Assembly: GCA_013360915.1 (NCBI GenBank)
Contig: JABWAT010000001.1
Location: 255,259-319,258, forward strand
DNA length: 64,000 nt
Origin: Bacteroidota bacterium
GTDB taxonomy: Bacteria; Bacteroidota; JABWAT01
Reading direction: 5' to 3'
Under the pieces are notes generated by a model. That model saw nothing but the letters and a program-made list of their open reading frames with translations, made no database searches and was not told the origin of the DNA. A program made the position numbers and the translations under genes. Positions 1-64,000 of this stretch are shown piece by piece. Each line of letters starts with the position of its first letter. Position 1 is the stretch's first letter.

Positions 1-41
1 GATACTTACGTGATCCGTTAAACCCGTGGGATAATTGATAT

Positions 42-1136
42 ATGAGTTTTGCAGGTAACCTGAAGGGCTGGGGAATCACTGAGATGCTTCAGTTGGTTCG
101 GAACGGAAAGAAAACCGGTGCACTCCAGGTCACAAACGGAAACAATACAATCACCATCTATTTTAAAAATGGAATGGCGATTGCTGTCGATACCGGTGTG
201 GGTGAAGCGCTGGGTTCTATCATGCTCCAGGAAGGGTTCATTTCGGTTCAGGATCTGGATGTTGCCATTCAGCTACAGAAAGCCCAGTACCGCGGCAAAC
301 GGATCGAGCAGATTCTGGTTGCACTCAAAAAGATTGAGTTACCGGTATTGGCAAAGGCCATCAGAAGACAGATTGAACTGATTGTGACCGATCTGATTCA
401 GATGAAGGGTGGCAGCGTCAATTTCGAAGCAGATGCTGTTCCCAAATTCAATGCTCTCAGTACCGGCGTGGATATTCACGGCATGTTGCTTGGCGCAGCG
501 GTTGTTGTCGATGAATTGTCGGTTATACGGGAATCCATTCCTAACAATGGTGTGATTCCGGTTAAGACTAAACGTGGCGAGGAAGAGCAGGAAGAGATTT
601 CGCTGAAACTGAAGGAATGGAAAGTCTTTCTGGCCATTGACGGCATCAAGGATGTTAAAGCTCTGGCCACGAAATTAAAACTGGACGAATTTTACGTCAT
701 GAAGACCCTTCACTTTTTTGTAACAGAAAAGTGGGTCGAAGTGACCAAGGTGGAAGACAAGAGAAAGAAAATTCTTGTCGTTGATGATAGTCTGACCATT
801 CAGAAAATGATCGAGTTGGCCCTGGCCGATTCCGGATTTAATCTGATCACCGCCACAACCGGCGATGCAGCCATCCGGGCCGCACAGGAAAGCAATCCGG
901 ATCTGATATTACTGGATGTCATGTTACCCGATATAACCGGCTATAAAGTATGCCGGTCTATTCGTGACATGTCTGAAGAATTCAAGAAAATCCCCATTCT
1001 CATGCTATCCGGAAAAGATGCAGAGATTGATAAAAACTTGGGTAAATATGCGGGAGCGGATGCCTACATGACCAAACCGTTCGAGGCATCTGAACTGCTG
1101 GCAAAAGTCAAGGAACATCTCGGACTGGCGTCCTGA
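42..1136 (+). CDS. PATAN (DUF4388) domain protein with C-terminal receiver domain
   Basis: 364 aa. The N-terminal ~160 residues match the PATAN/DUF4388 pattern (opening with GNLKGWGITEMLQLV and a following G-x-L-x-V strand), which in other bacteria serves as a protein-interaction module of response regulators controlling twitching, gliding or phototaxis. A helical linker follows, then a receiver domain at about 242-362 with acidic pair D248/D249, phosphoacceptor D292 in LLDVMLPD and conserved K345 in MTKPF. There is no DNA-binding or enzymatic output, so it probably passes a phosphorylation state to a partner protein. It is the first gene of a same-strand run with a CheY-like protein 11 nt downstream, CheW, an unknown protein and a chemoreceptor. 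Start taken at the first ATG; only 41 nt of upstream sequence are visible, so promoter and further upstream partners are unknown. Family assignment is confident, cellular role inferred. Confidence 0.88.
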   Translation: MSFAGNLKGWGITEMLQLVRNGKKTGALQVTNGNNTITIYFKNGMAIAVDTGVGEALGSIMLQEGFISVQDLDVAIQLQKAQYRGKRIEQILVALKKIELPVLAKAIRRQIELIVTDLIQMKGGSVNFEADAVPKFNALSTGVDIHGMLLGAAVVVDELSVIRESIPNNGVIPVKTKRGEEEQEEISLKLKEWKVFLAIDGIKDVKALATKLKLDEFYVMKTLHFFVTEKWVEVTKVEDKRKKILVVDDSLTIQKMIELALADSGFNLITATTGDAAIRAAQESNPDLILLDVMLPDITGYKVCRSIRDMSEEFKKIPILMLSGKDAEIDKNLGKYAGADAYMTKPFEASELLAKVKEHLGLAS

Positions 1137-1147
1137 CGGATTAAATT

Positions 1148-1507
1148 ATGGCACACATACTGGTTATTGATGATTCCATGGTGGACCGGCAGATAATTGT
1201 GAATGCCCTGGTCGCCGCCGGTCACACGGTCAGTGAAGCGGTGGATGGTGAGGATGGTGAAGCCAAAGCACTGAATCTGAAACCAAACCTGATCATTCTC
1301 GATGTCATTATGCCTAAGAAGAATGGTTTTGAAGTCTGCCGTGCGATTAAAAGTAATGGACCGACCAGCGGAATTCCGGTCATCATGCTCACCTCAAAAA
1401 CCCAGGATTCTGACAAGTTCTGGGGAATGAAGCAAGGTGCCTCGGAATACATGACCAAACCTTTTTCTGAAGAATCACTTCAGAATGTTGTGAAAAAGTA
1501 TCTGTAA
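1148..1507 (+). CDS. CheY-like single-domain response regulator
   Basis: 119 aa, a complete stand-alone receiver domain. Visible landmarks are the acidic pair D8/D9, phosphoacceptor D52 in LIILDVIMPKKNG, T82 in IMLTSK and K104 in YMTKPF. Proteins of this size without output domain act as diffusible phospho-signals (CheY, PilG/PilH, PixG/PixH). Sequence such as GFEVCRAIK and the position between a PATAN receiver and a CheW protein resemble PilH/PixH of twitching or phototaxis systems more than flagellar CheY, but that is inference. It lies 11 nt after the preceding stop and 11 nt before cheW, so it is almost certainly cotranscribed with them. Confidence 0.92.
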   Translation: MAHILVIDDSMVDRQIIVNALVAAGHTVSEAVDGEDGEAKALNLKPNLIILDVIMPKKNGFEVCRAIKSNGPTSGIPVIMLTSKTQDSDKFWGMKQGASEYMTKPFSEESLQNVVKKYL

Positions 1508-1518
1508 CCGGCGTATTC

Positions 1519-2070
1519 ATGGCGAAACTGGAACCCTTCAACCCAACCGATACCCTGACCTCGCTGGTTTCATTGCAGCGCATTGAATCGACTGGTGCGG
1601 TTGAACAGATCCGACAGAAAACCCAGTGTATTGTTGTGTTGCTCGGCAAGGAACAGCTTGCCATACCGATTATATCCATTAAGGAAATTATTGAAGTTCC
1701 CAGAATCACCCGTCTGCCGAACGTACCGGCTTACATACTGGGTATCTGTTCGGTCCGCGGAGAAATTATATCAATCACCGATATCAGACAACTGTTGAAT
1801 CTGAAAGGTTCTGATCAAAAAACACGGAAGGAACTTGCTAAAGAGCGGATTATCCTGCTGGATGGCGAGCGCTTCACAACCGGTGTGGTTGTGGATACCG
1901 TTGTCGAGGTAATTGACATACCGTTGGATGAAATTGAATCCAGTAAAACCACACTGACCGGTGCCCTGGCCAGTTTTGGTTCCGGTCTTTATAAAGAGGG
2001 TGGACGGGTTCTCGTTGTACTGGACGTGAACGCCCTTTTGAATAGTCATGAATTGTCCCAATTTATTTAA
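1519..2070 (+). CDS. cheW: CheW-type coupling protein (PilI/PixI-like)
   Basis: 183 aa. After a ~30-residue extension the CheW fold is recognisable from about residue 35 (QCIVVLLGKEQLAIPI) through the conserved stretch IIEVPRITRLPNVPAYILGICSVRGEIISITDIR, written here only as a landmark in pieces: the RLPN, GICSVRG and ITDIR elements. CheW proteins bridge chemoreceptor tips and the CheA kinase at the membrane-associated array. The receptor of this cluster is encoded 1.5 kb downstream; no CheA is present in the window. The ATG at 1519 follows the previous stop by 11 nt; no strong Shine-Dalgarno is visible. Assignment to the CheW family is firm; whether it serves chemotaxis, pili or gliding is not shown. 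Confidence 0.9.
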   Translation: MAKLEPFNPTDTLTSLVSLQRIESTGAVEQIRQKTQCIVVLLGKEQLAIPIISIKEIIEVPRITRLPNVPAYILGICSVRGEIISITDIRQLLNLKGSDQKTRKELAKERIILLDGERFTTGVVVDTVVEVIDIPLDEIESSKTTLTGALASFGSGLYKEGGRVLVVLDVNALLNSHELSQFI

Positions 2071-2092
2071 AAACTGACCAGAGGAGTACTCG

Positions 2093-3559
2093 ATGGCCGG
2101 CAATATTTCTGATGAAAATGACAAGAAAAAACAGGATCCCAACCAACCGCAGCCACAGGAAGGCTTTGGCGATGACTTTCTGAGTCAGCTGGGTCTCGAC
2201 ATTGGTGAGATTTCAGGAGCTGTTGAGGAAATTATCACCGATCAGCCTCAGGTTGCCGAAGGCCCTGCAGGTGTCCGTGAAACAGCTGCCGGTATTGAGC
2301 TGACCATTGATGAGGAATTGGATTCCCAGATCGATGAAGAAGCCAAGATGTTTCTTGCCGACAAGCATTTCAGGGCCAATGAATTTTATGAAGCCCTCAT
2401 CCCTGCTCTCGAGCTGAACATCCGCGTACGCCAGGGTCGATCAAAACGGGATGACGTGCTGGTTAAACGTCAGAATGAAATCATTTTTGAGTCGAACTAT
2501 CAATTGGGTAAATACCATCTGATCCAGGCTTCAAAAACAAGTGGTGACATTGCCACGCATCACCGTCTAATGGGATTGATGCATCTTTATGGTGCTATTG
2601 ACCAGTCATTTTTGCCAGGTCAGGAAGCCAAACGGAAGGAAATCGGTCAATACTGGAAACAACTGATCTACGGGTACCGGTTCGGGCAATACTACATCAA
2701 GTATGGCATGTTCTCCACCCTGACCATTCCCGGACCCGAGGATAACAGTTCAAAGGCTGAATTCTGGAGTTATCTCGGCACAGCAGAATCAGATAAACTG
2801 GCTAAAGAAATGTACATGCTGATGGCTTACAGCTATGACCTTTCTTACTACCGGTATCAGGTACGTCTGGCCACTTACTATGTCGAGACCAACCGATCAA
2901 AAGAAGGTTGCCGGTATATTCAGGTACCCATTCCTGCGGTGGAAGATGACGGAATCGCCTTCCTGCAAACTTTGCTGAAAAAGGATCCAACTCAGTTTGA
3001 TGCTTTTGTTAACAAGGAATTCCAAAAGGATATCAAACGGCTTACCTCTCTGGCCGAGGCCGGTGACCATCGGAAACTTCATGATATCATGTCTGACTGG
3101 AGATTCCGGTTAAGCAGCATGACCCTCGATGTTCCCTACAAAAATTCCACCATCCGGCTGGAATATCTGAAGGCCTTTCAAAAATTGATGGAGGAAATGC
3201 AGAAATCGAATCCGACCATCCTGATCGATCAGTATATGTCTGATTACAAGCGGGTCCCGTTTGCCAATAAAGTACCTGTCATTCAGGAGTTCGCTTACAT
3301 TGCCATCTTCTATTCTCTTGAAATGAATGAGAAGGCAAAAGGCGGATTCAACGTATTCGACATTGATGCAGAAGCGTTTATTGCCGTCGTTTATTCAGTT
3401 GCTGAGTATTTCCGGATTCTTTCAAATGACAAGGATCCACAGAAACAGTCAGCACTGGAAAACCAAAAGGCCGTTGTAAGAAAAACGTTTTCCAAATTCC
3501 AGAGTTCGCTCCAATCTAAAGGATATACGGTCAGCCGTGAACCCCGTCTGACGGTTTAA
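2093..3559 (+). CDS. unrecognised 488-aa cytoplasmic protein of the chemosensory cluster
   Basis: I do not recognise a family. The first ~75 residues are acidic and rich in Q, P, D and E (likely disordered); from about residue 80 the sequence becomes a long helical region with regularly spaced aromatic/alanine pairs (for example FLADKHFRANEFYEALIPAL), reminiscent of helical-hairpin repeat proteins, but no consensus TPR motif is clear. No signal peptide or membrane segment. A good Shine-Dalgarno (GAGGAG, 8 nt before the ATG) supports the start. It sits between cheW and the chemoreceptor with 22- and 24-nt gaps, so it is probably part of the same operon and may be a structural or scaffold component of the array or of the output machinery. 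Function unknown. Confidence 0.8.
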   Translation: MAGNISDENDKKKQDPNQPQPQEGFGDDFLSQLGLDIGEISGAVEEIITDQPQVAEGPAGVRETAAGIELTIDEELDSQIDEEAKMFLADKHFRANEFYEALIPALELNIRVRQGRSKRDDVLVKRQNEIIFESNYQLGKYHLIQASKTSGDIATHHRLMGLMHLYGAIDQSFLPGQEAKRKEIGQYWKQLIYGYRFGQYYIKYGMFSTLTIPGPEDNSSKAEFWSYLGTAESDKLAKEMYMLMAYSYDLSYYRYQVRLATYYVETNRSKEGCRYIQVPIPAVEDDGIAFLQTLLKKDPTQFDAFVNKEFQKDIKRLTSLAEAGDHRKLHDIMSDWRFRLSSMTLDVPYKNSTIRLEYLKAFQKLMEEMQKSNPTILIDQYMSDYKRVPFANKVPVIQEFAYIAIFYSLEMNEKAKGGFNVFDIDAEAFIAVVYSVAEYFRILSNDKDPQKQSALENQKAVVRKTFSKFQSSLQSKGYTVSREPRLTV

Positions 3560-3583
3560 CCCAGATTAACAGAAAGTTGTCCC

Positions 3584-5428
3584 ATGTCCAGTACCGGTAA
3601 AATCCTCAGAACCCTGGCCATTGTCTGCATTGCAGCCATTGGTCTGGCCTTTCTCATCGATTCTTTTTGGGGAGGAAGTACGGTTTCACCCGGTGACAAG
3701 ACCATTGCCACCCGGCATCAGCAACTTGCCGACCTGACTCTGAAGGCCTGGTCGGCCGGTTCCGAGGCGGTGACTGCACAATCTGGGGCCCTTTCTGCGA
3801 ATGCCATCAAATCCTTGCATTTCGTCGATCAGGATGTGATGTCTTTGTCTTCATTCTCCTCTGTTTCTCAATGGAATATTTCAAGGGAGGACAGTTTACT
3901 CCTGCTGAAAAGCTACCTGATCAGAATCAGTGACAATCCGGCGGTACGGTTTGATTCCCTTGCCGGCAGCATGCGTTACGATGTCACAGCTTCCGCCGCA
4001 AGATTAATCAACCAGACAGCCGACTCTGTTCAGGTTACTTCCCTGATTCCGGTTGTGGCAGGAAGTTCATGCCTTCCCTGCCACGGTTCTGCCTCGACAG
4101 TGCCCGCCTTTAAATCGAACCTGAAAGGGTTTCAATCGGGCGATCTGATGGCGATGGTTAAACTCAGTACTACCGAACCGGTACCTCCCGCTACCTCGGG
4201 ACTGACATTGCTGTTATCCTTTATCATTGGGATGGCAATCGTACTGGGCTGGCTTTTGATTACACAGATCCGGTCCATTGTAACCGAGCCTCTCACGATT
4301 GTATCCGATGCAGTGAACGCCATCCCGACGGGCAACTTCAGTTCAATCACCACTCAGGCAGATTCTTATCAGGAACTGACCCCGGTGATGTCCACCATCC
4401 GGAACCTGTCGACCCGTTACCGGTCCATGGTTGATGATGTGTCTGATTCTTCTTACCGGATTGCCCAATTTGTAACAACGATTGAGGGTAAAATCGGTGC
4501 CGTTACGCGCGCATCAGATGACCAGCTCGCCATTTCGCAGCGTACCAACACCCAGATTCTGGATCTGAGTTCTGGGATTTCTACACTGGCTCAGGATGGT
4601 CAGACACTTACCTACAGTGTATCTGAAACCACCAGCAGCATTCAGCAACTGATTTCGAATATTCAGGAAGCTTCACGCAATATTCAGGATAGTTCCAACA
4701 TCATTAACCATATTATCAATGATGTACAGGAAGGCCGTTTTGCCATTGATCAGATCAACAATGGTATGCAGGAAGTTAACCACCAGATGGATCAGATGGT
4801 CAGCACCATCAAACGTCTGGAAAGTTCATCACGGGATATCGGAAAAGTAACCGAGGTGATCAATAAAATTGCGAAGCAAACCAACCTGCTTGCAGTAAAT
4901 GCAGCCATTGAGTCTGCTCTGGCCGGGCAGGCCGGACGTGGTTTTGCTGTGGTTGCAGAAGAAGTCCGGAAACTGGCTTCCCGGTCAACAGAAGCGACCC
5001 GCGAAATCGAAGAACTGGTGTTTGCGATCCGGGAGGAAACATCGAAGGCTGTACAGGCTGCCTTATCTGCCACACAAACCACCCAGGAAGGTGTGGAATT
5101 AATCCGTAATGCCGAAGTGGTTCTGGAACGCATCACCCAGCACGCCAACCGGACCTCTGTTATCATGAGCAGATTAAGCCAGATGATGGATCTTCAGATT
5201 AAAAATTCGCAGCAGGTGGTGCTTAAAGCTTCTGAAATGACTGCAAAAGCCAGTCGGGTATCCACAACCACCGGGGAATATGTACAAACCGGCGAAAAGA
5301 TTGCCACATCTATTCAGAACCTGAGCTCCACAGCCAGTCAGAACAAAGATGCTGCCAATGAAATCTACCAGATTGCCCGGCAGCTGACCAGTCAGACCGC
5401 CGCGCTCAGGAATTCAGTTTCCGCCTGA
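3584..5428 (+). CDS. methyl-accepting chemoreceptor with periplasmic haem c-type sensor domain
   Basis: 614 aa. A membrane segment at about 8-27, a periplasmic region of ~180 residues, a second membrane segment at about 207-227, a HAMP-like region, then the long coiled-coil cytoplasmic signalling domain with the conserved hairpin tip around 430-465 ([15 protein letters not shown] followed by [15 protein letters not shown]). The periplasmic part contains C163-L-P-C-H167, a c-type haem attachment motif, close to the second membrane segment; the arrangement resembles DUF3365/Tll0287-like haem sensor domains. Such receptors are candidates for sensing redox state or small gaseous ligands. No C-terminal CheR-tethering pentapeptide is evident (ends LRNSVSA). 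It is the last gene of the cluster and is followed by an intrinsic terminator. MCP identity is certain; covalent haem is inferred from the motif. Confidence 0.95.
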
Positions 5429-5451
5429 TCCTCCGTTCTTTTGATCAATAT

Positions 5452-5478
5452 AAAAGGGGCCTTTAAGCCCCTTTTTTT
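5452..5478. terminator. bidirectional intrinsic terminator between chemoreceptor and lyase genes
   Basis: Perfect hairpin with nine-base arms AAAAGGGGC / GCCCCTTTT around a six-base loop, ending in a run of T; the A run on the left arm supplies the U tract in the opposite direction. It lies between two convergent genes and overlaps the stop codon of the minus-strand lyase gene. Confidence 0.85.
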
Positions 5479-6769
5479 ATATCGCTTTAAACGCCTCTTC
5501 CAGATCTCTGATGATATCAGCCGGATCTTCCAATCCGATGGAAATGCGGATTCCACCCGGATCCATGCCATGATTCACCTGCTCCTCTGCAGGAATGGCT
5601 GAATGGGTCATACTGCCCGGATGTTCAATCAGTGTTTTAATATTCCCCAGACTGACTGCCAGCGTAATGGTGTAGGAAAATGAGGCCAGATGGTTCATCA
5701 GCCGACGTCCTTTTTCCTTCTGATCTGCGGGAGAGTCCCCTTTGATCACAAAGTAGAGCATGGTTCCGGGAGCAAACTTCCCTTCCGGGCTAACCATTTG
5801 TCTTTTTGCAACGTCTGCACCAGGGAAGGAATCCAGACCTGGAAAATGAGTTTTCTCGACCATGGGGTGTTTATTCAGGTATTCAGCAACCGCGATGGCC
5901 GTTAATTCCTGTTTTCTTACCCGGATGTTCAGTGTTGGAAGTCCGTAGACCAGATGGGTCCACGCCGAGTGAAAGGAAAGGACCCCGCCAAAATCCTTTC
6001 GGTACAGCAGGAGTAAATCTCTGACGAATGATTTTCCGATAACAGCCCCACCCATGTCAGTACCAAATCCGCCAATGTTTTTTGTCAGGCTGTGAACCAC
6101 AAAATCGGCCCCAAGGGTGAGCGGACGCTGGCAGACCGGAGTGGCAAACGTATTATCCACCACCATGTACAACTGGCGGGCCTGACCTCGTTTTTCATTT
6201 TCATCACGGATAACCTGAGCCACCCGGGCAATATCGATGATATCGAGGGTTGGATTTACCGGAGTTTCAAAGTAGATCACACGGGTCTTCGGGGTAATAG
6301 CTGCCTTCAGGCTTTCCATGTTTCGCATATCAGCCTGCCGGGTGGAAATCCCAAATCGGGGAAACCAGTTTGTCAGCAAGGAATAGGTGCAGCCATACAA
6401 GGTATGATGGTGGACCACTTCATCGCCAGACATACAAAGCGTGGCAAGAATTCCCGATATGGCTGCCATGCCGGTGGCAAAGGTCAGTGCCGTTTCTCCT
6501 TGTTCTGCAATGGCAAGATGTTCTTCGAGAATATTCTTATTTGGCTCGCCCAGCCGCTCATAAATCAGAATGGGTTGTTTTCCTGCCAACCCTGAATCGG
6601 TATGAGCGAACTCAAGGAACCCCTGAGCGCCACGTTCCACTGAATCCAGTTTAAAAGTGGCACTGGCAGAAACAGGGGGAACCAAATGGTGTGAATAGTC
6701 CCAATTGGTCGATTCCCGTTTCCCGTGTATCAGTCTGGTATCGATATGGTACTGGTCTTCGGTCTTCAT
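5477..6769 (-). CDS. PLP-dependent Cys/Met metabolism enzyme (methionine gamma-lyase / cystathionine gamma-synthase family)
   Basis: 430 aa, typical length plus a short N-terminal extension. Family landmarks: TRLIHG near the N-terminus, Y70-E-R72 in the cofactor-binding loop, the ATGMAAISG motif at 98-106, the active-site tyrosine in HTLYGCTY (Y125), the PLP-binding aspartate in VVDNTFATP (D205) and the Schiff-base lysine K230 in HSLTKNIGG. The family covers gamma-elimination of methionine or cystathionine as well as gamma-replacement reactions, and the exact substrate cannot be read from sequence. The gene overlaps the stop of an upstream Lrp/AsnC regulator by four bases (ATGA). In Pseudomonas putida a methionine gamma-lyase gene is likewise controlled by an adjacent Lrp-type regulator (MdeR), which favours a catabolic lyase here; that is inference. 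Confidence 0.88.
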   Translation of the reverse strand: MKTEDQYHIDTRLIHGKRESTNWDYSHHLVPPVSASATFKLDSVERGAQGFLEFAHTDSGLAGKQPILIYERLGEPNKNILEEHLAIAEQGETALTFATGMAAISGILATLCMSGDEVVHHHTLYGCTYSLLTNWFPRFGISTRQADMRNMESLKAAITPKTRVIYFETPVNPTLDIIDIARVAQVIRDENEKRGQARQLYMVVDNTFATPVCQRPLTLGADFVVHSLTKNIGGFGTDMGGAVIGKSFVRDLLLLYRKDFGGVLSFHSAWTHLVYGLPTLNIRVRKQELTAIAVAEYLNKHPMVEKTHFPGLDSFPGADVAKRQMVSPEGKFAPGTMLYFVIKGDSPADQKEKGRRLMNHLASFSYTITLAVSLGNIKTLIEHPGSMTHSAIPAEEQVNHGMDPGGIRISIGLEDPADIIRDLEEAFKAI

Positions 6770-7227
6770 GATTTACCCAGATTATACTTGTAAGATTTCT
6801 TGAAATTTTTCAGAACAAAGGAGGTATTCACGCGGTCAATCCCGGGAATTTTGGTCAGTTTTTCCCTGAGAAACCGTTCATACTCCGGAATGTCCCGTAC
6901 GGCCACCTTCATCATATAGTCCGATTGACCACTGATATGATAGCATTCCAGCACATCATCCAGCGCTTCAACCGACTTCATAAACGTCTCGATGATATCG
7001 GCATGGTGGGCTTCCAGTGTCACAAAAATGAACGCGTGAACCGATTTATTGATCCGGACCGGATTGATGATGGCCACAAACTTTTCGATGTAACCAGCTT
7101 CCTCCAGCCGGCGAACCCGCTCCGAGGTGGCAGAAGGGCTAAGACCTACCGTTGCAGCCAATTGTGCATTGGTAATCCGGCCGTTGTCCTGGAGCACATT
7201 CAGTATTCTGATATCCATTTCATCCAT
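6766..7227 (-). CDS. Lrp/AsnC-family transcriptional regulator
   Basis: 153 aa with the usual two-part build: an N-terminal winged helix-turn-helix (about 1-60; DIRILNVLQDNGRITNAQLA then GLSPSATSERVRRLEEAGYI) and a C-terminal RAM/AsnC effector domain (about 65-145). The start is placed at the ATG at 7227, not the upstream in-frame ATG at 7266, because AGGAGG lies 5 nt before it and the family begins with MDxxDxxIL. It overlaps the downstream lyase gene by ATGA, so the two are translationally coupled and the regulator most likely controls the lyase in response to an amino acid. A 15-bp palindrome ~85 bp upstream is a candidate operator. Confidence 0.92.
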   Translation of the reverse strand: MDEMDIRILNVLQDNGRITNAQLAATVGLSPSATSERVRRLEEAGYIEKFVAIINPVRINKSVHAFIFVTLEAHHADIIETFMKSVEALDDVLECYHISGQSDYMMKVAVRDIPEYERFLREKLTKIPGIDRVNTSFVLKNFKKSYKYNLGKS

Positions 7228-7311
7228 ACAACCTCCTGAAAATGGTAAAAACGAAGTTATGAACAATATTCGGAATTTTAAACAATATATCGTTATTTTC
7301 TCTGAATATAT

Positions 7312-7326
7312 ACACTATTGTAGTGT
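7312..7326. promoter_or_regulatory. 15-bp palindrome upstream of the lrp-like gene
   Basis: ACACTA-TTG-TAGTGT, perfect six-base arms with a 3-base centre, in a very A+T-rich intergenic stretch (7228-7375) ~85 bp before the regulator's start. Known Lrp sites in E. coli are also 15-bp imperfect palindromes, so an autoregulatory Lrp/AsnC operator is plausible; not proven. Confidence 0.4.
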
Positions 7327-7377
7327 TAATCACTGACATTTAATGATAATATCGAAACTATCACGATTTAAGTATTA

Positions 7378-7408
7378 AAAAAAAAGGCGGGTGATACCCG
7401 CCTTTTAT
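7378..7408 (-). terminator. intrinsic terminator of the DUF47-pit-pruA-sucC run
   Basis: Perfect seven-base arms GGCGGGT / ACCCGCC with a 3-base loop; read on the minus strand the stem is followed by an uninterrupted U run (the A run at 7376-7385 on the plus strand). It begins ~25 nt after the sucC stop. The opposite direction has only four T, so it mainly serves the minus strand. Confidence 0.88.
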
Positions 7409-7431
7409 TAAGGTGATCAGAATAGAAGGGA

Positions 7432-8631
7432 TCAGGATATGGCCTGAGTAACCTTTTGCGCGGCGTCCTTCAATCCTTCCGCCGGAATCAGGTTCAGACC
7501 CGATTTGGCCAGGATTTCCCTGGCTTCCTCTGCATTGGTCCCAGCCAGGCGGACAATGATCGGAACGTTGATTTCCATGGAACGGGCTGCTTCAATCACC
7601 CCGTTTGCCACGCGGTCACAGCGTACAATTCCGCCAAAAATATTGATCAGGATGGCCTTTACATTCGGATCTGACAGAATGATTCTGAATCCGTTACGTA
7701 CTGTATTCACATTGGCACCACCCCCAACATCAAGAAAATTGGCTGGTTCGCCGCCTGCCAGTTTGATGATATCCATGGTGGCCATGGCAAGACCAGCCCC
7801 GTTAACCATACAACCCACATTGCCATCCAGCTTCACATAATTCAGGTTGCTTTTTGAAGCTTCAACTTCAAGCGGATCTTCTTCAGCCACATCGCGCATG
7901 GCTACCACATCCTCATGCCGGTACAGGGCATTGTCATCGAAATTGAGTTTTGCATCAAGTGCGAGCACCCGGTTGTCATTGGTGACAATCAGCGGATTGA
8001 TTTCAGCGATGGAACAATCCATCTCTTTAAAGGCCTTGTACAAAGCGGAGATAAACCGTACTCCATTTTTGAACGCATCTCCCTCGAGTCCAAGGGCATA
8101 GGCCAATTTTCTGGCCTGAAAGGGTTGCAATCCGACCCGTGGATCCACATACTCGCGCACAATTTTTTCGGGGGAATGATGGGCCACTTCCTCAATTTCC
8201 ATCCCTCCCTCGGTGGAAACCATGATCAGGTCCTTGCTTTTCGACCGATCCATCATGACGGCCACATACAACTCGCGTACGATGGTCATTCCTTCTTCGA
8301 CCAGTAGCGTATTGACTGGTTTTCCTTCCGGACCTGTCTGAATGGTGACCAGGATATTTCCAAGCAGTTTTTCAGCCGTTTCCTTTGCAAGCTCGGGTTT
8401 AACAACCTTCACACCACCCTGAATGACCACCTTTGAGCGATCCTGTGATGAATAAACGGTTCCCTTTCCCCGACCACCAGCATGAATCTGCGATTTGAGA
8501 ACCACAACGGGTGTGCCCAGTTTTTTAGCTGCATCGGCCGCCTCATCCGGTGATTTTGCAACAAATCCGTTTGGTACAGCGACCCCATACCGCCTGAAAA
8601 TTTCCTTCCCCTGGAACTCATGAATGTTCAT
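7432..8631 (-). CDS. sucC: succinyl-CoA synthetase (ADP-forming) beta subunit
   Basis: 399 aa, close to the usual ~390. N-terminal ATP-grasp domain opening MNIHEFQGKEIFRRYG, the glycine-rich ATP loop HAGGRGKG near residue 53, EINPL motif near 208, and a C-terminal CoA-ligase-type domain containing NGAGLAMATMD and FGGIVRCDRVANG. It couples succinyl-CoA cleavage to ADP phosphorylation in the TCA cycle. The partner alpha subunit (sucD) is not adjacent, so it must be elsewhere. It starts 11 nt after pruA and ends the minus-strand run at a strong terminator. The pairing with pruA makes sense: proline/glutamate carbon enters the cycle as 2-oxoglutarate just before this step. Confidence 0.96.
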   Translation of the reverse strand: MNIHEFQGKEIFRRYGVAVPNGFVAKSPDEAADAAKKLGTPVVVLKSQIHAGGRGKGTVYSSQDRSKVVIQGGVKVVKPELAKETAEKLLGNILVTIQTGPEGKPVNTLLVEEGMTIVRELYVAVMMDRSKSKDLIMVSTEGGMEIEEVAHHSPEKIVREYVDPRVGLQPFQARKLAYALGLEGDAFKNGVRFISALYKAFKEMDCSIAEINPLIVTNDNRVLALDAKLNFDDNALYRHEDVVAMRDVAEEDPLEVEASKSNLNYVKLDGNVGCMVNGAGLAMATMDIIKLAGGEPANFLDVGGGANVNTVRNGFRIILSDPNVKAILINIFGGIVRCDRVANGVIEAARSMEINVPIIVRLAGTNAEEAREILAKSGLNLIPAEGLKDAAQKVTQAIS

Positions 8632-8642
8632 AACACCTGCCC

Positions 8643-10205
8643 TTAATTAATTTTCGTTGCGATGGATTGTGCCTGAAGGAACAGCAGCAAATAATCACTG
8701 CCACCGGCCTTTGAGTCAGTACCAGACATGTTAAATCCGCCAAAGGGATGAGCACCCACGATGGCCCCGGTACATTTGCGGTTGAGATACAGATTTCCTA
8801 CAAAAAATTCATCTGCGGCCCTTTTCAGGACCTCAGTATTTTTCGAGTAAACGGCCCCGGTCAGTCCATACCGGGTTCCGTTGGCAATTGCGAGAGCATC
8901 ATCGAAGGAATCGGCTTTCATTATAGCGAGAACGGGTCCGAAAATTTCTTCCTGAGCAATCACGGCATCGGGTTTAATATCGGCAATGACGGTCGGCTCA
9001 AGATAGTATCCTTCCTCAGACAGCCGTTTTCCACCGAAAACCAACCTTCCCTGCTGTTTTCCTGAGTCGATGTATTTCATGATGGTTTTGAGGGCCCGTT
9101 CGCTTGAAACCGGTCCCATGGATGGGTTTTGTTCAGCGGGTCCCACTGTCAGTCTGGAAGTGAGTTCAACGACCCGGTTCACCACCTGGTCATATACACT
9201 TTTATGAATAATAGCCCGTGAACAGGCCGAACATTTCTGCCCCTGATAGCCGAAAGCCGAGGCAACAATACCCTGAGCAGCCCATTCCAGATCGGCATCC
9301 TCATTGACAATGATGGCGTCTTTTCCACCCATCTCGGCAATCACCCGTTTTACCCAGATCTGACCAGGCTGAACTTTGGCAGCCAGTTCATTGATACGCA
9401 GTCCCACTTCCATGGAACCGGTAAAGGCAATCATTCTGGTTTTCGGATGAGTAACCAAAAGGTCTCCGATTTCACCGCCAGAACCGGTGATGTAATTAAG
9501 AACTCCACCGGGGATTCCGGCTTCAAAAAATAACTCAGCCACCATGTGACCAATGGCCGGGGTATCAGAAGCGGGTTTGAGAACCACTGTATTACCAGTA
9601 ACCAAAGCTGCAGCGGTCATTCCAGCCAGAATGGCACAAGGAAAATTCCATGGAGGAATGACAAGAACCACGCCCACGGGAAGGTATTTCAGTTCATTCC
9701 GTTCGCCTGGCAACTGGTAAATCGGGGCCGGATTTGCGTAGCGGAGCATTTCCCGTGCATAAAATTCGAGAAAATCGATGGCTTCGGCTGTATCTGCATC
9801 GGCCTCGGGCCAGTTTTTTCCGGCCTCAAGAACCATCATGGCAGAAAATTCATGCCGTCGTTGTTTCATCAGATCTGCTGCCTTGAGCAGGATTGAAGCC
9901 CGGTGAGCGGGATCTGTTTTTGACCAGGACTTAAATGCGCTATGCGCCGATTCAAGGGCAAGAGTGGCATCAGCCGCTGAGGCAAGTGGAAACTCACCTA
10001 CTACTTCCTTGCTGTTACTGGGATTGAGAGATTTAAACCAGGACGCGGCACCAAGCCGCTGTCCGTTGATGAGGTTTTCATACCGCTTTCCGAAAGTACC
10101 TCTGATTTTCTTCAGGGCCGCCAGCATGGGATCGCGGTTTTCAGGTTTTGAAAAATCAAGATAAGCCGTCGGGTGGTACGGCGGAAGCTGATCGGGTCGG
10201 ATCAT
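8643..10205 (-). CDS. pruA: L-glutamate gamma-semialdehyde (1-pyrroline-5-carboxylate) dehydrogenase
   Basis: 520 aa, the length of the monofunctional RocA/PruA type. Aldehyde dehydrogenase landmarks: PPWNFPCAILAGM (183-196), VLKPASDTP (208-216), FTGSMEVG (261-268), catalytic-base E291 in AEMGGKDA and nucleophile C325 in GQKCSACSR. The N-terminal segment with YENLINGQ and the KRVIAEMGGKDAIIV context are those of P5C dehydrogenases. It oxidises glutamate semialdehyde to glutamate with NAD+, the second step of proline degradation (also reached from ornithine). No proline dehydrogenase lies nearby. It follows the phosphate transporter gene by 38 nt and precedes sucC by 11 nt, probably one transcript. 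Confidence 0.94.
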   Translation of the reverse strand: MIRPDQLPPYHPTAYLDFSKPENRDPMLAALKKIRGTFGKRYENLINGQRLGAASWFKSLNPSNSKEVVGEFPLASAADATLALESAHSAFKSWSKTDPAHRASILLKAADLMKQRRHEFSAMMVLEAGKNWPEADADTAEAIDFLEFYAREMLRYANPAPIYQLPGERNELKYLPVGVVLVIPPWNFPCAILAGMTAAALVTGNTVVLKPASDTPAIGHMVAELFFEAGIPGGVLNYITGSGGEIGDLLVTHPKTRMIAFTGSMEVGLRINELAAKVQPGQIWVKRVIAEMGGKDAIIVNEDADLEWAAQGIVASAFGYQGQKCSACSRAIIHKSVYDQVVNRVVELTSRLTVGPAEQNPSMGPVSSERALKTIMKYIDSGKQQGRLVFGGKRLSEEGYYLEPTVIADIKPDAVIAQEEIFGPVLAIMKADSFDDALAIANGTRYGLTGAVYSKNTEVLKRAADEFFVGNLYLNRKCTGAIVGAHPFGGFNMSGTDSKAGGSDYLLLFLQAQSIATKIN

Positions 10206-10243
10206 GGTTTACTCCAGGTTTTATTGGGTCAGAAAGAGGCTGG

Positions 10244-11521
10244 TCAGGCCTCGAAAATAAACAACATAATGTAATTTAAGATCACGGTCAGCAGCATGGC
10301 AATCGGAATGGTTATGAACCATGAAGAAAGAATGTCACGGATCACCCGGCCGTTGATATTCGACATACCCCGTGCAAATCCAACACCGATAACCGCACCA
10401 ACCAGGGTATGAGTGGTCGAAATCGGAAGTCCCATGTAGGAGGCAACCAGAACGGTGGTGGCAGTTCCGAACTCGGCACTGAATCCACGGGTGGGAGTCA
10501 GTTCAGTGATTTTTTTACCAATGGTATCAATTACCTTGTAGCCATACGTGGCCAATCCAAGAACCAGTCCAATACCACCGAGAAGCAAAGCCCATGAAGG
10601 AATGGTGGATTTACCTGCCAGTGTTCCGTCATCAAGGACAGAAAGAATGCCAGCAAGCGGGCCGACCGCATTGGCCACATCATTGGCTCCATGGGCAAAA
10701 GCTACGTAGCAGGCGGTTACAATCTGCAGGTACTTAAATACATATTCCACATTATCCAATTGTTCCCGGGCCGACATGAGAGCCGTGTCGCCTTTAAACT
10801 TTTTCTTAAGGAACCAGGATGTGATAAAGGCTCCAAGGAGACCAATTCCGATAGAGATGGCAAGCACAACCTCAAACGAGATATCCAACTTCAGGTTTTT
10901 CAGTCCTTTGTACACCACTGAAAGTGCCAGAATGACAATGACCGCAAAAACCAGGTAAGGTGAGTAAGTGATCAGGTTTTTAGTAGGTGTCAGACTTTTG
11001 AAAAACAAGGTCTGAATGACCAGAAAAACAACATAGGCTAAAAAGGCACCGGTGAGTGGAGAGACTATCCATGATAAGACGATGGGTCCCATTTCTCCCC
11101 AGTGAACCGCACCAACACCATCGGTCCCCATCCAAAATCCTGAACTGATTCCAGCGCCGACTACTGCACCAACGATGGCGTGTGTTGTAGAAACGGGAAG
11201 TCCATAAAAAGTCGCAATATTCAACCAGATGGCAGCACCAAGCAATGCAGCCAACATGCCCCACAAAAACACATGTTCATGGCCGATGAATATCTCAACA
11301 TCAATGATTCCCTTCGCCACTGTTTCAGTTACAGTCCCACCTACAAAATAGGCGCCCATAAACTCAAAAATAGCTGCAACAAAAACGGCTGAAGTTAGTG
11401 TAAGTGCTTTTGAACCTACAGAAGTACCGAATGCATTGGCGACATCATTGGCCCCGATGTTCCAGGCCATGTAAAGACAGAAAATAATGGCAATAATGAG
11501 TGCAATTGTACCGAATTCCAT
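10244..11521 (-). CDS. pit: PiT-family inorganic phosphate transporter
   Basis: 425 aa with about ten to eleven hydrophobic segments. Both copies of the PHO-4/PiT signature are present: GANDVANAFG near residue 23 and GANDVANAVG near 284, each followed by a paired PxSTTHA/T-type element (LPVSTTHAIVGAV and LPISTTHTLVGAV). PiT proteins import metal-phosphate or co-transport phosphate with H+ or Na+ across the inner membrane. The gene directly follows a DUF47/PhoU-like gene (38 nt), the pairing seen for many bacterial Pit systems, where the DUF47 protein is the accessory or regulatory partner. Confidence 0.95.
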   Translation of the reverse strand: MEFGTIALIIAIIFCLYMAWNIGANDVANAFGTSVGSKALTLTSAVFVAAIFEFMGAYFVGGTVTETVAKGIIDVEIFIGHEHVFLWGMLAALLGAAIWLNIATFYGLPVSTTHAIVGAVVGAGISSGFWMGTDGVGAVHWGEMGPIVLSWIVSPLTGAFLAYVVFLVIQTLFFKSLTPTKNLITYSPYLVFAVIVILALSVVYKGLKNLKLDISFEVVLAISIGIGLLGAFITSWFLKKKFKGDTALMSAREQLDNVEYVFKYLQIVTACYVAFAHGANDVANAVGPLAGILSVLDDGTLAGKSTIPSWALLLGGIGLVLGLATYGYKVIDTIGKKITELTPTRGFSAEFGTATTVLVASYMGLPISTTHTLVGAVIGVGFARGMSNINGRVIRDILSSWFITIPIAMLLTVILNYIMLFIFEA

Positions 11522-11559
11522 CCGGAAACCTTTTATTTAATTAACGAAACCGTTCATGA

Positions 11560-12237
11560 TCAGGTGGGAATGAGGAAGACCCGTGTTCGTTTGGACATCA
11601 TTTCTGATTTATCTGCCAGGACCGAAATGTTCTTAAACAGTTCGTACCAGAAGAATAATTCAACGGGGGCCATTTCATTCTCATGCTCGAACATTTTCTG
11701 TCCGATTTTATACTTCAGTTTATCGGCCTCGAATTCTATTTCACCGGTTCTGTCACAAAGTTCAAGCACGCGTTTGGCTTCAAGTCCGGAAAAACTGGAC
11801 TCAACCATTTCATCGAGTTCCTGAACAATTTTTGAAGCCAGCTGAGTGGCTTCGAGGCATTTATCGATAAACCTGAAAATGTCTTCTTTCATGAAAGCGG
11901 GAACGGTGGATTTACGAAGAGTCAGCAATACAGCCACGTCTTCGGCTGCATCTGCTATGTCGTCCTGGGCACTTAGCTGGCGCAGGAGGTCCTTCTTTTC
12001 TACCGGGAGGAATATGGAATCGTGTATGGTGTTGCGGATCTGGTCTTTAATCTCATCGGCCTGATGCTCGAAAAACATGATCTGTTTGGCAATGTTCTTC
12101 ACTTCATCATGCTTACCTTCTGCGAGTGCTTCAAACATCGGTCTGATCAGACCTGTACATTTATCTACTTCTGCCATTTGTGCCTGTAACTGGCTGAATG
12201 GAGACTGTTTGAACATTCCGGAAAAGATATTTTTCAT
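11560..12237 (-). CDS. DUF47 (PhoU-like) phosphate transport accessory protein
   Basis: 225 aa, all-helical, with the family's ends: MKNIFSGMFKQSPF at the start and an ADKSEMMSKRTRVFL-like C-terminus. The conserved EHQADEIK and DDIADAAED segments (metal-binding acidic helices shared with PhoU) lie near residues 53 and 92. The reading frame extends upstream to 12387, but the ATG at 12237 fits the family's length and has AGAGG just upstream, so the 50-residue extension is judged non-coding. DUF47 proteins are encoded next to Pit transporters and are thought to modulate them; here pit follows by 38 nt. The divergent methyltransferase gene starts 152 bp away. Confidence 0.9.
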   Translation of the reverse strand: MKNIFSGMFKQSPFSQLQAQMAEVDKCTGLIRPMFEALAEGKHDEVKNIAKQIMFFEHQADEIKDQIRNTIHDSIFLPVEKKDLLRQLSAQDDIADAAEDVAVLLTLRKSTVPAFMKEDIFRFIDKCLEATQLASKIVQELDEMVESSFSGLEAKRVLELCDRTGEIEFEADKLKYKIGQKMFEHENEMAPVELFFWYELFKNISVLADKSEMMSKRTRVFLIPT

Positions 12238-12389
12238 GACGGCCTCTGGCGATTGAAGACCTGCTAAGGTAGAACAGCAGTTGGGAAAATTCAAATGATT
12301 TTTTAATCTTCCGGACAGCCACCGGATACAGAAGATAAAGACCTCTGATAACCAGAAATAACTGAAACCACACACCAAAACACACACCC

Positions 12390-13844
12390 ATGGCCTTCAC
12401 CCCACCGGTTTTATCACCCGATCTTGAGACTTTTTCACGTGCACATTTTGGTGAAGAGTATGAGCGGTTCATCAATGGTCTTTCCGAGAGAATCCGGACC
12501 AAAATCAGGCTGTCCGACCTGAAAATGCCGGCAGAGGAAACGTTGATCCGCCTGAAGGAAGACGGCTTACAGGTGGTCAGGGAGCCCTGGTATTCTCATG
12601 CCTGTCAGTATGACCCCCCAACCGCTTTTCCCGGGCAGACTCTGTCCCATCATCTCGGGCACATTTATCTGCAGGATTTCAGCTCGATGTTGCCGGTTCT
12701 GGTGCTGGATCCTAAACCGGGTGAACGTGTACTTGATCTTGCCGCAGCCCCGGGAAGCAAGTCGACCCAACTTGCACAGCATATGCAAAACCGAGGAACC
12801 CTCATCTCTAATGATATTGAACCGGGCCGGCTTGCCAATCTCATTTTCAACCTGGACCGGGTCGGTGCCGTCAATGTACAGGTTACCGGCCTTCCCGGTG
12901 AACAGATCGGTAACCTGCTCCCCGGGTATTTTGATAAAGTTCTGATTGATGCACCCTGTTCGGCACTCGGTGTGATTCACAATAAACAGGAAGTGGCTGG
13001 TTGGTGGACGTTTCAACGGATGAAACAGTTTGCCGGGTTGCAGGAAAAATTGCTGATTTCTGCTTTAAAAGCCTGTAAACCCGGTGGCATCATTGTGTAT
13101 TCGACCTGCACACTGACCACGGAAGAAAATGAAGCCATTCTGGCCAGTGTGTTATCAAGACACCCGGGAGAGCTTCAGGAAGCCAACCTTCCCACAGCGT
13201 TCAGCGCCAGAAACGGAGGGATACCGGCAACGGATACCAGCATTCCGGTTCAACTATCAAAGCGTATTTATCCCATGGACAATGATTTCCGCTGTCAGGG
13301 ATTCTTTCTTGCTAAAATCATGAAAACCGGTGAACGGGTTTCCCCAACTCCCCGGATGGTGCCCCAGAATCGCATTAAACCATCCCTGGAAGCTGATCTG
13401 AAACAACGCATGTCGGATTATTTTGGTATGTCACCCGACTGGCTGGCCCGATTCGGAATGGTGGAATCGGGAGATGTCTGGGCTGTATCGGAAGATATGA
13501 TTCAGCCTGGTTTGCCTGGAGTCAGGCGAACAGGAATGCGCATGGGACGCTGGATGGGAAAACAACTGAAGATGACCACCGATTTTCTTCAGCTGGCCGG
13601 ACCCCAGATCACCCGGAAACGATACGACATTACCGATCCCGCCGATTTCCGGTCCTTCATGGCCGGAAGTCCGGTACCCAACCATCCGGGCGAAACGGGA
13701 CAGGTGGCTGTTTTTTACAGGAATTGCTGCCTGGGAAGCGGATTGGCACAGGGTGGGCAGATTAAATCACAGATTCCCACTGCAAAACGATACTTGCCTG
13801 GGAATATGAAACCAGGAAGGGATTCTGAATCAGATATCGGTTGA
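12390..13844 (+). CDS. RNA cytosine-C5 methyltransferase (NOL1/NOP2/Sun family, RsmF/YebU-like)
   Basis: 484 aa. The SAM-binding motif VLDLAAAPGSKSTQLA lies at 114-129, the conserved DAPCS motif gives C190, and YSTCTL gives the catalytic C240; these two cysteines are the release and nucleophile residues of RNA m5C methyltransferases. An N-terminal RNA-binding part precedes the Rossmann domain, and a ~190-residue C-terminal extension (from about 300) resembles the RsmF/YebU and TRM4-like architecture instead of RsmB. The target is likely 16S rRNA or tRNA and cannot be fixed by sequence reading. It ends 15 nt into the convergent response-regulator gene on the other strand. Confidence 0.9.
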   Translation: MAFTPPVLSPDLETFSRAHFGEEYERFINGLSERIRTKIRLSDLKMPAEETLIRLKEDGLQVVREPWYSHACQYDPPTAFPGQTLSHHLGHIYLQDFSSMLPVLVLDPKPGERVLDLAAAPGSKSTQLAQHMQNRGTLISNDIEPGRLANLIFNLDRVGAVNVQVTGLPGEQIGNLLPGYFDKVLIDAPCSALGVIHNKQEVAGWWTFQRMKQFAGLQEKLLISALKACKPGGIIVYSTCTLTTEENEAILASVLSRHPGELQEANLPTAFSARNGGIPATDTSIPVQLSKRIYPMDNDFRCQGFFLAKIMKTGERVSPTPRMVPQNRIKPSLEADLKQRMSDYFGMSPDWLARFGMVESGDVWAVSEDMIQPGLPGVRRTGMRMGRWMGKQLKMTTDFLQLAGPQITRKRYDITDPADFRSFMAGSPVPNHPGETGQVAVFYRNCCLGSGLAQGGQIKSQIPTAKRYLPGNMKPGRDSESDIG

Positions 13845-14357
13845 TTTTTTCAGGAAGGTGAACAATTCCCTGAGGTTGAATGGCTTGGCCAGTAAACCAA
13901 TGGCACCATCCTGAATCATGGAATCGACCTCATACCGATCGTTGTATCCCGAGCAGATCAGAACCCGTTGGGAAGGATTCTGGGTGATGATCTGCCGGAA
14001 AACTTCTTCTCCGTTCATCACCGGCATCACCATATCAAGGATCACCAGATCCCATGATTCCGGGGCTTCCCGGTAGAGACGCATGCCTTCTTCTCCATCG
14101 GGCGCAGTCACCACACGAAAGTTAACCGAACTCAGGACATCGGTCATCAGGTGTCTGATCAGGTATTCATCGTCAATGACAAGAATACGCTTTCCCTGAC
14201 CATCAATGCTGGTCAACCAGTTTTCACTGGTATCGGATCCCGAGGGCCGGGAGGCAAATTCAGGAGAAGCAAACAGAGAAAACACTTTTATGTCTTTTTT
14301 AAGGATTGCGGTGATAAAAATAAGAATCCCTGAAGGAAGATACCAACAATTCATCAT
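13830..14357 (-). CDS. single-domain response regulator
   Basis: The receiver domain occupies about residues 56-173 of the 175-aa frame: ILVIDDE, phosphoacceptor aspartate in LVILDMVMPVMNGEE, LICSGY and LAKPF with the conserved lysine. No output domain follows. The ~55-residue N-terminal segment (MMNCWYLPSGILIFITAILKK...) is unlike a receiver and may not be translated; no better ATG exists between it and the domain, though GTG/TTG codons do, so the true start is uncertain. The gene stands alone, overlapping the convergent methyltransferase by 15 bp and diverging from the nickel permease. Its kinase is unknown. Confidence 0.78.
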   Translation of the reverse strand: MMNCWYLPSGILIFITAILKKDIKVFSLFASPEFASRPSGSDTSENWLTSIDGQGKRILVIDDEYLIRHLMTDVLSSVNFRVVTAPDGEEGMRLYREAPESWDLVILDMVMPVMNGEEVFRQIITQNPSQRVLICSGYNDRYEVDSMIQDGAIGLLAKPFNLRELFTFLKKSTDI

Positions 14358-14431
14358 CTTCTAATGTTATTTTGATCACATTGAACACCTCTCAGGTTAC
14401 CTTTGAATGTAATCAGTCACAGGATGTACAC

Positions 14432-15091
14432 ATGGATGCAATTCTCACTGGATTCAGTTTTGGATTTTTGCATGTTTTTTCAGGTCCGGATCATCTGGCA
14501 GCCGTGGCCCCACTCAGTGCAAATGCAAACCGCAAGGGCTGGCTGACCGGACTTCGCTGGGGTTTTGGGCATTCCACCGGCGTTCTGGTAATTGGAATTC
14601 TTGCCCTGATGTTCAGGGAATGGCTTGATATTGAGCTGATCAGTTCGGTGAATGAAAAACTGGTTGCCATCGTTCTCATCGGAATTGGTGCATGGGGACT
14701 TCTGACCCTGAGAAAAACCACCATCCACCGGCATTCCCATGATCACCCGGGTCATGACCATGAACATCTGCATGTGCATGTCGGTAATACCAGTCACCAT
14801 CAGCACCGTCTGGCCCACACTGCCGTCGGAGTCGGGATTATCCATGGTCTGGCCGGCAGTTCCCATCTTTTCGGAATACTCCCTGCCCTGGCTTTCCCAG
14901 ATACCGTTAGTGTTATTCTGTACCTGACCGCCTTCACAGTCGGAACACTGGCAGCCATGTCGGGTTTCGGAGGACTCACCGGTCTGATCGCCCACCGGTT
15001 TCAGCTTGCCGGACCCAGGTGGATTTCCGGGTTTATGGTGACCTGCTCGCTTTCTGCCGTTGTGGTGGGACTTTTCTGGTTCTTTATCTGA
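14432..15091 (+). CDS. nickel/cobalt permease-like membrane protein (NicO/UreH type)
   Basis: 219 aa with about six membrane segments. The first helix carries the H-x-x-x-G-P-D-H type metal-binding element (FLHVFSGPDHLAA), a second histidine motif follows (GFGHSTGVLVIG), and a histidine-rich loop (about 112-140, many H with D) sits between helix groups, all typical of NicO/RcnA/UreH-type nickel or cobalt carriers. The start is placed at the ATG at 14432 (AGGA 7 nt upstream; the hydrophobic metal-binding helix begins at once), not the upstream frame start at 14372. hypF begins 12 nt after its stop, so the pair probably supplies and inserts nickel for a [NiFe] hydrogenase. Confidence 0.85.
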   Translation: MDAILTGFSFGFLHVFSGPDHLAAVAPLSANANRKGWLTGLRWGFGHSTGVLVIGILALMFREWLDIELISSVNEKLVAIVLIGIGAWGLLTLRKTTIHRHSHDHPGHDHEHLHVHVGNTSHHQHRLAHTAVGVGIIHGLAGSSHLFGILPALAFPDTVSVILYLTAFTVGTLAAMSGFGGLTGLIAHRFQLAGPRWISGFMVTCSLSAVVVGLFWFFI

Positions 15092-15103
15092 CCGGACCCA
15101 TCC

Positions 15104-17380
15104 ATGGGCACCCTGACTACCATCCGGAAGGAAATCACCGTCAGGGGACGGGTTCAGGGAGTTGGATTCCGGCCGTTGGTCTACCAGCTGGCCTATGCCT
15201 GTGAGCTAACCGGTTACGTCTACAATTTTGGTCCCGGGGTATTTATGGCCCTTGAAGGACACCCCAACCAGTTAGATCAGTTTTCACACCGACTCAGAAC
15301 TCAGCTTCCTCCTCATGCCGCCATCACCGGTTGGTATGAAACGACTCTTCCTGCCACCGGGTTGACCACCTTCATCATCGCAGAAAGTCCGGGCGGATTC
15401 CCTCCTGAAGCTGATATCACTCCAGATCTGGCCACATGTCCGGATTGTCTGAAAGAACTGTTTGATCCGGCCGACCGGCGTTATCTGTATCCGTTCATCA
15501 ACTGTACAGCCTGCGGACCGCGTTTCTCCATTATTGAGGCCTTGCCATACGACCGGCCCCGTACCACAATGAAAACGTTTCCCCTTTGTCCGGATTGTTT
15601 TGCCGAGTACCACAACCCGATGAACCGGCGTTTTCATGCCCAGCCGGTGGCCTGTCCGGTGTGCGGACCATCGGTAACTCTGGTCACACAAAAAGGAGAA
15701 CCAATCCAAACCGGTCAAAAGGCCATCGAAGAGGTTTGCAGATTGATTCTGAACGGAAGCCTGGCTGCAGTAAAAGGTCTGGGCGGATTTCAGTTATTGT
15801 GCGATGCAACGTCAGACGCAGCGGTGCAGTTGCTTCGTCAGCGAAAACACCGCGAGGAAAAACCCTTTGCAGTCATGCTGCCCGACGACACCTGGATTGA
15901 TAAAGTGGTAGTCTGCAACGAGGTTGCCCGGCCTTTGCTGACCAGTCAGTCCTCACCGATTGTTCTGCTTCCGGCTAAAGAGAAAAACCCGATCAGCAAA
16001 TGGGTCAATCCGGGAAATCCGACACTGGGGGTGATGCTTCCTTACACCCCGCTTCATCACCTGATCATGCGCCTGGCTGGCCGGCCGCTTGTTGCCACGA
16101 GCGGCAACCGGAGCGATGAACCCATTTGTACGGATAATCAGGAGGCACTCGACCGTCTTGGCGACATTGCCGATGTATTCCTGATACACAACCGGCCTAT
16201 CAAACGTCCTGTGGATGATTCGGTGGTCAGGGTTGTGGGCAACCGGACCCTGGTGATGCGGCGTGCACGGGGATATGCTCCGATTCCCTTTCAACTTCCT
16301 GGAACCACCGGAGAGACCGTTGCGGCCACCGGTGGATTTCTGAAAAATACCGTGGCTCTGCACACCGGGGAAAAAATCCTCATCAGTCAGCATATTGGTG
16401 ATTTATCCACCGAAGAGGCCATACATCATCATCAGGCCGTACTGAATGACATCGGAAATCTGTATGATCTGAAACCAACCGTCTGGATCAGCGATCTGCA
16501 TCCGGACTATCCATCGACACGTACGGCCCTGAACCAAACCGGAAAACAGAGTTCCGTTCAGCATCACATTTCCCATCTGGCTGCCTGCCGGCTTGAATAT
16601 GGCATTCGGGGCCCCGCACTCGGGTTCTCCTGGGATGGAACCGGGCTGGCAGAGGATGGAAGCATTGCCGGCAGTGAAATGGTGCAGACCAATGATCATG
16701 ATTTCAAACACATCGGGCGGTTTCTTCCCTTTCCGCTTCCTGGTGGCGATTCGGCTGCGCGCGACGTCTGGAAACCCGGGCTTTCCCTGCTTTCGGCTTC
16801 ATTCGGAAATACAGAACCAGAAATGGAACAGTTGATTTCGGAATGGCCGGTAAAGAAAACCGACCTTGCCATTTACCGGCAGTTACTTGGAAGACCTTCG
16901 GTTCAATGTTCAAGTGCAGGCCGGGTATTCGACGGACTTTCTGCCTGCCTGGGGCTGTCGTTCCGAAATTCCTTCGAAGGTCAGGCAGCCATGGCGCTGG
17001 AGTTTCACTCACGGGAATCGGAAGCAGCTCCTTATCCGTGGCAGTGGCTCGGATCAAATCCCACCTTTCTGGATTGGCGTCCCCTCATCCGATCGGCAGT
17101 GTCGGATCATCTGAAAGGAGTACCGGTTGGTGAAATCGGGTATCGGTTTCACCTGACTCTTACCGACATGATTCATTCTGTGGCACAACAGCAGGGGGTC
17201 AGTCAGATATTGCTGACCGGTGGCTGTTTTCAGAATCAATTGCTGCTTTCCCTCACCATCGACCGGTTGGAAAAAAGTGGTTTTAAGGTATTTGTTCCCC
17301 AGCAAATTCCATTGAATGATGGTGGTCTTTCTGCAGGTCAGATTGCCGCCTATCACTTTGGCTGGCTGAAGGATCGTTAG
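15104..17380 (+). CDS. hypF: carbamoyltransferase HypF, [NiFe] hydrogenase maturation
   Basis: 758 aa, full length. Domains in order: acylphosphatase-like (about 8-95; VRGRVQGVGFRPLVYQLA), two zinc-finger units with cysteine pairs C112/C115, C134/C137, C162/C165 and C184/C187, a YrdC-like domain (about 200-390; KGLGGFQLLCDA, RKHREEKPFAVML), and a C-terminal Kae1-like carbamoyltransferase domain with HHISHLAA near 486. HypF makes the thiocarbamate on HypE that becomes the cyanide ligands of the NiFe site. The other hyp genes and the hydrogenase subunits are not in this window; the upstream nickel permease is the only linked partner. Confidence 0.97.
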   Translation: MGTLTTIRKEITVRGRVQGVGFRPLVYQLAYACELTGYVYNFGPGVFMALEGHPNQLDQFSHRLRTQLPPHAAITGWYETTLPATGLTTFIIAESPGGFPPEADITPDLATCPDCLKELFDPADRRYLYPFINCTACGPRFSIIEALPYDRPRTTMKTFPLCPDCFAEYHNPMNRRFHAQPVACPVCGPSVTLVTQKGEPIQTGQKAIEEVCRLILNGSLAAVKGLGGFQLLCDATSDAAVQLLRQRKHREEKPFAVMLPDDTWIDKVVVCNEVARPLLTSQSSPIVLLPAKEKNPISKWVNPGNPTLGVMLPYTPLHHLIMRLAGRPLVATSGNRSDEPICTDNQEALDRLGDIADVFLIHNRPIKRPVDDSVVRVVGNRTLVMRRARGYAPIPFQLPGTTGETVAATGGFLKNTVALHTGEKILISQHIGDLSTEEAIHHHQAVLNDIGNLYDLKPTVWISDLHPDYPSTRTALNQTGKQSSVQHHISHLAACRLEYGIRGPALGFSWDGTGLAEDGSIAGSEMVQTNDHDFKHIGRFLPFPLPGGDSAARDVWKPGLSLLSASFGNTEPEMEQLISEWPVKKTDLAIYRQLLGRPSVQCSSAGRVFDGLSACLGLSFRNSFEGQAAMALEFHSRESEAAPYPWQWLGSNPTFLDWRPLIRSAVSDHLKGVPVGEIGYRFHLTLTDMIHSVAQQQGVSQILLTGGCFQNQLLLSLTIDRLEKSGFKVFVPQQIPLNDGGLSAGQIAAYHFGWLKDR

Positions 17381-17471
17381 CTTGTTAACTGTATTTTAAC
17401 AGTAACGGACGGGATTGTCTTTGCATCAGTCGGGCTTCGGGGTTAATTTCGGCGCTAATAACATTTAAACC

Positions 17472-19586
17472 ATGACCCAACGCACCATCCATTCAGGAAT
17501 GACCAGATTCCTGTTCATCGCCCTCTGTCTGTTCACCGGCAGCACGACCGGTTTTTCACAGGATCTGTTTACCCAAAAAGCGACCAGTACAGGAAACATC
17601 GGAGTCAGCTTCAGCAACACGGGTGTTTTTGGCAATGCCTTCAATGCAAATTTTCAGAAGGGGATGCCCTCACTTGAATACCCTCTTGGTTCGGGAATCG
17701 AGCATATTTTTGAGGGAGGACTGTGGGTAGGAGCCCGGGTGGGATCGGAAGCCCGGGTATCAACTGCTGCTGCCGGCGAAGATGCAAATGGTTATGGGGC
17801 AGGTGACGAGGGATATGAATTCACCGTCGATACCATTAATACACAGATTGTTGAGAGATCCAGTTTACAGGATTCCCGTTTTGCCAGTCCGCTTGCAATT
17901 TCTCATCAGGATTTTGTCACCTGGTATACTGACAGACGAGTCACCATTCCCGGTCCGAACACACCGATCACCAATCACACCAAACCCATCGGGCTGGCTG
18001 TACGGCAGGAATCTTATGCATGGTCATTTGCCTTCACTGATTTTTTTGTAATTGTCACCTACCACATCACCAACGAATCAGCCGATACACTGAGAGATGT
18101 TTACACCGGAATCTGGACTGATTTTGTGGTAAGAAACGTCAAAGTAACGGCACCGCGCGGATCTGCATTTTTCAGTGCACATGGAAACGGTGTAATTGAC
18201 AGTCTGGCCTCCCAATATGCCTTTGATGCCAATGGAGATATTGGTTTCACCGACAGTTATGTGGCCTTGAGTTACCTTGGAACGTTTTATCAGAATCAAC
18301 TGATCAACCGCAAAACCGATCCCGGGCACAAACTGAATTATCAATACTGGGGATTCCGCGGCGCAGATCCGGCCTCCCTTTCCCCCATCAATGATGCTGA
18401 ACGTTACCTGCGAATGTCGACCAGCATGACGGAAGCAGATATACAGGTCAAATACACCAAGGCAGGTAACCGCTCGGCCATGATGGCAGCCGGCCCGCTT
18501 GCCTCTGTTGCACCCGGAGAATCTTTCGAGGTTGTATTTGCAATTGTTTGCGCAAAAAAAACCGGTTTTGAAGCTGCGGCCCTGGACAAACCCGAACAGA
18601 AAGTCGACCTGATCACCAATATTGGCTGGGCCCGGAGCACCTTTCAGGGCGAGGATGTTAACAACAATGGGGTTCTCGATCCGGGTGAGGATGCCAATAA
18701 CAATGGAATTTTGAACCGGTACATTGTTCCAACCCCTCCCAATTCCCCTAGAATCAAAGTGGTTCCGGGCGACCGGATGGTCAGCCTGTACTGGACGAAG
18801 GCCTCGGAACAATCAGTAGATCCCATTTCGAACCTGAGGGATTTTGAAGGATACCGGATTTTTAAAACCGATCTGGGCGATGAACTCGATCTGACCCGCA
18901 GTCTGAACGATCAGCTGAAACTGGTTGCCCAATTTGATCTGGCCGGAAATCCATGGGGATTCAATACCGGATTGGAAACATCGGGCGCTTTCTCGAATCT
19001 GACCGCTTCGCCTGTCACCTTTGAAGGAGATACCACCCGTTATCATTACCGGTATGATTTTCCCGGTTTAAAAAACGGATGGATGTACAATTTCGCTGTA
19101 ACGGCCTTCGACCGGGGAGATGAAGTCAAACGTATTCCTCCACTGGAATCACCGGTTCGGGCCAGTTCCCTTCCCGCTTTCCCGGGAACCATGCCGAATG
19201 AAAAATTTGTAAATGGTGATCCGTTTGTCTACCCGAATCCGTTCTATGTAAAAGCCAGATGGGACGGAGCTGGTGATGTGAACCATCGGATTCAGTTTGC
19301 GAATCTGCCATCGAAGGCCACAGTCACCATTTTCACGATTTCGGGAGACAAGGTTTTTTCCTTTGATCACGACGGAACCCCCGATTCGGGCAACAGGACC
19401 AAGTGGTTCGATACGTTTGGTGCCCGGACCTCGGGTAACTGGCAAGCCACTTTTACCGGTGGAGAATATGGCTGGAATCTGGTCTCGACGGGAAACCAGA
19501 ACATTGCCTCAGGTCTGTATCTCTTTACTGTTGAGGACAAAGACAGCGGAGACGTGAAAACCGGCAAATTTGTCATCATTAATTAA
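17472..19586 (+). CDS. large secreted protein with T9SS-like C-terminal region
   Basis: 704 aa. An N-terminal signal peptide (hydrophobic run FLFIALCLFTGS, probable cleavage after GFSQ near residue 30). The body is beta-rich; around 395-415 two calcium-loop-like repeats appear (DVNNNGVLDPGED then DANNNGILN), followed by a fibronectin type III-like segment starting RIKVVPGDRMVSLYWTKA. The C-terminus has the pattern of T9SS-associated sorting/assembly domains in the FCB group: YPNPF near 580, a strand pair, and the closing ASGLYLFTVED ... GKFVIIN. No catalytic domain recognised; likely an exported structural or adhesin-like protein. It opens a run of six surface genes; the following gene starts 31 nt after its stop. 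Confidence 0.8.
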   Translation: MTQRTIHSGMTRFLFIALCLFTGSTTGFSQDLFTQKATSTGNIGVSFSNTGVFGNAFNANFQKGMPSLEYPLGSGIEHIFEGGLWVGARVGSEARVSTAAAGEDANGYGAGDEGYEFTVDTINTQIVERSSLQDSRFASPLAISHQDFVTWYTDRRVTIPGPNTPITNHTKPIGLAVRQESYAWSFAFTDFFVIVTYHITNESADTLRDVYTGIWTDFVVRNVKVTAPRGSAFFSAHGNGVIDSLASQYAFDANGDIGFTDSYVALSYLGTFYQNQLINRKTDPGHKLNYQYWGFRGADPASLSPINDAERYLRMSTSMTEADIQVKYTKAGNRSAMMAAGPLASVAPGESFEVVFAIVCAKKTGFEAAALDKPEQKVDLITNIGWARSTFQGEDVNNNGVLDPGEDANNNGILNRYIVPTPPNSPRIKVVPGDRMVSLYWTKASEQSVDPISNLRDFEGYRIFKTDLGDELDLTRSLNDQLKLVAQFDLAGNPWGFNTGLETSGAFSNLTASPVTFEGDTTRYHYRYDFPGLKNGWMYNFAVTAFDRGDEVKRIPPLESPVRASSLPAFPGTMPNEKFVNGDPFVYPNPFYVKARWDGAGDVNHRIQFANLPSKATVTIFTISGDKVFSFDHDGTPDSGNRTKWFDTFGARTSGNWQATFTGGEYGWNLVSTGNQNIASGLYLFTVEDKDSGDVKTGKFVIIN

Positions 19587-19617
19587 TCTCTATTTTATCA
19601 ATAAACAGGAATCAACC

Positions 19618-21831
19618 ATGAAGAAACTGGTACTAACCCTGGTTGCTCTCAGCAGCCTTGCACTGGGTGCCTATGCCCAATACCCCGTTAAATCGGTCTA
19701 CGAAACCCAATTCCGCAGCGAAGCCGACCTGCTTGCAAAGAAGGATTTATCACCACTCATTGCCACCCAGGATAGCTATTCAGATACCATTTCCATTGTG
19801 GCCGTCGTTCTGGAAGCCCCCTATCAGGCCGATGGAAAACGAACCTATTACAGTTCATCCAGTCCAACCATTGTGCGGTTTAATGTGGCAGACACCACTT
19901 TTCTACGCACACGTGATTTTGCATGGAACTGCATCAATGTTGCCACCGATCTCGATTCCTCCTTTACCCCGAAAGATCCGCTCAAACTGGGTCAGCTTGA
20001 ACCCGGTATGATTGTGAAGCTGACCGGCCGTGTTCGTGAATTTCTCAAATCCACCCAATTTGAATTGCTGAAAGGAAGAAAAGAGGGCGGCGTCACTGTC
20101 TACACCAACATCGTGGAAGTGATTGATCAGGTCGATTTATCCGAGTATCCGAAAACCATTTCTCTGCCCATAGCCACCTTCAATGTCGGAACCTGGGTGA
20201 ATAACGTTACCACCACCCAGCAACTGGTGACGGGTGAACCTTACGAATCGGCCCCTGTTTCCTTAACCAATGTGACTGTAACGGGTCTGATTAAAAACAA
20301 TGGTGAAGCAGAAATTTTTATTCAGGATGGGTCGAACAACGTATTTGCCGTCGACAATCAGGCCAACCGTTTCCGTTCGGATCAGGGTCTCTGGCCAAGC
20401 GGCAAACCCATTGCCCCGGTCAACGCCCGTCTGGACTCCATTCAGGGATATATCAGCACCTACAATTCGAACGGCATGTATGGTATTAATCCGATTAACT
20501 CTGATTGGGTGTTTGTAGCGCCCAACATGCCTCCTACGATCAGCACCTGGACCAAATCCAGGAAATACTACGCACCAAACGAGGCAACCACCATTACCTT
20601 CTCGGTGGGTGACAATGATGGAACCCTGACCAAGGTGGCTATGAATTACCGTACCAGCATCAGCGATGATTTCACAGAAGTCCTGGCGGTAAAAGGCACC
20701 GGAAACGATTATTCCGCCATCATTCCTGCTGTTACTGAAGACAGTGCGTTTGTGGAGTTTTACCTGACTGCCACCGACAATGGCAATTCTACCACCCGTC
20801 AACCTACGGTTGATAATTATGCATTCTGGGTGTTAACCGATGCACCATCCATCGGAACCATTCAGTTTTCCCGCCGGTCGGATACCGAATCGCTTTTCAA
20901 AGGCGATACACTGACTGTTGAAGGTGTGGTTACCTCGACCCGCCGCCTGATCGGGGATGTGTACTTACAGAATGGAACCGGTCCCTGGAGCGGAATCCAG
21001 ATTTTTGGTGCACGAACCGATTCGTTTGAAGTGGGAGATCTCGTCCGGGTAACCGGAACGGTAGACGAATTCAGCGGTAAAACCCAGATCCGGTATTTCA
21101 CCACGGCCGACTTCACTGTACTCGATCGCGGAGTTCCCCTGCCTGCAGCCACTCCGGTTGCCTCTTCCGACATTATGAATGGTGGCTCCCTTTCCGAGGC
21201 CTTTGAAAGCGTTCTGGTCTCTCTTGCCAATGTTTACGTGATTAATACCAACTCGAACATTGCCACCGATGGAAAAAGCCGCGGAGAAATTCTGGTCAGT
21301 GAAAATGAATCTGCTATTTCAGGTCTGACGATTGATGATAAAGCCAACCGGAACAACCACATTCTTCCCTTCATCAATACCCTGAATGTGGATTATACCC
21401 TGACCAAGGCAGATTCACTAAAGGATTTGTTCACCCTCGGCCAGAAATTCGAGACCCTGAGCGGTATTGTGGATGCCTTTTTCCTGTCATATTCACTTCA
21501 GCCGCGTGATTCAGCCGATTTCGGATTCAACTCAGGAATTTCGGTTCGTGATGAAAATCCGGGTGCATTTGAACTGTCACAAAACTATCCAAATCCGTTC
21601 AACCCATCGACCACCATCCGGTTCAGGGTTCCTGTTACCTCCACGGTCACCATCGAAGTGTTTAACCTGCTTGGTCAGCGCGTGACCACACTGGTCAACA
21701 AACAAATTGCAGCCAACACCAATCAGGTGGTTACCTTTAACGGAGCAGGTCTGTCCAGCGGATTGTATTTCTATCAGCTGAAAGCAGACAACCGGGTCAT
21801 GGCCACCCGGAAAATGATGATGATCAAATAA
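19618..21831 (+). CDS. secreted protein with OB-fold-like repeats and T9SS C-terminal sorting domain
   Basis: 737 aa from the ATG at 19618 (AGGA upstream, immediately followed by a clean signal peptide MKKLVLTLVALSSLALGAYAQ); the frame start at 19570 overlaps the previous gene and is rejected. Two stretches (roughly 210-290 and 430-510) look like the YhcR/ExeM-type OB-fold found in secreted nucleases: strand patterns ending in EIFIQDGSNNVFAVD and DVYLQNGTGPWSGIQIFG followed by GDLVRVTGTVDEFSGKTQI. No nuclease catalytic domain was seen. The last ~90 residues are a textbook T9SS type A sorting domain: LSQNYPNPFNPSTTIRF, VTIEVFNLLGQRV, SSGLYFYQL, final K-rich ATRKMMMIK. Confidence 0.85.
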   Translation: MKKLVLTLVALSSLALGAYAQYPVKSVYETQFRSEADLLAKKDLSPLIATQDSYSDTISIVAVVLEAPYQADGKRTYYSSSSPTIVRFNVADTTFLRTRDFAWNCINVATDLDSSFTPKDPLKLGQLEPGMIVKLTGRVREFLKSTQFELLKGRKEGGVTVYTNIVEVIDQVDLSEYPKTISLPIATFNVGTWVNNVTTTQQLVTGEPYESAPVSLTNVTVTGLIKNNGEAEIFIQDGSNNVFAVDNQANRFRSDQGLWPSGKPIAPVNARLDSIQGYISTYNSNGMYGINPINSDWVFVAPNMPPTISTWTKSRKYYAPNEATTITFSVGDNDGTLTKVAMNYRTSISDDFTEVLAVKGTGNDYSAIIPAVTEDSAFVEFYLTATDNGNSTTRQPTVDNYAFWVLTDAPSIGTIQFSRRSDTESLFKGDTLTVEGVVTSTRRLIGDVYLQNGTGPWSGIQIFGARTDSFEVGDLVRVTGTVDEFSGKTQIRYFTTADFTVLDRGVPLPAATPVASSDIMNGGSLSEAFESVLVSLANVYVINTNSNIATDGKSRGEILVSENESAISGLTIDDKANRNNHILPFINTLNVDYTLTKADSLKDLFTLGQKFETLSGIVDAFFLSYSLQPRDSADFGFNSGISVRDENPGAFELSQNYPNPFNPSTTIRFRVPVTSTVTIEVFNLLGQRVTTLVNKQIAANTNQVVTFNGAGLSSGLYFYQLKADNRVMATRKMMMIK

Positions 21832-21883
21832 GGAAACCAGAAATGTAAACCAGCCGGGTCTGTATCCGGCTGGACCTTTTCCC

Positions 21884-23656
21884 ATGATAAAGAACCACCC
21901 TTTCATCCGGTTTGCCGGTTTTGCAATCCTTTTACTGGCAGTCAGTTCGTGTAAAGAACCGCTGCTGGATAATCCGACCTGCAATCTGCCACCGGAAACC
22001 ACCCTCTTCCTCGATACCACCGACGTAAACACGGTGATTTCCATCTCGGAGATTACCCTGTTCTGGAGTGGCGATGATCCGGATGGTGAAGTGGCTGGCT
22101 ATTTCTATTCAGTGGATTCGATGGCCACCTGGCAATTCACCACAGAACGGTCGGTCAAGGTCATCGTTCCGACACTGGGAAAAGACACCATCATCACCAG
22201 ATTGTTTGCTGCGGCAGCCGATGCCAGCGGTGATGGCAAGTATAACTCCTCGGTGCTTTACCTCGGTAAAAACATTGGAGGTGAACCCTTCACCGATCAG
22301 AATTCGGATGGACTTTTTTCATCTGGTGAACCCTTTACTGATATCGGATTGATCGATCCGACCCCTGCCGGATTTGCCATCCGGATCAAAAACACCCCTC
22401 CGGTTGCCCGGTTTCAGGATGAGTCAGACATTCCTGCCGTTACGCTGCCGGTAGCCACTTTTGCACTGGATGGAACCGATGCCGATGGCGTTCAGACGCT
22501 GAACCGGGCTGAGATTGCACTGAATGATACAACCGGTGCAAATTGGGTCAGTCTGCCTGCCAAACCAGGGCTTGTCACGCTGATTGCAGACCTTTCAGTA
22601 TCGGGTGACACCACCGAAGCCTCCATTTTCCTCGGTTCCGACCTGAAGCCGACCGGGACGAAAATCAAAAACCTGGCCCTTAACGCGAATAATGTGTTGT
22701 ACTACCGGTTGGTTGATAACACCGATGCCCACTCACCGATTGTATCGATGCCAGCCAAGGGAAGCGGGAAGATCTGGCGGGTCAATGCCTCGGCCAATGC
22801 GGGCCAGCTTCTGATCATCCGGGCACATGAACTGGGAGACGGAGATTCGCTGCGCTCCGTTCTGAAACGTACACCATCGGGCGGTGTGGGTGGCTATTAC
22901 AGCAATCCGGATCTGGTTGCTTTGCAAAATCCGGACTTTTCGCAAACCATCAGCAAGGGAATCAGAAACACACTTATCCGTGCAACCGTGTTCGCCTACC
23001 GGAAACTGATCTGGTATGGTATGACGGACCCGGCCGTTAACCTGGCTCAGTCGGTGATTCCATCTTATCTGAATGCCGGTGGAAAAGCCTTTGTGCGGTT
23101 CGGTTTCAGCGGATCGGAAAACGCCCTGGATCTGGAAGGATTGCGGTTCCTGCCCATTGACTCGGTGAATCAGACTTATTATTTCGACAACGGTACCACA
23201 CGGAACGGATTTGCTTCCTTTTTCCGGTCCAATCGTTACATCGTCCGGGATTCTGTTGGCACCTATCCCCCGGCCAATTTGCCAGATCCTGTTTTTTTTA
23301 ACTCCCTTCCTCAACGATTGGGATCACAAGCCTTTATTTCGCAATCGTTTTACACATTTGTCCCCTCCTCACAGGCCATTGTACTTTACCGGCACGATGT
23401 TCCTCAGTCACAGGACACCTGGCCACTCAGTAAATCACGGTATGGCGGCTTTGGAACCCCTGTTGTTATGATTGAGAATCTGAACCGGAATCTGGTTTTT
23501 ACCACGGTTCCCATCACCTTCCTGACGCGGATTCCACCGGGAGAAACCTATCCGAAATCAGAGGGTGGAAAAACCTATGTGAATCCGGCCACGGAGATAT
23601 TATCGAAAATTCTGTCGGTTGAATTTGAACGACCCTCTTCAAGGAGGCGGCCATGA
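21884..23656 (+). CDS. surface lipoprotein of unknown function
   Basis: 590 aa. Lipoprotein signal with lipobox LAVSSC (C23), so the mature protein is probably anchored in the outer membrane. The N-terminal part has an immunoglobulin/fibronectin-like look (PPETTLFLDTTDVNTV, then FWSGDDPDGEVAGYFYSVD); the C-terminal half (from about 290) resembles an alpha/beta flavodoxin-like layout with LLIIRAHELGDGDS and later VVMIENLNRNLVFTTVP, but no family is claimed. Its stop overlaps the start of the TonB-dependent receptor (ATGA, 23653-23656), a strong sign that both belong to one complex. Lipoproteins in this position often act as substrate-binding lids (SusD-like), though this sequence is not recognisably SusD. 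Confidence 0.75.
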   Translation: MIKNHPFIRFAGFAILLLAVSSCKEPLLDNPTCNLPPETTLFLDTTDVNTVISISEITLFWSGDDPDGEVAGYFYSVDSMATWQFTTERSVKVIVPTLGKDTIITRLFAAAADASGDGKYNSSVLYLGKNIGGEPFTDQNSDGLFSSGEPFTDIGLIDPTPAGFAIRIKNTPPVARFQDESDIPAVTLPVATFALDGTDADGVQTLNRAEIALNDTTGANWVSLPAKPGLVTLIADLSVSGDTTEASIFLGSDLKPTGTKIKNLALNANNVLYYRLVDNTDAHSPIVSMPAKGSGKIWRVNASANAGQLLIIRAHELGDGDSLRSVLKRTPSGGVGGYYSNPDLVALQNPDFSQTISKGIRNTLIRATVFAYRKLIWYGMTDPAVNLAQSVIPSYLNAGGKAFVRFGFSGSENALDLEGLRFLPIDSVNQTYYFDNGTTRNGFASFFRSNRYIVRDSVGTYPPANLPDPVFFNSLPQRLGSQAFISQSFYTFVPSSQAIVLYRHDVPQSQDTWPLSKSRYGGFGTPVVMIENLNRNLVFTTVPITFLTRIPPGETYPKSEGGKTYVNPATEILSKILSVEFERPSSRRRP

Positions 23657-26484
23657 AACGGTGGATTCTTCCCCTCCTTCTCATAATTCTGCCGGCAGTG
23701 GCTTCGGCCCAGTCGGGTTCCATCAGCGGAACCGTTCGTGATAAGGACACAAAAGAGGCTCTGATCGGGGTTAACATCACCCTGAAAGGGACTTATTACG
23801 GTGCTGCCACCGACTATGACGGGAATTTTAAAATCGACCATATCACCCCGGGTGAATACAACGTTCAGGCGTCCTATGTCGGGTATAAAAAGATTCTTCA
23901 GACCGGAGTCAAAGTGGTGGCCGGTAAGGATACCCGTCTGAATTTCAACCTTCCGGTCGAAGAACTTTCACTCGATCAGGAGGTGCTGGTCATTGGTGAA
24001 AAGCCCATATTCGACATTGAGCAGGCAAACTCGGCGGTTTCGGTTAAAGCAGAAGATCTGGCTGCCACACCTCTTCAGAATATTCAGCAGGTGGCCGGAA
24101 ATCAGGCTGGTATCGTTCAGACCGTGGACGGTATTTATGTTCGCGGAGGAAAGCCGTATGAGACCGGATACTATGTCGATGGGGTTTCAGCAAAAGATCC
24201 GCTGGCAGGAACCGGCTTCGGTCTGGATCTGAATCTGGATGACATTGATGCCGTGGATGTGGTGACTGGTGGTATCGGGGCTGAATCGGGGGCTACCAGC
24301 GGATTCATCTCGGTAAAGACGAAGGAAGGCGGTAAGGATCACCGGCTTAAAATCAACCATCAGCGTGACTACTTCACCGATGGCGATAATGATTATGACT
24401 GGTCGTGGAATTATGATTCCTGGGATGGAACGCTCAGCGGTCCGCTCACCCCTCTGACCCATCTGGCAAAGCTGGCCGGAACCGATGCCGGAGAACTGAC
24501 TTATTACACAAACTTCTCTTACTCGGGCAGCGATGAGTTTACCAAAAAACCGGCCCGCCAGTTGTATTCTTCCCTGTTTGATAACGAAACCAGTCTGGCT
24601 CCCAAGCAGGATAACCGCTGGTCGGGTTCTGTAAAAATCACCTGGAAACCTCAGCCCACACGCAAATGGTTTTACAGTTACCGCCGGTCTGTGAATATTA
24701 ACCAGAACGCAAACATGCTCCGGTTCATTTCCCTCACCGGTGATCTGAGGCCCGGATATCAGTATTCCTTTTCTTTGATTCCCGATCAGGCGACCACCTT
24801 TACCAGTGACCTGAATCAGATGATTCTTGGTTACACACAGACCCTTTCCACCAATGATTATGTCGATTTCCGCGTGGCACGCGTCTTTTCGAAATTAAGA
24901 GCCGATGCCAATGGTCGTCCCTGGCGTCCCGATTCGCTGAGCGAGGATTACAATCCCGAAAGCATTATTACCGATCCCATTTCCTACTGGAGCGGATCCA
25001 CTCCGGACATCCGGTATGTGGTCCAGGGAGACCCAACCACCGCCGGATTATATAACAAGGGTATTTCGACCACCTGGCACGATCACTGGGCCGAGGAATA
25101 CACCCTGAAAGCTGATTACACCTGGCAGGATCAGCGAGTGGTTTTCCAGACCGGAGTTGAGCATATTTTTTCTACCTATCAGTGGGTCGACGTTCAATCC
25201 CCCTGGATTGGCGCCCCGGTCCGCACCGGTGAACCCACCACGAGATTGGGTTATTCATCTGAATTCTGGAAAGTGTCTCCGCAAAATGGTGGCATTTATG
25301 CGTCCTACCGGGTCAGCGAAAAGGGATTTATCGGAAGCATTGGTCTGCGTATGTCCTATTTCTATCCAGGTACCTTTGCCGACGATCTGATCTTTGCAAA
25401 GAATAATTCATTCCCCATAGCTCCGGCCTTCGTTTCGAAATATAAAAAGGAAACCATCAGCCTGGCCGGAACCTCGGTCTGGATGCGGGCCCTGCCAAAG
25501 GTAAAGGTCTCCTTCCCGGTTTCGGATAACCAGATGCTCTTCTTTAATTACGGACACTCCATTGCCTGGCCACAGGCTTATCAGCTGTATTCCCGGATAG
25601 ATGAAACCGATGTGTCGAGACTGCGTGGCGACCGCCGGGGAAATCCGACCCTGAAGCCTGAAACCACCGTCGAATACGAATTGGGAATCCGGAATCAGAT
25701 CACAGCCAACGATGCCCTGACTGTGGTCGCCTTCACCAAGGATAAATTTGATTATATCACCACCACAGGTGATCAGGAAATTCAGTATAACAACCAATAT
25801 TATTATACTTACAAAAACGATGATTATGCGAAGATTCTGGGAATGGAAGTCACCTATCTGACCCGGATCACCAAGGATCTGCGTCTCAATTCCTCGGTTT
25901 CCTATCAGCAGGCATCGGCCAAATCATCGGATTTCTCTGATTTCAGCACACGGAAACGCGACGAAATCACCACCAAGGAAACCTTCCTGCCCTGGGATCG
26001 CCCATGGATGTTCAAAACCAATCTGACCTGGCAAACTCCTTCTGAAATCGATGGCTGGTGGGGTATTCTGGCCAAAAACTGGAATCTGAACCTGTCGGCC
26101 AATCTTCAGTCTGGAAAACGGTATGATAAACTGACCCCCACGGGGATTGACAATACCACCGGACTTCAGACTTACACCACCCTTCCAACTGACCGGTACT
26201 CACAAATCGGTGAATGGTGGTTCTGGTCCGATCTGGGAGCCCGGCGCACCATTCCGGTAGGCACAGTCAGAATGGTTCTGAGTGTAAAGGTGACAAACCT
26301 GTTCGACAACAAGAACGCCACCATCATCAACCCGCTGACGGGAACGGCCTACGAAGCCGGTGATCCGTATCCCAGTATTGATCCATTGAATCCGCACCCG
26401 TTATACACCAACGTCAATCCGTTTAATCCGGCCCGCTATCTTCCTCAACGCCACATTGTGGCTGGTCTGTCGGTGGAGTTATGA
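23653..26484 (+). CDS. TonB-dependent outer-membrane receptor
   Basis: 943 aa. Signal peptide (MKRWILPLLLIILPAVASAQ), then a carboxypeptidase-regulatory-like domain (about 22-105: GSISGTVRDKDTKEALIGVNI, GEYNVQASYVGYK), a plug domain (about 120-230, with VYVRGGKPYETGYYVDG and DAVDVVTGGIGAESG-type strands), and a long barrel rich in alternating aromatic strands finishing near RYLPQRHIVAGLSVEL with no C-terminal F. The build is that of Bacteroidota-type TonB-dependent transporters, which import large ligands or act as channels with partner lipoproteins. The substrate is unknown; genes on both sides overlap by four bases (lipoprotein upstream, PorV-like downstream). Confidence 0.92.
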   Translation: MKRWILPLLLIILPAVASAQSGSISGTVRDKDTKEALIGVNITLKGTYYGAATDYDGNFKIDHITPGEYNVQASYVGYKKILQTGVKVVAGKDTRLNFNLPVEELSLDQEVLVIGEKPIFDIEQANSAVSVKAEDLAATPLQNIQQVAGNQAGIVQTVDGIYVRGGKPYETGYYVDGVSAKDPLAGTGFGLDLNLDDIDAVDVVTGGIGAESGATSGFISVKTKEGGKDHRLKINHQRDYFTDGDNDYDWSWNYDSWDGTLSGPLTPLTHLAKLAGTDAGELTYYTNFSYSGSDEFTKKPARQLYSSLFDNETSLAPKQDNRWSGSVKITWKPQPTRKWFYSYRRSVNINQNANMLRFISLTGDLRPGYQYSFSLIPDQATTFTSDLNQMILGYTQTLSTNDYVDFRVARVFSKLRADANGRPWRPDSLSEDYNPESIITDPISYWSGSTPDIRYVVQGDPTTAGLYNKGISTTWHDHWAEEYTLKADYTWQDQRVVFQTGVEHIFSTYQWVDVQSPWIGAPVRTGEPTTRLGYSSEFWKVSPQNGGIYASYRVSEKGFIGSIGLRMSYFYPGTFADDLIFAKNNSFPIAPAFVSKYKKETISLAGTSVWMRALPKVKVSFPVSDNQMLFFNYGHSIAWPQAYQLYSRIDETDVSRLRGDRRGNPTLKPETTVEYELGIRNQITANDALTVVAFTKDKFDYITTTGDQEIQYNNQYYYTYKNDDYAKILGMEVTYLTRITKDLRLNSSVSYQQASAKSSDFSDFSTRKRDEITTKETFLPWDRPWMFKTNLTWQTPSEIDGWWGILAKNWNLNLSANLQSGKRYDKLTPTGIDNTTGLQTYTTLPTDRYSQIGEWWFWSDLGARRTIPVGTVRMVLSVKVTNLFDNKNATIINPLTGTAYEAGDPYPSIDPLNPHPLYTNVNPFNPARYLPQRHIVAGLSVEL

Positions 26485-27488
26485 GCATGAAACCCATTTT
26501 CCTTGTTTTTTGCTTCAGTCTTCTGACGACCCCTTTGTTTGCACAGCTCTTTGGTGATCTGGGATCGAACCGGGTTGCCACCAGTTCCTTTCAGTTTCTG
26601 AAAATCGGCATCGGCGCCCGTGAAGCCGCCATGGCAGAAACCGGGGTTTCGGTTTCTGCGGATGCCAATACGCTGTTCTGGAATCCGGCGCACATTGCCT
26701 GGCTGCCTACCGCCTCGACCAGTTTCTCATACAACCGCTGGTATGCCGATATCTATCAGACTGCTCTGGCCACTGTTTTTCAATGGGAAGAGATTGGCAG
26801 TTTCGGTTTCTCATTTAATTACCTTTCCACCGACCCGATGGAACGACGGACCACTTTCCAGCCATTCGGAACCGGAGAAAAATTCAACTATTACGATCTG
26901 GCAGCCGGGGTTACCTACGCACGTCAGATGACCCAGCAGTTCACATTCGGACTGACCGGAAAACTGATCAGAGAACAATTGGCCGAAGTCAGCTACACGG
27001 CCTACACGCTGGATCTGGGTATGACCTATCTGATGGATGATAACCGTGGAACCCGTCTCGCCATTGCCCTCATGAATTTCGGGGGTCGTTATAAACCGGA
27101 AGGAACGGTTACACCTCCCGATGGTGATCCGGTCAGTCGTTTTCAGGACTATCAGGCACCGAGCAATTTCAGAATCGGAATGTCAACCATGATTTATCAG
27201 GATGACATTCACCAGATTCTGGGTGCCGCCCAGCTCAATCACCCGAACGATGGGGCCGAGAATTACGCAATCGGTGCAGAGTACGGTTTCATGGATCTGC
27301 TCTTCCTTCGCTCCGGACTGAAACTCAATGTTGAAGAACAAAGCATTCCCTCCTTCGGTCTCGGATTTCGCCGGGAATTGTTGTCCTTCGATATCCGGTT
27401 CGACTATGCAGCCACTCACATTTCACCATTGGGTCTGGCCCATCGGCTCAGCCTGAGCATGAGCCTTCCACAAGGAGACCTGCGATGA
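26481..27488 (+). CDS. PorV/PorQ-family outer-membrane beta-barrel protein
   Basis: 335 aa. A signal peptide (FLVFCFSLLTTPLFAQ) and the characteristic opening of the PorV/PorQ family: SFQFLKIGIGAREAAMAETG followed by ADANTLFWNPAHIAWL; the remainder is an amphipathic beta-barrel of the FadL-like sort. PorV in T9SS organisms shuttles cargo from the translocon to the attachment complex; paralogues are common in this clade and often pair with specific secreted proteins. The gene overlaps the receptor's stop (ATGA) and its own stop overlaps the next start. A second in-frame ATG six bases on (26487) is an equally good start. Confidence 0.85.
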   Translation: MSMKPIFLVFCFSLLTTPLFAQLFGDLGSNRVATSSFQFLKIGIGAREAAMAETGVSVSADANTLFWNPAHIAWLPTASTSFSYNRWYADIYQTALATVFQWEEIGSFGFSFNYLSTDPMERRTTFQPFGTGEKFNYYDLAAGVTYARQMTQQFTFGLTGKLIREQLAEVSYTAYTLDLGMTYLMDDNRGTRLAIALMNFGGRYKPEGTVTPPDGDPVSRFQDYQAPSNFRIGMSTMIYQDDIHQILGAAQLNHPNDGAENYAIGAEYGFMDLLFLRSGLKLNVEEQSIPSFGLGFRRELLSFDIRFDYAATHISPLGLAHRLSLSMSLPQGDLR

Positions 27489-28714
27489 AATTCTGGTTCC
27501 ACCTTCTGCTCTCAGGCCTCTTCCTGACCTCCTGTTCCCTTGGCGAAAAGGAAGGCGATGACATTGAGGATATAAGAAAAGCCCGTGATGAAAGCCGCAA
27601 TTCGGGATCGGTTCCTGCCATTGAGTGGGTTAACGTGGCCGTCTGGCCCGGGCCGTTTAACAAACCGGTCGATGTGATGGTCGGTTTTGACCGTCTGATC
27701 TATGTGGCAGATGAACTGGCCGGGACCGTATATCAATTCGATGAAAATGGCAAACAGCTTGGATCATGGTCTGGTCTGAAATCACCCACAAAACTCGGAA
27801 TGGACCGACGGTTAAACCTGTTTGTGGCAGGCCGGTTCGATACCACCATTAATAACCGGGTTTACAACCTTCCGGCCGTCTTTTATCTGGATATGACTTC
27901 AAGCAGGCAAGTGTTAACAACCACCACACGCATTCAGAAGCGGATTATTCATCCGTACTATTTCAATCCATCCGGATCGGGACTTTCAGATGCTGAAAAA
28001 GTATCATTTGCCGGTATTGCGGTATTTGGTGATAATTCTTTCTATCTCGCCCGACGGGGACCGGTTAATTCCCTCGCCACCGCATTAGGCGGATATGACA
28101 ACACCATTGTACAGTTTGATAAAAACCAAAATTACATCGGACATCTTTCCAGCCAGTTGGAACCTTCCAACGGAGCTGGTCTGAAGTCCATCGTTAATCC
28201 CATCAGCCTGACCAGTTACGCGGCTCCTCCCCAATCCAACGGCATCAGTCAGTCAAAGGATTTTATCTTCGGCATTGAAGGTCAGAGTTTTTACCGGGTA
28301 CAGGGACTCACATTGACTTCTGAGGATCTTTACGACTACGACCGGAAATTCCTTTCTCAGGATACCTCAAAAACCAAACGGTTTATGTACGGATTTGTCA
28401 GGCGGTCTGGCAATCTGGAAAGCCGTTTTGCATCACCAGCCGATATTGCGGTTGCTGCAGACAAAAACCAATTTATTCTGGTGGTAGACAATAAACTCGA
28501 CAGCGTCTTTCAATTCACTGCCTCGGGAGAAGAAGGCGTTCCGGTTTTTGGAAGAAAGCATGTCATCACCTCGTTTGGCGGAACGGGCAGCGGCGTTAAA
28601 CAATTCAGGAACCCTTCCGGAATTGCCTACGGCACTCTGAAACTCTACGTCGCCGATACCGGAAACCGGCGAATCATGGTTTACAAACTCAGCTCGGATA
28701 TTACCGGCAACTGA
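27485..28714 (+). CDS. lipoprotein with NHL-type beta-propeller repeats
   Basis: 409 aa. Lipobox LFLTSC near residue 18 marks an outer-membrane lipoprotein. The rest reads as a six-bladed propeller of NHL-like units: PVDVMVGFDRLIYVADELAGTVYQFDENG near the start and ASPADIAV...FILVVDNKLDSVFQF and NPSGIAYGTLKLYVADTGNRRIMVY at the end. Such propellers are protein- or polymer-binding surfaces. It is the last gene of the coupled surface module (four-base overlap with the PorV-like gene) and is followed by an intrinsic terminator. Role inferred only from context. Confidence 0.85.
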   Translation: MKFWFHLLLSGLFLTSCSLGEKEGDDIEDIRKARDESRNSGSVPAIEWVNVAVWPGPFNKPVDVMVGFDRLIYVADELAGTVYQFDENGKQLGSWSGLKSPTKLGMDRRLNLFVAGRFDTTINNRVYNLPAVFYLDMTSSRQVLTTTTRIQKRIIHPYYFNPSGSGLSDAEKVSFAGIAVFGDNSFYLARRGPVNSLATALGGYDNTIVQFDKNQNYIGHLSSQLEPSNGAGLKSIVNPISLTSYAAPPQSNGISQSKDFIFGIEGQSFYRVQGLTLTSEDLYDYDRKFLSQDTSKTKRFMYGFVRRSGNLESRFASPADIAVAADKNQFILVVDNKLDSVFQFTASGEEGVPVFGRKHVITSFGGTGSGVKQFRNPSGIAYGTLKLYVADTGNRRIMVYKLSSDITGN

Positions 28715-28723
28715 CCTCAGCAG

Positions 28724-28752
28724 GGGAAGCAAACGCTTCCCTTATTTTTTTT
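28724..28752 (+). terminator. intrinsic terminator after the surface module
   Basis: GGGAAGC / GCTTCCC perfect seven-base arms with an AAAC loop, followed by TTATTTTTTTT. It ends the 17.5-28.7 kb surface gene run just before the ATP-grasp gene. Confidence 0.88.
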
Positions 28753-28763
28753 CGTAATCCGCA

Positions 28764-28798
28764 TGGTTATCTTTACTTATAAATGCAAAAGATAACCA
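28764..28798 (+). promoter_or_regulatory. perfect 11-bp inverted repeat enclosing the start codon of the ATP-grasp gene
   Basis: Arms TGGTTATCTTT (28764-28774) and AAAGATAACCA (28788-28798) are exact reverse complements, and the ATG at 28783-28785 lies inside the 13-nt loop. No Shine-Dalgarno sequence precedes the ATG; the loop is A+T-rich and contains a TATAAA element directly before the ATG. It could be an operator over a promoter of a near-leaderless transcript, or an RNA hairpin presenting the start codon. Confidence 0.5.
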
Positions 28799-30270
28799 CT
28801 TCTTCAAATCATACACTTTCCCGCGATTTATTCAGCACGTACCAGAGCGACCGGTTTTTCGACGAAATGTTTGGACCGGGCCTGCAGCCGCGCTCTCATT
28901 ACCGTGAGTTATGGGATAAACTGAATCAGATGTCGGCAGATGATCTGCTGACCCGGCAGCAGAATGCCGATCTGTACTTTCTGAATCAGGGTATCACTTT
29001 TACGGTTTACGGAGACTCGCAAGGTACCGAGAAGATCATTCCCTACGACCTGCTTCCCCGCATTATACAGCAATCGGAATGGATGCGTCTCGAGGCTGGA
29101 TTGGTTCAGAGGATACGGGCATTGAACCTGTTTCTGAAAGATATCTACCTTCATGAAACCATCCTCAAAGACAAACTGATCCCACGTGAACTGATCTATT
29201 CCTGCAAACATTACCGGCGGGAAATGAAGGGGATCCGTGTGCCCAAAGATGTGTATGTGGCCATAACCGGGACCGATCTGATCAGGGACTCAGACGGTCA
29301 GTACTATTGTCTGGAAGACAATCTGCGGGTTCCCAGCGGGGTTTCCTACATGCTCACCTGCCGGTCGGTCATGCGCCAGGTGTTTCCTTCCCTTTTCCGG
29401 GATTATGGTGTGCGTCCGGTGGACAATTACGGGGATCTGCTGCTGACGACCCTGAAGGAACTGGCCCCACCCGCCTGCCAGCATGAACCAACCGTCGTTC
29501 TGCTGTCACCCGGTGTGTTTAACTCGGCCTTTTTCGAGCACACGTTCCTTGCCCGGCTGATGGGAATTCCATTGGTGGAGGGCCAGGACCTGGTGGTTCA
29601 TAACAATGTCGTTTACATGCGCACCACGGGCGGACTGGAGCGGGTGGATGTTATTTATCGCCGGATTGATGATGATTTCATGGATCCGATTACGTTTCGT
29701 CCCGATTCCATTCTGGGGGTCCCGGGATTGTTCAATGCCTACCGGGCCGGAAACGTGACCCTTGCCAATGCCATTGGAACCGGTGTGGCTGATGACAAAG
29801 CCGTCTATGCCTTTGTCCCCGACATGATACGGTATTACCTGAGTGAAGAACCGATTATCGGAAACGTTCAGACCTTTCTGCCCTACCGTCCCGATGATTA
29901 CCGGTATGTCATGGATCATATCGGCGAGCTGGTGGTAAAAGCGGTCGGAGAGAGTGGCGGGTATGGCATGCTGATCGGACCGCACAGTACGCGCGAACAA
30001 CAGGAGCAATTTAAAAAACTGATTGCCGCCAATCCCCGGAATTACATCGCACAGCCAACATTGGCACTTTCCACCTCTCCCTGCTTTGTGGATAAAGCCA
30101 TTGAACCGAGGCATATTGATCTGCGTCCGTATGTTCTTTATTCGGGAACAGCGCGGCTGGTGCCGGGCGGTTTGACCCGAGTGGCACTTAAAAAAGGTTC
30201 TTTGGTGGTTAATTCATCACAAGGTGGCGGAAGCAAGGACACCTGGGTGTTGGGCGAGGAGGTGGTCTGA
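28783..30270 (+). CDS. circularly permuted ATP-grasp protein (DUF404/DUF407 type)
   Basis: 495 aa. The family's N-terminal pattern FFDEMFGPGLQPRSHY is at about 25-40, followed by LNQGITFTVYGD, the ATP-grasp element EDNLRVPSGVSYML near 178, and VVKAVGESGGYGMLIGP near 385 with DLRPYVLYSG at 447, all typical of the circularly permuted ATP-grasp enzymes. These are predicted carboxylate-amine ligases that form peptide or amide bonds. It is the first gene of the conserved triad with an alpha-E protein (start overlaps its stop) and a transglutaminase-like protein. In other genomes the triad also accompanies the Anbu proteasome-like peptidase, which is absent here. The substrate is unknown. The start lies in a hairpin loop and lacks a Shine-Dalgarno site. 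Confidence 0.93.
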   Translation: MQKITTSSNHTLSRDLFSTYQSDRFFDEMFGPGLQPRSHYRELWDKLNQMSADDLLTRQQNADLYFLNQGITFTVYGDSQGTEKIIPYDLLPRIIQQSEWMRLEAGLVQRIRALNLFLKDIYLHETILKDKLIPRELIYSCKHYRREMKGIRVPKDVYVAITGTDLIRDSDGQYYCLEDNLRVPSGVSYMLTCRSVMRQVFPSLFRDYGVRPVDNYGDLLLTTLKELAPPACQHEPTVVLLSPGVFNSAFFEHTFLARLMGIPLVEGQDLVVHNNVVYMRTTGGLERVDVIYRRIDDDFMDPITFRPDSILGVPGLFNAYRAGNVTLANAIGTGVADDKAVYAFVPDMIRYYLSEEPIIGNVQTFLPYRPDDYRYVMDHIGELVVKAVGESGGYGMLIGPHSTREQQEQFKKLIAANPRNYIAQPTLALSTSPCFVDKAIEPRHIDLRPYVLYSGTARLVPGGLTRVALKKGSLVVNSSQGGGSKDTWVLGEEVV

Positions 30271-31244
30271 TGCTGTCACGTGCTGCTGATTGCCTGTTCT
30301 GGATGAGCCGTTACCTGGAACGCGCCGATCATACCGCCCGGATGACCGATGTGAATCTGAACCTGATGACAGAAGGAGATCAGGAAGGCCGGGAACGACT
30401 CATCCGTCTGATTCATGCTCTGCACATGCCGGCACCTGAAGCAGAGGCAGATGACCTTCGTCCATACTATCACCGGATTGCGGCCGATGCCAGACACCCC
30501 AATTCGGTCCTTTCCTGCATTACCTCAGCACGGGAGAACGCCCGGCAGGTCAGAGAAATGCTCAGTACCGAACTCTGGGAAACCCTGAACCGGTTTTATC
30601 TCGACCTTCGGGCTGATTGTGCCCGCCAGACGCCGGTGTTTGCAGAATCCTCCTTTTATAAAAAGATCAGAGAGCGATCATTTCAGATCAGAGGCATTGC
30701 CGACGACACGCTCAGCCATTCCGAGCCCTGGCAATTTATCAGGCTTGGGCGCTACCTGGAGCGGATGGAGGCGACCTCGGAACTGCTGCGGACGTATTTT
30801 AAAGTTTACCGTCTGCAACCCTCACAGGATCACAGCCGGCAATACCTCGAAAAGGTGGAAATTCTGAAATACTGCTCAGCCTTTGAGCCGTATTCCAAAG
30901 TCTATACCGCCGATTTCCGGTTTACCTGGATGGCCGAATTTTTGCTGCTGAATCATGATTTCCCATACTCACTCACCTTCAGTACACGGCAGGTCGATTA
31001 TGCCATCACCGATCTGATTTCGCTGTCGGGACGGCAGGATACGGGTGACCTGCGGAAAGTTACCGGAAAAATCAGATCATTCCTGGAATTTTCAACCGGA
31101 GAGGATATTCTGAAAGATGGGATTGATGCTTTTCTGAAACGCATCGAGGATGCCAGTGTGGATATCAACAAGGCCGTCTATCAGACGTTTATCACTTACC
31201 CCATCGAAAAGACACCCGACTATCTGGAGACACGAACGGCATGA
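30270..31244 (+). CDS. alpha-E domain protein (DUF403)
   Basis: 324 aa, all-helical, beginning MLSRAADCLFWMSRYLERADHTAR, here cited only for the conserved LSRxAxxLFWMxRYxERA pattern of alpha-E proteins, with the second family element ENARQVREMLSTELWE near 90 and FIRLGRYLERMEATSELL near 153. Alpha-E domains always travel with the permuted ATP-grasp protein and are thought to form part of the ligase complex. The ATG shares its first base with the previous TGA stop (TGATG) and the gene overlaps the next one by four bases, so all three are translationally coupled. Confidence 0.94.
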   Translation: MLSRAADCLFWMSRYLERADHTARMTDVNLNLMTEGDQEGRERLIRLIHALHMPAPEAEADDLRPYYHRIAADARHPNSVLSCITSARENARQVREMLSTELWETLNRFYLDLRADCARQTPVFAESSFYKKIRERSFQIRGIADDTLSHSEPWQFIRLGRYLERMEATSELLRTYFKVYRLQPSQDHSRQYLEKVEILKYCSAFEPYSKVYTADFRFTWMAEFLLLNHDFPYSLTFSTRQVDYAITDLISLSGRQDTGDLRKVTGKIRSFLEFSTGEDILKDGIDAFLKRIEDASVDINKAVYQTFITYPIEKTPDYLETRTA

Positions 31245-32194
31245 TTTACACAATCCGGCATTCGACCCGTTTTGCTTATTCAGAACCCGTCAGAGAAAAT
31301 GTCACGGAAGTGAGGCTGAATCCCGTTTCATTGGGAATTCAGCGGTGCTTTTCCTTTCGTTTATCGGTCTGGCCACCCGTGCCGGTTTCTTCCTATTCCG
31401 ATCAGTATCAGAACCGGATTCATCATTTCAACATTCCCTACGATCACCGGGCGCAGGTCATAACTGCCGAATCAATCGTAGGAATCAGACAGTCCCAGAA
31501 ACCACTCGATCAGCAGGTCCTTGATCTGAGCTGGGCTGATCTGGATGCACAGGTATCCGATTCCGAATTGCTCGAATGGGTGATCCCCTCCGATTTTACC
31601 GAACCCACACCCTTGCTGGAACAACTGAAAACCGAACTGGCCATCAGCCGGGAGATGAAACCCTTTGAACTGGCCATGGAAACCAGTTACCGATTGTTCA
31701 AAGCCCTGAAATACCTGCCGAATTCGACCCGTTTCGACTCCCCCATCGATGAAGCCATTTCTCAGAGGGCCGGGGTCTGCCAGGATTATTCTCACATCAT
31801 GCTGGCCCTGCTGCGCAGTGTCGGATTTCCCTGCCGCTATGTGAGCGGCTATTTGTACCATGCCATCACCAGCAATCATCAGTCGCCCGATACTGCCAGT
31901 CATGCCTGGGTGGAAGCCTGGTTTCCGGGTCTGGGCTGGCTTGGACTGGATCCGACCAACAACAAACTGGCCGGAGATCATCACATTGTCATTGCCTACG
32001 GGCGTGATTATGCCGATGTACCACCCACCCGTGGGGTGTTTAAGGGATCTGCACGAACAGAAATGGCCATTTCCGTAAGGATTGTTCCGGAAGAGACCAT
32101 CATTGAATCGGATGTATTCCGGGTGATTCACGACGACAAGGATGTGGATGCGAAGCCAGCCACACCCACCTATGCCGGCAGTCAGCAGCAGTGA
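31241..32194 (+). CDS. transglutaminase-like cysteine peptidase family protein with BTLCP-type N-terminal domain
   Basis: 317 aa. The N-terminal ~80 residues match the bacterial transglutaminase-like N-terminal domain (MIYTIRHSTRFAYSEPVREN and the VRLNP element). The core domain shows a complete catalytic triad: C180 in GVCQDYSH, H221 in SHAWVEAW and D237 in LGLDPTNN. Proteins of this type with an ATP-grasp and alpha-E partner are predicted peptidases or amidases that process the amide product of the ligase. Cytoplasmic, no signal peptide. Start overlaps the alpha-E stop (ATGA). The following 208 bp up to the next gene contain no hairpin terminator that I can see. Confidence 0.93.
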   Translation: MIYTIRHSTRFAYSEPVRENVTEVRLNPVSLGIQRCFSFRLSVWPPVPVSSYSDQYQNRIHHFNIPYDHRAQVITAESIVGIRQSQKPLDQQVLDLSWADLDAQVSDSELLEWVIPSDFTEPTPLLEQLKTELAISREMKPFELAMETSYRLFKALKYLPNSTRFDSPIDEAISQRAGVCQDYSHIMLALLRSVGFPCRYVSGYLYHAITSNHQSPDTASHAWVEAWFPGLGWLGLDPTNNKLAGDHHIVIAYGRDYADVPPTRGVFKGSARTEMAISVRIVPEETIIESDVFRVIHDDKDVDAKPATPTYAGSQQQ

Positions 32195-32402
32195 GGAGAT
32201 TTTTTTAGCGATTCAGCCATTTCCCGGAATCTGATCCCTTTCGTATCCACAATCTTAGACTGATCATGTTGATTTTGCCTGTCAGACTCTCGCCAGGTGA
32301 TTTATCCCATGTTAGAAAATGATTAACAACACGCATTCGATTGGAACCGCTTTGCCTTTATAAGGGTTTCCTAATATTTTGTGGTATCTACGGGAGATTT
32401 CT

Positions 32403-34976
32403 ATGCGGCTGATCCTCACACTCACCACCCTCCTTTCAATCACCCCACTTTTTGGACAACCCTTTGGGAGTCCGGTAAATCAAAAGGTGGGAATCATCCA
32501 GAATGGACGCATTTTTACTGTCTTTTCCAATACTGGAGTGATTGGGCAACCGAGTTCTTCAGGTCCACGATTTGCCTGGTTGCATCAGAATAACGGCTAT
32601 TACGGAGACCTTTCCTTTGTAACGAGTATGAAGGTCAAAATGAATGCCGCGACCGACTTTACCAGCCCGGCTATCCAGACTCTTCTGACGAAACATCCCG
32701 ATTCATCCTATTTTTCCAGTATAATTAATGATGCAACCCGACCAGCAAAGGGTCAGGAACAATCACCCGAAGGGTTGACATGGTCCTACCAGCCTCGTGC
32801 AGGTTTTGACAATCATCACGGGTCGTCTGTAGCAATTTCTGATCAACCCGATACATGGCCATATTGGAAAGGATATACAACCTCGCCATTTCAGTACTTT
32901 CCATACTACTTCATAGAATTGAAGGATGATTTTGTTGAAACCTTTTTTGTAATGGATGATCATTCGGATGATGAATTTAACCGGACACCGTTTAATCATG
33001 TTCCAGTTGCAACGGTTCCTGAGAGAAAAGGACTTGGAATCCGTGCAGAAGTCAGGTACCTGCTTCCCGATCCCCAAAAGTTCGGACCGGTTTCGGATGT
33101 GTTTTTCATGGTTCATAAGTTCGTGAATGAATCAGACCATGATTATTCAGAATTCATGCTGTCTTTCATCGTGGGTAACTATGTGGGGGCAACAGGCCAT
33201 GATGATTCACCCCTGGAATATGATGATGATGTGAGTAAGTACGATTCGGTCACGAAAACCTTGTATTCCTGGGATTTCCCGGGCGATAACTCAAGAAATC
33301 CGAACTGGATCGGAAAACCTGGCTTTACAGGTATCCGTCAGATCAGTCCTTCACGGTATAAATATGGCAGTTACTTCGCTCCGGCAAACGATATTGATCT
33401 GAGGGATGACGAAGCACTTCGGACTCAACTGATGAAAATTGATCTGGGCGATATTTTCAACTCACGTGGCGAAGATGGAGATGGATTGGTTTCATCGGAT
33501 CTGTTTACTTTAAAATCGGGTGACTCGCTTGAATTTGTGACCATGGTTGGGTTTGGCGAATCCTTAACGATCCTTGATCAGGTTCTGGATTTGGGTGCTG
33601 ATTTTTGGAAAGCAAAATTTGAACCGACCGATCTGGCTTATTTCCTGGTTGACCAGAAAAATCTGAACCTGAAAAACACACAGGATCAAACCATCCCCCT
33701 CATCACCAAGAATATTGGCACCGAAGAAACCTGTTCGGTCACATTGATCGATCTGAAAACCCGGCAGGAAATCAGTCTTGGCACTTACCCATTAAATGAA
33801 ACCGGTTTGACCATCGATCTTTCTTCTTTCCGCGGAGACGAGTACCAATTCAAAATTGACCCGACCAATGACGAATTGATTCCATTCTCATTTATTGCAA
33901 CCATTGAACCAACCGGAACCATCCTTTCACAGGAATGGGATCAAAACCCGTTAACCACTTTTGAGTTCGAGACCAATCCATTCTCATTATCCCCCACCGA
34001 TTCCTTTGATATCACCTTTGAGCGGGTTCTCAAGTATAACTTTTTCGGTCCTGATTATTCACAGGTGACCTTTATAAACCTTGTTACCGGCGATTCTGTA
34101 ATTACACCGGGTTTTTCAGATCAATCTAATGAGCGGAATATATATTTTTCAATTCAGGATGGCCTGTCTGCAAAAATCAACAATGCCATGAAGGAGGATT
34201 TATTCGATTCAGAGTCCAGCCATTTTGAACCAGACAGTGTCCGATTTCAATCCTTTTCTCCCCATGTCAAGATCGCGGGAAATATGTATCTCAGAGTGAT
34301 GAAATTATTTGATTTCAAAGTTCAACCAGGCGTTGATACATCAAAAGCTGTAAAATTATTAGGTACAACTATAACATCGAAGATTACACCATTTACAATT
34401 CGGGATGAAAACGATAAACGAATACCTTTTATTTTCATAAACCGTACTGGAACAAGCGATAATCTTGGTGCAGGAGATCAACTGTTCTTACTGTTTAATG
34501 AAGGATTTACTGAGACGTATCAGGACACCATTAAAGGTCCTGATAATTCAACGTACAGGTTTGCAAATAGAATTTTTGTTACAAGTTGGGCAAAAATTCC
34601 AGCAAACCAAGATGTGGAATCAGCCGAAGTAACCTATCATCGTGCCTTCAAGGGAAAGAAAACCATACGAATTAAGGGATCTACCCTTCTGTCTGCAAGG
34701 AATGAGCAGCCCTCTCAGCTCCAGATCGGAAATCCCTACCCGAATCCGTTTAATCCTTCGGTTGCAATCCGGATCAACTCGGCGACCCGTCAGGTCGCAA
34801 AGATTCTGATTTACAATGCACTTGGACAGGTTGTTGAAAGCTGGGATGAAGCAATTCCTGCAGGTGAAACCACCTTAAAATGGTCCCCAAAATCAGGTCT
34901 TTCGAGCGGGTTGTATTTTATTTCGGTTTCTGCCAGCATTGGTCATCAGGTCAGAAAGGCTGTTTTCCTGAAATAA
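32403..34976 (+). CDS. large secreted protein with T9SS C-terminal sorting domain
   Basis: 857 aa from the ATG at 32403, which follows GGGAGA and begins a signal peptide (MRLILTLTTLLSITPLFGQ); the frame start at 32379 is rejected. The body is beta-rich with no recognised enzymatic domain; its opening (VNQKVGIIQNGRIFTVFSNTGVIG) resembles the opening of the secreted 704-aa protein at 17472, suggesting paralogous N-terminal parts. The last ~85 residues are a T9SS sorting domain: IGNPYPNPFNPSVAIRI, AKILIYNALGQVV, SSGLYFISVSA. The stretch about 34.1-34.7 kb is clearly richer in A+T than the neighbouring genes, which may mark a more recently acquired or fast-evolving part. Confidence 0.83.
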   Translation: MRLILTLTTLLSITPLFGQPFGSPVNQKVGIIQNGRIFTVFSNTGVIGQPSSSGPRFAWLHQNNGYYGDLSFVTSMKVKMNAATDFTSPAIQTLLTKHPDSSYFSSIINDATRPAKGQEQSPEGLTWSYQPRAGFDNHHGSSVAISDQPDTWPYWKGYTTSPFQYFPYYFIELKDDFVETFFVMDDHSDDEFNRTPFNHVPVATVPERKGLGIRAEVRYLLPDPQKFGPVSDVFFMVHKFVNESDHDYSEFMLSFIVGNYVGATGHDDSPLEYDDDVSKYDSVTKTLYSWDFPGDNSRNPNWIGKPGFTGIRQISPSRYKYGSYFAPANDIDLRDDEALRTQLMKIDLGDIFNSRGEDGDGLVSSDLFTLKSGDSLEFVTMVGFGESLTILDQVLDLGADFWKAKFEPTDLAYFLVDQKNLNLKNTQDQTIPLITKNIGTEETCSVTLIDLKTRQEISLGTYPLNETGLTIDLSSFRGDEYQFKIDPTNDELIPFSFIATIEPTGTILSQEWDQNPLTTFEFETNPFSLSPTDSFDITFERVLKYNFFGPDYSQVTFINLVTGDSVITPGFSDQSNERNIYFSIQDGLSAKINNAMKEDLFDSESSHFEPDSVRFQSFSPHVKIAGNMYLRVMKLFDFKVQPGVDTSKAVKLLGTTITSKITPFTIRDENDKRIPFIFINRTGTSDNLGAGDQLFLLFNEGFTETYQDTIKGPDNSTYRFANRIFVTSWAKIPANQDVESAEVTYHRAFKGKKTIRIKGSTLLSARNEQPSQLQIGNPYPNPFNPSVAIRINSATRQVAKILIYNALGQVVESWDEAIPAGETTLKWSPKSGLSSGLYFISVSASIGHQVRKAVFLK

Positions 34977-35101
34977 CACCGGTCAGAACAGTAGACAATG
35001 AACCATTGATTCAATTAAATGAGTGGTTGAATGCTCAGCTTTGAGATGGGGTTGAACCCAACAACCTGAACCAGACGCTCAAAGTGAAAGGACATTCCCC
35101 G

Positions 35102-35133
35102 GTCCGGATGACAGCTCCCGCCGCCATCCGGAC
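35102..35133 (-). other. inverted repeat downstream of the phosphofructokinase fusion gene
   Basis: Perfect nine-base arms GTCCGGATG / CATCCGGAC with a 14-base loop, ~10 nt past the stop of the minus-strand gene. There is no T run on either side, so it is a 3'-end hairpin (possible transcript stabiliser or factor-assisted terminator), not a standard intrinsic terminator. Confidence 0.45.
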
Positions 35134-35142
35134 TGACCAGGA

Positions 35143-36666
35143 TTAATAAGGCAGGTAATCGTTCATGTTTTTCACACCGAGACGGTTTGCCAGATTGGCC
35201 AGGTCGGTGGAAACGCTGTTGTCGGTGCGGATTTCATCGAAACCGATGGAATATTCCTGACCGGAAAGCACAGCAGGCATCCGGCGGTTTTCACCCTGAA
35301 TCACCATTTGCATTAGTTTACGGGCCATCCGTTGGGCGAGGGTAATATCCATGTTATTCGGCTGTGCGCCGCGGATATCGCGTGAGAAGCCTTCAGCAAT
35401 CACTCTTGACCGGGCATTCAGACCAGCTTCCTGCAATTCTTCCATGAAATACTGGGCCGCATTTCCCTTGTATCCCTTTTGCTTCCGCTCGTTCTGTTTA
35501 TAGCCTTCAGCAACCACAATGACAGTATTTTCACGGTTTTTCAGGGATTCGGCCACTTCCTTCATGTCAAAACGCGAGGAAGGAAGCACGGCCAGGTGAG
35601 CACCGGCACCGAGACAACTGTGGAGAGCGTGATATCCGCCGGCAGCACCCATCATTTCAATGATGTAGCAGCGATGGTGGGTCCGGGCATCGGCCATGTA
35701 GCATCTGATCTTTTCAGCACCCACTTCCACACCGGTGTGTTCTCCGATACATTCGGTTCCGAACACATCGCTGTCGATGGTAACCGGGATGAAGTACATG
35801 AGAATGTTATCGGGCAACAGTTTTGACAGGGCTTTCATCCCTTTCAGTGTGCCGTCTCCGCCAATACCAATGAGAATCTTCACCTTCCGGCGAAGGATAT
35901 TTTTTGCAGCCTGTTCCTGAACCTCGGGCAATCTGAAATCACCATACCGCTCTGACCGGAAATCGGCTCCGCGGGCCTCCCGAAGCGGCGGGGCGAACAT
36001 CACGCCAGGAATTCGTTGTAACTGACGGTACAAACGGGGAGAATAAACCAATGCACGGAAATCCTCGGTACGACCACTGACCACAGACCGGAATCCCTCG
36101 GCTGCAACGAAAATTTTCCTTCCCATGGCTTCCAGAAACTGACTGATAAAGGCCGTGACCGAGTTGTAACCCGGGGCGCACCCGCCGTCCTGAATAATGA
36201 GCACATCCATTTCCCGGTAAAAATCTTCCTCTTCACGGGCAAGCGACGTACCAAAACGGGCCAATTCACGGTAAAAGTGGCCGTAAGCCAGCGGATTTCC
36301 CTGCTCAAGTGTTTCGATATCCTGACGGGAAAATGAAAACAGTTCCACATTCGTCAACGCACGGACGGTTCCATTCCGGGCCTGATCATCCACCAGAGAC
36401 AACTCTCCGAAAAGAGAGCCCTTCGAATAAATTTTGATCGTCCTGTCAAATTTTTCCCAGGCCAGTTCACCAGCGGCCACCAGGTAGGCTTCCCCCCCGG
36501 CATCACCTTCCTTGTACACCGTTTCACCGGCTTTGAATTTGGTTTTTTTGAGAAATCCGGCAATTACCCGGATGTCATCATCATTTAGCTGACTGAAATT
36601 TTCGACGGACTTCAGAAAACTGATCACCTCGGGGGAGTGGGGATCGAAAGCCATAGGCACCGACAT
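35143..36666 (-). CDS. cyclic nucleotide-binding domain fused to 6-phosphofructokinase
   Basis: 507 aa. Residues ~20-145 are a cNMP-binding domain with the phosphate-binding cassette intact in its key residues: FGELSLVDDQARNGTV with E88 and R97. Residues ~153-507 are a phosphofructokinase domain: nucleotide loop GGCAPGYN (161-168, Cys where the usual family has Asp), GGDGTLKG (269-276; Gly after GGD, the ATP-type residue), catalytic TIDSD (296-300, with D298 and D300), MGAAGGYHAL (339-348) and EG near 388/425. It would phosphorylate fructose 6-phosphate and be gated by cAMP, c-di-AMP or another nucleotide; phosphate donor and ligand are inferred. Start chosen at the ATG at 36666 (AAGGA 6 nt before it); the frame extends to 36792 but that part overlaps the divergent promoter region. 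Divergent MFS gene upstream. Confidence 0.88.
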   Translation of the reverse strand: MSVPMAFDPHSPEVISFLKSVENFSQLNDDDIRVIAGFLKKTKFKAGETVYKEGDAGGEAYLVAAGELAWEKFDRTIKIYSKGSLFGELSLVDDQARNGTVRALTNVELFSFSRQDIETLEQGNPLAYGHFYRELARFGTSLAREEEDFYREMDVLIIQDGGCAPGYNSVTAFISQFLEAMGRKIFVAAEGFRSVVSGRTEDFRALVYSPRLYRQLQRIPGVMFAPPLREARGADFRSERYGDFRLPEVQEQAAKNILRRKVKILIGIGGDGTLKGMKALSKLLPDNILMYFIPVTIDSDVFGTECIGEHTGVEVGAEKIRCYMADARTHHRCYIIEMMGAAGGYHALHSCLGAGAHLAVLPSSRFDMKEVAESLKNRENTVIVVAEGYKQNERKQKGYKGNAAQYFMEELQEAGLNARSRVIAEGFSRDIRGAQPNNMDITLAQRMARKLMQMVIQGENRRMPAVLSGQEYSIGFDEIRTDNSVSTDLANLANRLGVKNMNDYLPY

Positions 36667-36688
36667 AATCATTCCTTTTTGTATAAAG

Positions 36689-38011
36689 TTGGCCAAAAAT
36701 ACGAAATTTGACAGTAAATATGGACTTTTTCGGGTTAAACTGTTGTTAGGGATAGGTCTAACAGTTAAAAAAACCACACACTTCCAATCCAAATCGGGAT
36801 CCCACTTGTCCTCTGCTCACAATTTAACACCCGGTCGTGAACGCGCAACGATTCTTCTGCTTGCTGCTATTCAGTTTACTCATATCCTCGATTTTGTCCT
36901 GATGATGCCGCTGGGTCCCCGGCTTATGGATTATTTTACCATCGGGACCAGTGAATTTTCTCTGTTGGTTTCTTCTTACACCTTCAGCGCAGGACTGTTC
37001 GGTCTGCTCATCGGGTTCTTTCTGGATCGATTTGAACGGAAACGGGTCCTGCTTCTGCTTTATACCGGCTTTACCATCGGAACACTGGCCTGTGGACTTT
37101 CACCGAATTATGAAACGTTGCTGCTGGCCCGGATTCTCACCGGAATCTTCGGAGGGGTACTGACAGCCGTTACCTTTTCAATCATTGGGGATATTATTCC
37201 CTACGAACGCCGGGGAGCCGCCACCGGTGCACTGATGGCAGCCTTTTCGGTTGCTTCCGTGATCGGGGTTCCCTCTGGATTGTATTTTGCCACTTTGTGG
37301 GACTGGCACGCACCGTTTTTTATTCTTGCTGGTACAAGCGGCATTGTTCTGGTCTTTGTCTGGATCTATCTGATCCGTATTCAACCTCAAACGGGGCCGC
37401 ATCGACCGAGGCTAATGGAAACTGTCCGGACGGTTCTGACAGATAAAAACCATCAGCAAGCCTATCTGCTCATGGCCGTCATGATGCTGGCCGGATTTAC
37501 AGTGATTCCGTTTATTGCTCCCTATCTGGTCTTCAATACCGGCATGACCAACGCAGAACTTCCCTGGGTCTATTTCACTGGCGGAGCAGTAACGTTTTTC
37601 TCAAGCCAGTGGGTGGGCCGGTTAAGTGACCGGATGGGCAAACCCAAAGTCTTTACTGTATTCGCCCTGATTTCGGTGGTGCCGATCGTGGCCATCACCG
37701 TGTTGCCACCCGTTCACCTGCTTGTGATTCTGACCGTGACAATCATTTTCTTTATCACAGTAAATGGCCGGATCGTACCAGCCATGGCCATGATCACCGG
37801 AAGTGCCAATCCGGCACAACGCGGCAGTTTCATGGCGATCAATTCCTGTATTCAGCATCTGACCAGCGGATTGGGAGCCTTTTTAAGCGGACTGATCGTG
37901 ACCACTCTGCCCGACGGAAAACTGGCAAATTACGGTTGGGTGGGATTGTTCGCCGCCGTGATGACGTTTATCGCCGTCTACATCGGCAATAAAATGACCG
38001 TGCGCGGGTAG
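36689..38011 (+). CDS. major facilitator superfamily transporter (drug/sugar efflux-like)
   Basis: Up to 440 aa with twelve predicted membrane segments beginning near residue 52 (ATILLLAAIQFTHILDFVLMM). MFS landmarks: loop 2-3 motif GFFLDRFERKRVLLL near 112, motif after helix 4 with ARILTGIFGGVL, and a second-half equivalent GRLSDRMGKPKVF near 311. The sequence is of the AraJ/Bcr-like proton-driven efflux type, substrate unknown. The start is uncertain: the first ATG (36689) puts a TTGACA-type promoter element and an inverted repeat inside the coding region, and the first ~45 residues are not hydrophobic; a TTG near 36806 is an alternative. It diverges from the cNMP-PFK gene with only a short shared control region. 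Confidence 0.85.
   Translation: MAKNTKFDSKYGLFRVKLLLGIGLTVKKTTHFQSKSGSHLSSAHNLTPGRERATILLLAAIQFTHILDFVLMMPLGPRLMDYFTIGTSEFSLLVSSYTFSAGLFGLLIGFFLDRFERKRVLLLLYTGFTIGTLACGLSPNYETLLLARILTGIFGGVLTAVTFSIIGDIIPYERRGAATGALMAAFSVASVIGVPSGLYFATLWDWHAPFFILAGTSGIVLVFVWIYLIRIQPQTGPHRPRLMETVRTVLTDKNHQQAYLLMAVMMLAGFTVIPFIAPYLVFNTGMTNAELPWVYFTGGAVTFFSSQWVGRLSDRMGKPKVFTVFALISVVPIVAITVLPPVHLLVILTVTIIFFITVNGRIVPAMAMITGSANPAQRGSFMAINSCIQHLTSGLGAFLSGLIVTTLPDGKLANYGWVGLFAAVMTFIAVYIGNKMTVRG
36738..36766. promoter_or_regulatory. imperfect inverted repeat in the divergent PFK/MFS control region
   Basis: AACTG(TTG)TTAG / CTAACAGTT arms with an 8-base centre; one arm carries a three-base bulge. A TTGACA element lies just upstream (36708-36713). 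It falls inside the longest possible MFS reading frame, which suggests that frame starts too early. Candidate operator only. Confidence 0.35.
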
Positions 38012-38127
38012 GTTATATCAGCCTGCTGATGTCTGTACGGATGGATTTCCGCATAAGCCGGAATAGTGGTCTGGCCATTCAGACTTTTTTGTTAGTGTTA
38101 CGTTACCTGACAACCTGTTCAAACTTT

Positions 38128-38167
38128 ACTCAATATACTGAGTTAAATTACTCAACGTACTGAGTAA
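38128..38167. promoter_or_regulatory. two tandem palindromes with the same half-site
   Basis: First: ACTCA-ATATAC-TGAGT (38128-38143). Second: TTACTCA-ACGTAC-TGAGTAA (38148-38167, perfect seven-base arms). Centres are 22 bp apart, two helical turns, as for cooperative repressor sites. The place is odd: the 249-bp gap (38012-38260) lies between the 3' ends of two convergent genes, and I see no gene in it. Confidence 0.45.
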
Positions 38168-38260
38168 TCATCCCCATCTGCAACCACCATTGTGTCACCA
38201 TTTTAACTAGCTTGATTGTGTTTCCATGCAGCAGTTTGGTTAATCCAGACGCAAACAGAC

Positions 38261-39001
38261 CTACTTTTTCTTTTTTGTGATGGTGAAATTCAGTGAGACT
38301 TCCAGCGTGACCGGAAAGGCATATCCGTGGATCATTTTAGGAGTACCTTTATTCGCCAGAATCGCCTTAATCGCCTCTTCAGACAATGCCTCATGCGGTG
38401 ATTCGAGGACTTCAAGAATTTCCTTTTTACCTGTGGCATCCATTCTGACTTTTAAAACCACCCATCCTTGTATGCCTTCTTTCACAAGATCTTTAGGGTA
38501 TTTGTTCAGTGCCCGATTGATGTTTGGTGATTGTGAATACGGACTGAATTGAACCGTGTCGGACAGAATCACTGGTTCTGCCGGAAAAATTCCGGACCAC
38601 TCCCGTAACCTGGGAGTCATAAACTCAAAATATTCTTTGTTCTGGACCTCTTTTTCTGTTCCATCAAATGTATCAAGGTAGGTAGCCAGGATAAGAAAAC
38701 CCTCTTCGGTTTTTCCAAGTCTGGCCAGGGTATGAGAATAAAACAGGCCCAGAAATCCATCGGTTTTTTCCAGATCACTGTTTTTATACAAATCTTCGAA
38801 AACGTGTCGAGCTTCTGAATAATGTTTTTGAAGGTAGTACTGATGTCCGATAGCAAACAACGAGTCATAGGATCGAGAAAATACCACAGGGGCAAGGGAT
38901 TGTGAAGAACCAGATCCTGGAATCAGAACTTGAAAAGAAATAACCCCTACAAACAAACATAAATATCCCACTGCCTTTTTAATCTGACCTGGAAAAGACA
39001 T
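38261..39001 (-). CDS. exported/anchored protein with TPR-like region and TonB C-terminal domain
   Basis: 246 aa from the ATG at 39001 (AAGGG upstream); the longer frame to 39148 is rejected. A hydrophobic N-terminal segment (about 10-30) is a signal peptide or anchor. Residues ~45-120 have the A/L/Y pattern of one or two TPR-like helix pairs (FAIGHQYYLQKHYSEARHVFEDLY). The last ~85 residues match the TonB C-terminal domain: INRALNKYPKDLVKEGIQGWVVLKVRMDATG and the closing strand pattern. TonB-type C-termini without a proline-rich spacer are common in this clade and may contact TonB-dependent receptors or serve cell-envelope assembly. Stand-alone gene, divergent from the M61 peptidase gene (207-bp shared upstream region). 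Confidence 0.8.
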   Translation of the reverse strand: MSFPGQIKKAVGYLCLFVGVISFQVLIPGSGSSQSLAPVVFSRSYDSLFAIGHQYYLQKHYSEARHVFEDLYKNSDLEKTDGFLGLFYSHTLARLGKTEEGFLILATYLDTFDGTEKEVQNKEYFEFMTPRLREWSGIFPAEPVILSDTVQFSPYSQSPNINRALNKYPKDLVKEGIQGWVVLKVRMDATGKKEILEVLESPHEALSEEAIKAILANKGTPKMIHGYAFPVTLEVSLNFTITKKKK

Positions 39002-39208
39002 ACAATCATCCCTTATAAGGTAAATTTCGTTGCAAAAATAAAGGCAAGGACCAGACGATTGAACATTGGACAGTCCTGATCTTTCCAAGAAAATGAAATT
39101 TGTCAGGAATGCAGATCTCTGTCTGTGCCATTTATAAATTGCCTTCATCCACCGGCAGGAATCTCACCGGAATTTTCATCGGCAGATCGTCGTTTTTATC
39201 TTCCACAC

Positions 39209-40963
39209 ATGAAACGACTGATTTTTCTTCTTTTTCCACTTTTCGCCATGTCACTTTCTGCACAGCCGGCCATTCAATACACCATGGATTTCAGGGAGCC
39301 CAACAGTCACCTGATCGATATCACCATGACCATCCGGAATGCCTTGCCGGGGACTCAGCAGGTGGCACTTCCTGCCTGGCGTCCCGGCCGGTATGCCATT
39401 CAGAATTACTCGAGGCTGGTACAGGAAGTCAGGGCGGCATCGGAAACCGGTCTTCCCCTGCCCATCAGGAAACTCAACAAGGACACCTGGGAAATTTCGA
39501 ACGGAAATGTCTCTGCCATCACCGTTACTTATTCCTTTTACGCAACGATTCTCGATGCCGGATCAACCTTTTACAACGATCAGGAAATCTATTTTAACGG
39601 ATCCAATCTGTTTATGTATGTGCCGGGTCGATTGAATGAACCCGTTTTCCTGAAGATTAATCACCCCGATGGCTGGCAAACCGCCACAGCCCTGAAACCG
39701 GCAGGACCCAAATCCTTTACTGCTGCCTCTTTTCATGAACTGGCCGATTCCCCCACCATTATTTCGCCTACCCTCCAGCACCGCAAAGTGACCGTGGATT
39801 CCATCAATTTCCACATCTGGATTCAGGGAGAAACGAATGGAAATCCGGATGCGCTGGCTGAGGGTATCAGAAAAATGGCACGTACCCACCTTGATTTCTG
39901 GCAGGGTGTGGTCCCCTTTACCGACTTTCATTTTCTGTACCATCTGGTCGATTACCGCAGTGGTCACGGGGTGGAACATGCAAAAAGCACCTCGATGGTG
40001 CTCGGGCCCCTCACCAATCTGCCGGACCCTGATGACTGGAAACGAGCCTACCCGACCACCTCTCATGAATTGTTTCATGCCTGGCATGTGAAATACCTCG
40101 TTCCCGCCGATCTGGAACCGTATGACTACAGCAAGGAGCAATACACCAATCTGATCTGGTTTCTGGAAGGGTTCACCTCCTATTTTGATATCTACCTGAA
40201 TCACAAGGCCGGCCTTATCACCGAAGCAGAGTATTGGGAAGAATTCGAACGCCTCATCCGCCAGTCAGAGTTAAATCCGGGAACTGCAGTCACTTCCATT
40301 GCCGATGCCAGTTATGACGCCTGGCTGTATGGGTATTCGTCGGATGGAAATAAAAACCGGATGGTAACCTTTTACTCTCAGGGAGAACTGTTTGCCCTGC
40401 TTCTCGATCTCGATATCCGCAAAGAAACGAACCACCAGAAAACCCTCGGCGACCTGATGCGCTGGCTGGTTGCCGAATTCCCCGTGAAAGGCCGGTTCTA
40501 TCAGGAATCGGACCTTCTGAACGGATTGAAGCTTCTCACCGGAAAGTCCTACGCACCCTGGTTTGCCGATTATGTTCATGGAACCAAGCCTTTTCCTTTT
40601 CAGCAGGCATTCGATTCTGCAGGCTATGAACTTATCAAAGTCCCTGCCGATCCGGTGAGCCGGACCCTTCTGGGAGCGGATTTTAAACGGGTGGATGAAG
40701 ACTGGGTGGTCGATCAGGTTCTGCCTGACTCTCCTGCAATGAAGGCGGGACTTTTTCTGGGAGACAAACTCTCCGGATCGGTTTTCCATCCACTGCCCGA
40801 CAAGAATCTGGATGCCTGGCTGGCAGGCAACCTGTCAGACAGCACGCTGACCCTGGAAGTGAAACGTCGGGGGAAACCGGTGAAACTGGTGCTTTCCGGA
40901 CTGAACACCACCCACTATACATACAAAATTCAGAAAAAAACCAACCACACTTCCCCCTGGTAA
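39209..40963 (+). CDS. M61-family metallopeptidase (glycyl aminopeptidase type) with PDZ domain
   Basis: 584 aa from the ATG at 39209, which begins a signal peptide (MKRLIFLLFPLFAMSLSAQ); the frame's earlier ATG at 39125 is rejected. An N-terminal beta domain is followed by the catalytic domain with zinc motif H286-E-L-F-H290 and the downstream glutamate in WFLEGFTSYFD typical of M61. A PDZ-like domain occupies about 480-570 (VDQVLPDSPAMKAGLFLGDKL). Secreted to the periplasm or surface. It is followed after 3 nt by a DPP IV-type peptidase, so the two probably act together on peptides taken up for growth. Confidence 0.92.
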   Translation: MKRLIFLLFPLFAMSLSAQPAIQYTMDFREPNSHLIDITMTIRNALPGTQQVALPAWRPGRYAIQNYSRLVQEVRAASETGLPLPIRKLNKDTWEISNGNVSAITVTYSFYATILDAGSTFYNDQEIYFNGSNLFMYVPGRLNEPVFLKINHPDGWQTATALKPAGPKSFTAASFHELADSPTIISPTLQHRKVTVDSINFHIWIQGETNGNPDALAEGIRKMARTHLDFWQGVVPFTDFHFLYHLVDYRSGHGVEHAKSTSMVLGPLTNLPDPDDWKRAYPTTSHELFHAWHVKYLVPADLEPYDYSKEQYTNLIWFLEGFTSYFDIYLNHKAGLITEAEYWEEFERLIRQSELNPGTAVTSIADASYDAWLYGYSSDGNKNRMVTFYSQGELFALLLDLDIRKETNHQKTLGDLMRWLVAEFPVKGRFYQESDLLNGLKLLTGKSYAPWFADYVHGTKPFPFQQAFDSAGYELIKVPADPVSRTLLGADFKRVDEDWVVDQVLPDSPAMKAGLFLGDKLSGSVFHPLPDKNLDAWLAGNLSDSTLTLEVKRRGKPVKLVLSGLNTTHYTYKIQKKTNHTSPW

Positions 40964-40966
40964 ACC

Positions 40967-43132
40967 ATGAAAACACTGGCTGCTTTCCTTCTTATCGTTT
41001 TACAGTCACCGGTATTTGCACAAATACCCATCACATTGGAAGACATTTTTCTGCACGGAAAATTCAGAGGTGATTTTCTGAAGGGTAACACCTGGATTCC
41101 GGGTGATGCAGCCTACTCTTTCCTGAAAAGAAACACGGAAACCGGCCTGACTGATATCTGGCGGTATGACCTGAAATCGGGAAAGGAATCTCTGCTGATT
41201 TCTGCAGAACAACTTCGGGAGACGCCACGCGATTCGGCCCTCGATATTGACCATTACGAGTGGACCAGCGATGGACGGTTTCTGGTTTTCACCGGAACCC
41301 TGACGGCCCGCAGCCTGAAAACAGGTGGGTATGTGGCCCTGTTTGACCGCAAGGAGAATCGTTTCAGACAGGTGTCATCCGATGACGGAGAGTATCAGAT
41401 TGTGCAACTTTCGCCCGACGGGAAAAAAATCGGATTTGTAAGAGATCACAATCTGTTTGTCATGGATCTGGCCACACGGAATCTTACCCAACTGACCACC
41501 GACGGAACCGATCAGATTCTGAATGGTCATTTTGATTGGGTTTATGAAGAGGAATTTTCGGTGATCAATGGCTGGCAATGGAGTCCGGATTCGCGTTCCA
41601 TTGCTTTCTGGAGGCTCGATCAGACCCGGGTTCCACGGTTTCAGATTCCACTTTACACCGGAACCTACCCGGAAACCAACGACTACAAATATCCGAAAGC
41701 CGGTGAAGCCAACTCGCTGGTTTCTATCGGAGTGGTCAATATCGACGATGGAAAAACCCGTTGGGTCGATCTCGGTAAGGATCAGGATATCTATGTTCCC
41801 CGCATTCAATGGGTTTCATCTTCAGGAAAACTGGCCGTTCAGCGCCTGAACCGCCTGCAAAACCAACTGGACCTGATTATCTGGGAACCTCGGACCGGAA
41901 ATCAGACAACGGTTCTGACCGAAAAAGCACCTGCATGGCTGGAAATCAATGATAATCTCACTTTTCTGAATTCCGGATCGTTTATCTGGAGCTCAGAAAA
42001 GGATGGCTACAACCACCTGTACCTTCATGATCAGTCGGGAAAAATGATCAGGCAACTGACCAGCGGATCGTGGGAAGTGGATCAGGTTCAGCGGGTGGAT
42101 GAAAAAGCCGGACTGGTTTATTTCACAGCTGCACGGGAATCACCGATGAACCGTGATTTATATCAGGTTACTATCTCTGACGGAAAACTGACCCGTCTGA
42201 CCCGCGACCCTGGCTTTCATCGGGTAAATCTGCATCCGGATGCTCCCTATTTCATTGATAATCACAGCCATGCCAATCAACCTGGTAAAACTTATCTTGT
42301 TTCTCTCAAGGGAGAAAAGATCAGAACGCTGGTGGAAAATCCCATGTCCTCGATGAAATCCTACTCACTTCCCGAAGTCAGGTTTCTTACCATTCCGGCA
42401 GCCGATGGTACACCCATGAATGCCTGGATGATCAGACCAGCGGATTTTGATTCGACCAAACGGTACCCGGTTCTTCAGTTTGTTTATGGCGGTCCCGGCT
42501 CTCAACAGGTTCTGAATGCCTGGATCCGGGATTATTTCTGGTATGCCCATCTGACCCAGAAGGGGTATGTCATTGTCTGCGCCGATAACCGCGGAACCGG
42601 ATTCAGAGGTCGTGATTTCAGGACTGTGACGTACAAAAAACTGGGCAACATTGAAACAGACGATCAGATTGCGGCTGCCCGCTGGCTGGGAAGCCGGTCA
42701 TGGGTCGATTCAACCCGAATCGGCATCTGGGGCTGGAGTTATGGGGGCTATGTGAGCTCATACAGCCTGTTTAAAGGAAATGATGTGTTCAAAGCAGCCA
42801 TTGCGGTGGCACCGGTTTCCGACTGGAAATTTTATGACACCATCTACACCGAACGGTTTATGCAGACTCCACAGCTGAATCCGGAAGGGTATCAGTCCGC
42901 TTCAACGCTGACCTGGGCCAAACAATTAAAAGGCCATTTTCTTCTGGTTCATGGTACGGCCGATGACAATGTGCACTTTCAGAATGCAGTGGAACTGGCC
43001 GATGAACTGATTGCCAACGGACTGCAGTTTGACACCATGTTTTACCCGGACCGGTATCATGGCATCACTGGTGGAAAAGCCCGTTACCATCTGTTTACTT
43101 ATATGACCAACTGGCTGGTGGAAAATCTGTAA
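40967..43132 (+). CDS. dipeptidyl peptidase IV-type serine peptidase (S9 family)
   Basis: 721 aa, usual length for the family. Signal peptide at the start (MKTLAAFLLIVLQSPVFAQ). Residues ~40-470 form the beta-propeller (DPP4 N-terminal domain, including the YEEEFSVINGWQWSPDS segment with the Glu pair that binds the substrate N-terminus). The C-terminal alpha/beta-hydrolase carries S591 in GWSYGG, D666 in HGTADDNVH and H698 in DRYHGI, a complete triad. It removes Xaa-Pro or Xaa-Ala dipeptides from peptide N-termini, in the periplasm or outside. Located 3 nt after the M61 peptidase gene and 1 nt before the chromate-type transporter gene. Confidence 0.95.
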   Translation: MKTLAAFLLIVLQSPVFAQIPITLEDIFLHGKFRGDFLKGNTWIPGDAAYSFLKRNTETGLTDIWRYDLKSGKESLLISAEQLRETPRDSALDIDHYEWTSDGRFLVFTGTLTARSLKTGGYVALFDRKENRFRQVSSDDGEYQIVQLSPDGKKIGFVRDHNLFVMDLATRNLTQLTTDGTDQILNGHFDWVYEEEFSVINGWQWSPDSRSIAFWRLDQTRVPRFQIPLYTGTYPETNDYKYPKAGEANSLVSIGVVNIDDGKTRWVDLGKDQDIYVPRIQWVSSSGKLAVQRLNRLQNQLDLIIWEPRTGNQTTVLTEKAPAWLEINDNLTFLNSGSFIWSSEKDGYNHLYLHDQSGKMIRQLTSGSWEVDQVQRVDEKAGLVYFTAARESPMNRDLYQVTISDGKLTRLTRDPGFHRVNLHPDAPYFIDNHSHANQPGKTYLVSLKGEKIRTLVENPMSSMKSYSLPEVRFLTIPAADGTPMNAWMIRPADFDSTKRYPVLQFVYGGPGSQQVLNAWIRDYFWYAHLTQKGYVIVCADNRGTGFRGRDFRTVTYKKLGNIETDDQIAAARWLGSRSWVDSTRIGIWGWSYGGYVSSYSLFKGNDVFKAAIAVAPVSDWKFYDTIYTERFMQTPQLNPEGYQSASTLTWAKQLKGHFLLVHGTADDNVHFQNAVELADELIANGLQFDTMFYPDRYHGITGGKARYHLFTYMTNWLVENL

Positions 43133-43133
43133 C

Positions 43134-44444
43134 ATGCAGGCGGCTGACTATCCAACTTATGCGGCCGCCTTCCGGTTCTGGTTTAAGCTTGGCTGGATCA
43201 GTTTTGGAGGTCCGGCAGGTCAGATTTCCATCATGCATGACGAGCTGGTCGACCGCCGCAAATGGATCAGTAACAGCCGGTTTCTTCATGCACTCAACTA
43301 TTGCATGCTGCTTCCCGGACCCGAAGCACAGCAACTGGCCATTTACATCGGTTGGTTGCTGCACGGTGTAAAGGGCGGACTGACGGCCGGAATGCTCTTC
43401 ATTCTTCCCTCGGTTCTGATTCTGCTTGGCTTAAGTCTGGTCTACGTGACCTGGGGATCGGTTCCCTGGATCCAGGCTCTTTTTTCCGGACTGAAACCAG
43501 CCGTGGTGGCCATCATTCTATGTGCCGTTTATAAAATCGGCTCAAAGTCGCTTGTATCAGCCACCCATGTGGTGACCGCTGTTTTGTCGTTTTCAGCAAT
43601 GTTTTTTCTGAAGGTCCCCTTTCCGCTTATCCTTCTGTCAGCCGCTCTGTTTGCTCTGATTCTGAAATGGAAAGCACCTGCACTGTTGCATGCCTCATCG
43701 GGTTCTGCAAAAAAACAGGAATCGGAAGAAGCCGGCTTTCTTCTGAACGCAACGAATCCGGCCGGAGATGGTTTCCAGATCAATCGATTCCTCAGACAAT
43801 TGGCCATCACATTGGTTTTCTGGGGAATGCCGTTGTTGATTTTTCTGGTGTTATTCACCGAATCAGGTTTCTGGATTCAGCTTTCCACCTTTTTTACCCA
43901 GGCTGCACTGGTCACTTTCGGTGGCGCGTATGCCGTACTTCCCTACGTTGCACAAGTCACGGTCCAGCAGTTGGGCTGGTTAAGTCCTCTGCAGATGGTC
44001 GATGGTCTGGCCCTTGGGGAAACCACACCCGGTCCGCTCATCATGGTTTTGGCTTTTGTGGGCTTCATGGCCGGATATAATCTTCATGACGCGTCGGTAG
44101 TCTACGGAACGCTGGCCCTTCTGACCACGGTCTGGTTCACCTTCCTTCCCGGATTTTTCTTCATTTTTGCCGGAGCACCGGTCATCGAACGGACCCGGGA
44201 CAATCCGGCAGTGAAGGCAATCCTGACCATTATTTCGGCGGCGGTCGTCGGAGTGATTCTGAATCTGGCCCTCTTTCTTGGTCAGGAAGTCCTGTTTCCT
44301 TCCGGAGTTCAATCTGATTCCATTTCCTGGTTTCCTGTTGGCTGGATGGCCATTTCGCTTCTTGCCCTGATCAGGTACAAAGTAAACCTCATTCTCTGGA
44401 TCGGAATCAGTGCCCTGGCCGGATTGGCTGCTGGCGGGTGGTGA
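43134..44444 (+). CDS. chrA: CHR-family chromate transporter (two-domain ChrA type)
   Basis: 436 aa with about ten to twelve membrane segments in two homologous halves. Signatures: FWFKLGWISFGGPAGQISIMHDELV near residue 15 and, in the second half, QAALVTFGGAYAVLPYVAQ near 258, with the LPGPEAQQLAIYIGW and GETTPGPLIMVLAFVGF elements in the matching positions. Long CHR proteins export chromate or take part in sulfate-like oxyanion exchange. Start ATG is 1 nt after the DPP IV stop. Its stop codon is embedded in a 7-bp tandem repeat array (44440-44488), which opens the repeat-rich stretch before the nar genes. Confidence 0.93.
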   Translation: MQAADYPTYAAAFRFWFKLGWISFGGPAGQISIMHDELVDRRKWISNSRFLHALNYCMLLPGPEAQQLAIYIGWLLHGVKGGLTAGMLFILPSVLILLGLSLVYVTWGSVPWIQALFSGLKPAVVAIILCAVYKIGSKSLVSATHVVTAVLSFSAMFFLKVPFPLILLSAALFALILKWKAPALLHASSGSAKKQESEEAGFLLNATNPAGDGFQINRFLRQLAITLVFWGMPLLIFLVLFTESGFWIQLSTFFTQAALVTFGGAYAVLPYVAQVTVQQLGWLSPLQMVDGLALGETTPGPLIMVLAFVGFMAGYNLHDASVVYGTLALLTTVWFTFLPGFFFIFAGAPVIERTRDNPAVKAILTIISAAVVGVILNLALFLGQEVLFPSGVQSDSISWFPVGWMAISLLALIRYKVNLILWIGISALAGLAAGGW

Positions 44445-44488
44445 TTGGTGATTGGTGAGTGGTGATTGGTGAGTGGAGATTGGTGATT
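44440..44488. repeat. heptamer tandem repeat, GGTGATT family (7 units)
   Basis: Seven consecutive 7-bp units, GGTGATT with variants GGTGAGT and GGAGATT. The array starts in the last two codons of chrA and leads straight into the long interspersed repeat. The same heptamer recurs at 53866 and 56447. Confidence 0.9.
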
Positions 44489-44946
44489 AGCCCGTCGTCA
44501 GTCTCTTTGAACCTGGTCAGTAATTGGCGAGCGGAAAAACCCGGTGGCTGCATTTCGACTGCGCTCAATGACCGCTCGAAGCAGACCGGTTTTTCCCGTA
44601 TCTGATTAAAGAAGTGATCAGCCTTTCGACTCCGATCAGGGGCCTAAAACAGATAATCGTAAATACCGGTCATTCATGATCAGTAAAACCGATTCTTCAC
44701 TGTCATCCCAACCCAGGTCGGGGTCTGTGTCATTCTGCAGAACCCGTTAACTGAATGACTAAGACGAGATTCCGGCTTTTCCGTCAGTGTCTGAGGTGCC
44801 ACACCTGAATGGCAGCTGATAGTTTGATCCCTTTCTTACAGGTAAATCCGAACACCAAAAGTATTCTGTATTCCGAATTCTGTATTCCGAATTCTGTATT
44901 CCGAATTCTGCATTCTGAATTCTGTATTCTGAATTCTGAATTCCCC
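44478..44946. repeat. long interspersed repeat, copy A
   Basis: About 400-470 bp matched in order and orientation by copy B at 56486-56928, over segments such as CCCGTCGTCAGTCTCTTTGA, AAGTGATCAGCCTTTCGACT, CAGATAATCGTAAATACC and ATGGCAGCTGATAGTTTGAT, with scattered substitutions and one ~20-bp length difference near 44550-44580. No reading frame is conserved apart from low-complexity shadows; no transposase. It fills most of the 672-bp gene-free stretch 44445-45116, whose remainder holds heptamer arrays and the nar promoter. Confidence 0.9.
44533..44596. repeat. long-arm inverted repeat inside copy A
   Basis: Arms GGAAAAACCCGGT and ACCGGTTTTTCC pair over 12 bases (one bulged C). The matching place in copy B (56541-56584) has four A paired with four T instead of five and five, i.e. 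both arms changed together, which argues that the pairing is maintained. Confidence 0.5.
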
Positions 44947-44980
44947 TCCTGACTCCTGACTCCTGACTCCTGTCTCCTGA
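44863..44980. repeat. heptamer tandem repeats, ATTCTGT/ATTCCGA and CTCCTGA families
   Basis: About twelve 7-bp units of ATTCTGT, ATTCCGA or ATTCTGA type (44863-44946), joined directly to five units of CTCCTGA (44946-44980, the fourth CTCCTGT). The CTCCTGA family recurs at 53912 and the ATTCTGN family at 56852. Confidence 0.9.
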
Positions 44981-45005
44981 GTACATCACTTGGTCCTTTT
45001 TCTTT

Positions 45006-45025
45006 AGTGGACCATTTCATCCACT
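45006..45025. promoter_or_regulatory. palindrome upstream of the nar operon
   Basis: AGTGGA-CCATTTCA-TCCACT, perfect six-base arms with an 8-base centre, ~30 bp upstream of the shared 22-bp operator. Possible second regulator site; unproven. Confidence 0.35.
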
Positions 45026-45056
45026 TATCTCTAATCCTCACTTAATTTTCACTTTT

Positions 45057-45078
45057 ATATATACTATTTAGTCCATAT
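45057..45078. promoter_or_regulatory. 22-bp palindrome shared by nar and ric promoters (nar copy)
   Basis: Arms ATATATACT and AGTCCATAT with ATTT between them (7 of 9 positions self-complementary), 38 bp before the cytochrome start. The ric copy (57737-57758) is nearly identical, and the similarity continues a few bases outward on both sides (TTTA before, ATTnAATTT after). The half-site GGACT with an A/T centre recalls Rrf2-family (IscR/NsrR-type) operators. Confidence 0.6.
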
Positions 45079-45116
45079 TTAATTTTGCTGGTAACCAAAA
45101 GGGCGGAACATTGAAC

Positions 45117-45869
45117 ATGAAAGTTTACCGGTTGACCATTTTTCTGCTGACCGTTGTGTTTGTCACGGCGGGGATTGCTCAGGATTCCACTTCTTTGACT
45201 TCAGGGGTGGCAGTGTTTAGTTCCAAATGTGCGGGATGCCATCAGTTTGGCAAGGTAGTGGTGGGTCCGGACCTGAATCTGTCGAAAAACCACCCGGATG
45301 ACGTGCTTCATTCAGCCCTTGGCCGGATGGAAGCCATGACTGGCCCTCTCACTCCGGAGGAGAAATCGGCTTTGATTGCACTGATCCGCTCCGAAAATCC
45401 ATCCGGACTGCTGACACCGCCTGCTTCGGCAGAACCGATGACGGTAAAATCGGAAGACGCACTGGCCGGAGAGGCTTTATATGTTGGTTCCACCCCCTTA
45501 ACCAATGGCGGAATGTCATGCATTTCATGCCACACCAATTTTAAGGAACAGGGGACCGGGAATGGTAAACTGGGCCCCTCTCTCCGGGGAGCCTACACAA
45601 AATTTGGTGAAGCCGGACTGGTCTCTGCCATTCAGAACGCTTCGTTCCGGGTGATGCGTGAGCCATATAAACAACACCCGATCACAGCCGATGAAGCAGC
45701 AAAACTGACTGCTTTTCTTAAGTCGGTCGATCAGCAATCCGATACCGGAACAGCGGAATTCAACTTCCTGCTGGCCGGTTCGGCCATTGGCGGCATCCTG
45801 ATCGCCATCTTCTTTTTCATGTACGGCGCGAGAATCAAACCCGTCCGTCAATCCCTGAAACATTACTAA
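45117..45869 (+). CDS. membrane-anchored diheme cytochrome c of the nar operon (NarC-like)
   Basis: 250 aa from the ATG at 45117 (a TTG two codons earlier is the alternative). Signal peptide (IFLLTVVFVTAGIAQ), two cytochrome c domains with haem motifs C38-A-G-C-H42 and C135-I-S-C-H139, and a C-terminal membrane anchor at about 216-236 followed by a short positive tail. It therefore faces the periplasm. Its position 20 nt before narG matches the diheme cytochrome NarC at the head of the Thermus nar operon, so it probably passes electrons to or from NarI or a respiratory complex; the name is by analogy. The shared operator lies just upstream. Confidence 0.88.
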   Translation: MKVYRLTIFLLTVVFVTAGIAQDSTSLTSGVAVFSSKCAGCHQFGKVVVGPDLNLSKNHPDDVLHSALGRMEAMTGPLTPEEKSALIALIRSENPSGLLTPPASAEPMTVKSEDALAGEALYVGSTPLTNGGMSCISCHTNFKEQGTGNGKLGPSLRGAYTKFGEAGLVSAIQNASFRVMREPYKQHPITADEAAKLTAFLKSVDQQSDTGTAEFNFLLAGSAIGGILIAIFFFMYGARIKPVRQSLKHY

Positions 45870-45889
45870 AACCAGAAGGAACCCGACGC

Positions 45890-48800
45890 ATGTCCTGGAT
45901 CGCCGATCTCATCAATCCGGATGCCCGAACGTGGGAAGATTTTTACCGGAATCGCTGGCAGCATGACAAAATCGTCCGAAGTACCCATGGTGTGAACTGC
46001 ACCGGTGGCTGTTCATGGAATATTCATGTCAAAAATGGGCTGGTCACCTGGGAAATGCAGGCACTTGACTACCCCATCATTGCCAAAGACATACCGCCGT
46101 ATGAGCCCCGAGGCTGTCAGCGCGGAATTTCCTTTTCCTGGTATATCTACAGTCCGGTCCGGGTGAAATATCCCTACATTCGCGGCCGTCTGCTCGATTT
46201 GTGGCGTGTGGCCCGTCAGACACATGAAAATCCGGTGGATGCCTGGCGTTCCATACAGGAAAATCCGTCTCTGCGCAGTCAGTATCAGAAAGCGCGGGGC
46301 AAAGGCGGATTCCGCCGCACCACCTGGGTACAGGCCGAAGAAATCATGGCAGCAGCCAACCTGTACACCATTCAGAAATGGGGTTCCGATCGTATCATCG
46401 GCTTCTCCCCCATACCAGCCATGAGCATGGTTTCGTATGCGGCCGGTGCGCGGTTTATGCAACTGATGGGCGGCGTTTCCATGAGTTTCTATGACTGGTA
46501 CTGCGATTTGCCACCTGCCTCTCCTGAAATCTGGGGCGAACAGACCGATGTGGCCGAATCGGCCGATTGGTATCATTCCAAGTTTATTGCAGCCATCGGA
46601 TCGAATGTATTCATGACCCGTACTCCCGATGCTCACTTCATGGTCGAGGCCCGCCATGCAGGGGCTAAAGTGGTGGTCTTTTCTCCTGACTTTAACATGA
46701 CGGCCAAAGGATCTGATGAATGGATCCCCATTCAGCAGGGACAGGATTCCGCTTTCTGGATGGCGGTGGGGCATGTGATTCTGCGTGAATGCTACCAGCA
46801 GAAACAGGTGGATTATTTTACGGATTACACACGGCGGACCACCGACTTTCCCTTCCTGGTAAAACTAGAGCAAGCACCCGATGGCACCTGGCGTGCCGGA
46901 TCGCTTCTGAAGGCTCATGAAGTACCCGGAACAGAAAAAGAGGAAAACCGGGAATGGAAATCCTTCGTCTGGGATGAAATCTCGGGTAAACCGGTAATTC
47001 CCATGGGAACCGTTGGCCATCGCTGGCAGAAAGACAAAGGTCAGTGGAATCTGAATCCGAAGGAAAGCATCTCAGGCAAGGACATCCGCCCCGCCCTTTC
47101 TGTTCAGACCGATCAATCCGAGTGGATTCCGGTAACCTTCAATGACTTTTCAATCGGAACCAATGACCGTGTGGTTGCCCGGAAAGTACCGGTTCAACAG
47201 GTAAAAGGCACTCATGGTAAAGTCACCATCACCACGGTTTTTGATCTGATGATGGCCCAATATGGTGTGAATCGTGCACCAGGTGAAAATGACATCTCCT
47301 ATCTGGATCCCACTCAACCCTACACACCGGCCTGGCAGGAACAATTCACGGGTATCAGTCAGGAAACGGTGATCCGGTTTGCACGTGAATGGGCTCAGAC
47401 GGCCGAGGTTACCCACGGAAAATGCTCGGTGATCATCGGAGCCGGGGCGAATCACTGGTATCATAATAATCTGGTGTACCGTGCACCGATTTCGGTCCTG
47501 ATGATGACCGGATGTATTGGCGTGAACGGAGGTGGATTGAACCACTATGTGGGTCAGGAAAAACTGGTTCCTCAAACCTCGTGGGCTCCCATCGCCTTCG
47601 GAGCCGATTGGGGCGCACCTCCCCGGCAGCAGAATTCACCTTCCTTTCACTACATCCATTCCGATCAGTGGCGGTATGACAAACGGTTCGATGAGCTCTG
47701 TGCCGTTGCCGATCCGGGCAAGGATCTGACCACCGGTCACACCATTGATAAGAATATTCAGGCCGTCCGGAACGGATGGTTACCATTCTATCCCCAGTTT
47801 GAAAAACCGAATCACATTCTGGTGGAAGAAGCCCGTGCGGCCGGTGCAAAAACCGACGCAGAGATTATTGAATGGATCGTGAGCCAGTTGAAAGAAAAGA
47901 GACTGAAATTCAGTGTGGAAGATCCCGATCATGAAGCCAACTTCCCCCGGTTGTTCTATATCTGGCGCGGAAATGCCCTCATGTCATCAGCCAAGGGACA
48001 TGAGTACTTTCTGCGCCACTACCTCGGGACCCACGACAATGCAATAGCACCCGAAATCGGACCCGATCAGGTGAAGGAAGTGGCCTGGCATGAAAAACTT
48101 CCCACCGGAAAAATGGATCTCATCGTGGACCTGAATTTCCGGATGGATACCTCTGCCCTGTATTCAGACATCGTATTGCCGGCCGCCACTTTCTATGAAA
48201 AGAATGACCTGAACTCGACGGATATGCACAGTTTTATCCATCCGCTGCAAAAGGCCGTTCAACCCTGCTGGGAAAGCCGCAATGACTGGGATATTTTCAA
48301 AAATATTGCCAAAGCCACCTCGAAACTGGCAAAGAAAACTGCCTTCCCTTCCTTCACCGACCTGATCGCCACCCCGATTGCCCATGACACACCGGGCGAA
48401 CTGGCACAACCCACTGTAAAAAACTGGATCACAGGCGAAGTGGATCCCATACCGGGAAAAACCATGCCCAACTTCCGGGTTGTGGACCGGGATATCTCCA
48501 AAGTCTATGACAAATTCATTTCGGTCGGCCCGGGTATCAGGAAAAATGGACTTGGAATGCACGGAGTTCATATCGATGTAGCCGATCTGCATGAACAGCA
48601 TTTGAAAGAATTTCCAACCGAACTGGTTGAGGGAGAAGAACGGATTTCACTTCGGGAGGATAAACTGGTCTGTGAATTCATCCTGGCCTTTGCGGCCGAA
48701 ACCAACGGAGAACTGGCCTGGCGTGCGTTTGACTATGAATCGAAAAAAACCGGGCTGGATCTGATGGATCTGGCAGGTCCCAACCGCGGTGTAAAAATCA

Positions 48801-49516
48801 CCTTCGCCGACATTGTGGCCAATCCGAGAAGAGTGTTGACTTCACCATTCTGGACCGGGTTCACCACCAAGGGCCGGACCTACTCGGCCTACTGTCTGAA
48901 CGTGGAACGGGGTGTTCCGTTCCGGACCCTGACCGGAAGGCAGCATTTCTATCTGGATCACGAAGCCTACGTTCAATATGGAGAAAACCTTCCGACCCAC
49001 AAACCTGTCATCGATGCCCTGCACTACGGTGATCTGGTCAATTCATCACCTGAGGGGCAGACAATCCGGCTCAATTTCCTGACTCCACACGGTAAGTGGG
49101 GTATTCACTCCACTTACGGAGACACGGTGAGGATGAAAACCTTATCGAGGGGAGTGGAACCCGTCTGGATGAACGATGAGGACGCAAAGGCCATCGGCGT
49201 TCAGGATAATGATTGGGTGGAAATTATCAATGACAACGGTGTGATGTGCACACGGGCGAACGTCAGTCACCGGTTACCAAGAGGAATGTGCATGGTTTAT
49301 CACAGTCCTGAAAGAACCCTTTCCGTCCCCAAATCACCCGAAAGAGGAAACCGGCGGGGCGGTGGGCATAACAGTCTTACACGGGTGAGGTTAAAACCTC
49401 TGTTCATGATCGGCGGTTACGCCCAGTTTACCTACGCCTTCAACTATTGGGGTCCGACCGGTGTAAACCGCGAAACCCAGGTCATTATCAAAAAAATGAA
49501 TCAGGTCAATTATTAA
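45890..49516 (+). CDS. narG: respiratory nitrate reductase alpha subunit
   Basis: 1208 aa, very close to E. coli NarG throughout. The N-terminal FS0 iron-sulfur ligands are H33, C37, C41 and C76 (STHGVNCTGGCSW ... GCQRG), and the molybdenum ligand is D202 in SFYDWYCDLPPAS. It holds the Mo-bisMGD cofactor and reduces nitrate to nitrite. There is no twin-arginine signal peptide; the protein begins directly with MSWIADLINPDARTWEDFYRNRW, so it should face the cytoplasm as in the classical Nar enzyme. Preceded by the cytochrome gene (20 nt) and followed by narH (21 nt). Confidence 0.98.
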   Translation: MSWIADLINPDARTWEDFYRNRWQHDKIVRSTHGVNCTGGCSWNIHVKNGLVTWEMQALDYPIIAKDIPPYEPRGCQRGISFSWYIYSPVRVKYPYIRGRLLDLWRVARQTHENPVDAWRSIQENPSLRSQYQKARGKGGFRRTTWVQAEEIMAAANLYTIQKWGSDRIIGFSPIPAMSMVSYAAGARFMQLMGGVSMSFYDWYCDLPPASPEIWGEQTDVAESADWYHSKFIAAIGSNVFMTRTPDAHFMVEARHAGAKVVVFSPDFNMTAKGSDEWIPIQQGQDSAFWMAVGHVILRECYQQKQVDYFTDYTRRTTDFPFLVKLEQAPDGTWRAGSLLKAHEVPGTEKEENREWKSFVWDEISGKPVIPMGTVGHRWQKDKGQWNLNPKESISGKDIRPALSVQTDQSEWIPVTFNDFSIGTNDRVVARKVPVQQVKGTHGKVTITTVFDLMMAQYGVNRAPGENDISYLDPTQPYTPAWQEQFTGISQETVIRFAREWAQTAEVTHGKCSVIIGAGANHWYHNNLVYRAPISVLMMTGCIGVNGGGLNHYVGQEKLVPQTSWAPIAFGADWGAPPRQQNSPSFHYIHSDQWRYDKRFDELCAVADPGKDLTTGHTIDKNIQAVRNGWLPFYPQFEKPNHILVEEARAAGAKTDAEIIEWIVSQLKEKRLKFSVEDPDHEANFPRLFYIWRGNALMSSAKGHEYFLRHYLGTHDNAIAPEIGPDQVKEVAWHEKLPTGKMDLIVDLNFRMDTSALYSDIVLPAATFYEKNDLNSTDMHSFIHPLQKAVQPCWESRNDWDIFKNIAKATSKLAKKTAFPSFTDLIATPIAHDTPGELAQPTVKNWITGEVDPIPGKTMPNFRVVDRDISKVYDKFISVGPGIRKNGLGMHGVHIDVADLHEQHLKEFPTELVEGEERISLREDKLVCEFILAFAAETNGELAWRAFDYESKKTGLDLMDLAGPNRGVKITFADIVANPRRVLTSPFWTGFTTKGRTYSAYCLNVERGVPFRTLTGRQHFYLDHEAYVQYGENLPTHKPVIDALHYGDLVNSSPEGQTIRLNFLTPHGKWGIHSTYGDTVRMKTLSRGVEPVWMNDEDAKAIGVQDNDWVEIINDNGVMCTRANVSHRLPRGMCMVYHSPERTLSVPKSPERGNRRGGGHNSLTRVRLKPLFMIGGYAQFTYAFNYWGPTGVNRETQVIIKKMNQVNY

Positions 49517-49537
49517 GCGGCAAACCGGAGCATAGCG

Positions 49538-51028
49538 ATGAATATCAAATCACACGTCTCGATGGTGTTTCATCTCGACAAATGCATCGGGTGCCACACC
49601 TGCAGCATTGCATGTAAAAACATCTGGACGGACCGTCCGGGGGCGGAATACATGTGGTGGAACAATGTGGAAACCAAACCGGGTACCGGTTTCCCCACCC
49701 AATGGGAAAATCAGGAGAAATACAAAGGCGGTTGGGCCCGGGAAAACGGAAAACTGAAACTGCGGTCCCAGTCAAAAGCCGGGCATTGGTTCAGGTTATT
49801 TTACAATCCGAATCAACCCGGGCTTGATGAGTATTATGAGCCCTGGACTTACGATTACCAGAATCTGTTCAACGCACCCGAAGGGGACGATCAGCCAACG
49901 GCCCGGGCTATTTCACAAATCACCGGTAAGCCGATCGAAATCAATGCCGGCCCGAACTGGGATGATGACCTGAGCGGATCACCCAAATATGCCATGAACG
50001 ATCCGAACAACGATCACCTGACCCCGGCCGAACGGGAACAATTGCTCGAGATCGAAAACATTGCCATGATGTATCTGCCGCGTATCTGCAACCATTGCAC
50101 CAATCCGTCCTGTGTGGCGGCTTGTCCATCGGGCGCCATTTATAAACGGGGCGAAGATGGCGTTGTGCTGATCAATCAGGACAAATGCCGCGGATGGCGT
50201 GCATGCATTCCGGCCTGTCCGTACAAGAAAATCTATTACAACTGGAAAACCGGTAAGTCGGAAAAATGTATTCTCTGTTACCCCCGTCTGGAAACCGGTC
50301 AACCGCCTGCCTGCTTCCATTCCTGCGTCGGCCGCATCCGGTACATGGGTGTGATTCTGTACGATGCTGACCGCATTGAATGGGCCATGAGTGCCGACAA
50401 TCAGAATCTGGTTGAAGCCCAACGCAGCATTATTCTGGATCCATTCGATGAACAGGTGATTGAAACAGCACTTAGTCAGGGAGTGACCCTCGCCACCATT
50501 GAAGCCGCTCAGAAATCACCGGTCTATCAATACGTGAAAGTATGGAAACTGGCCCTGCCGCTACATATCGAATACCGCACCTCGCCCATGTTGTTTTACG
50601 TTCCACCCCTGCTGCCTGTCATGGGTCGTGTCGATCATGGCCTTTACTCTCAGGATAGCGACACCTTTTTTGCCGGTGTCGAACAGGCACGCCTCACCCT
50701 CGATTATCTCGCCAATCTTTTCTCGGCAGGAAATAAAGAGGTGCTCCTCTATTCGCTGCGGAAAATGCTGGCCATCCGGTATTACCAGCGGCTGAAACAG
50801 GTCAGGGATATTAACCGCGACCATGTGCTGGATATTCTGATGAAAGCAGGAACCACCGAGGTGGAAGCCGATGCCATCTATCACATGACCAGTCTGCCAA
50901 CCCAGGATGAACGATTTGTGCTTCCGCCAACCCAGCGGGATCAGGCCATTGAACCGGTGATGGATCCCGAAGTCTGCAAGGGTTGTACCGGATTCGGAAC
51001 CCACGACCAGCCTTCAAGGGGCTTTTAA
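49538..51028 (+). CDS. narH: respiratory nitrate reductase beta (iron-sulfur) subunit
   Basis: 496 aa. Four cysteine clusters as in NarH: C16/C19/C22/C26 (CIGCHTCSIACK), CNHCTNPSCVAACP near 185, CRGWRACIPACPYKK near 216 (Trp in place of one Cys, which makes the 3Fe-4S cluster) and CILCYPRLETG with CFHSC near 245-265. It wires electrons from NarI haem b to NarG. The C-terminal part includes KMLAIRYYQR and the closing CKGCTGFGTH typical of the family. Its TAA stop overlaps the narJ start by one base (TAATG). Confidence 0.98.
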   Translation: MNIKSHVSMVFHLDKCIGCHTCSIACKNIWTDRPGAEYMWWNNVETKPGTGFPTQWENQEKYKGGWARENGKLKLRSQSKAGHWFRLFYNPNQPGLDEYYEPWTYDYQNLFNAPEGDDQPTARAISQITGKPIEINAGPNWDDDLSGSPKYAMNDPNNDHLTPAEREQLLEIENIAMMYLPRICNHCTNPSCVAACPSGAIYKRGEDGVVLINQDKCRGWRACIPACPYKKIYYNWKTGKSEKCILCYPRLETGQPPACFHSCVGRIRYMGVILYDADRIEWAMSADNQNLVEAQRSIILDPFDEQVIETALSQGVTLATIEAAQKSPVYQYVKVWKLALPLHIEYRTSPMLFYVPPLLPVMGRVDHGLYSQDSDTFFAGVEQARLTLDYLANLFSAGNKEVLLYSLRKMLAIRYYQRLKQVRDINRDHVLDILMKAGTTEVEADAIYHMTSLPTQDERFVLPPTQRDQAIEPVMDPEVCKGCTGFGTHDQPSRGF

Positions 51029-51594
51029 TGGATACCACCTTCGAAAAACGGACACTTTTACATCTGATTCCCGATGCGCTGGCTCCGTTGCTGGACTACC
51101 CGTCTGACGACTTTCTGAACCGCATTCACCGGCTTGAATCCATGTTGGATGAATTGGATGTTTTGCCAGCCTGCTATCAGAATCTGACAGCACTGATCGA
51201 CTCTCTGCGTGATCAGTCACCCGATGAATGGAGGGAAATTTACACCACCACCTTCGACATGAACCCGGCTTGCCACCTGTATGCTTCCATCCATTTGTTC
51301 GGAGAGGAGAACTTTAAACGAAGCATGCTGATGGCTCGTTTGGCCGATGCGTTCGAATCGGAAGGATTCTCCCATTCGGGTGGTGAGTTACCCGATTTTA
51401 TTCCCGTTCTGCTCCGGTTTGCCACCTTCCTCGGGCCGGGAGAAAAATCCACCGGACTGATTGCTGAGCTTGTGGTGCCGACCCTCATCCAGGCCCGCGA
51501 AAAAACCGCCGCACAGGCTGCATGGCCCTTCGCAGCTGTGTGTCTGGCCTGTACCGTTCTTGAAATTTATCTGCAAAGGATCAGCCATGACTGA
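51028..51594 (+). CDS. narJ: nitrate reductase assembly chaperone NarJ
   Basis: 188 aa. All-helical TorD/DmsD-family chaperone, with LLDYPSDDF near 22, the conserved EWREIYTTTFDMNPACHLYAS segment near 68-88 in which the DMNPACHLY part is the NarJ hallmark, and GGELPDFIPVLLRF near 117. It keeps NarG competent until the molybdenum cofactor is inserted. The ATG at 51028 overlaps the narH stop; a longer frame to 50983 overlaps narH and is rejected. It overlaps narI by 8 bases, indicating tight coupling. Confidence 0.95.
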   Translation: MDTTFEKRTLLHLIPDALAPLLDYPSDDFLNRIHRLESMLDELDVLPACYQNLTALIDSLRDQSPDEWREIYTTTFDMNPACHLYASIHLFGEENFKRSMLMARLADAFESEGFSHSGGELPDFIPVLLRFATFLGPGEKSTGLIAELVVPTLIQAREKTAAQAAWPFAAVCLACTVLEIYLQRISHD

Positions 51595-52270
51595 CTACTT
51601 TCTGTATGCGATTCTTCCCTACCTGGCCGTAGCCACTCTTATCGTGGGGTCCGTATTCCGATTTCTGTTTCACAGGTACTCCTGGTCCGCACTTTCGAGC
51701 CAGTTTCTTGAAAACAATGCCGTTTTCTGGGGTTCCATGCCCTGGCATATCGGCATTGGCATCATTCTGGCCGGACATCTGGTGGCCTTTTTTCTCCCAG
51801 GTCTGTGGTCCCTGATGACGAATAACTACACGACGTTGGTCATCATCGAAACCATCGGACTTGGCCTGGCTGTCATCACCCTGTTTGGTCTGACCATGCT
51901 TTTTCTCCGCCGGATGTTAACCCCGAAAATCAGGGTGGTTACCTCCGCCATGGATTGGGTGATTTTATCCGTTCTGATGGTTCAGATCATCCTAGGATTG
52001 CTGACCGCTGTCCTGTATCCGTTTGGGTCGGCCTGGGCTACCGGAGTTCTGTCCCCATACCTGCTCAGTTTCTTTTCCTTTGATCCGCAAATTGCCTACG
52101 TGACCGATTTACCACTGGTTGTTAAACTTCACATGACCTTTGCCTGGATTTTGCTTCTGCTCGTACCGTTCAGCCGGTTGGTTCATGCCTTTTCTCTGCC
52201 ATTCCGCTATTTCGTCAGACCGCCTCAGCTGGTTATCTGGAACAGAAACCGTACCACTTCCACCCATTAA
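51587..52270 (+). CDS. narI: respiratory nitrate reductase gamma (cytochrome b) subunit
   Basis: 227 aa with five membrane segments. Haem b ligands fall at H54, H64, H182 and H200, the same spacing as the four NarI histidines of E. coli (56, 66, 187, 205), so both haems can be bound. It oxidises quinol at the periplasmic side and anchors NarGH. The start at 51587 overlaps the narJ end by 8 bases; the longer frame from 51461 lies inside narJ and is rejected. The first narK-type gene starts 17 nt after the stop. Confidence 0.96.
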   Translation: MTDYFLYAILPYLAVATLIVGSVFRFLFHRYSWSALSSQFLENNAVFWGSMPWHIGIGIILAGHLVAFFLPGLWSLMTNNYTTLVIIETIGLGLAVITLFGLTMLFLRRMLTPKIRVVTSAMDWVILSVLMVQIILGLLTAVLYPFGSAWATGVLSPYLLSFFSFDPQIAYVTDLPLVVKLHMTFAWILLLLVPFSRLVHAFSLPFRYFVRPPQLVIWNRNRTTSTH

Positions 52271-52287
52271 CGCAGGATTTGTCAACC

Positions 52288-53844
52288 ATGTCAACCCTAC
52301 CCGACCTGAAACCCGGCCGCGTGATTTCCAACTGGCAGCCCGAAGATGAAACCTTCTGGAACCAATCAGGGAAAACCATTGCCAACCGAAACCTCTGGAT
52401 TTCCATCCCAAATCTCCTTCTCGCCTTTTCAGTCTGGATGATGTGGAGCATTATCACGGTTCAGATGAAGAATCTCGGTTTTCCTTTCGATGACCAGCAA
52501 CTTTTCGGCCTGGCTGCCATTGCTGGTCTCTCCGGGGCGACGTTGCGGATTCCCAATTCTTTTCTGATTGCCATTTCGGGCGGACGCAATGTGATTGCCT
52601 TTTCCACCGCCATGCTTCTGATTCCTGCCATTGGTGCTGGTTTGGCACTGCAGGATAAAAACACATCGTATTTCACCTTCGCTGCTCTTGCCTTTTTATC
52701 CGGAATCGGAGGCGGAAATTTTGCTTCCTCCATGTCCAACATTAACCGTTTCTTCCCCAAAAAAGTGCAGGGTGCCGCTCTCGGTCTGAATGCAGGGATC
52801 GGCAATCTGGGCGTTTCGGTCATGCAGGTCCTGATTCCGGCCGTCATGACGGTAGCAGTTTTCGGACCTCTCAGCGGAGATCCTGCCGAATTGATAAAAA
52901 ATGAATCCGTTTCACAAGTGTGGATCCAGAATGCCGGTTTCATCTGGGTCCCCATTCTCCTGATTGCGGCTTTGGCTGCATGGTTTGGTATGGTCAACCT
53001 GCCGGGAGCTTCCTTCACTTCAACCGCCGACGCCCTGATCAAAGCAACGGGCCTGACCCTGATCGGATTTGCTGCGGCTGGAATCGGTGCCTGGCTGCTG
53101 ATCGGGCTGAAATTAAACATGTGGATTGTCCTTCCGGTTACAATTCTGGCGTGTCTTGGATTGATGAAACTGGTGCCGGGGGCCATTAAGACCAGCCTGA
53201 ATGCTCAGTTTGCGATCTTCTCGAATAAGCATAACTGGATCATGACCGTGCTGTACATCATGACATTCGGTTCGTTTATCGGTTTTTCAGCCGCATTTCC
53301 CCTGCTGATCAAAATTGTCTTCGGAAGTCTTCCGGATGGAAGCATAAATCCGGCGGCCCCGAATCCATTTACCTATGCCTGGTTAGGTCCGTTGGTAGGT
53401 TCTCTGATTCGTCCGGTGGGAGGGTGGCTTTCCGACAAGTTTGGTGGCGCACGGGTGACCCATTGGGACACCATTTTTATGATTGCCTGTGCGCTCGGTG
53501 TCGCCTGGTTCATCGTTCAGGCCCGGGAAGCCTCCGATCCGACCCAGTATTTCACTCCCTTTCTTTTGTGTTTTCTGTTGCTATTCATCACCACAGGAAT
53601 CGGCAACGGATCCACCTTCCGGATGATTCCGTTCATATTCAACCCGCAACAGGCCGGCCCTGTTTTGGGCTGGACCTCCGCCATCGGCGCCTACGGGGCC
53701 TTTATTATCCCCAAAGTATTCGGTGAACAGGTCAAAGCCGGGACCCCTGAATATGCCCTTTTCGGATTTACGGCCTTTTATGTCATTTGTCTGGTTCTTA
53801 ACTGGTGGTACTACGCCCGTAAAGGCGCAGAAGTCCCCTGCTGA
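52288..53844 (+). CDS. narK: nitrate/nitrite transporter, NNP family (first copy)
   Basis: 518 aa, 12 or more membrane segments, of the MFS nitrate-nitrite porter family. Signature regions: GGGNFASSMSNINRFFPK and GLNAGIGNLGVSVMQ near 145-175 (the first nitrate signature) and GIGNGSTFRMIPFIF near 433-447 (the second). The start is the ATG at 52288 with AGGA 10 nt upstream; the in-frame TTG at 52279 sits on top of that site. It directly follows narI. Nitrate-proton symport or nitrate/nitrite antiport cannot be decided by eye. Confidence 0.94.
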   Translation: MSTLPDLKPGRVISNWQPEDETFWNQSGKTIANRNLWISIPNLLLAFSVWMMWSIITVQMKNLGFPFDDQQLFGLAAIAGLSGATLRIPNSFLIAISGGRNVIAFSTAMLLIPAIGAGLALQDKNTSYFTFAALAFLSGIGGGNFASSMSNINRFFPKKVQGAALGLNAGIGNLGVSVMQVLIPAVMTVAVFGPLSGDPAELIKNESVSQVWIQNAGFIWVPILLIAALAAWFGMVNLPGASFTSTADALIKATGLTLIGFAAAGIGAWLLIGLKLNMWIVLPVTILACLGLMKLVPGAIKTSLNAQFAIFSNKHNWIMTVLYIMTFGSFIGFSAAFPLLIKIVFGSLPDGSINPAAPNPFTYAWLGPLVGSLIRPVGGWLSDKFGGARVTHWDTIFMIACALGVAWFIVQAREASDPTQYFTPFLLCFLLLFITTGIGNGSTFRMIPFIFNPQQAGPVLGWTSAIGAYGAFIIPKVFGEQVKAGTPEYALFGFTAFYVICLVLNWWYYARKGAEVPC

Positions 53845-53865
53845 GCAACAGAATTTGGGTCGGAA

Positions 53866-53939
53866 GGTGATTGGTGATTGGTGATTGGTGAAGAGTGTAT
53901 ACCCTATCTATCTCCTGACTCCTGACTCCTGACTCCTGT
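53866..53939. repeat. heptamer tandem repeats between the two narK genes
   Basis: Three and a half GGTGATT units (53866-53893), 18 bp of unique sequence, then four CTCCTGA-type units (53912-53939, the last CTCCTGT). Both families also occur next to copy A upstream. They fill most of the 115-bp gap between the transporter genes. Confidence 0.9.
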
Positions 53940-53959
53940 CTTCTTTTAAAGGATTATCT

Positions 53960-55465
53960 ATGAAAACCCCCGAACTGATCGATTTCAGTCAACCCCGCAT
54001 CCGGTTGCTTCACTTTACCTGGATTGCCTTTTTTATCGCCTTTTATGTATGGTTTAACATGGCACCTTTGGCCACGACCATGCTCAAAAATGTGGGATGG
54101 CTGACTCCCGAACATCTGAAAGTACTGGCCATTGTCAATGTGGCCCTGACCATTCCGGCCCGGCTGGTCATCGGTTCCCTTATTGACCGGTTTGGACCGC
54201 GCATCGTGTTCAGTGCCCTGCTCGTAACCATGAGCGTTCCGGTCTTCTTTTTCGCCTTCGGAGATTCTTTCATGCAGTTATTCATTTCCCGCATGATTCT
54301 GAGCGGAATCGGAGCCAGTTTCGTAATCGGAATCCGGTTGGTGGCCGATTGGTTTCCTCACAAAATGGTGGGGCGCGCCGAAGGATTTTACGCCGGCTGG
54401 GGAAATTTCGGATCGGCCTGGGCTGCCATGACCCTTCCCTGGATTGCCCTTTCATGGTTTAGCGACAATCCCGATGGATGGCGGTATGCACTGGCCATCA
54501 ATGGCGTGGTTTCATTTGTCTACGGAATCCTGTTTTTCTTCCTCGTCAGAGATACACCTGGTGGTGAAGCGTTCCGCGGCATCAAGAAAACCGAACCTAT
54601 GATTGCCACTTCCTGGTCCGACCTGGTTCAGCTGACCATCTGGAGTTTTCCACTGGTGGGTGCGCTCGGACTGCTTGCCTGGCGGCTCAGCAACATCAAG
54701 GTCGGAGATAACGGCACCAATTTCCTCACCACCGACCTGATGTATATCTGCTGGATCATCCTTGCTGTGATCTTCATTGTTCACATGGCAAAAACCTATG
54801 CGATCAACATTCCCTTGTTAAAAAAAGGGATTCCAGAAAAGGACCGCTACCGCTTCAGTGATGTGGCTGCATTGAACACCACTTATTTTGCCAATTTCGG
54901 CGCCGAACTGGCTGTGGTTTCCATGCTTCCGGCTTTTTTCGAATCCACCTATACCATGGATCCGACCACGGCTGGCATTATCGCCTCCAGTTTTGCATTC
55001 GTGAATCTCTTCGCGCGCCCGCTGGGTGGTCTTCTTTCAGATCTGATGGGAAATCGTAAACGCACCATGATCATCTACATGGCAGGAATCGCCCTCGGCT
55101 TTTTCGCCATGGCCTTCATACAGGTTGGCTGGCCGGTCTGGTTGGCAGTGGCAATCACCATCTTATGCTCGGTGTTTGTCCAGGGGGCTGAAGGTGCCAC
55201 CTTCGCCGTGATTCCTCTGATCAAAAAGGAATACACCGGTCAGATCTCCGGAATGGCCGGTGCCTATGGAAATGTCGGAGCCGTTACCTATCTCATCGTT
55301 CTGTCCATGGTCGATTCCAAAACCTTTTTCCTGTTGCTGGCAGCAGGTGCTGCTTTCTCTACGTTGTATTGCTTACTTTTTCTGAAGGAACCCAAAGGAT
55401 CCTTCTCGGATGATCATGGTGAAATACCCGAGTCTGACCAGAACGCTAAACCGGCACAGGCATGA
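53960..55465 (+). CDS. narK: nitrate/nitrite transporter, NNP/MFS family (second copy)
   Basis: 501 aa with about 12 membrane segments. MFS loop element GSLIDRFGPRIVF near 73 and the nitrate-porter-like AGWGNFGSAWAAMTLP near 145 and GMAGAYGNVGAVTYL near 431. It is clearly diverged from the first copy (different N-terminus, no extended segment), so the two probably have different modes, as seen for NarK1/NarK2 pairs in other denitrifiers. It overlaps moaA by four bases (ATGA, 55462-55465), coupling transport and molybdenum-cofactor synthesis genes. Confidence 0.92.
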   Translation: MKTPELIDFSQPRIRLLHFTWIAFFIAFYVWFNMAPLATTMLKNVGWLTPEHLKVLAIVNVALTIPARLVIGSLIDRFGPRIVFSALLVTMSVPVFFFAFGDSFMQLFISRMILSGIGASFVIGIRLVADWFPHKMVGRAEGFYAGWGNFGSAWAAMTLPWIALSWFSDNPDGWRYALAINGVVSFVYGILFFFLVRDTPGGEAFRGIKKTEPMIATSWSDLVQLTIWSFPLVGALGLLAWRLSNIKVGDNGTNFLTTDLMYICWIILAVIFIVHMAKTYAINIPLLKKGIPEKDRYRFSDVAALNTTYFANFGAELAVVSMLPAFFESTYTMDPTTAGIIASSFAFVNLFARPLGGLLSDLMGNRKRTMIIYMAGIALGFFAMAFIQVGWPVWLAVAITILCSVFVQGAEGATFAVIPLIKKEYTGQISGMAGAYGNVGAVTYLIVLSMVDSKTFFLLLAAGAAFSTLYCLLFLKEPKGSFSDDHGEIPESDQNAKPAQA

Positions 55466-56442
55466 TAACCGATTCCTTCGGGCGGATTCATCACTATCTG
55501 CGTGTATCTCTGACACCGGCCTGTAACCTGCGGTGCTCGTATTGTGCACCGGCAGATGGCTTCCGTGTCCCTCCCGGCACAAAACAGTTCTCGCGATCCG
55601 AAATCACCCGCGTGATCGGCTGGCTGGCTGGAATGGGAGTCACCAAAGTCCGGTTTACAGGCGGTGAACCCACCTTGCGCAGCGATCTCGCCGGATTGAT
55701 ACATGACACCCATTCAACGGCTGGTATCTCTACGGTCGGACTGACAACCAATGGTGTGTTGCTGGGTCTTCAGCTCGATGAGTATCTGAAAGCCGGACTA
55801 AGCTCGGTCAACATCAGTCTGGATACCTTGCGTCCGGACCGGTTTATGGCCATCAGCAAGCGGCCCTGGCATCAGCAGGTCATGACCGGAATCAGGAAAG
55901 CCATCGATTGTGGCCGGTTACAGGTTAAACTGAACATGGTGGTTCAGCGGGGTGTGAATGAGGATGAAGTGGTTGACATGATTCATTTCTTCGCCCGTGA
56001 TCCGGTTGAACTGCGGTTTATTGAACTCATGCCCTTTGCCGGCAACGGGTGGGACCCGCAGGCAGGCATTCCCTCTCAGGAATTACTGAAAAAAATCAGA
56101 CAATCGGTCGATCTTGCCACCATCGAACAATCAACAGCTGGTCATGTATCCGATCAATGGGCCGTCAAAGGTTCAGCCTTGAAACTCGGCTTCATTTCTT
56201 CGGTGAGCAACGCCTTTTGCGGAACCTGTTCCCGTATCAGGCTGACCGCCGACGGAAAGTTTAAATCCTGCCTCTTTGATGATGGCGAACTCGATGTGCT
56301 TTCTCCCCTCCGTGCCGGTTGTACCCGTGAAGAATTTCACACTCTGATCCGCACTCACATGTTAAAAAAACCAGCCGCACATGGCGGCCACGATTTTTCC
56401 AAATCCACCACGCACCGGTCTATGATCAGCATTGGTGGCTGA
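55462..56442 (+). CDS. moaA: GTP 3',8-cyclase, molybdenum cofactor biosynthesis
   Basis: 326 aa. Radical SAM cluster C21-x3-C25-x2-C28 (CNLRCSYC) after the family opening DSFGRIHHYLRVSLT, the GGEPTLR motif near 68, and the C-terminal second cluster CGTCSRIRLTADGKFKSCLF near 253-272. The usual C-terminal GG is present (final residues ISIGG), needed for activation. It makes 3',8-cyclo-GTP, the first step of molybdopterin synthesis, consistent with the neighbouring molybdoenzyme. moaC and other mo genes are not in the window. Last gene of the nar block; the repeat copy B starts ~45 bp after its stop. Confidence 0.96.
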   Translation: MITDSFGRIHHYLRVSLTPACNLRCSYCAPADGFRVPPGTKQFSRSEITRVIGWLAGMGVTKVRFTGGEPTLRSDLAGLIHDTHSTAGISTVGLTTNGVLLGLQLDEYLKAGLSSVNISLDTLRPDRFMAISKRPWHQQVMTGIRKAIDCGRLQVKLNMVVQRGVNEDEVVDMIHFFARDPVELRFIELMPFAGNGWDPQAGIPSQELLKKIRQSVDLATIEQSTAGHVSDQWAVKGSALKLGFISSVSNAFCGTCSRIRLTADGKFKSCLFDDGELDVLSPLRAGCTREEFHTLIRTHMLKKPAAHGGHDFSKSTTHRSMISIGG

Positions 56443-56446
56443 AAAG

Positions 56447-56467
56447 GGTGATTGGAGATTGGTGATG
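56447..56467. repeat. heptamer tandem repeat, GGTGATT family (3 units)
   Basis: GGTGATT, GGAGATT, GGTGATG, starting 4 nt after the moaA stop, a shorter version of the array that follows chrA at the other end of the block. Confidence 0.8.
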
Positions 56468-56485
56468 AAAAGATCAGAAAACAGT

Positions 56486-56928
56486 GATTGGTGATTAGCC
56501 CGTCGTCAGTCTCTTTGAACGTGGTCAGTAATTGGCGAGCGGAAAATCCCGGTGGCTGAGGGTCTCGAAGCCGACCGGTTTTCCGGTAACTGATTTAGAG
56601 AAGTGATCAGCCTTTCGACTCCGATCTGGGGCCGAAAACAGATAATCGTAAATACCAGTCATTCATGATCGGTAAAACCAATTCCTCACTGTCATCCCAA
56701 CCCAGGTCGGGATCTGTGTCATTCTGCAGAACCAATTAACTGAATGACTAAGACGAGATTCCTGCTTTTCCGTCAGTGCCTGACGTGCCGCACCTGAATG
56801 GCAGCTGATAGTTTGATCCCTTCCTGACCGGTAAATCCGAACACCAAAAGTATTCTGTATTCCGAATTCTGTATTCTGTATTCTGAATTCTGACTTCTGT
56901 ATTCTGAATTCTGACTTCTGTATTCCTT
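56486..56928. repeat. long interspersed repeat, copy B
   Basis: Same order and orientation as copy A (44478-44946), from GATTGGTGATTAGCCCGTCG through to a terminal ATTCTGN heptamer array (56852-56928, eleven units). It fills the 544-bp gene-free stretch 56443-56986. It includes the paired arms GGAAAATCCCGGT (56541-56553) and ACCGGTTTTCC (56574-56584). No coding content recognised. Confidence 0.9.
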
Positions 56929-56986
56929 CCTCCCGGTCCCTGCACTTTAACTATGCTCAGTGACCGGGACCTTGGGGCCTGACTAT

Positions 56987-57703
56987 TTAAGCAAACGACT
57001 CTTCCAGCACCTGCGCACGTTTATGAAGAATGTTGTTTTCCAGGTGAATGTGCTGGTGAATATCCATTTCCCATTCACGCAATTCCTGGAACCCGATCCG
57101 GTAGGTGTTGCATCCATCTTCCGGTACCGAAAAATGGTTCGAAAGTTCGCGGAGATCGCGTAAGTCTGCCCCGGCTTCCACATGTTCATATTCCATCATC
57201 CGAATAGGATGCTGCACCGACGGAAACACGGCCGAAGGCTGGCCCTTACCCGTACGCTTATTTTCCTCCATAGCCTTGATATAGGGAAAGAGCATCATTT
57301 CTTCTTTCATCAGATGCTGAACCAATCCGCTGTAATGCCGGTTAAAGACATCCCTGATCTGGATCAGTTCGGGATGGTTACTGCCATGAACCGTGGCCAG
57401 TTTGTTAAGCCTGCCCACCAATACCGGACCTCTTTCCCGAATAAAAGCATGGTGCTTCGCAAGAATGTAATCGATCAGGGCGACCGTCTCCATCGACCCA
57501 AAATCAGGAAGATCGCCGGCCTGCACCTCGACCGAGGTGGCCAGCTCTATGAAAAATTGCTCTGCATCCAGTCGCTTCTCTTCAACCACATCTTTTAACA
57601 AGCGACCCCCGCCGCAACAGAAGTCAATATGGTACTTTTCGAAAACGCGAACCGACTGATGGTGGTCACGGACAATATCACCTATGGTTTTATCTGCAAA
57701 CAT
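56987..57703 (-). CDS. ric: iron-sulfur cluster repair di-iron protein (Ric/YtfE/ScdA family)
   Basis: 238 aa. N-terminal DUF542/ScdA-N domain with FCCGGG (C29/C30 and the GGG) followed by a hemerythrin-like domain supplying the di-iron ligands, seen as HHAFIRERGP near 84, HPELIQIRDVFNRHYSGLVQHLMKEE and the later HPIRMMEYEHVEAG and DIHQHIHLENNILH segments. RIC proteins repair Fe-S clusters damaged by nitric oxide and oxidants. A clear AGGAG lies 6 nt before the start. The shared 22-bp palindrome sits 34 bp upstream, linking its expression to that of the nar operon, which makes sense because nitrate reduction generates nitrite and NO. Confidence 0.95.
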   Translation of the reverse strand: MFADKTIGDIVRDHHQSVRVFEKYHIDFCCGGGRLLKDVVEEKRLDAEQFFIELATSVEVQAGDLPDFGSMETVALIDYILAKHHAFIRERGPVLVGRLNKLATVHGSNHPELIQIRDVFNRHYSGLVQHLMKEEMMLFPYIKAMEENKRTGKGQPSAVFPSVQHPIRMMEYEHVEAGADLRDLRELSNHFSVPEDGCNTYRIGFQELREWEMDIHQHIHLENNILHKRAQVLEESFA

Positions 57704-57736
57704 GATTCACTCCTTTGTTTTTTGTAAAAATACTTT

Positions 57737-57758
57737 ATATGTACTTTTTAGTCCACAT
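57737..57758. promoter_or_regulatory. 22-bp palindrome shared by nar and ric promoters (ric copy)
   Basis: Arms ATATGTACT and AGTCCACAT with TTTT between them (7 of 9 positions self-complementary). Compared with the nar copy (45057-45078) 18 of 22 positions agree. It is 34 bp before ric on the minus strand and ~110 bp before the MOT1-type gene on the plus strand, so it could control either or both. Confidence 0.6.
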
Positions 57759-57869
57759 TAAATTTGTATTTTTACGTTTCAATGACCGGGTATAAGTCAG
57801 AGGCCTGGCTTCTGAGAGAAATTACCCGTTTCCGACCTATTTTTGGACAGTTTAATCAGAGTAACACAT

Positions 57870-59024
57870 ATGACTTACGGGATCCGGTTCAACCGGAATG
57901 AATGGTCCGGTGCCTTTGGCGATATCGGAACCGACCTGCCTTTGATAATCGGCATGCTGCTGGCAACCGATCTGAATGCAGCCAATGTTCTGATCGGATT
58001 CGGTGTCCTGCAGATTCTTACCGGGTTGGTTTACCGGATTCCCATGCCGGTTCAACCTCTTAAAGCCGTTGCTATGATCGTGATTGCTGGTGAAATACCT
58101 GGGGCCGTCATTGCCGGCGGCAGCTTGGCCATTGGTGCGATTATGCTGCTTCTGACCGCAACCGGCCTGCTCATGGTGCTGGCTCGTACCATCCCAAAAC
58201 CGGTGGTCCGGGGTATTCAGATGGGTTTGGGAATTCAATTGTCTCTGGTTGCCCTGAAAGATTATCTGCCATCGCTGGGTTGGTCGGGGTATGCCCTTGC
58301 ACTGATCGGATTTTCAATCGGGGTTGTTCTGCTCGGTAACCGACGGTATCCGCCAGCCATTCCCATTCTTCTCACAGGTGTTTTATTCGCTTTTGTGGTT
58401 CCATCGGGTGACTCCATTTCCTTTTCACTTTCCCTTCCCGTTCTGGCAGCACCCGATTTATCCTGGCAGGTCATTCTGACCGGATTGGTGGTCCTTGCCC
58501 TGCCTCAGATTCCGCTTTCTCTGGGAAATTCGATCCTTGCCACCCACCAACTCGCCTCCGATTACTTTCCGGAAAGAAAAATCACCATCAATAAAATTGG
58601 CTGGACCTATTCGATCCTGAACCTGGTCACTCCCTTTACCGGAGGCATTCCGGTTTGTCATGGATCGGGGGGAATTGCCGGACATTACACTTTCGGTGGC
58701 CGGACGGGTGGTTCAACCATCATTTACGGCCTTTTCTATGTTGTGTTGGGTCTTTTTTTCAGTTCTGCTCCCTCCTATGCCCTTTCCCTGTTTCCAAAAC
58801 CCACGCTGGGAGTTATCCTGCTGTTCGAAGGAATGGTCCTGATCCTTCTGGTAAAGGATATCATCACCGACCGGAAGGTTTTTTTCATTGCCGTTCTGGT
58901 TGCGCTTCTCGCTGTCGGACTTCCTTCCGGCTATCTGATCGGGATGCTGGTGGGGACCACTTTGTATTACCTGAGGAACCGGGGAGTCCTTTCCCATGCC
59001 GGCCATCGTGATTCTGACCACTGA
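57870..59024 (+). CDS. MOT1-type molybdate/sulfate transporter
   Basis: 384 aa, ~10 membrane segments, related to the SulP superfamily but without a STAS domain. The opening GAFGDIGTDLPLIIGM and the following GLVYRIPMPVQPLKAVAM are hallmarks of the MOT1 molybdate transporters of plants and bacteria; PLSLGNSILAT and PVCHGSGGIAGHYTFGGRTG follow in the second half. The start is the ATG at 57870; the TTG 27 bp upstream is the alternative. Lying next to ric and the nar block, its job is probably to bring in molybdate for the nitrate reductase cofactor. Substrate is inferred from family and neighbours. Confidence 0.88.
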   Translation: MTYGIRFNRNEWSGAFGDIGTDLPLIIGMLLATDLNAANVLIGFGVLQILTGLVYRIPMPVQPLKAVAMIVIAGEIPGAVIAGGSLAIGAIMLLLTATGLLMVLARTIPKPVVRGIQMGLGIQLSLVALKDYLPSLGWSGYALALIGFSIGVVLLGNRRYPPAIPILLTGVLFAFVVPSGDSISFSLSLPVLAAPDLSWQVILTGLVVLALPQIPLSLGNSILATHQLASDYFPERKITINKIGWTYSILNLVTPFTGGIPVCHGSGGIAGHYTFGGRTGGSTIIYGLFYVVLGLFFSSAPSYALSLFPKPTLGVILLFEGMVLILLVKDIITDRKVFFIAVLVALLAVGLPSGYLIGMLVGTTLYYLRNRGVLSHAGHRDSDH

Positions 59025-59073
59025 GAATGTAGTGATCTGGTGATTTTGCCGGCCGAATCAGTTATATTCCCCC

Positions 59074-59832
59074 ATGGCGGGTCATCAGGCTCCGGGGGTT
59101 AATCCTCTTCTTGAACAATATATGCATCAGCATGATGTGCTCATTCATCTGCTGAACCGAACGAGTAACCGGCTGGGCGAAACGTTTTTCGTCGATCTGG
59201 TTACCGAATTGGGTGCCTCACTGAAAGTTCCCTTTTCCTTTATCACCGAATGCACCCTCGATGACCCCGATCGGGTGAAAACACTGGCATTCTGGAACCA
59301 GGGAAAAGTATCAGCCAACTTCAGCTACCATCTCAGAAACACGCCCTGCCGCCGGGTGATAAACGGTGAAAGTGTCATTTTTCCAGAAAAAGTGAGAGAC
59401 TTTTTTCCCGATGATTTCGGTTTGGTGCAAATGAATGCCAGTTTCTATGCAGGAGAACCCCTGTTTGATTCAGATGGTGAAGTCATCGGACACATTGTGG
59501 TCATGAGCCAGGAACCGGTTCATGATACCGAATGGATTTTCCTCGTACTGAAATTAATGGCCCTCCGGGCATCGGCCGAGCTGGAACGGAAAATTCTCGA
59601 TGCAAAACTGCAAACAACCATCCGGGACCTTCAAACAGCCCTCGACAATGTAAGAACCCTTCGGGGATTGGTTCCGATTTGTGCAAGCTGTAAAAAAATC
59701 AGAGATGACACCGGTTACTGGCAACAGGTCGAATCCTACGTGGCCCGCCATACCCATGCCGATTTTACACACGGAATCTGCCCTGATTGCCGGAACATGC
59801 TCTATCCCGAACTGCAGAACGCCGATGAGTGA
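59074..59832 (+). CDS. GAF-type sensor protein with C-terminal four-cysteine (zinc-like) motif
   Basis: 252 aa, soluble. Residues ~20-180 read as a GAF-type ligand domain (FVDLVTELGASLKVPFSFI, then the internal VIFPEKVRDFFPDDFGLVQMNASFYAGEPLFDSDGEVIGHIVVMS region, landmarks only). A coiled coil follows and then the C-terminal block with PICASCKKIRDDTGYW and HGICPDCRNMLYPEL, two CxxC pairs. This C-terminal block is common at the end of PAS/GAF and receiver proteins in environmental bacteria, and its role is unknown. No Shine-Dalgarno is visible. It precedes the FIST gene by 54 nt, suggesting one sensory operon. Confidence 0.82.
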   Translation: MAGHQAPGVNPLLEQYMHQHDVLIHLLNRTSNRLGETFFVDLVTELGASLKVPFSFITECTLDDPDRVKTLAFWNQGKVSANFSYHLRNTPCRRVINGESVIFPEKVRDFFPDDFGLVQMNASFYAGEPLFDSDGEVIGHIVVMSQEPVHDTEWIFLVLKLMALRASAELERKILDAKLQTTIRDLQTALDNVRTLRGLVPICASCKKIRDDTGYWQQVESYVARHTHADFTHGICPDCRNMLYPELQNADE

Positions 59833-59886
59833 CCGCAGGGAATTTTTTTGGTTCCCTATCCGTTCATGTTATCTTTCCATTCGACG

Positions 59887-61026
59887 ATGAAAACCAAACA
59901 ATACCTATTAAACGCTTCACGGCGACTGAACCCCTCTTTACCCGACTCGGACGCGTCGGTCGGGCTGGTCCTTGTCTTCGGCAGCCGTCCGCTTCTGGAT
60001 CAGGAACTGGCCGGGCTGAATCTTGCCGGAAGGTTTCCGTCCGCACTGATTACCGGATGTTCCACCTCGGGTGAAATTCGGGACACCGAGGTCACCGATG
60101 AAACCATGGTGATCACCACCATTTCAGCCGACCATTGCCGGTTTTACGGCACCACAGCAGATATCCGTCACTTTGGCTCCAGTGCCGATGCAGGTGAATC
60201 CCTCATCGCCGCACTTCCGAAGGAGGGGCTCAGACACGTGTTTGTCCTGTCTGATGGACTTAATGTGAATGGCTCCGAACTGGTCCGCGGACTCAACAGA
60301 CTACTCCCTTCCGGTGTTTCTGTGACCGGCGGACTGGCAGGAGATTCCGACCGGTTCGAAACTTCACGCGTGATCTGGAACGGGCTTCCGCACAACCACC
60401 TGATTGCAGCAGTTGGCTGGTATGGGGAACCATTAAAAATCGGATATGGCAGTCTCGGAGGCTGGGATCCCTTCGGTCCCGAGCGTGTGGTCACACGATC
60501 AGCAGGAAACAAACTTTACGACCTCGATGGAAGAAACGCCCTGAACATTTATAAAACCTATCTTGGTGAACAGGCCAACCATCTTCCCGGCTCGGCCCTG
60601 CTGTTCCCGCTGAGCCTCAAATTAACCCTGTCTGCAAAACCAGTGGTCCGGACCGTGTTGTCAATCGATGAAACCGATCAGTCCATGACCTTTGCCGGTG
60701 ACGTTCCGGTCGGGGCTTACACGCAGATGATGAAAGCAAATTTTGACCGGCTGATCGATGGAGCATCGGGTGCTGCAGAAGCCGCGAGTACAGGTTCATT
60801 GCAGGGCACAGAACCCGAATTGGCCATCCTGATCAGTTGCGTGGGCCGTAAAATGGTTCTCGGACAGCGAATCGAGGAAGAAGTGGAAGCTGTTCGGGAT
60901 ACACTGGGACTTTCCACAACCCTCACCGGCTTTTATTCCTATGGTGAAATCTCCCCGTTTACCCCGGATGCCACCTGTGAACTCCACAACCAAACCATGA
61001 CAATCACCACATTTTCTGAACGGTAA
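59887..61026 (+). CDS. FIST-domain sensor protein
   Basis: 379 aa with FIST-N (about 15-205) and FIST-C (about 220-365) domains: GLVLVFGSRPLLDQELAG, TGCSTSGEIRDTEVTDE, SVTGGLAGDSDRFE, FGPERVVTRSAGNKLYDLDG and the final TLTGFYSYGEISPF element that is typical of FIST-C. FIST proteins bind small ligands, possibly amino acids, and signal to adjacent kinases. The start at 59887 (ATGAAAACC) is chosen over the TTG of the longer frame at 59848. Its stop overlaps the histidine kinase start by one base (TAATG), the usual FIST-kinase pairing. Confidence 0.92.
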   Translation: MKTKQYLLNASRRLNPSLPDSDASVGLVLVFGSRPLLDQELAGLNLAGRFPSALITGCSTSGEIRDTEVTDETMVITTISADHCRFYGTTADIRHFGSSADAGESLIAALPKEGLRHVFVLSDGLNVNGSELVRGLNRLLPSGVSVTGGLAGDSDRFETSRVIWNGLPHNHLIAAVGWYGEPLKIGYGSLGGWDPFGPERVVTRSAGNKLYDLDGRNALNIYKTYLGEQANHLPGSALLFPLSLKLTLSAKPVVRTVLSIDETDQSMTFAGDVPVGAYTQMMKANFDRLIDGASGAAEAASTGSLQGTEPELAILISCVGRKMVLGQRIEEEVEAVRDTLGLSTTLTGFYSYGEISPFTPDATCELHNQTMTITTFSER

Positions 61027-62699
61027 TGTCTGAGCAACACCCACTTCTGAACCGGCAGATCCGGAAATACCTGGATAACGATCCGCAGCTGATCGAAAAA
61101 ATCGGTGGTTTTCTGAGTGCGGTTCAATCCGCCTATGAACAGGCCGATTCCGACCGGAAAATGCTGGAACGATCCCTCGAACTCAGCTCGGGTGAATTGG
61201 TTAAATCCAACACCGAACTCAGAGCCATTTTCCGCGCGTTTCCCGATATGTTTTTCCTTGTTAACGGCAGTGGAATCATAATCGAACACCGGGGCGGCTC
61301 ACCGGAAGATTTATATGACCCCGATCTGAATCTGTCCGGAAGGTCCATTTTCTCCGGACCGGATCAGCTCGTTGGTGAACGCTTCATGGCCATTTTTAAT
61401 AAGGTCCGCGAAACAAACACCATTCAGAGTCTCGAGTATTCGCTCCATATTCATAACTCGAATAAGTATTATGAGGCCCGTTTCGTCCCGCTCGAGTCGG
61501 GTAACACCATTATAATCATCCGGAACATCACCGAGAAAAAGAAACTCGAAGCCCAGTTTCTCAGAACCCAACGGATGGAAAGCATCGGAACCCTCGCCGG
61601 TGGCATTGCACACGATCTGAACAACGTATTTGCCCCGCTCATGTTATCGGTGGACCTTCTCCGGACCCGGGTTACCGACGAAAAATCGGTCAAAATCATC
61701 GGAACTATTGAAGAGTCGCTGAGGCGCGGGGCCGATATGATCCGGCAGGTGCTTGCCTTTGCCCGTGGGGTTGAAGGGAATCACCGGGTACTCGACCCGA
61801 AACGGATTATTCAGGATGTCCTGAAAATTGCTGAAGATACATTTCCGAAACAAATACGCCTGCAATCCGAAATAGCCGGGGATCTTCCCATGGTCAGGGG
61901 TGATGAAACCCAGCTTCATCAGGTGATTCTCAACATCTGCGTCAATGCACGGGATGTAATGCCTGTGGGCGGAACTTTGCGTATTCAGGCCCGGACACTC
62001 CATCTGACCAATCCACCCATCGATTCTGTGATGAAAGTGGGTGAATTCGTGGTCATTTCCATCAGCGATACAGGAGCCGGAATTCCTGCTTCCATCATTG
62101 ACAAAATCTTTGAACCTTTTTTCACAACCAAGGATGTGGGCAAAGGAACCGGACTGGGACTCTCAACAGCTCTGTCTATTATGAGAAGTCACGGCGGACA
62201 CATCAATGTGTACAGCATTGAGGGACGGGGAACGACCTTCACCGTGTATGTTCCAGTTGCCGGTCAGGTTGTTTCAGAACAAACTCCACCGACTCCGTCT
62301 GCCATTGAACATGGAAACGGGGAATGGATTCTGATCATTGATGACGAAGCCCCCATCCGGATGATTGCCGAACAGACGTTAGTCGTCTACAATTACAAGG
62401 TTATTACCGCTGCCAATGGCTATGAGGGAATCCAGATGTTCAAGCAACATCAGGATAAAATCAGCCTGGTGATTTCAGACATGATGATGCCTGAAATGGA
62501 TGGGATCGAAACCGTCCACCACATCCGACGAATGAGTTCAACCGTACCAATCCTTGGAACCAGCGGACTCAGTTCTTACAGCCAGGTTTCCGATCTCACC
62601 GGACCTGCCACTTCCTTTTTGTCAAAGCCTTATTCAGGCTACGAATTGCTGACTGAAGTGCGGCGGATGATTGATGAATCGCTGATCAGCGGATCCTGA
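61026..62699 (+). CDS. hybrid sensor histidine kinase with PAS and receiver domains
   Basis: 557 aa, soluble. A coiled-coil N-terminus (about 1-65) precedes a PAS domain (about 66-175; FRAFPDMFFLVNGSGIIIEHRGG), then a dimerisation helix with phosphoacceptor H196 in GGIAHDLNNVFAP, an ATPase domain (NICVNARDVMP, DTGAGIP, FEPFFTTKDVGKGTGLGLST) and a C-terminal receiver with D485 in ISDMMMPEMDG and the lysine of LSKPYSG. No membrane segment, so it senses inside the cell, most likely through the FIST protein encoded one base before. The receiver could be autoregulatory or pass phosphate on; no output regulator is encoded here. A terminator follows. Confidence 0.94.
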   Translation: MSEQHPLLNRQIRKYLDNDPQLIEKIGGFLSAVQSAYEQADSDRKMLERSLELSSGELVKSNTELRAIFRAFPDMFFLVNGSGIIIEHRGGSPEDLYDPDLNLSGRSIFSGPDQLVGERFMAIFNKVRETNTIQSLEYSLHIHNSNKYYEARFVPLESGNTIIIIRNITEKKKLEAQFLRTQRMESIGTLAGGIAHDLNNVFAPLMLSVDLLRTRVTDEKSVKIIGTIEESLRRGADMIRQVLAFARGVEGNHRVLDPKRIIQDVLKIAEDTFPKQIRLQSEIAGDLPMVRGDETQLHQVILNICVNARDVMPVGGTLRIQARTLHLTNPPIDSVMKVGEFVVISISDTGAGIPASIIDKIFEPFFTTKDVGKGTGLGLSTALSIMRSHGGHINVYSIEGRGTTFTVYVPVAGQVVSEQTPPTPSAIEHGNGEWILIIDDEAPIRMIAEQTLVVYNYKVITAANGYEGIQMFKQHQDKISLVISDMMMPEMDGIETVHHIRRMSSTVPILGTSGLSSYSQVSDLTGPATSFLSKPYSGYELLTEVRRMIDESLISGS

Positions 62700-62705
62700 T
62701 TAAAA

Positions 62706-62732
62706 AAAAGGGGGCCTGAAAGCCCCCTTTTT
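62706..62732. terminator. bidirectional intrinsic terminator
   Basis: GGGGGC / GCCCCC with flanking A and T runs that extend the pairing, loop CTGAAA; T run on the right, A run on the left (T run on the minus strand). It separates the convergent histidine kinase and oxidoreductase genes. Confidence 0.88.
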
Positions 62733-62753
62733 CATTTACAATATCTGGTACAA

Positions 62754-64000
62754 TTACCGCAATCCCGCCAGTTCCTGAAGCATGTGCCAGTTTTCCAACC
62801 GGTTTTGCATGGTTTCCAAAAGTTCAGGCGAAGGCTCTCCTTCCTTACCAAACTGTTTGGCAAACCGGCCTTCACTTCTTGCAAAATCAATAAAGGTAAC
62901 CGGTTCATTGGTCTTCGGATTGGTGTACCAATCGTCTTTCGGATTCGGATTACCCTGAAGGCTCAACCGCTCACGGAAAGTCTTACCTTTTCTCGGATCG
63001 TACACAAATAACGGGAAGGCACGTGTATCCACTGCAAGCCTGGCTTGGGTCGAGGCCATGTTATCCCCCACTCCGTGCTCGGGTTGGCATGTGGTATACA
63101 CCGACAGAACCGCAGGACCATCAAACTCGTTAGCCGCCATTACCGCCCGGTAAAAATGATTGATGTGCGCGGCTGTGGTTTGAGCCACAAACACATTCGG
63201 GTGCATCATGGCAATGGTCCCAAGTTCCTTCCGGCTTTCCTTCTTGCCCTTACCTTCTTTTCCATATGCCGACATTTTCGCTTCCTGCCCGTGGAAGGAT
63301 CCGGTAGAAGCCTGACCACCGGTGTTCGAGTACACCTGTGTATCGAGAACCAGCACCTTGATATTCATTCCAGAAAGCAGCATGCGGCTCAACGCCTGAA
63401 ATCCGATATCCAGCATGGCACCATCACCACCGATCAGCCACATCACTTTCTTACGGCTTTCCGGATCCTGATCCCATTTAGCTCTGACGCCCATGGCGAA
63501 GGTGGGACCGTTTTCGAACAATGAATTGGCCCACGGTGTTAAAAACGGGTTGTAAGGATAGGTGGAAGAATACACGGTGTTGCATCCCGTCGATGCGATC
63601 ACGCCGACCTGATCGGGACCGTAGACGAATCCTGTGGCCGCCAGCATCATCCGGATGGCAGTTGCTTCACCACACCCCATGCAGGATCCCGCTCCGCCAA
63701 CATACAAAAGTGACTTTCCTGCCAGCATCATATCGGCAAGCACTTTTTCGTTGATGTATTTACCCGGAGTTTCCGGGGCCTGCTTGTAGGCCTCAAAAGC
63801 TGACCGGTACTGAGTCATGTTGTCCGGTGTCTTCCTGATCATTTCAAGCGCATTGTCATCGCAGACCGTTACGCATTCTGCACACCCTTTGCACTTGGTC
63901 GGATCAATGAAAATGCCAAACAATCCGCCGGTGCCTGTTTTCTTCTCAAAAACCGTGTGGTATTTCTGTGTTTTTACAAACTGACTCCGGAAATGCTCAC
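62754..64000 (-). CDS. nifJ: pyruvate:ferredoxin (flavodoxin) oxidoreductase, C-terminal part (cut by window edge)
   Basis: Only the C-terminal ~415 residues are in view; the frame stays open to base 64000, so the gene continues off the right edge. A ferredoxin-type segment (CKGCAECVTVCDDNAL) is followed by the thiamine diphosphate domain: CMGCGEATAIRMML, GVIASTGCNTVYSSTYPYNPF, GGDGAMLDIGFQAL and SNTGGQASTGS, in the order found at the end of single-chain PFOR/NifJ enzymes. It converts pyruvate and CoA to acetyl-CoA, CO2 and reduced ferredoxin or flavodoxin. A TTG at 63923 could be mistaken for a start, but upstream codons (HTVFEKKTGTGG) are plainly coding. Confidence 0.92.
   Translation of the reverse strand, partial: EHFRSQFVKTQKYHTVFEKKTGTGGLFGIFIDPTKCKGCAECVTVCDDNALEMIRKTPDNMTQYRSAFEAYKQAPETPGKYINEKVLADMMLAGKSLLYVGGAGSCMGCGEATAIRMMLAATGFVYGPDQVGVIASTGCNTVYSSTYPYNPFLTPWANSLFENGPTFAMGVRAKWDQDPESRKKVMWLIGGDGAMLDIGFQALSRMLLSGMNIKVLVLDTQVYSNTGGQASTGSFHGQEAKMSAYGKEGKGKKESRKELGTIAMMHPNVFVAQTTAAHINHFYRAVMAANEFDGPAVLSVYTTCQPEHGVGDNMASTQARLAVDTRAFPLFVYDPRKGKTFRERLSLQGNPNPKDDWYTNPKTNEPVTFIDFARSEGRFAKQFGKEGEPSPELLETMQNRLENWHMLQELAGLR

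Follow-up and report, generated by a model that had tools for sequence, protein, structure and literature searches.

Within the window—the whole stretch of DNA analysed, 64,000 nucleotides—a single open reading frame on the minus strand encodes a protein of 507 aa in which an N-terminal cyclic-nucleotide-binding (CNB) domain is joined to a phosphofructokinase (PFK). The preliminary description had drawn this architecture and the coordinates of the gene from the letters alone. The coordinates are correct; the strand, which it left unstated, is minus. Both domains score well over their curated Pfam cut-offs. PF00027 matches residues 42–120 with 58.5 bits (cut-off 27.5, E 6.8e-16), and its cut-off is also passed in the seven orthologues tested; PF00365 matches residues 155–454 with 167.7 bits (cut-off 30.9, E 4.5e-49), over profile positions 2–276 of 277. 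When compared by sequence with the PDB, the first half of the protein matches the CNB domains of PKA and PKG, and the second half matches PfkA-type enzymes. The gene and its features are these:

35143..36666, minus: CNB–PFK fusion CDS, 507 aa, from ATG (36666–36664) to stop (35145–35143); open reading frame, domain profiles, and orthologues that align from residue 1
36673..36679, minus: AAAAGGA, resembling a ribosome-binding site, 6 nt ahead of the ATG at 36666; sequence
36307..36543, minus: CNB domain, residues 42–120; PF00027 and sequence match to PKA/PKG CNB structures
36367..36411, minus: phosphate-binding cassette FGELSLVDDQARNGT, residues 86–100; sequence and alignment of 16 orthologues
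36403–36405 and 36376–36378, minus: cassette residues E88 and R97, respectively; sequence and alignment of 16 orthologues
36205..36306, minus: linker, residues 121–154, at the C-helix position of the CNB domain and presumably helical
35305..36204, minus: PFK domain, residues 155–454; Pfam PF00365
36169..36186, minus: GGCAPG, N-terminal PFK loop, residues 161–166; alignment of fused proteins
35848..35862, minus: GGDGT, residues 269–273, ATP-type nucleotide motif; alignment and the GGDG/GGDD rule (PMC8836295)
35767..35784, minus: VTIDSD, residues 295–300, the equivalents of T125, D127 and D129, with the changes G124V and N128S; alignment
36689..38011, plus: MFS transporter, divergent neighbour, kept in all four genomes of the window's own family; its true start is probably downstream of 36689

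The linker ends EEEDFYREMD and passes directly into the first PFK strand. This junction, EEExxYxExD just ahead of the PFK fold, is on average 51% conserved between lineages, versus 32% for the CNB barrel. Elsewhere in the window, two adjacent genes at 30270–32194 look by eye like an alpha-E family/transglutaminase-like pair, and the protein encoded at 32379–34976 is large, looks secreted, and has an end (NPYPNPFNP...) reminiscent of a secretion-system C-terminal sorting domain.

The cyclic-nucleotide-binding domain

A search for this architecture across genomes, as the preliminary description had proposed, recovers full or near-full fused orthologues in 16 genomes that belong to four families of one phylum. 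The cyclic-nucleotide pocket claimed for the window protein is there: E88 and R97 are both present, nine residues apart as they are in PKA. Ten of the 16 orthologues keep both residues, namely the four of the window's own family, G133, the f26 members G137–G140, and G316; the most divergent member of all, L047, is among those that keep the pair. In G135, G141, G142 and G143 the glutamate has become Arg or Lys, in G136 the arginine has become His, and in G007 both have changed. At least three changes are required on the tree to account for these states. Since one or both residues are replaced in six of 16 orthologues, cyclic-nucleotide binding is not a conserved property of the family, and cyclic-nucleotide control, judged by the pocket, is not common to the whole of it.

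The two halves of the protein have diverged to very different extents. Between families, identity to the window protein is 26–33% for the CNB part versus 61–72% for the PFK part, so both the ligand of the sensor and its output may differ from one family to another. Among close relatives, dN/dS is 0.02–0.12 for the CNB part, which indicates that the domain is being maintained rather than decaying, and 0.01–0.04 for the PFK part; both halves are under purifying selection.

Carriers of the fusion have enzymes that might make the ligand. Class III cyclases (PF00211) occur in all 16 carrier genomes, and the window's own genome has six matches over the cut-off, by which the cell is predicted to make cyclic nucleotide itself. 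None occurs in five non-carrier genomes tested from family f8; G134, however, has 12 cyclase matches and no fusion, and the association of cyclases with the fusion is confounded by ancestry. In G138 (L081:8672-12705) the gene for a CHASE2 class III cyclase is divergent to the CNB–PFK gene, and PF00211 coordinates place a cyclase frame of equal length, equally far from the fusion, in its close relatives G139 and G140.

Might the CNB domain, then, have ceased to sense cyclic nucleotides across most of the family, or all of it, and have become a module for oligomerization or docking, or else a sensor for some other ligand, on a PFK that is active? The independent changes of pocket residues fit such a history, as does a domain much less conserved than its partner and yet under purifying selection, and there is a parallel in the trypanosomatid PGKL proteins, whose CNB domain is without binding residues (PMC4106842). 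We consider it unlikely, however: the pocket is canonical both in the window's own family and in the most divergent member, and every carrier has cyclases, which in one genus adjoin the fusion.

The phosphofructokinase domain

PFK residues are numbered here as in E. coli, without the Met. The equivalents of T125, D127, D129, R162, E222, R252 and R72 are kept, by alignment, in all 16 fused proteins, and so is G104. In PFKs the motif GGDG goes with ATP, in contrast to GGDD (PMC8836295), and ATP is indicated as the donor by this motif. The residues of the PPi type, D104 and K124, are represented in the window protein by G and V. Dependence on PPi was set aside as a first choice on account of the GGDG motif.

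Other positions are less orthodox. G124V and N128S are found in all 16 fused proteins, and R171A in 13 of them. All nine f26 members carry D103N in addition, such that GGNGT replaces GGDGT while TIDSD is unchanged. The insert around R72 is longer in the fused PFKs, and a small insertion renders the alignment columns of R243 and H249 uncertain. The window protein thus has A, S and V at the usual, though not strictly required, R171, N128 and G/K124, which makes ordinary catalysis less assured but leaves membership of the superfamily unaffected. The preliminary description had called the TIDSD motif complete; the motif is present, but most PFKs have TIDND, and it is N128 that has become serine throughout. 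It had also suspected an unusual donor from the loop GGCAPG. That loop is real, and unchanged across the 16 aligned proteins. The suspicion was a fair one, but stronger reasons for it lie in G124V, N128S and R171A, while GGDG points to ATP.

Most of the canonical ADP/PEP effector residues are replaced. R21, R25, R154 and E187 align in the window protein with A, Q, M and H; across the fused proteins R21 is A or G, R25 is mostly Q or E, R154 is M, and E187 is H or D, while the alignment at K211 and K213 is uncertain. With its catalytic residues kept and its effector residues replaced, the fused PFK looks like an enzyme that lacks the usual ADP/PEP site, and the replacements fit a transfer of control to the CNB domain. 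Compared with bacterial PfkA, that of E. coli for example, it shares the PF00365 fold family by profile, GGDG, T125/D127/D129, R162, E222 and R252, but differs in having the arginines of the ADP/PEP site replaced and a CNB domain added at the N-terminus. Its identity to ordinary PFKs is about 30%, and besides G124V, N128S and R171A it differs from them in the GGDAPG loop, where D has become C. It falls far under the NCBIfam cut-offs for PFK equivalogs, scoring 117.8 against TIGR02482 (PFKA_ATP equivalog), for example, where the cut-off is 371.35. When placed on a tree together with the remaining PFKs of these genomes and E. coli PfkA, the 16 fused PFKs group as a single clade (SH-aLRT 100), whose stem is very long, at 4.4 changes per column. 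They are a distinct subfamily of PFK-A, and predicted enzymes.

Every carrier genome has a second PFK. It is of the PPi type (D104/K124) in the window's own genome, G002, G007 and G133, among those aligned, and of the G104 type in G136 and G316. In the window's own genome this second enzyme, L001, carries GGDDT and PKTMDND (PPi-dependent PFKs have GGDDT/PKTxDND); it belongs to the same superfamily as the fused PFK, which differs in having the ATP-type G104 and in lacking D104/K124. With a PPi-type PFK at hand, the fused PFK is not the sole route into glycolysis. Fructose-bisphosphatase (FBPase) is present in ten of 11 carriers tested, the window's own genome included, and was not found in G002. 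Genes for pyruvate, phosphate dikinase (PPDK) lie directly downstream of the fusion, on the same strand, in G141 and G143 (L083:5030-9703 and L086:8226-12670), and in G007 (L078:8052-12247) the next gene upstream, again on the same strand, encodes a GTP-type PEP carboxykinase (PEPCK). Neighbours differ between families, and hence there is no operon conserved across them.

It is conceivable that this domain is no 6-phosphofructokinase in vivo, that it acts on another sugar phosphate, or that, being almost inactive, it senses metabolites as a pseudoenzyme and signals by way of its partners. The long stem, the substitutions at 124, 128, 171 and 103, the lengthened insert around R72, and the presence of another PFK in each genome all lean that way. 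The invariance of T125, D127, D129, R162, E222, R72 and R252 leans the other way, as do the very low dN/dS of the PFK part and the PPDK and PEPCK neighbours, which fit glycolysis and gluconeogenesis, and we judge this alternative improbable. It and the loss of cyclic-nucleotide sensing are not mutually exclusive.

Distribution of the fusion

An even draw from the phylum finds the fusion in 16 of 395 genomes. All four genomes of the window's own class have it. In the class of G007 it occurs in 11 of 98 genomes (two of family f5 and nine of family f26), but in none of the 86 of family f8, and it is absent from G134 (family f25). In a third class G316 alone carries it, one of 146 genomes of the class and one of 129 of its order, and in another class it was found in none of 391 genomes, nor in any of 294 in a second draw, apparently of the same class. 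Searches at E≤1e-45 detected no unfused member of the PFK subfamily in the genomes covered. Named relatives within the window's own family are Bacteroidetes MAGs, and a GTDB-wide peptide scan with a single query sequence, blind to distant relatives, returned three members of the family only. A scan of viral contigs yielded no fusion, and tblastn against plasmids and phages gave nothing covering 80% of the query; the matches listed were to the PFK part only. One truncated case was encountered, in G142 (L046:1483-2793), whose 437-aa frame is missing the beginning of the CNB domain, through either a genuine truncation or a fault of assembly.

An artefact of frame or assembly is excluded for practical purposes, and with it the sequencing artefact that the preliminary description had named as one way in which the fusion could prove illusory: although most carriers, with several contigs each, look like drafts, identical frame, start and boundary recur across 16 independent genomes, one of them, G007, a single contig of 3,293,456 bases (3.29 Mb).

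A putative second-messenger-gated phosphofructokinase

We read the fusion in the window, tentatively, as a single-chain phosphofructokinase gated allosterically by a second messenger, with a cyclic nucleotide as the putative ligand; this is a credible reading, though well short of a secure one. Given the catalytic residues it retains, the C-terminal domain would be a 6-phosphofructokinase of the ATP type, in a divergent subfamily of PFK-A, and the N-terminal domain would bind cAMP or cGMP made by the class III cyclases of the cell. Binding would shift the helix that follows the cassette and leads into the first PFK strand, which carries the GGCAPG loop, and this relay might toggle enzyme activity between a low and a high state. 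Control by the CNB domain would thereby take the place of the ADP/PEP effector site, where the alignment reveals most residues to be gone. In the window's own genome, the result would be a regulated, irreversible, ATP-driven step alongside the reversible PPi-type PFK and FBPase. Where sister lineages have lost E or R, the domain probably responds to some other ligand or needs none.

Several observations argue for a gated enzyme: two domains far over their cut-offs, joined in 16 orthologues whose PFKs form one clade with no unfused member among the genomes searched; retention of catalytic residues and GGDG together with replacement of the effector site; an intact E88/R97 pair in ten of 16 orthologues; purifying selection on the CNB part; class III cyclases in every carrier, adjoining the fusion in G138, G139 and G140; and a setting of PPDK and PEPCK neighbours, a second PFK of the PPi type, and FBPase. 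Against it stand the loss of E, R or both in the remaining six orthologues; the doubt cast on normal PFK catalysis by G124V, N128S, R171A (in 13 of 16) and, in f26, D103N (all nine members); the far greater divergence of the CNB part between families; and the shared ancestry that confounds the cyclase link, with cyclases and no fusion in G134. An AlphaFold2 model built from four closely related sequences had a mean pLDDT of 42, a confidence too low for it to reveal whether the domains touch.

Comparable arrangements are known. In bacteria, the mycobacterial Pat acetyltransferase (MtKat/MsKat) also carries its CNB domain ahead of the catalytic domain within a single chain, and its activation by cAMP is proven (PMC5861322); its output domain is a GNAT, however, whereas here it is a putative glycolytic kinase. 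Trypanosomatid PGKL (PGK-CNB-HTH-like) likewise joins a glycolytic-enzyme domain to a CNB domain, but the enzyme is PGK, the organisms are eukaryotic, the CNB domain is C-terminal, and key residues are lost in both domains; according to the paper on PGKL, Pfam listed no fusions of CNB domains to glycolytic enzymes in 2014 (PMC4106842). Family 2B encapsulins, too, have a poorly conserved CNB domain with a putative ligand on an unrelated partner (PMC8346489), but that partner is a capsid protein and no enzyme is involved.

We found no published description of a CNB–PFK fusion among open-licence papers. Sensor and enzyme fold are both known; it is their combination that we did not find described. 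It is possible, if somewhat less likely than not, that the fusions amount to a PFK-A subfamily not described before, in which cAMP or cGMP, acting via the fused CNB domain, directly gates the committed step of glycolysis, the ADP/PEP site having been abandoned and the sensor re-tuned to other ligands in sister lineages. Several families conserve the fusion, expression and assay of the protein should be straightforward, and the natural variants of the pocket are ready-made controls for the ligand of the sensor. In well-studied bacteria, cAMP affects metabolism mainly via transcription. If our reading is right, a bacterial glycolytic kinase would be subject to direct allostery by a second messenger instead, and a receptor built into the PFK itself would make control of flux immediate.
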